DNA from: Krasilnikovozyma curviuscula | Lineage: Eukaryota; Basidiomycota; Tremellomycetes; Cystofilobasidiales; Mrakiaceae | Length of the DNA: 23,856 nt | Direction of reading: 5' to 3' | Assembly: GCA_014825775.1 (NCBI GenBank) | Contig: MVAQ01000286.1 | Span: forward strand, 1 to 23,856 | In this document: positions 1-23,856 of the stretch, one piece after another | How the letters are laid out: every line of letters starts with the position of its first letter | How positions within the stretch are numbered: position 1 is the stretch's first letter | Translations under genes and position numbers: made by a program | The notes under the pieces: generated by a model | What the model saw: only the letters and a program-made list of their open reading frames with translations | The model's database searches: none | Told to the model about the DNA's origin: nothing

Positions 1-167
1 CGATGCAGTACATACCCCTGTCGTCACCTGTCGTTCCAGAGTATGGTGGCACAGGAACTTCGGCAATAGAATTGGGTCACGCAAAGAAGAGATCTGTTTC
101 GACTTCGACGAAACCGTATGGACCCGGCGGACCTCTTCTCGACGCCAGCAACGGAGGACGCTTCTAG
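1..167 (+). CDS. 3' end of an unidentified gene (partial)
   Basis: Reading frame 3 is open from the left edge to a TAG at 165-167, giving about 54 residues. The composition looks coding (Gly, Ser, Thr and Pro with a Lys-Arg patch) and includes VPEYGGTGTSAIELGHAKKR. The segment ends in a glycine-rich tail finishing GGRF. The other two forward frames hit stops. An ATG at position 3 may be an internal methionine. No domain is visible, so no function is assigned. It could also be a chance ORF; the next 560 bp look non-coding, which fits a 3' UTR and terminator following it. Confidence 0.45.
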   Translation, partial: MQYIPLSSPVVPEYGGTGTSAIELGHAKKRSVSTSTKPYGPGGPLLDASNGGRF

Positions 168-1176
168 AGCCAGCAAGGGATACTTTTCAACATCAACAAC
201 ATACAAAATTTTAGTTTTTTGCATTTATTTTGGTTTTCTTTTCTCGACCTCAAGAACATCTTCAGTGTATCACCACAACCGCATCAAGAACTAGGACGAT
301 TCATCGCTGCATTTTCAACCCTGGCTTTTTATTCTACATTACCCTTATCAGCTCCAGACTCTTTCTTGCATTCATAGTAGTATTATGACTCTTTCCATCT
401 ACCTAGACGCTTCTTTTATTTCGACAAAGTCACACTCGTATTAGTACAACATTCCTCCATACCCGTTTCTTGCTTCTTCGCTGCCATTTTGTTACTCTTA
501 AAATTTTTGAGATCTTTATACCCTCTATCTCGTTCTCTGATTATTATGGTATTCTTGGCTTTCCATTCTCTTTGAGCTGGAGCTAAGGATGCGATAAGCA
601 ACGAATCCCATCGCAAACTCCCTATTAGACCCTGTGATTTTTTCCCGTTCATAAAAGTCGTCAGACCAGTAATATCCTTTTGTGTTCATCCTCTGTGATT
701 CCAAAGCAAGTTTTGAATTTGGAGTGAATTATGTTACCTCGCTGGTCTGGACCTCACTCTCCACAGGCAACGGGTGAGGACCAACGACATACATTCATTC
801 GTGGCATCCTGAGCTCAGGAATCGACAGCAAACAGCTCGAGATTCCACAGGCTTCAAGTCATTCGGGCTTGCTGGCAGGAATTCAAGGTAGAGGAGGGCC
901 GAGCAGTAGTTCTTTGGTGAGCTTTCCCTGCGTTCTCTTGCCTGACTTTCAGCATCCTAACGAAGCTACAATATCATCCCCTGATAGGTTATCTTGCTCC
1001 AATACACCAGCCCTTGAACTGATTCTGTAACGAATAAACCCTTGGCTGTGGGAGCTAGATTTGCTGTCTAGTGAGCCCGCTGGTTGGATGACCCCTATAT
1101 GAAAGCTCGCTAATAATTCCTCATCTCATTCCAGAACAAAATAGGTGTGAGAAGTACAGAACTGACTCCATACAGG
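168..1176 (+). other. Intergenic region and 5' leader of the auxilin gene, with likely leader introns
   Basis: No convincing protein gene is seen here. The 168-730 part is T-rich and holds the presumed terminator of the upstream gene and the auxilin promoter. Two typical introns can be proposed in the leader. One is 888-952 (65 nt: donor GTAGAG, branch CTGAC, acceptor TTTCAG). The other is 1071-1134 (64 nt: donor GTGAGC, branch CTAAT, acceptor CCAG). An ATG at 731 opens a frame that ends at 1030 unspliced, or after about 54 codons if 888-952 is removed, so it may be an upstream ORF. Splicing and uORF use are inferred. Confidence 0.45.
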
Positions 1177-4100
1177 ATGGACGACCTCAATGACTTGGTT
1201 TGGTCTTCAGCACCCTCCAATGGGAACGCTTCGAAGCTTCAACCTCCCAGTGTAGCCTCTTCCACATCACGCACATCTTCCCCTTCAGCCTTCGACTTCC
1301 TGGCAAACTCCAATGGTGCCAATAGAAATTACTATGGCTCCTCACCAGCACCTACAGCGTCTGGTTCGACAAACACGAAGACTCAGTCTTCGACTGCTGC
1401 GGCAGGGATGTCCTCAGATGCGTTTTCCTCTCTGCTTTCCTTTTCATCGACACCTTCCGGTTCTTTATCAATGCAAGAAAAAGCCAAAATGTTGGCTGAA
1501 GAACAGCAGAGGAAGAAAGAGGAGGACGCCAACAGGTGGAACTGGGATTCGCTGGGAAGCAGTTCCAATCCAGCATCGTCATCGACAGTACAAAAGCAAT
1601 TGCCCAACAGAGAATTCGATGGTCTTCTTTCATTCGACTCCAAACCTCTCGCACCATCCTCAAAGCCAACTACACCTGTCCCATCACTCAGCAGCGTTCC
1701 GCGCGCCGCCCAACAGCAGACATCGTCCTTCGACTTCGACGATCTTCTGACATCGACACCAGCACAAACACAAAAGAAATTCTCTTTGCAGGAGAAAACT
1801 AGACAGCTCGCAGCTGAACAAGCTAAAAAGGTCAAGGAGGAAGATAATTCATGGGGAGACTTACTGAACGGATTGGGTTCCACTTCCATCAGCAACAAAC
1901 CCAAACCACCTCCCACAGATTCAATAATTACAGTTGCTTCGGAATCGCTGGGTTGGGATAGCTTGGTTGACCATCCGGTGCCGCCTCAGGCTCAAAAGAT
2001 CAGACCAACTTCCCCAGCAGCGTCTGCGCTTGCGCAGCCTTCATCCAACGTATCGAAAGCAAAGAATGCGCTCATCTGGGATGATGATGATGGTGCCGAT
2101 GGAGATGAGGAAGTCGGTGGTCTGCTTGGTATTGATGGTCGAAACGAACGTGATGAGTTTGACTTTGACTTTGGCGATAGAGAAGATCGCGAAACAGTCA
2201 GTAACTAAGCTTTCCAATTACGAATGAAACTTGGTTGACCCAACTTATCTCTCATGCAGTCCACACGTACCCCTTCTGTCAACTCTTCTGCTCCTTCCCG
2301 CCCCTCATCCTCAGTCGGATCACGATCAATCCAAAAGAGATCGTATTCGCCACCACCGCACATCCTGGGTCAAATTGTCATGATGGGATTCTCTCCCGCT
2401 CAAGCTAAACGAGCTCTTGCATCTACGGAGGGTGGACTGGATGTTCAGCGAGCTGTCGAGATCTTGCTATCTGAGCAAAGAGATGGTGCCTCCCCCGGAC
2501 CAGCGATTGGAGCTGAAGAGCGTGTAGAAGATCAACAAGCTGCTGAAGAAGCAGCAGCGGCTGAACGAAGAAGAAAAAGGCGCGCTGGTCCTTCTCGAAG
2601 TGCTATCAACGCTAGAGGTAACAACAGCGACTCTCAGCCTGCGTCTGGATCCATCACCCCTCAGCTGCCAATCAATATCCAAGAACAAGCTGATAAACTG
2701 ATGGTTCAAGCTGATCAACTTCGAGCTTCTGTTTTCAGTAAAGCGACTTCTCTTTGGTCTCAAGGGAAGAAGGCGTACGAGGAGCGACTAGCTGCAACTG
2801 GAGCAACAACGCCGAGAGAAAACGACGGGCGTCCCAAGTGGATGCTGTCCCAGGGTGCAGCAGATGATGATGAATTTTCTGAACACAGGGGTGAGGTGAC
2901 TGGAGGAGGCTTCAAAGATTCCGATGATGAAGGTGAGGTCAGAGCACCACAGCCTCGTAGACACCAACAAAACGGATTGGCACCTTCTTCGCCAGCTCGT
3001 TCGCCCCGAGAAGAAGTTCCACCTCAACAGCGGCCAAAATCTTCAGCCACAGAATCTAGGGACCTCTTGTTCTCCGATGGTCCAGGTCCAGTCCGCTCAT
3101 CTTCACCGGCACCAAAACTCCCAGCGTCTCGCACCAGCACCCCAGCACTTCGCTCCCCTCTTCCATCAACTTCTTCATATCCCTCACGGCCACCGCCACC
3201 TCGAAAAGTTGAACCCCTCGTTAAGCGTGACATAATCTCAGCTTCTGCCTCAGCCATCCAAAAATCTATCGCTCATCGAACCAAAGGAAACGAAGTCTTT
3301 AAACTTGGTCAATTCTCAGAAGCAGAATTAGCATATTCTGGTGCCATTGATTGTCTTCCTAAAGGCTGCCTTAACACGATACCTCCTCTCAACAACAGGG
3401 CTACGACGAGGCTGAAGACCGGTGAATACAGAGGCACTATCACCGACGCCACTGAAGTCATTCGAATTATTGGCCTGGCCTACAACCCGTCCAAAGAAGA
3501 ATCACTACCAGAAGAATATTCAGAAATCAACCTGGGTGAAGCGCTAGTTAAGGCTGTCTCCAAACGAGCCAGTGCGTATGAAATGTCGGAGAGATGGGTG
3601 AGCGCAAAGACGGATTGGGAGGCAGTTGGGAAGTTGGAGTTCAGCGTCAAGACGGCTGATAAAATTGCCGCTCTCGATGGACTGAGGAGGTGTAAGAAGA
3701 TGATTGATGGACCTTCCAAAGCTCCACCACCACCAAAAGCCAAACTAGTCTCGACCAAACCAGCTGCACCGTCTGAAGCCGTCAACAGACTCAAAGCGGC
3801 CAATGCAACTCAGGAGTCCGAAGACAACCTCCGTTCTTCACTTAAAGACTCGGTCGATTTCAAAATGAAGAACTGGTCAGCTGGGAAAGAAACTAACCTA
3901 AGAGCACTGATTGCGTCTTTGGATACTGTACTCTGGCCAGAGCTTGGCTGGACCAAGGTTGGGCTTCATGAGCTTGTCACAGATAAGCAGGTCAAGATCA
4001 AATACACAAGGGCTATCTCGAAGGTTCATCCAGATAAGATTGGTGTTAGTGGAGTCAGTGTTGAGAACAGGATGATTGCAGGCGGGGTTTTTGGTATTTT

Positions 4101-4191
4101 GAACGAAGGTGGGTTTATTGTTTTGACTGATCTGATTCTGTCGCTGACTCTTTTGCTCTCTGCCGTAGCTTGGTCCGCATCGCAACCTTAG
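1177..4191 (+). CDS. SWA2: Auxilin/Swa2-type J-domain co-chaperone (clathrin uncoating)
   Basis: Exons 1177-2196, 2260-4108 and 4169-4191 give 963 residues. Domain order matches fungal Swa2: a disordered clathrin-binding N-terminus, a UBA domain (about 374-412, starting HILGQIVMMGF), a charged and proline-rich linker, a TPR block (about 675-810) and a C-terminal J domain with HPDK at about 930. In the family the J domain recruits Hsp70 to strip clathrin from vesicles. The N-terminus has two exact clathrin boxes (LLSFD at 150-154, LLGID at 316-320), a near copy (LLSFS), and a repeated LQEK/MQEK...LA.EQ unit followed by WDSL or WGDLL. The 63-nt first intron is phase 0 (GTCAGT; the nearby GTAACT breaks the frame). 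The 60-nt last intron leaves a 23-nt final exon that restores the family's NEAW ending. The start at 1177 (MDDLNDLVW) is the first ATG of the frame; the frame's upstream extension to 1147 begins with GTG. Confidence 0.9.
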
Positions 4192-4400
4192 GCCTCATAG
4201 TTACAATAACCATTACACTTTGGGGTACTCCGTTTCGTTTTGGCAAGGACGACTTCGATTGAATCTAGGTTACTGCGATTGGTGCGAGCTATCTATACGC
4301 TAACCTGAACATATTAATTCTCAAAAAAATTCTACAGCGATGTTTGTCATCCCCATTTAAGCGCACCACGGTTGCATACCAATCCTGGAAAACAAGCCAC
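4192..4400. other. Convergent intergenic spacer, auxilin / agmatinase
   Basis: This is 209 bp between two facing stop codons. It is AT-rich and has an A-run at 4323-4329. It presumably carries both 3' UTRs and polyadenylation signals. No gene is seen. Confidence 0.6.
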
Positions 4401-6407
4401 CTAAAACCCTGGTGAAAGTGCCATGAGCGACAAAAATTCCTTCAAAAGTGAAAACAATTTGTGAATACAAATAATCTAACAAGTAAGTTATAAACCAGAA
4501 ACTTACATGACAGATCTGAGCAGCAAGGATGGCAGTCTGTTCCGATTGTGTGTCGAAGGGAGGGGCCACCTCGACAAGGTCAGCCCCTATGATGTTCAAC
4601 CCGGCAAGGCCTAATATAACATTGGAAAATCAGATAAATTGAAGGGGTTCACTGCGCTCCGTGAAGAGGGTGACTGGGGCAGGAAGACGGCGCTCACCTT
4701 TCAAGATCAATTGGATCTCCCTCGGAGAGTAACCGTAAGTGGCAGGAGTACCTGTGGCGGGAGCAAATCCTGCGTGTTAAGTAAGCAATTAGTCAGTATG
4801 GAGCTACTGATGTTGCAAGAAGAAAAAAAACTCAGAATTGACTAACCTGGATCGATGACATCTACAAAATATCAAGCGTCATTAGCGACCACCGGTTACT
4901 CTACACACACATATGACTTACCAATGTCAAAAGTGAGGTAGACTGGAGTGCCGGTTCCTACTCGGTCTCTGATCCTCTTGACGACGCCTTGAATTCCAAT
5001 CTCTTCGATCTCTTCACCATGGACACGAGAGAAGCCAACCATGTCATCACCTTCATCGTTGTGGTGAGTTCTATTCCACATTCCATTCTTAATTCCAACC
5101 TGATTAAAAAAGAAACTGCTTGCTTAACTGAATGTCCATAAGAGTGCCCGCGCGCAGAGAAGTGTGGACACTCACGTGAATGTTTCTGTCTGGAGACATG
5201 AGTTTCTCCAGGTACGCAATGTAGAAGTAGTTACCGTGCGTAATTGGAGTCTTGCCCTCCCCTAAACCAGCTTGCATTGAGTTAGTGAAAAATTAGCGGT
5301 TCCTGGGTGCGTCTCAGCTTACATGTGTCCAGGTGAGAATCTACATGAGAAGAGAAAAATGTGTAAGAGGTATTGGCGAGAAGATCTAGAAGACCAAGAC
5401 GCACCGAAGTGAATGACGGTGATGGGTCCGTACTTTGGTTCAAGCGCTCTCAGGATTGGAAGGACAATAGTGTGATCGCCTCCCAACGTAAGCACTCTGG
5501 GGATGTTACCGCTTCGGAGGGATGGCTTTGAAATCAAGTCAGAGTAGAAACTCTCGATGGAATCGAGCGCTAACAGCCATGGAAATCAATCAGCAATATT
5601 TCGGTGACCTCAGCTGTGAAGAAGGTAATTACCAGCGATGTTGTCGAACAAGGTGAGCTGCATATCACCACAGTCGATGACTTTGTTTTCCGCGTATGGG
5701 TCGACACCCATCACCCTGTTATAGCCCCCAATCATTTGAGATCCTTGCCTAATACCATTTGGACCGAAACGCGCTCCTGGACGCTATAAGAGGCCAGGTT
5801 TCAGTACGAGATATGCTATGGAGGAAGAGGAATCGCTCACGTAAGAAGTAGCGGTATCCTGTTGCGGAGAGTGTTTGGAAATTCAGTAGGTTTCGATCTT
5901 GAAAACGAAGGAGACCGAACTCACGAATGGTGCTCCAACGATAGCGATATCAAACTGGGTAGTGTTATCAACTCCGAAGCATCGAACAGGCTGCCAAAGA
6001 ACGAGGCAAAATCAGGCACGCGGTTAGCAGTAATGAGCGTGAGATAAAGCTACCTGAGTTGGTGGCCGCCCAAACGTTCTGATGCCGTAGTATGACTCGC
6101 TGTTATCCCAAGGCCAAGGAGAAGGGTTCTTTGGCTTGCCCACAGCGCCGTATTTTTTCAACGACCAGGGGTCGTTCCCAATCTCCTCCGCGTTTCCGTC
6201 AAAGAAGAAGGAGGCCCTTTCGAGGGAAGGGATATCTTGAATGGATGGCATACCTGGCAGACGGAGTAGGTTTGAGTATCTAGCGCCCTTTTGGGGGCTT
6301 GGGAGGGCCGAGAGTGGTGCCTCGTTTACCTGGTCGTGCAGATGGACGCTAGCTGCTGAGGCTGCTGAAGCAAGGAGGGCAAGGGAGAAAACAGTCGACA
6401 AGACCAT
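4401..6407 (-). CDS. Secreted agmatinase-like ureohydrolase (arginase family)
   Basis: Twelve exons (high to low): 6407-6054, 5990-5925, 5858-5841, 5783-5633, 5569-5405, 5340-5323, 5261-5176, 5099-4922, 4861-4847, 4769-4698, 4610-4507, 4439-4401. They sum to 421 codons plus stop. The family hydrolyses agmatine or related guanidino compounds to urea using two manganese ions. All six expected ligands are present: His229 in GGDHT, Asp252/His254/Asp256 in HFDSHLDTW, and Asp344/Asp346 in FDIDVIDPG. Other family motifs are GAPFDTATSYRPGARFGP, ITHGNYF, ATGTPATYGYS and DLVEVAPPFD. The first 20 residues form a clear signal peptide (hydrophobic, Ala-rich end), so the enzyme should enter the secretory pathway, unlike cytosolic or mitochondrial agmatinases. 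Exons 3, 6 and 9 are microexons of 18, 18 and 15 nt. Substrate cannot be told from sequence; guanidinobutyrase is an alternative. Confidence 0.9.
4847..4861 (-). other. 15-nt microexon completing the second metal-binding motif
   Basis: Lies between a TTGTAG acceptor and a GTTAGT donor. It supplies the second and third bases of the split Asp346 codon and then VIDP, joining FDI to GFAPATGTP. Phase 1 on both sides. The flanking introns are 60 and 77 nt. Confidence 0.85.
5323..5340 (-). other. 18-nt microexon carrying three metal ligands
   Basis: Lies between a TGTAG acceptor and a GTAAGC donor. With the split first codon it encodes DSHLDT, the Asp, His and Asp that bind manganese in the ureohydrolase family. 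Phase 1 on both sides. The flanking introns are 64 and 61 nt. Confidence 0.85.
5841..5858 (-). other. 18-nt microexon in the agmatinase-like gene
   Basis: The microexon encodes DTATSY, between an AACAG acceptor and a GTGAGC donor, phase 0 on both sides. It joins GAPF to RPGARFGP, restoring the family's GAPFD...RPGARFGP block. The flanking introns are 66 and 57 nt. Confidence 0.85.
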
Positions 6408-6613
6408 CTTGGTGAAGCTGGGACGTGGGTGGTGGGTTGAAGAAAGACAAAATCGCTGAAACAGTGCAGGTTATGTAGCGTGTGGCGAAGCAAGCGGTAA
6501 GGTAGACTCGGACTTGAGCGTGACGCACCCACAAGCGAGTCAGACAGGTTTCGGCTTTGTTTACATATTGAAGCCTGGCGATAAAGCACTAAAGAATAGA
6601 AATGGCGACCCAT
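6408..6613 (-). promoter_or_regulatory. Upstream region of the agmatinase-like gene
   Basis: Only 206 bp separate the stop codon of the ACBP gene from the start codon of the agmatinase-like gene on the same strand. A TATAAATG element lies at the far edge (complement of about 6611-6618) and includes the ACBP stop codon itself. It lies about 205 bp from the ATG, so a role as TATA box is uncertain. Confidence 0.3.
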
Positions 6614-7401
6614 TTATACACCTAAAAGCTTTACAATCTCTGTGTGATCTCCAATCGCGGCCAACGCAGCAGCCGTGTTCCCATCCTCGTCCAAGATCGT
6701 TCGATCAGCGCCGTTGCTGAGTAGGAATTGAACTATCGGGTGGTGGCCTCTGTCTGCTGCAAGGTGAAGAGGTGTGTATGACTTGGGGGTGGTAAATTGT
6801 CAAAAGATCGTTAGAGCGTTCGTTCAACCGACAATGGATGAAAGGGACTCACGTATTGGTCCACTAAATTGACCCCTTCAGGGTGCTTCAACAAATACAC
6901 CTTAAGCCCTTCAATATCGTTATTCACCACGAACTGGTGTGGACCTCCTTCCTCATCCCCACCTGCATCCTCTGACAGCGCAATCACCGACACCGCCTCT
7001 CCCAAACCTTGACCAGCCGCACCTTTCCCCTTCGCATCTCTAGGCACATCAGGAGCATTCAGAAGTTCTTCAATGTCTCCGCCTTCTTCCTCTGCAGTTG
7101 ACGGTAAAGAGCCATCCCACCCACAGCTCTTGACAACATTGATGTATTCTTCCTCAGCACCTTCTTTAGTCAGCATCGGTTCTTTAGACAGGCTGTTCCA
7201 CGAATCCCATTTGGACCGCCCGGCGAAGTCAAACATTCCTGGGCGGGACGACGTGGGGGTCTTGGAGGAGGTGAGGATGAATTTGTAGAGCGAGTATAGA
7301 CGCAGTTGGCTAGCTTGAGGCAAGGTGCGTGCTCCTGGTAACGACGGTAGAATCTTGGAGGCATGGAGGAAGGTTTCGTTGGATAAAGGTTGAGATGACA
7401 T
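6614..7401 (-). CDS. Acyl-CoA-binding protein with C-terminal ankyrin repeats (ACBD6-like)
   Basis: Two exons, 7401-6853 and 6781-6614, encode 238 residues; the 71-nt intron is phase 0 (GTGAGT donor, CCCAAG acceptor). The N-terminal half (about 5-100) is an ACBP domain, with the acyl-CoA-binding core seen as LYSLYKFIL, RPGMFDFAGRSKWDSWNSL and EEEYINVV. An acidic Gly/Glu-rich linker follows. Residues about 165-238 are two ankyrin repeats (YTPLHLAADRGHHPIVQFLL, then GNTAAALAAIGDHTEIVKLL). ACBD6-type proteins bind long-chain acyl-CoAs in the cytosol and modulate lipid acylation. Divergent from ATG7. The start ATG at 7401 gives a compact N-terminus typical of the family. Confidence 0.9.
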
Positions 7402-7812
7402 GTTGGGCTCGGGCTGGTGAGGAGGTTCAGATACTGAAACGAAGCCTGGAGTAGCTGGTCAGCATCGTTCGAAGGTAAGTGACGCTCAAGAACGCTCACA
7501 GTTTTTATTTCAGCTGCTTATCTGTCAGTGATAATGATTTTCCGTGAAATGGCCTGTTGTCTGTAATGGATGCTGGAATTGCTATATTGCTTTGACGCTA
7601 AAGAAATGGAGATTCAACCTAAAAAATTCATTCAAACAGATTCAACAAGACGGAGAACTCACACTTAGATAGCTAAATTTCGATCAGGACTTTCGATAAA
7701 GGTTTTGTAATGCCAAAGTTCGATATAGTTGGCTGCTGAAATCGCGCTGCAACGCCTGTCCCTTTGCTGCCACCAGCCACCGCCCCACCCCCCAACTTCA
7801 GCACTTCAAACG
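7402..7812. promoter_or_regulatory. Divergent promoter region, ACBP / ATG7
   Basis: A 411-bp spacer lies between two start codons facing away from each other, so it must hold both promoters and 5' UTRs. A short pyrimidine- and C-rich stretch lies just upstream of the ATG7 start (about 7760-7800). No clear TATA box or motif is identified. Confidence 0.5.
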
Positions 7813-10649
7813 ATGCCTCTTCTACAATTCACGCCTTTCACGTCGGCTGTATCGCCAACCTTCTTCCATGCGCTGACAAAACACAAACTCGACGTAGCCA
7901 TGCTGTCCGACGAATGGATCCCCCTGACAGGCAATTACTCGCTAGGTAGACGAATTGTCGATAGGGAGTCAGGACAAGAGGTAGGACTGGGCTGCTCGCT
8001 AGGCGTAGAGGAAGGAAGCTTCAAGTGAGTACTACCCATCGCAACGCTGAACAGGCGTGCAGTGAAATGTTTGGTTTCGCCGATTCGAATGGGGACCGTT
8101 TCAGTGGTAAATCGGAAGATCCAAAAGAATGTCGGCTATAATGATGGATGGATAGATCTCACATCTTTCTGGATTCTCGTTTTCGTTCTCCTTCTGCAGC
8201 CTTCCCTGTGTTTTGCACGCGCATCACTAATGCGTATCTTCACCTCTGCGCGTCAAGCTCATCCTCGTCTTCGAGTGCTCCCCCAGGCACGATACCTATG
8301 GCCGGTCTATTGAAGAACTACAACACAATCGAAGAGTTCCAAAAAGCAGATAAGACGGCGTTGTTCAATGACATGCTTCAGAAGGTCAGTCTTGCTCGAC
8401 ACCTTCTGAGTCTAACGGCAAAAGTGATTCTGATGTTCAGTCCGTTGTTGTCGATAGATCAGTAAAGAAAACACTATATCTGGATTGAACCCATTCCTTG
8501 TCCTCACATTTGCAGATCTCAAGAAGTATAAATACTATTATTGGTTCGCCTTCCCCTCCGTCATTTCGAAACCGTCTTGGGAGATATCAGATAATGGGTT
8601 TGAGAAGATGTCGAAGGATTCTGTGAGTGGTCCCGGCTTTGTGTTTGATCTGATTTGAGTACTGCTGATGAAAAGTTGTAAATATTTCAGGCTTTGAAAT
8701 GGAAGACTGCTGTTGCGACGACTGAAGCATTGAAGAAACTTCCTTTCTGTCTTGGAAAATTATCCAATGATGGAACACCTGAGATCTCCGACCTCTCAAC
8801 ATATGCGACGTTCTTCGAAGGCGTCGCAGAAGAGAACGTGGGTCCTATCGTGCTACCCTTTCCCGGTAGATTATCTCACTGTCTATGTTTTTATTCTTAA
8901 ACAGCGTCTGCTCATATTCCAAGATCCATCGTCTCTGCCCGAAAACCCAGGCTGGCCAGTCCGAAATGCACTCTTCTACCTCTCGACCAAATTCGCAGTC
9001 AAAAATATTACGTTAGTCTGCCTCAGAGAACGGCTCGAGCATTCAATGAGCGGCATGATTTATCATGGATCTGGAGAGGGCTACACGTTGGGCGATGAGG
9101 TGAAAGGTACTGGATGGGAGAAGAATGAGAAGGGCAAGTTGGGCCCCAAGATGGTTGACCTAGGAGGCGTGATGGATCCGTGAGTGTCATATCCGACCGC
9201 CTTCTTGAAACCTTGCCCAGAGCTCATTTCACTAGTTCTTTTATCTTAACAGTGCCCGGTTAGCATCACAAGCAGTTGACCTCAACCTTAAACTCATGCG
9301 CTGGCGAATCCTTCCGTCGCTCGACCTTGACTCCATCTCGAGTACCTCATGCCTTCTCCTTGGCTCAGGTACGCTCGGCTGCTACGTTGGACGCATGCTC
9401 ATGGGTTGGGGTGTGAGAAACATCACGTTTGTCGATTCGGGTAAAGTCAGCTTTAGTAATCCCGTTAGGCAACCGCTGTTTGAGTTTGCAGACTCGTTGA
9501 ATGGCGGGAAAGAAAAGGCGGTCGCAGCGGCAGACGCGATGAAGAGGATCTTTCCTGGTGTGGTAAGTCCTACGCTTTCACCTTTTTATCAAATGGCTTA
9601 GATTTGATTTGAGGATCTGACCGGATGAAGCTGTAGAACGCACAAGGTCACACCCTCTCCATTCCAATGCCAGGTCACCCAGTCTCTCCACAAGCACTCA
9701 CCGAAACAAAAGAATCAGTTAAAAAACTCGAAACTCTCGTTGCTTCTCATGACGTCATCTTTCTCCTCATGGACTCTCGAGAATCACGATGGCTGCCGAC
9801 GGTGTTGGGAGCAAGCATGCACAAGATTGTCATCAACGCCGCGCTGGGTTTCGACGGCTGGCTCGTTATGAGGCATGGAGCTGGCTGGAAGAAAGAAGAT
9901 GGACTGGAGCACAAGAGGCTGAGTTGCTACTTCTGCCAAGATAGTAATGCGCTTGGAAATGTGAGTGGCTTATAAATTGTTATGTCAACAGGCGGCTTAT
10001 TCCCATTTTCTCTATCCAATCAGTCTCTGAATGATCGAACGTTGGATCAGATGTGTACAGTTTCACGACCTGGACTAGCACCCGTTGCTTCTGCTACTGC
10101 CGTTGAGCTACTAGTCGCCTTACTCACTCATCCTCTACGGTGAGCATTTTTTGTTTGACCTAAAGATCCTTCCACCAATATAATTAAATATTTGCTGTAC
10201 TCTAGTGCGTCCGCTCCTGCCGACATGCCAGAAAAGGAAGAAGTCACCCGCGGTTCACCCCTGGGGTAAGTTAGAGAATCGGTTTCTTGCTCTCTGCACT
10301 GGAAACAACCTAAATGGCATTTGTTTCATAGAATGGTCCCACATCAACTTCGTGGTAGTCTAGCGTCTTTCAACAACCTGGTTCTGAACGGTGAAGCTTT
10401 CGGAATGTGTACCGCGTGTAGTCCCAAGGTCAGTTCCCCACTGATCGCTCTTTGAATAGTCATGACACTTGCTCACGCTAGGTTTTTGCTCAGATCTTAG
10501 AAGAGTACCAATCCAAGGGTTTTGAGATGCTGCTAAGAGCATTCAACGAACCTGATTATCTACCCAAGCTGACCGGGTTGGATCAGCTGAATAAGGAGAC
10601 GGAGGGGTTGATGGAGGAGATGGAAGAAGACTGGGACGAGGAGGACTAG
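7813..10649 (+). CDS. ATG7: Atg7, E1-like activating enzyme of autophagy
   Basis: Preferred exons: 7813-8024, 8258-8384, 8458-8622, 8691-8837, 8905-9179, 9253-9562, 9637-9960, 10024-10139, 10206-10265, 10332-10428, 10482-10649. They give 666 residues. Atg7 activates the ubiquitin-like Atg8 and Atg12 with ATP and passes them to Atg3 and Atg10. The N-terminal domain has the family signatures [35 protein letters not shown] and [12 protein letters not shown]. The nucleotide-binding loop GSGTLG is at 346-351, and MPGHP and [13 protein letters not shown] follow. The catalytic cysteine is Cys531 in [13 protein letters not shown]. The C-terminus (CTACSPK..., ending in acidic EEDWDEED) fits the Atg3/Atg8-binding tail. 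The first intron is uncertain: one 233-nt intron (8025-8257) or two (8025-8062 and 8107-8199) with an extra 44-nt exon. Both are in frame; the second gives 700 residues. Confidence 0.93.
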
Positions 10650-10747
10650 GTCTTCGAACATTTAGCTTGCATGGATTTTTCGGATAGGATTGAAGATCAT
10701 TTATGAACGAATGATTTCGCTTGATGTGTCTATATCGCAAACTCTCT
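10650..10747. other. Short convergent spacer, ATG7 / lipase
   Basis: Only about 97 bp separate the facing stop codons, so the two 3' UTRs very probably overlap. Confidence 0.6.
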
Positions 10748-11962
10748 TCATGGTGAGACAGGTCCAACACAGAACCCAAACTGTCGAAAGTAGTTGATAT
10801 GAGCCGTGAGGATGTTGGTCGGGATGAAGAGATCTCCATCTATGCATGTCGGATCTTCATCTCCCGTGCACGCACTGACATCCGACAGAGGAGGAGGCTA
10901 GAGGAACGAAATGGACAGAAGACACATATCAGCGAATGAAAATTTCGTGAAACAAGTCGATTGAGACAATCACCATAGCGTTGCTGCTGATGTAGATTTC
11001 ACCGTCGTGGTGTCGGTAACCTAAATTTTCAAATGGGACCATTGGTACCGGATCGAGCTCATGTGTAATTCGATAGAAGTTTCCAGTGCCAGAAAATCTC
11101 TGCCGGGTACAAAAGAGGTCAGCATTACGTTGCGATCAACTAAAGTCCTATGGTTTTAAACACACCGCGTCAACGTAGGCAGCGCCTGCGGCATTCCATG
11201 TTCTCGGCTCTCCTAAGCTAATCACAAACGGATCAAAACCACGATCGTAAAACTCCGCAGCAGCCAGGGCTATGATCGCGGCTCCCAGAGAATGGCCGAT
11301 GAGATGTAGTCTATGGTCTGGATAAGCGGATTGTTGAGCCTTTACAATGGGTACGATAATTGGTGAGAGCTGCTCCCATGAGTCAAGGAAACCGGATCCG
11401 GCGGTGCAGTTTGCGCAAATGTTGGTTCCGTATGGCTGGTATGGGACGGGAATCAGGTCGAGGATGTCATCTAATGCGTCTTGAAGTGATTCGCTACCTC
11501 TGATTGCAATGATCTGCGAATAAACTCTATCAACTGAGAACCGGATGAGAAGAAGAAAAGAAGAGCAGTTTTCTCACAATTCGTTGATTGGACGGATTAT
11601 CATCTCTAGCGATGTATCCCTCAATGTCGGTCAAGACGTTCGTATCGAATTTCTGGAAGCCGCAAGTGAGTAAAACAAACAGCGCTGTCAGCTTCGAATG
11701 AAGATAATAGCGAGTAGAATAGCTCGCTCACATCAACAAGAGTCAAAGTTGGGAATTCAGCGCAATACCCAGATGTGCAAGTGAAGTTCGGGTAGATGAA
11801 AGGTAAGCAGTAAGTAAGTGCGGCAAGTTTTGAAGCCTCAGAGAAGACGGCATATTGATCTGAAGTGATTGGTACTCTTGATCGAGTCTGAACAAGAGGG
11901 AGAGACGTTGCGGTTAAGCATAAGAGTGTAATTGGAAGCAAGAACCAGCGGAACATGCCCAT
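10748..11962 (-). CDS. Secreted class 3 (alpha/beta-hydrolase) lipase
   Basis: Exons 11962-11732, 11652-11578, 11513-11166, 11099-10974 and 10897-10748 encode 309 residues. Introns are 79, 64, 66 and 76 nt. The N-terminus (MGMFRWFLLPITLLCL, then TATSLP) is a signal peptide, so the enzyme is secreted. The lipase 3 fold is shown by AVFSEASKLAALTYC, IIAIRGS (oxyanion region), the nucleophile elbow LIGHSLGAAIIALAA (Ser177), LGEPRTWN, then ITHELDPVPMVP (acid Asp234) and GYRHHDG (His248). Cysteine pairs near NICANCTAG and in the C-terminal tail fit extracellular disulfides. The family cleaves acylglycerols or other esters; the substrate is not evident. A second ATG two codons in (11956) is an equally good start. 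Confidence 0.9.
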
Positions 11963-12720
11963 TCCAGAAGAAGGCGAGGATAACGACGGAGAAAAAAAAA
12001 TTGGACGAAAACACTTGGAGAATTGAGAAGAAACTTTACGAAGTGGAAAACTCTAGTCTACCCTTATATACTTCGAGGAAACACATAACGATGCCCACCA
12101 CGCAGAATAAATTAAATCGATGACGAAGGCCGGAAATAAACAAATCAACTAAGTTTCAGTCGCCTGGCTGCTCTGCTGCGTGGGCTTCCAAGAAACGTAG
12201 CTGGCAAGGATCTGCACGTAGCTCTTCTTTAATTGCGACCACCAAAGCAGATCGTGCAGAGTTTCTCGTTTTTCCCAAGTGAGGCGCTGAAACGAAGTTG
12301 CCGGTGAATGCTTTGAGGAAGAACAGGCGCTATTAACCCCAGATTGCGTTAGTACCACCATCAGAGAAAGAGAGAAGCCCGTTGGTTCTATTTTGGGCAA
12401 AGGGTTATGCTATTTTACAAGGGAGGAAGTTACCCAAGCTGCGATCTCCTTCTTCCAGTCTGGAGAGTGGCGTCTTTGTTTAGAAACCGAAAGTCTGGTC
12501 CACACGTCCAGGTCAATTTCGATGAGAATCAAGATAGTACGACTATAGACCTTCCCTCCTTGCTGCTTTGTTGCTGTTGTGATTTCTGAGCTCCTTATTT
12601 TCACGTTCTGGTACACTATTCGAAACTTCGCGCCTCGAAAATTGCGTTCGACAGCAAGCTACAGTCAACGAGACTATCCAAATATTGCATTGCCAGTCAA
12701 GTTCAAGTTTCTAAAATATA
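11963..12720. other. Non-coding part of the lipase / GYF-gene intergenic region
   Basis: Apart from the TATA element near 12063, no gene is recognised. Short ORFs on both strands lack splice context or recognisable composition. The region presumably holds the lipase promoter and distal control elements. Confidence 0.4.
12063..12070 (-). promoter_or_regulatory. TATA box upstream of the lipase gene
   Basis: On the minus strand the sequence reads TATATAAG, about 100 bp upstream of the lipase start codon. This is a suitable distance for a yeast-type TATA element and suggests regulated expression. Confidence 0.45.
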
Positions 12721-13133
12721 TTAAGCAATAGCCTGTGAGTTTCTTCTTTTGCCTTTCAACAGTGGAGTATGTTCAGGCCGACTAGAGAGGTTGGCAAAGG
12801 GCGGTGGTCCGGATGGACGCTCGAAGGGCATATTGAGACGACCGTGAAGCGCTTGATGATCTGTCAAACAGAGGTGCAGAATCTTTGATGTGGGCAATGC
12901 TTGATTGCCGGATTTGACGTACCTAAGGGCCGTTCGAAGGTCGCCGTGATGAAGAGCGGTCGCCTGAGCTGAAGGGTGTATGAAAAGATCTCTTTCAAGG
13001 CTGGGTGGGCAGCACAAGCGTGTCTAAGAGGCTTCAAGAAATTCTTGGAACGTATTCTGGCCCAAATATGTGTCGGGAAGGCTTCTTTGGTCGAAATTTT
13101 TGTTTCTTCTCTCCTTCCTTCTGCCCTCTGCAC
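12721..13133 (-). CDS. Candidate small spliced ORF (doubtful)
   Basis: On the minus strand, an ATG at 13133 opens a frame that joins across a good-looking 62-nt intron (12922-12861, GTACGT donor, TTTGACAG acceptor, phase 1) to a second open segment ending with TAA at 12721. The spliced product is 116 residues, basic, with KNFLKPLRHACAAHPALKE near the middle and a Pro-rich then Lys/Arg-rich end. No family is recognised. Against it: its start lies only 19 bp from the start of the divergent GYF-protein gene, so both 5' ends would collide, and the plus strand is also open here. It may be a chance antisense frame or a non-coding leader. Confidence 0.25.
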
Positions 13134-13152
13134 CAGAATTTTTTATCTGACT

Positions 13153-16100
13153 ATGATTCAATCCTCTATAGCTATGTCAACCAACGGAGAAGTTTTATAC
13201 AGCCCATCGTGGGTCCTACGAAGCTCCAGCTTCAAGGGTGCCCCTTCAGCTAATGAAGCTTCAGCACCTGCTTGGCCCAGCGTCGCTCCAGCGGCAGCTA
13301 CACATCCAGCCTCACCAATATCCTACTCATCCGTCACGTATACAAATGGTGTGAATAGTGTAGGAAACGGTGCAGGAAATGGAGGTCACTTTGAAGCTGT
13401 GGAGGATCCCTCGAAGCCGTTCAGATACTCGAGAGAGTTCATGATGAGTCTATGGGATCCACGAAAGGTCGCTGAGTTGCCTATCGAATTCGAGAGATGG
13501 GAGGTGGTTACTACTGAGACTGCCTCTCAACCTCTGGGCCTGCAAGAGCTGTCTGAAGCTGAAAAGAAGGTTCGTCTCATCATTTTTTTTTATAACCTGG
13601 AAAAAAAGGTGTCGCCATGTTGAATAGGCTCCCTTTCTTTGAGGACTATAGGCTTTCTCGGGCCCTTTCAATCCAGAAAGACCAGAGCGTGTCACTCGTA
13701 ACTCCAGCACCAACGACCTTTCAGTCAACCCGCCTCGGCGCAACAACTCTGGTCGTCCTTTGGCATCCTCAGGTGTTACTGCTGGAGGACCTAACTCCCC
13801 AAGGAACGAACGGTTCGGTGGTATTCAAAACGGTGCTCTTGGCGGTTTGGGCAGTGGAGGTATTATTGGAGGCGCCTTGGGCGGTTTGGGTACCAACAGA
13901 AGAAAGAAAGAAGACACCTCGAACGGTGGCGGTACGTTTCTGTTCTCTTCCCTTTCAGATGGTTACTATAAGCTGACTTCTTGAGTATGGCTGAAATCAC
14001 GGTAGATGTCTCAGCTCATGCTCCCTTGCCCCCCTCCTCTGGCAACAGTTGGAGACCCAAGACAAGAGATCCCTCCACTCTTGAAACCCCTCCCAGCTAT
14101 ACTGGACGTGAGCGCTCCACTCTAAATCGAAAGGAAGAGGACTCACCCTCTGTCGAGAGGAGATGGAGAGAACCAGCTTTTCCACCGAGAACAAGCAGCG
14201 GTGACGATGTCGCTGAAGAGACTAGTGTAGGCGGTGGGTCAATCTTGAACTCGGCTGCTAGACCGGGTGGATGGAGAGACAGAGAAAAGGTCAAGAGCAG
14301 CATCAAGGCTGAAAGTGATGCGGCTGCGCTGGGAGGGTGGTCCAGTGTCACATCAAAGAACTCTGATTCTGAGTGGAAGGTGAGTTTTGATCTTCTCACC
14401 ACGAGAATGACCGTTAACCTCTATCTGACGCTTTATCTCTCCCAATTCAAGCGCAATGGAAAATCTACAAGAGCTTCTGTTGAACCTGAAGCAGCCACTG
14501 GTTCCAACGCTAACCAGAATACATTCGCTGCTTTCACTGAGCCTCCAGAACCGGCACCAAAAGAGGAGGTTACTGTATCAGCTGAGCCAGTTTCTTCTAC
14601 CGAGAGTACTCCTGCTGTTGCTTGCAAGTGGAACTATCAAGACCACAGCGGCAATCTTCAAGGTGAGTCAGATCTTTCCGCCCTTCCCGAACCAACATCT
14701 TGCTGACCCTACGTCCCATTTCAGGTCCCTTCGAGGCCCAAGAGATGCAGAACTGGTTTATGGCGTCATATTTTCCCGATAGCTTGCTTGTGAAGCGTGT
14801 TCAAGATACCGTGTTCGAGACTGTTGCAACTCTGAAGCTCCTCTATCCAGGTGACAACATGTTCCTCAATGCTTCAGCCGCCCCTGCTCCACCACCACCT
14901 GCCCCAGCTGCTCCGATTGCCAACCTTTTCCACAACATCTCTAGAGGCTCTACTCCAGCTCCGTACAGTGGCATCAGCTCCAGAGTCGTTTCTTCTTCCA
15001 GTGCTGTTGGATCGCCAGCCGTCAGCGAGCGTCAAGTCAAGCAACCCACATTCCAAGAGAACGCAATCCAGTCTCCATCTCTCAGCCATGCGAATAGTGC
15101 TTGGTCATCTCAACAGCATCAACAACAACAACAACATAGCGATTACGGCTACAGCAACGGTGGTGACGCTCAACCTGGTTACACTCGTTCTGCCCCCATC
15201 GCTCAGTTCCAACAGCAACAGAACGTCTCTGCCTGGGGTCAAGTATCCCCACAACCGCAGCAACAACAGCAGCCTCAATACCAACAACAGTTCGCCCAGA
15301 GTCCTTACAGAGCTGCTGCTCCTGCTACTGCTGGAACTCCATGGTCTCAGTACGATCCACAACAACCCCACCCACAACATTACCAGCAGCAACATCAGCA
15401 ACCACAACAACATCAGGAAATTCAACAACCTGTTTACAACGGGCATCAGTTCCAGCAATGGAACCAAGCTCCGGTTGGACAAGTCCCTATCCAAAACCAA
15501 TCCCAAGGTCATATCCCACAACAGCAGGAATACTTCCAGCATATGCAGATGCAACAGCAGCAGCCAGAACACCAAGCTTATCAACAAACGCAATGGCCTC
15601 AGCAGCAATCACAGCTGCAAGCTCCCCTTCAATCATACGTGTCTCCTCCAGCTCCGATTCAAGAGACTCTTCCTCCAGTTACTGAGCCTGAATCAGCCAT
15701 ACAACAAGAGTTGGAGTATGTTGAAGCTCCTGCCGTAGAGGAGCCCGTCCCAGTTCCAGCTACCGCTCCTGTCGATGAGACCACCCGCCTCAGAGAAACT
15801 TTGTCATCGCTCGAAATCGCCAACACTGAGGCTCCTCCACCCGTCAAGGCCACCCGCGCTACTCAAGATGAAAGTATTCCAGTGGTTGATCCAACTCCAG
15901 TCGTCTCTCCCGTCATCGAGGGGGTCCAAGTTCCCGTTGCCGCTCCTTCACCACCAGTCGCGACTCCAGCCCCATGGCTGGCCACAGAAGAAACCAAAAA
16001 GCCAGCTGGGCCATCACTTCGTGAGATTCAAGAAGCTGAACAAAAGCGTGTTGCTGCTGCCAAAGCTGCTTCTCGTCCGCCTCCCTCTGCCGCTACCTCA

Positions 16101-17183
16101 GCCCCTGCTTCTCCAGGCACCCCAGTCGAGAAGGTCGCCTCCTGGGGTCTTGCTTCTTCGAAGCCAGCTTTGGCTCCAGTTGCAGCTGCTCCGCCTCTAT
16201 CCACTTCTCCTGCACCAGCTGTCTGGGGTGCTGGAGGTCAGGCCATGAAGTTGACTTTGAAGCAGATTCAAGAACAGGAAGAGAAGGCAAGAATTGCTGA
16301 TGCACAAGTTAAAGCTCAAAAGATGGCTTTGACTTCAGGCGCTGGTGCTAAGAGAGCTTATGCTGATTCAGCTGCTGTAAGTCGTAACCTCGATTTTTTG
16401 TGGCTGCCGCCATGTTGTAACTAACGCGGATTTCTCACTATAGGTTTCCGCCGCTGCTTCATCTGCTGGTGCCTGGTCCACCGTTGGAGCCAGTGGCAAA
16501 GCTGTCCCAACTCCAGCTGTTTCCACTGTTCCAGGAGCTGTTGCTCGTCCAGCATCCCTCCCACCAAAGCCAGTCACCGCTTTACCAACATCAGTCCCTG
16601 CCAAACCTATTACTTCCATCATCACTTCTGTCAAACCTGCTACCGTTGGTGTCGATGAGAATGGAAACCCTCTCCCAAGTGCTGAGTTCATTACCTGGAC
16701 CAAAACTGCTTTGAAAGGCATCACCGGAATCAACAGTAGGTTACCCTTTTTCACTTGTCAGGTTCGCTTACTTACTGACTCAACCCTTTCTCATCTTCGC
16801 ATTTGCAGTTGATGAGTTTATCAAGATGCTTCTTGACTTTCCACTTGAACCTACTCCATCCATCTTGGAGACCATCTCCGATATCGTGTATGCCTACAGC
16901 TCGACCTTGGACGGCAAACGTTTCGCACAAGAGTTCACCAAGAGAAGAAAAGCCGATGTCAAGATCAGCAAAGAGATTTTGAAGACTCAAGGTCCTTCTG
17001 CTGCTCCTGTGCCACTCCGAATGGCAGACAGTAAGTCATCGTTGTGTTACAAGTACGAAGAGCTACGCTGATAACTTCTTCGCTGCAATTTTCAACTTTA
17101 CAGTTGTCAAAGCTCAACCACCCAAGGTTGCCAATGATTTTGGCGCCTTCAAGGTTGTCAAGAAGAAGGGCAAGAAGAACTAA
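13153..17183 (+). CDS. GYF-domain protein of the GIGYF/Smy2/Syh1 type
   Basis: Exons 13153-13569, 13652-13931, 14015-14379, 14452-14662, 14725-16376, 16444-16735, 16809-17030 and 17104-17183 encode 1172 residues; a second in-frame ATG at 13174 would give 1165. The GYF domain (about 411-465) reads KWNYQDHSGNLQGPFEAQEM then NWFMASYFPDSLLVKR, the expected W-Y...GPF...W aromatic pocket that binds proline-rich ligands. Near residue 90, FRYSREFMM resembles the 4EHP/eIF4E-binding motif of animal GIGYF proteins, and LSEAEKKAFSGPFN parallels the segment that follows it. A long Gln-rich stretch (about 550-730) is likely disordered, followed by Ala/Pro repeats. The conserved C-terminal block has FITWTKTALKGITGIN, DEFIKMLLDFPLEP and LDGKRFAQEFTKRRKADVK and ends in a basic tail. 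Relatives repress translation and trigger decay of mRNAs with stalled ribosomes. The function here is inferred from architecture. Confidence 0.88.
15108..15630 (+). repeat. CAA/CAG-rich tract encoding poly-Gln region
   Basis: Dense CAA/CAG codons within the long fifth exon of the GYF-protein gene, including a run of CAACAACAACAACAAC around 15119. They encode interrupted glutamine runs of up to five residues mixed with His, Pro and Tyr. Such tracts vary in length and often drive condensate formation. Confidence 0.8.
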
Positions 17184-17566
17184 GGTGGAGAAGGATTTGT
17201 GGTTGCGCGTCGCGTCGTCGGAGCTGGCAGATTTTGCAATGTTACTGCGTTTTGTTTATCATGAAGGGGGAGTGGAGAAGCTGAAAGGATATAAGATCAT
17301 ATTAGAGAAGGCTGTGTGTGGCCGTTGACACTGCCGTTCTGCCCATCACCTGAAGGTGCTGCTGATGACGAGAAAGTTCGGGGTTTTGGGTTTCATGACA
17401 GGAGACCTCTCGCAGCTAGCTTTTCGGGGTCATAAGTTCTTTCCCACCCCTCTTCCCTCTGACCACCACTCCATCTTAGTCCTGTTTTCAAATCAGAGTT
17501 TTTGTTCAAAGGTGTGTAGAGTTATAAGTGAAATATCCTCTGGCTGTGCTGTTTCCTCCCACAAAA
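17184..17566. other. Intergenic spacer between the GYF gene and the serine-rich gene
   Basis: This is 383 bp between a stop and the next start on the same strand. It must hold the 3' UTR of the GYF gene and the promoter of the next. ORFs that cross it have no recognisable content. Confidence 0.5.
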
Positions 17567-19690
17567 ATGATCAGCAATAGAAGCAACGTAAGTCCCTCGC
17601 CGCAGCACTTCACAGTACATCATTCAACCAGTTGCTATATTTCTAGGGTGAAGAGGGTCTGTATGTGTTGGATAAGCATGAAACTTGGTCTGGTTCCCAG
17701 ATCAAGCTCTACTCAGAATCGGACGCCCCTCGACCGCGACGATTTTTTATTGGGAAGGACAAAATCACCGCTGGCCCCCCAGTGTCCTTCATATCTCGAT
17801 CCCAGCCCACTCGAATTGTCACTCGCCAATCGAGCCTGTCGACCATCAGAAGCGAAGAGACCGCGGTGGGGAATCAATGGTTGCCTCACCAGTGTCCGAG
17901 TCAAAACTCCGACCAAGTTCCGGATCACATCTCTCAACACATTTCTTCCAGGTCAGATTCACCAGGAGTTCCTTCTCCATCGTCGACCATCCGCCCTCCG
18001 CCCTCTTACTCGTCGCAAGACGAGTATCAAACCGGGCCGCACTCGTCAACGATGCAACCTCATCCACTGGAGACTTTGATTGAGCCAGAGGAAGACCAGA
18101 GACTAGAAGGGATGGCTCTTATACAAGCTGCTGAAGAAGCTGAATTACAGCGAGTCATCGAGCTGTCGATGAGGGAGACTAGGCAGTGTGATTTGCCTTA
18201 TGAAGATGTCCAGAGGGCTATCCTTAAGGATAGAGAATTTGGAGATAGCAATGCTAGTCTGTGTGAAGAAGCTGAGAGAAGAGGTAGAAGCCGCTTAAGT
18301 AGAGAAATTTCAGCAGTCACCCCAATATCGACCAGCCCCAGCTATCGGACCGTGTCAGCATCTCTCAGATCACCCTCACCTTTCTCTGTGTCTGACAATC
18401 ACTCCATGGGTGATCATACCAGTAGAGACACCAGTTTCTCTAGCCATCACTCTTTCAGCCTAGTCGAGCCCGGCGGCGAGGGTTCTGTTCCATGTCGGAA
18501 ATCCAAGCCCCGCCCCAGCTCAGTCCAGTATCCGGTCCAGTATCCGGTCTATCCCGGAGCTCAGCTCTCCCGCTCAGACTCACTTTACTCCTACTCAGAT
18601 CAGTACCTTTCCAGCTCGCGCTTACCGCATCCACCCCCATCCAGATCTATTCAGGATCAGCCGACTGAAAGAGAACGGTCCTCTGCAGCACCAGCATCAC
18701 CAACGGTAGCTAATGAGATCATCACGCAGTCTCTCACTAGGCTAGACTTCTCACCTCCAACCGGTTCTCGACCCGCATCAGCCGCAGGGCTGCTAAAGGT
18801 GAAGAAGAAAACAAGATTCATTGACGGCACAACATTGATCAAGTCTAAGAAGTTGACTGAGAAAAATGATCTCAACGTTTGTCTCCCGAGACAGATAAAG
18901 GCGAGGGAAGTTAGTGAAGGAGAAGGGTGGGTTCTGGTGGAGTTTGAGCCTGTGCTGGCTGTTGGTCGCCGGATGGACATGAGAGAGTTAGCCGCTCAAT
19001 ACCTGACAGGTGTTCGGACCAGTCCAGGTCGTGAGTAAACTCATCTTCAAGAGTTCCTTTGTATTCTCTCATTGACATGTTATGTTGCTAGCATCTCATG
19101 GATTGACTCTACTGTCAACTCCTGCTCCAGGTCGGACCGCCGTCCTCCAACTTCATATCCCCACTTTCGCTGAAGCACAAAGCTCTACAACATTCCAGAT
19201 CCCTCGCTTGCATGGTGGTGCATCATTTATTTGCGCCAACAGCTGGAACGAGCTCATCACCAAGCTCTTTAGTCGAGCCAGGCTGCCAATGGAACTCATC
19301 AAGAAGCCTGTCCAACAGCAAAACGGTGGAGTGGTCAAACCGACCAAGTACAACCTTCGCATAGTGGTCCAGATACTGAAACTCACTAGGAGGACTTCTA
19401 GTAGTCCCAATGAAATCAGAAGACCCGATGGATGGGAGGAGCGCTCGATACTTGCGCTCTGGATCGAAGAGCAGACGGGTATCAGCAATTCTAAGATCTA
19501 TCAACACAACTCTCCAGCTGCTATATCTCCGACAGTTAGAACCTCGGCTCAGGTGTTTGCTGATTCTCTGGTCTCTAACTTCCAAATGTTGTTATCTTCG
19601 ACTCTGATGGTTCTGCCCAGTTCACCAGTTCCATGTTCGACTGTCCTTGACTTGGTCAATCACATTACATCATTATGCATCTCATCACCA

Positions 19691-19721
<31 letters not shown>

Positions 19722-20210
19722 CTTCCTCATCTGTTTCTTTTTCGAGAGCATCAAGAGGGTCCTCATCCCTACCAATCTCTCATTCCCCCCCTCCCGTCAA
19801 AAGAGCGACCCGCTCACCTCGTATCAAGCCCAGCAAACCCGCCTTCCTGGCGTACGACAAAAAAAAGCTCAATTTGCTCATCAAACAGATGGTTCCCTCT
19901 ACGCCTCTCTATCCCGAGCTCCAAAGAGGTCGATCCGGAGATTTGGGAGGGAGCGCTGTCGTTGGGGAGGACGGCCAGACAGCGGAGGAGGACGTTGACT
20001 TGGAGAACCGAGGTGGGGTGTTTAAGAGTTCAACGATGGTTAAGAAGGAGAAAGAAAGACAGGTTGCAGAGTGGATCACTCCGGTAAGTGTGGGGGTCCG
20101 ATCATGAGACGCACGAGACAGGCGTTAATCTGACGTTGTTTTTCTCTTTGCGACGTGTACTTGTACAGTTTGAATACTCGCCTATGTCCGTAGCATCGCC
20201 AAATTCCTGA
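17567..20210 (+). CDS. Serine-rich protein of unknown family with a possible UIM
   Basis: Exons 17567-17587, 17647-19030, 19092-20083 and 20169-20210 give 812 residues; introns are 59, 61 and 85 nt. The first coding exon is only 21 nt (MISNRSN). No known full domain is recognised. Residues about 170-184 (EEAELQRVIELSMRE) match the ubiquitin-interacting motif pattern: acidic start, Leu, small residue, Ser, acidic end, with Val in place of the usual Ala. Most of the N-terminal half is Ser/Pro-rich and probably disordered, with a 12-bp tandem repeat at 18523-18546 giving QYPVQYPV. A more ordered region (about 470-670) contains GRTAVLQLHIPTF, KYNLRIVVQILKLTR and WEERSILALWIEEQTG, resembling a folded alpha/beta domain. 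A poly-Ser run follows. Possibly a ubiquitin-linked regulator, but no function is assigned. Confidence 0.75.
19693..19725 (+). repeat. (TTC)11 microsatellite encoding poly-serine
   Basis: Eleven perfect TTC units inside a coding exon; the frame reads them as TCT serine codons. With flanking serines the protein run is about 14 Ser. Likely length-polymorphic between strains. Confidence 0.95.
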
Positions 20211-20998
20211 CCTTCCATATGTTTCTCTGACATTGTTCGTCTCCACTGGCTGTTGCAAACTCATTTCTTTGATACTGTATTTACCTAGTTCTCGGTGACT
20301 TGGTCATTCCTTGTTTTCAACCCCGGACCTCGAGATGGTAATTTTTAAATTATATCTCTTTATCCCTCTGTCCTTAGAATAGACGCTAGTGAGATGTGAA
20401 AGGAGTTGTCGACCCGTGAGTTCCTGTTTTCGCGCTGTGGTCAACTACCAGCCATTCAATCAAGCGTTATTCTGAATCAAAGACACACAGGGTCTGCATG
20501 ATCGAGAGACTCTTCCCTATACTGCGTGTCACTTCAGACTGGCCCAGGTCTGTGGTTGAATTTCGAGGGTAGGGAGAAAATTTGACGCCACAGCTGTTTG
20601 AATTCCAGTCTTCGTTACAGACTTTCCCTCTTCGCTAGAGGAGACCGTCACATTCTCGAGGTCTGTCTCAGAGGGAGAGAATCGTAACGAACAACGTGGC
20701 AGAGCCTGTAGATTGTTTCAGGCCTGGAACTCTATTTCGCCTCTGACGCCGCCTGCTTGCCATCTCTGCCCCACCGCCCATACCCCTCGCCATCTTCCAG
20801 TCAGTCGCCCAGCGCTCGTTGAAAAAAGGCTCTCGCTTCTTCTCAGACCACCACTCATTCATATCTAAAAGACTTCCCTCCATCTTCCATCTCTTTCCTA
20901 ACGACCACTTTGACGACTGACTGCTGGACAGGACAAAAACCTCGATTTATAATAACAGACGCGACGCCATCATATTCCAGCTCCTTCACTTTTCCACC
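20211..20998. other. Intergenic region upstream of the lectin gene
   Basis: This is 788 bp with no recognised gene. The part near the lectin start is pyrimidine-rich (about 20750-20900) and there is a TTTATAATAA stretch at about 20946, some 50 bp from the ATG, which could be a TATA-like element. The minus-strand ORF at 20668-20883 is an antisense frame of this pyrimidine-rich leader. Confidence 0.4.
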
Positions 20999-21966
20999 AT
21001 GATGTTTTCAATAATTACTCGAATAGCCCTTATCTCCCTCCCATTCTTACCCACCATCTACTCCTTACCGCTCAAGGTCCAGCTGCCTCGAGCGGGAGGC
21101 TACGGCTGCCCCTCCCTCACGCCGTGTGGCTACCAGTTTGTTTCATCAGGAGTCGCACCTGCGTCACCTGGGATCAGTGGGTTCGAATGCACCTACGACA
21201 GTACAGCTGATGACTCAGCTCTTGTCTGCTACTACGTATGTTTTTGGTGCTTTTGCGTCTTCATCAGCTCGATGCTCATTTTGCTTGTTATCTCCATCTG
21301 TTCAGAACTTGTCAGGATATCTGGTTTCTTCCACAGCACCTACCGCTACTCAGCAAGCATACTGTCCTTCATTTGTACAGGGTACCTGTACAGCACCGGT
21401 TGTTACGTCCAACACGACAACTTCGACCGGATACGCTCTTCATCCAAATTGGAATTCCAACAAATGCCTGACGGTCAGAGATGGAGTATTCCAGAATGGC
21501 CAAGCAGTCGAGATGTGAGTCAAAATCATATAATCCCCTACCTGGTACTTCTCCCTTGCTGAGTCCCATCACCAATGGTCGCATTCAGATCCGACTGTAC
21601 CCAGGCCCCATCACAGAAGTTCATCTTTAGTGTTGGCCAGACAACCATCCAGGTCGCAGGCACCAACTTCTGCCTCGATGGTACCTCCGCTGCACCATAC
21701 GACGGCACACCAATGAAGATCTGGGAGTGTTATTCTGGCTTACCAGCGCAGACGTTCTGGCGTAAGTCTTCTACCGTTGAGATGGCGAGTTGGCACGACC
21801 TGACACAAACTATTTGGGGTTCTCCATAGTGACGGGGGACAACCGACTAGCGCTTGAGAACTCAGGAAAATGTTTAGACCTGACGAACGGTGACTCAACG
21901 AATGGGAACCAGGTCCAGTTATGGGCGTGCACGAACGGAGATGACTATCAAGTCTGGACGACCTAA
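20999..21966 (+). CDS. Secreted ricin-B-type (beta-trefoil) lectin
   Basis: Exons 20999-21235, 21306-21514, 21589-21761 and 21830-21966 encode 251 residues; introns are 70, 74 and 68 nt. The start sits in a CCACCATG context, followed by a second Met codon. Residues 1-22 are a signal peptide ending ...TIYSLP. A Cys-containing N-terminal region (about 30-115, GYGCPSLTPCGYQF, ECTYDSTADD) precedes a single beta-trefoil at about 120-251. It shows the ricin-B repeat signs NKCLTVRDGVFQNGQAVE, NFCLDGTSAAPYDGTPMKIW and GKCLDLTNGDSTNGNQVQLW, with QxF/QxW ends (QKF, QTFW, QVW). This fold binds galactose-type or other glycans. There is no catalytic domain, so it is a carbohydrate-binding protein, perhaps cell-wall or host/prey-glycan related. 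The N-terminal part is not recognised. Confidence 0.88.
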
Positions 21967-22260
21967 TAATGACGCATGTTGAGGCTGGCTCCTCAATTCT
22001 CAAACGATATAGATGGATTTGTTTTGTTGCTTTTGCATAGTTTTTGAACGATACGCACGTAACCACGCTCTTATGTCATAGATCAGTTTTTCACGGCTAT
22101 AGCGCGAGGTCAACGAGGTTCCAAAGAAAGTGGGTAGTACATCAAGATTTGTGTCATTTTTTGTTTTATAGTACTACAAAGAAAAAGTCTCATCGACTTT
22201 GGTATTCTCCTCTGAACATCTAACACCGACTCTTTCCCTCGCCTTCCTCTAAATGACATT
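21967..22260. other. Convergent spacer, lectin / mago
   Basis: About 294 bp between facing stop codons, AT-rich near 22160-22170. It holds both 3' UTRs. Nothing else is seen. Confidence 0.5.
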
Positions 22261-23469
22261 TTAGTTGACTGGGTCGCGGACAAACAGATGGTAAGTTTAC
22301 CGGTCGCAGCACATAAGGGAAACGAAGAGAAAGATTTACTCGGCTTGATCTTAAAGTGAAGAGCAATAAGGGAGAAGATTAAGCACTGCGGAAGTGACCA
22401 CGCATGTCAGTCACACCGAATTGGGACAGCAAGTGAAGAGAGGTGATTGATTTACCTTGAGATCCTGGACGAGATAGTAGAACACACGAAGACCTTCAGG
22501 ATCATCTGAATCTTGAACATCAACCAACGAACCAATCTTGGCAGTCTGTACCCAAACAAAGTAAGAGGTAAGTGCAGCTCAAGCTCCAACGCTAAACCAC
22601 CACAAGCTCTGCCCAACAAAGATTTCACCCTGACATACCTCAAACGAAATGTGTTCGTCTCCCAATCGAATTTCCAGCTCCTGCTTGCCGACAATATCTT
22701 TTTTAGGCCATTTGGCGTCGTCTTCTTTTGTAATGTCAGACGAGGCGATGATTTTCTTAAGCTCAGCTGTCAGGAGGGGACCGATGTACACTATAGGCGA
22801 TTCATTGAAGTGAGTGAGGATGAACATAGATGATGCATTGAAGGGAAGAGGTCGGTGAGGTCGGGCGATACAATGAGGTTGGACAAGTGGAACCGTAGGT
22901 AGAGAAGACAATCAGAAAGGAGCAGAAGGAAAGTCGTATTAGTAAATGACACGTCCCGAAGAGTCCTTCATTCATTATAAAGAGAGGTCCAGGGCCAGAA
23001 ACGTACTTTCTTTCTTGATCAAAGAGTCATTTCGGTAATTCGAGTTGTTGGCGTATCTCAACCTTCCAGCAGAGTATTCGAACTCCAGAAATTCGTGTCC
23101 GTGTTTACCCTGGTGACCAGTACTGTTGGCAGAATGAGTAGGAAGAGGTACAGTTGAGAAAGGAGAGGTTTAGACAGGTAGAATTCGATCCGCATAGCCA
23201 GATTAGTTTTGAGGAAAGGACAAAGGAACAAGAGAAAACAACCAGGAAAAGTTGGTCAGCATTATCCTTAAAGCACTTTTAGAGATTTGAGGGTGAAAGA
23301 CGCACTAATATCTGCAAGGTGTGACGAGAGAAAGACAATCAGACGCAGGGTAGAGGAATCCAACAGAAATATAAGTCAGCCATCCTTTCTTTCCTACAGG
23401 CATGGCCATCTAGGACGTAGTTACTCACCTGAGGTAAAATGGATCCGCTTTCTGTTCTGCTGTAGCCAT
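22261..23469 (-). CDS. mago: Mago nashi, exon-junction-complex core protein
   Basis: Seven exons (high to low): 23469-23429 (41 nt), 23311-23306 (6 nt), 23122-23007, 22790-22639, 22545-22456, 22385-22340, 22268-22261 (8 nt). They give 152 residues, close to the usual length of about 146-150. Mago pairs with Y14 and locks eIF4A3 on spliced mRNA upstream of exon junctions, affecting export, localisation and decay. Family blocks seen: [98 protein letters not shown] and [14 protein letters not shown]. Introns are 117, 183, 216, 93, 70 and 71 nt, so the first three are far longer than those elsewhere in this window. The 6-nt exon is needed for the invariant RYY. The last exon holds only the end of one codon, Asn and the stop. 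Confidence 0.93.
23306..23311 (-). other. mago: 6-nt microexon in mago
   Basis: On the minus strand ATATTA lies between a CTTGCAG acceptor and a GTGCGT donor. It joins ...CTCAG upstream to TACTGG downstream, spelling Arg-Tyr-Tyr-Thr. Without it the protein would read Ser-Thr and lose the conserved RYY. Phase 2 on both sides. Confidence 0.85.
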
Positions 23470-23856
23470 CTTTTATTGAACTTGGTGGGAAATCCTGGGT
23501 AGCAGACAGAGACCAACTTGCTCTCGCGCTGCAAATTGGGAGGCGCAGAGGTTGGAATGAACCCAAATTTTACCAAATTTCAAGCAACGCTTAGGAGTAG
23601 GAGGAGGATGAATCTATCATAGAAACAAACTCATTGAACAGTGAAAGTAGTGAATTCTATTTCCCGGATTTTCTTTGTGTTCGTTGTCCTCGCAAACAGC
23701 AGAAACTAAAATGTAGCAGCAGAATAGAGTCCCCTAAACCTCCCCCAAAGGTACCACTACTATTTACATGCCGAACTTTATATTTTCAGCCTTAATAACT
23801 CTCCCAATCTGAAGTATGAAGCAAGAGAGATGGAGCCTTTGCGCACCAACGTATAA
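23470..23856. other. Upstream region of mago to window edge
   Basis: 387 bp upstream of the mago start codon, presumably its promoter. No ORF of note or RNA gene is seen up to the right edge. Confidence 0.4.

Follow-up and report, generated by a model that had tools for sequence, protein, structure and literature searches.

Microexons of the size of 6 nt are already known, both from plants and from the P450 genes of a basidiomycete (PMC8831610, PMC1184071). Plant microexons, which range from 1 to 15 nt and include the 1-nt exons of APC11 and VPS55, are conserved coding exons located between two introns, and they are usually missed by annotation, which results in wrong proteins (PMC8831610). 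It has been argued that these exons are unable to hold spliceosomes on both flanking introns at the same time, so that the introns would compete and be spliced in sequence, one of them later than the other (PMC8831610). In the basidiomycete Phanerochaete chrysosporium, the shortest exon reported for the P450 genes is 6 bp (PMC1184071), and in the ascomycete Trichoderma virens a functional microexon has been described in the gene of the transcription factor Xlr2, where it takes part in a regulated two-isoform switch (PMC11121469). In HeLa reporters, the first splicing step deposits an exon junction complex that represses a 5' splice site located 6 nt past the junction; bypassing this step or depleting eIF4A3 leads to inclusion of a 6-nt microexon. 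On the genome-wide scale, the eIF4A3 knock-down affected 5.3 percent of 545 putative cryptic microexons (PMC6224609).

The 6-nt exon described here, in the mago nashi (mago) gene of the basidiomycete Krasilnikovozyma curviuscula, shares with plant microexons its tiny size, its coding character, its position between two introns and, probably, its conservation and its frequent absence from annotations, and we propose for it the same sequential splicing. In contrast, the plant exons belong to other genes, the words "mago" and "fungi" being absent from the main text of that study, and they are backed by RNA-seq and RT-PCR (PMC8831610), whereas the mago microexon is predicted from the sequence. The P450 microexons also come from a basidiomycete, but they are mostly predicted models in a divergent multigene family, and the available text of that report does not mention deep conservation of one particular exon (PMC1184071). 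Xlr2 offers a switch between two isoforms, whereas inclusion seems to be required in mago. The human complex-repressed microexons are similar in that a 5' splice site follows an exon-exon junction at a distance of 6 nt; however, they are cryptic, form the start of a longer exon and are normally suppressed (PMC6224609), whereas that of mago stands between two introns. No earlier report of a mago microexon was found in the literature searched, most subscription journals lying outside this search.

The window, i.e. the whole stretch of 23,856 nt that was analysed, carries on its minus strand the single PF02792 locus found in the 22.4-Mb genome. The pieces of this locus score 101.8 and 58.3 bits, both above the curated cut-off of 27 bits, which places the gene in the Mago nashi family. 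The gene model comprises seven coding exons and 152 residues, and its closest relative among the best 120 of 3,870 homologues is found in Mrakia frigida, a tremellomycete of the Cystofilobasidiales (87% identity over 98% of the query). The coding part of exon 1 (23429..23469, from ATG to CTCAG, with the 5' UTR undefined) is followed by intron 1 (23312..23428, 117 nt, CAG/GTGAGT ... CTTGCAG/A), by the microexon ATATTA (23306..23311) and by intron 2 (23123..23305, 183 nt, TTA/GTGCGT ... CCAACAG/T). Branch-like motifs, which are pattern matches only, are present in intron 1 (CTGAC at 23379-23375 and CTGAT at 23342-23338) and in intron 2 (CTAAT at 23206-23202 and CTCAT at 23138-23134). Exon 3 (23007..23122) starts at base 23122 and reads TACTGGTCACC, opening with TACTGG. 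Exon 4 (22639..22790) was placed by homology, with which the trained gene finder conflicts at intron 3, where it chose another acceptor. Exon 5 (22456..22545) and exon 6 (22340..22385) follow, and exon 7 (22261..22268) contributes the 8 coding nt to the stop, the protein ending with FKIKPIN. The least certain part of the model is intron 6, just before exon 7, as its splice sites are weak (about the 7th percentile).

Re-reading of the minus strand confirmed the coordinates, the splice sites and the phase 2 on both sides that a preliminary description of this DNA had given for the microexon. The six bases complete an arginine codon, code for a tyrosine and start a second tyrosine codon. Translation likewise bears out the statement that direct joining of exon 1 to exon 3 loses Arg-Tyr-Tyr (RYY) and that ATATTA restores it: the protein reads FYLRYYTGH with the microexon and FYLSTGH without it, a net gain of two residues (S to RYY). 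RYY is present in all five solved Mago chains with alignments shown (seven distinct sequences were found) and in 95 of the best 120 of 3,870 homologues, according to a crude text test that undercounts, since P0045 and P0048 fail it wrongly although both have RYY. An AlphaFold2 prediction for the Mrakia relative shows residues 9-18 (YLRYYTGHMG) as the first strand; the run used 19 aligned sequences, and the mean pLDDT was 80.2 for the best model, against 46 to 68 for the remaining four. According to this predicted structure, the six bases code for the middle of the first beta-strand of Mago.

The consequences of the other splicing outcomes can be read from the codons. An immediate stop follows from retention of either intron, as AGG TGA for intron 1 and as TAT TAG, at the exon border, for intron 2, whereas skipping of the microexon keeps the reading frame. 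The border TAG is forced by the codons and the phase and is therefore no evidence of selection.

We asked how often such an exon arises by chance in the 306-nt gap between exons 1 and 3. Dinucleotide shuffling of the gap produced the pattern AG[AG]TA[CT]TAGT in 22 of 50,000 trials, and in none of 50,000 when the splice-site context was added; an exon of any length restoring RYYTGH was found in 4 of 3,000 shuffles. The splice sites were scored against 258 predicted introns, from which those of the window minus strand were left out. The donor of intron 1 is strong (11.1 bits, 94th percentile). The acceptor of the microexon, CTTGCAG, scores 5.5 bits (28th percentile) and its donor, GTGCGT, 6.5 bits (21st percentile), both ordinary values; the acceptor of intron 2, CCAACAG, also scores 5.5 bits (28th percentile). 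Within the gap, the acceptor and the donor of the microexon are the best available, the next best scoring 2.4 and 2.5 bits. ATATTA is a short coding stretch, below the limit of 15 nt for microexons, with usable splice sites on both sides. The lengths of introns 1 and 2 fall in the 71st and 81st percentiles. A strict motif of branch site and acceptor following donor hexamers gave no usable signal (4/61 for GTGCGT, against 0.065 for GT hexamers overall). The genome sample of 447,712 strand-bases contains 5 AG-N6-GT pairs with such scores, the mago site included, and for each spacing from 3 to 15 nt between 1 and 10 AG/GT pairs score comparably. As comparable pairs occur elsewhere, it is the coding match, rather than the sites by themselves, that carries the case. 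Another strong AG-N6-GT site was rejected, its translation reading as the end of an ordinary transporter exon. The exon was also considered as a recursively spliced RS-exon, which on joining to the upstream exon would restore a 5' splice site at the junction; this was rejected, because the exon starts with ATATTA and not with GT.

Enumeration of the ways to splice this region gave 646 models, 14 of which remain open throughout. Among these 14, the 6-nt model has the best score against a protein profile (296.8 bits), followed by two models at 279.5 bits; the 19 relatives behind this profile were picked with RYY, so that it favours RYY, which is not the case for the splice-site sum. By the latter, the 6-nt model ranks first among all 646 models (28.6 bits), ahead of a model that is not open (25.9 bits), and the best other open model reaches 17.0 bits. 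Direct joining of exon 1 to exon 3, which would yield a Mago carrying S instead of RYY, is one of the open models, with 278.7 bits and good outer sites (16.6 bits). It is also what the gene finder, trained on 21 stretches of the genome (223,856 bases), predicts, with one intron running from 23428 to 23123, and 14 public proteins resemble the form that it yields. Nevertheless, we consider it very unlikely that no microexon is used. RYY is retained by 77 of the 101 Mago models from named basidiomycetes, by 120 of the 121 from ascomycetes and by all 15 from other fungi, as well as by the five solved chains with alignments shown; both forms occur within one genus or even one species, which points to annotation error; and the shuffles give a low probability that the exact exon lies in the gap by chance. 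The skip made by the gene finder seems to be an error that it has in common with public annotations. The preliminary description read the locus as a 6-nt coding microexon, and this reading is by far the one best supported by the shuffles, the splice sites and the ranking of the 646 models, with the protein models of relatives pointing independently to the same exon. We hold with high confidence, from these sequence comparisons, that the microexon is real.

Taken as a whole, a genuine 6-nt spliceosomal microexon that is old, that is spliced sequentially and whose inclusion is productive is, in our judgement, a highly probable explanation. Beyond the reality of the exon, we infer the order of splicing, its use in the cell and its age. 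The two flanking introns would be removed one after the other, because the acceptor of intron 1 and the donor of intron 2 are 6 nt apart and their joint occupancy is unlikely. Inclusion would be the productive outcome, since retention of either intron leads to a stop and skipping to an in-frame loss of two residues, and the need for the conserved RYY suggests that inclusion is constitutive. The preliminary description had regarded the exon as too small for normal exon definition. This is probably not the main constraint: the 262 introns predicted by the trained gene finder in the sampled genome have a median length of 79 nt, which suggests intron definition, and with short introns a tiny exon would not need to be recognised as a unit. 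The main difficulty is probably the distance of 6 nt between the intron-1 acceptor and the intron-2 donor. The mago microexon would provide a natural test of how the spliceosome includes a 6-nt exon with two splice sites that can scarcely be bound at the same time, and errors in this gene should be costly.

With regard to relatives, 250 proteins were compared: 101 from named basidiomycetes, 121 from ascomycetes, 15 from other fungi and 13 unnamed. The 101 named basidiomycete models comprise 77 full models, 13 exact two-residue skips and 11 that are otherwise broken at this point, and the unnamed ones comprise 8 full and 5 otherwise broken models. By a text test demanding S or R at the joint, exact skips amount to 3/26 in Agaricomycetes, 1/3 in Dacrymycetes, 5/19 in Tremellomycetes and 4/39 in Ustilaginomycotina, and to 0/12 in Pucciniomycotina, 0/2 in Wallemiomycetes, 1/121 in Ascomycota and 0/15 in other fungi. 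A second search, with a profile of ten skip forms, added Malassezia japonica, Naganishia cerealis, Malassezia cuniculi and Sporothrix thermara; as this profile favours skip forms, the combined counts are not rates. Pairwise alignment of the best 120 of 3,870 homologues gave exactly two residues deleted within residues 13-16 in 10 of the 120 and other deletions starting at residues 12-17 in four more, whereas only 3 internal deletions of any length were found from residue 22 to the end; insertions were found both at the skip point and elsewhere. Ten skips among the 120 homologues listed, which include some non-basidiomycetes and unnamed rows, against one among the 120 ascomycetes listed gives a Fisher p of 0.01, relatedness being ignored. 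A search for Mago-coding DNA in viral and prokaryote contigs found none.

The residue at the joint was S (5) or R (9) in all 14 skips defined by alignment, where no condition was set on this residue. S fits a phase-2 joint of AG with a pyrimidine. R is ambiguous, as it fits CG joined in the same way but also a simple loss of YY. Full, skipped and truncated models (P0018, P0063 and P0079, respectively) are all found in Tilletia horrida, and full and skipped models are both present in each of the genera Kwoniella, Naganishia, Malassezia, Mycena and Leucoagaricus. Two further models appear to run past the end of exon 1: P0097 (Scleroderma) reads FYLRYGPHLLFSTGH and P0052 (Antrodiella) reads FYLRYDFSYYTGH. 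Back-translation suggests that in both, exon 1 continues into an intron-like GTAYGG or GTAYGA, which would mean that RYY is not fused to exon 1 in these species. In the Mago of Rhizoctonia solani (P0001), the N-terminal stretch occurs twice in tandem, which may be another faulty gene model at this problematic point.

Agaricomycotina and Ustilaginomycotina show the same two-residue loss, which suggests that the exon is probably old, and we have fair confidence that it is both old and widely mis-annotated. It could also be real in K. curviuscula without being ancient, the other skips being annotation errors of various kinds, such as the use of a wrong GTAYTA donor with RYY located in exon 1. The relatives are represented here by protein models, all 12 models of Pucciniomycotina and both of Wallemiomycetes are full, and the ascomycete Sporothrix thermara is skipped as well. 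However, the errors cluster at one point and have one size, and the run-on sequences of P0097 and P0052 suggest that RYY is separate from exon 1 in those two. We regard an exon that is not ancient as fairly unlikely. The Sporothrix thermara model (P0128) shows the same two-residue loss, FYLRSGHSG, whereas its close Sporothrix relatives among those listed have the full form; the exon may have arisen before Basidiomycota, or this model may be wrong for another reason. The case suggests that public Mago proteins of several basidiomycete classes are wrong at one point and that fungal annotation misses such exons systematically, as in plants.

The gene of Mago, a core subunit of the exon junction complex, carries a geometry that is repressed by this complex in human cells, and self-regulation is therefore open to a direct test. 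The complex is usually deposited 20-24 nt upstream of a junction (PMC8476143); by this rule, removal of intron 1 would place it at 23448..23452 on exon 1, which has at least 41 nt, sufficient for its footprint. The donor of intron 2 would then lie 6 nt from the junction, as in the HeLa reporter and within the 15 nt set for complex-repressed microexons (PMC6224609). The complex could hinder this donor, and high levels of it would lead to retention of intron 2, with its immediate TAG, or to skipping, mago thereby limiting its own output. The genome contains likely orthologues of Y14 (71 percent over residues 69-116) and eIF4A3 (four pieces with 75-95 percent on one contig), and Ustilago maydis is reported to have orthologues of the exon junction complex (PMC12511879). 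In contrast, the HeLa basis is human, its 6-nt reporter is one construct, and only 5.3 percent of the putative cryptic microexons were released by the knock-down (PMC6224609). In addition, the border TAG is no sign of selection, removal of intron 2 first would avoid any conflict with the complex, and profiles for Btz and UPF3, like that for Mago-bind, had no match in the genome in a search run without a positive control. A profile for U1 RNA, likewise without a positive control, gave no match either, whereas that for cwf21 did. That the exon is real but regulated in this manner is unlikely in our view. Basidiomycetes might have kept an ancient 6-nt exon as a built-in sensor by which the complex sets its own level, an idea we regard as improbable. 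Intron 2 may be removed first, the fungal complex may not repress such sites, or, an unlikely option, mago may be braked by its own product. If the last were true, the mago microexon would let the complex hinder the second splicing step of the mRNA of its own subunit.

Outside mago, an Rfam search of the window gave no matches. The plus strand carries a piece with a UBA domain (2254-4191), a ThiF-family (E1-like) protein in pieces split by introns (9296-9975) and a piece with a GYF domain from a glutamine-rich protein (14700-16424), and the minus strand carries a piece with an acyl-CoA-binding domain (6811-7401).
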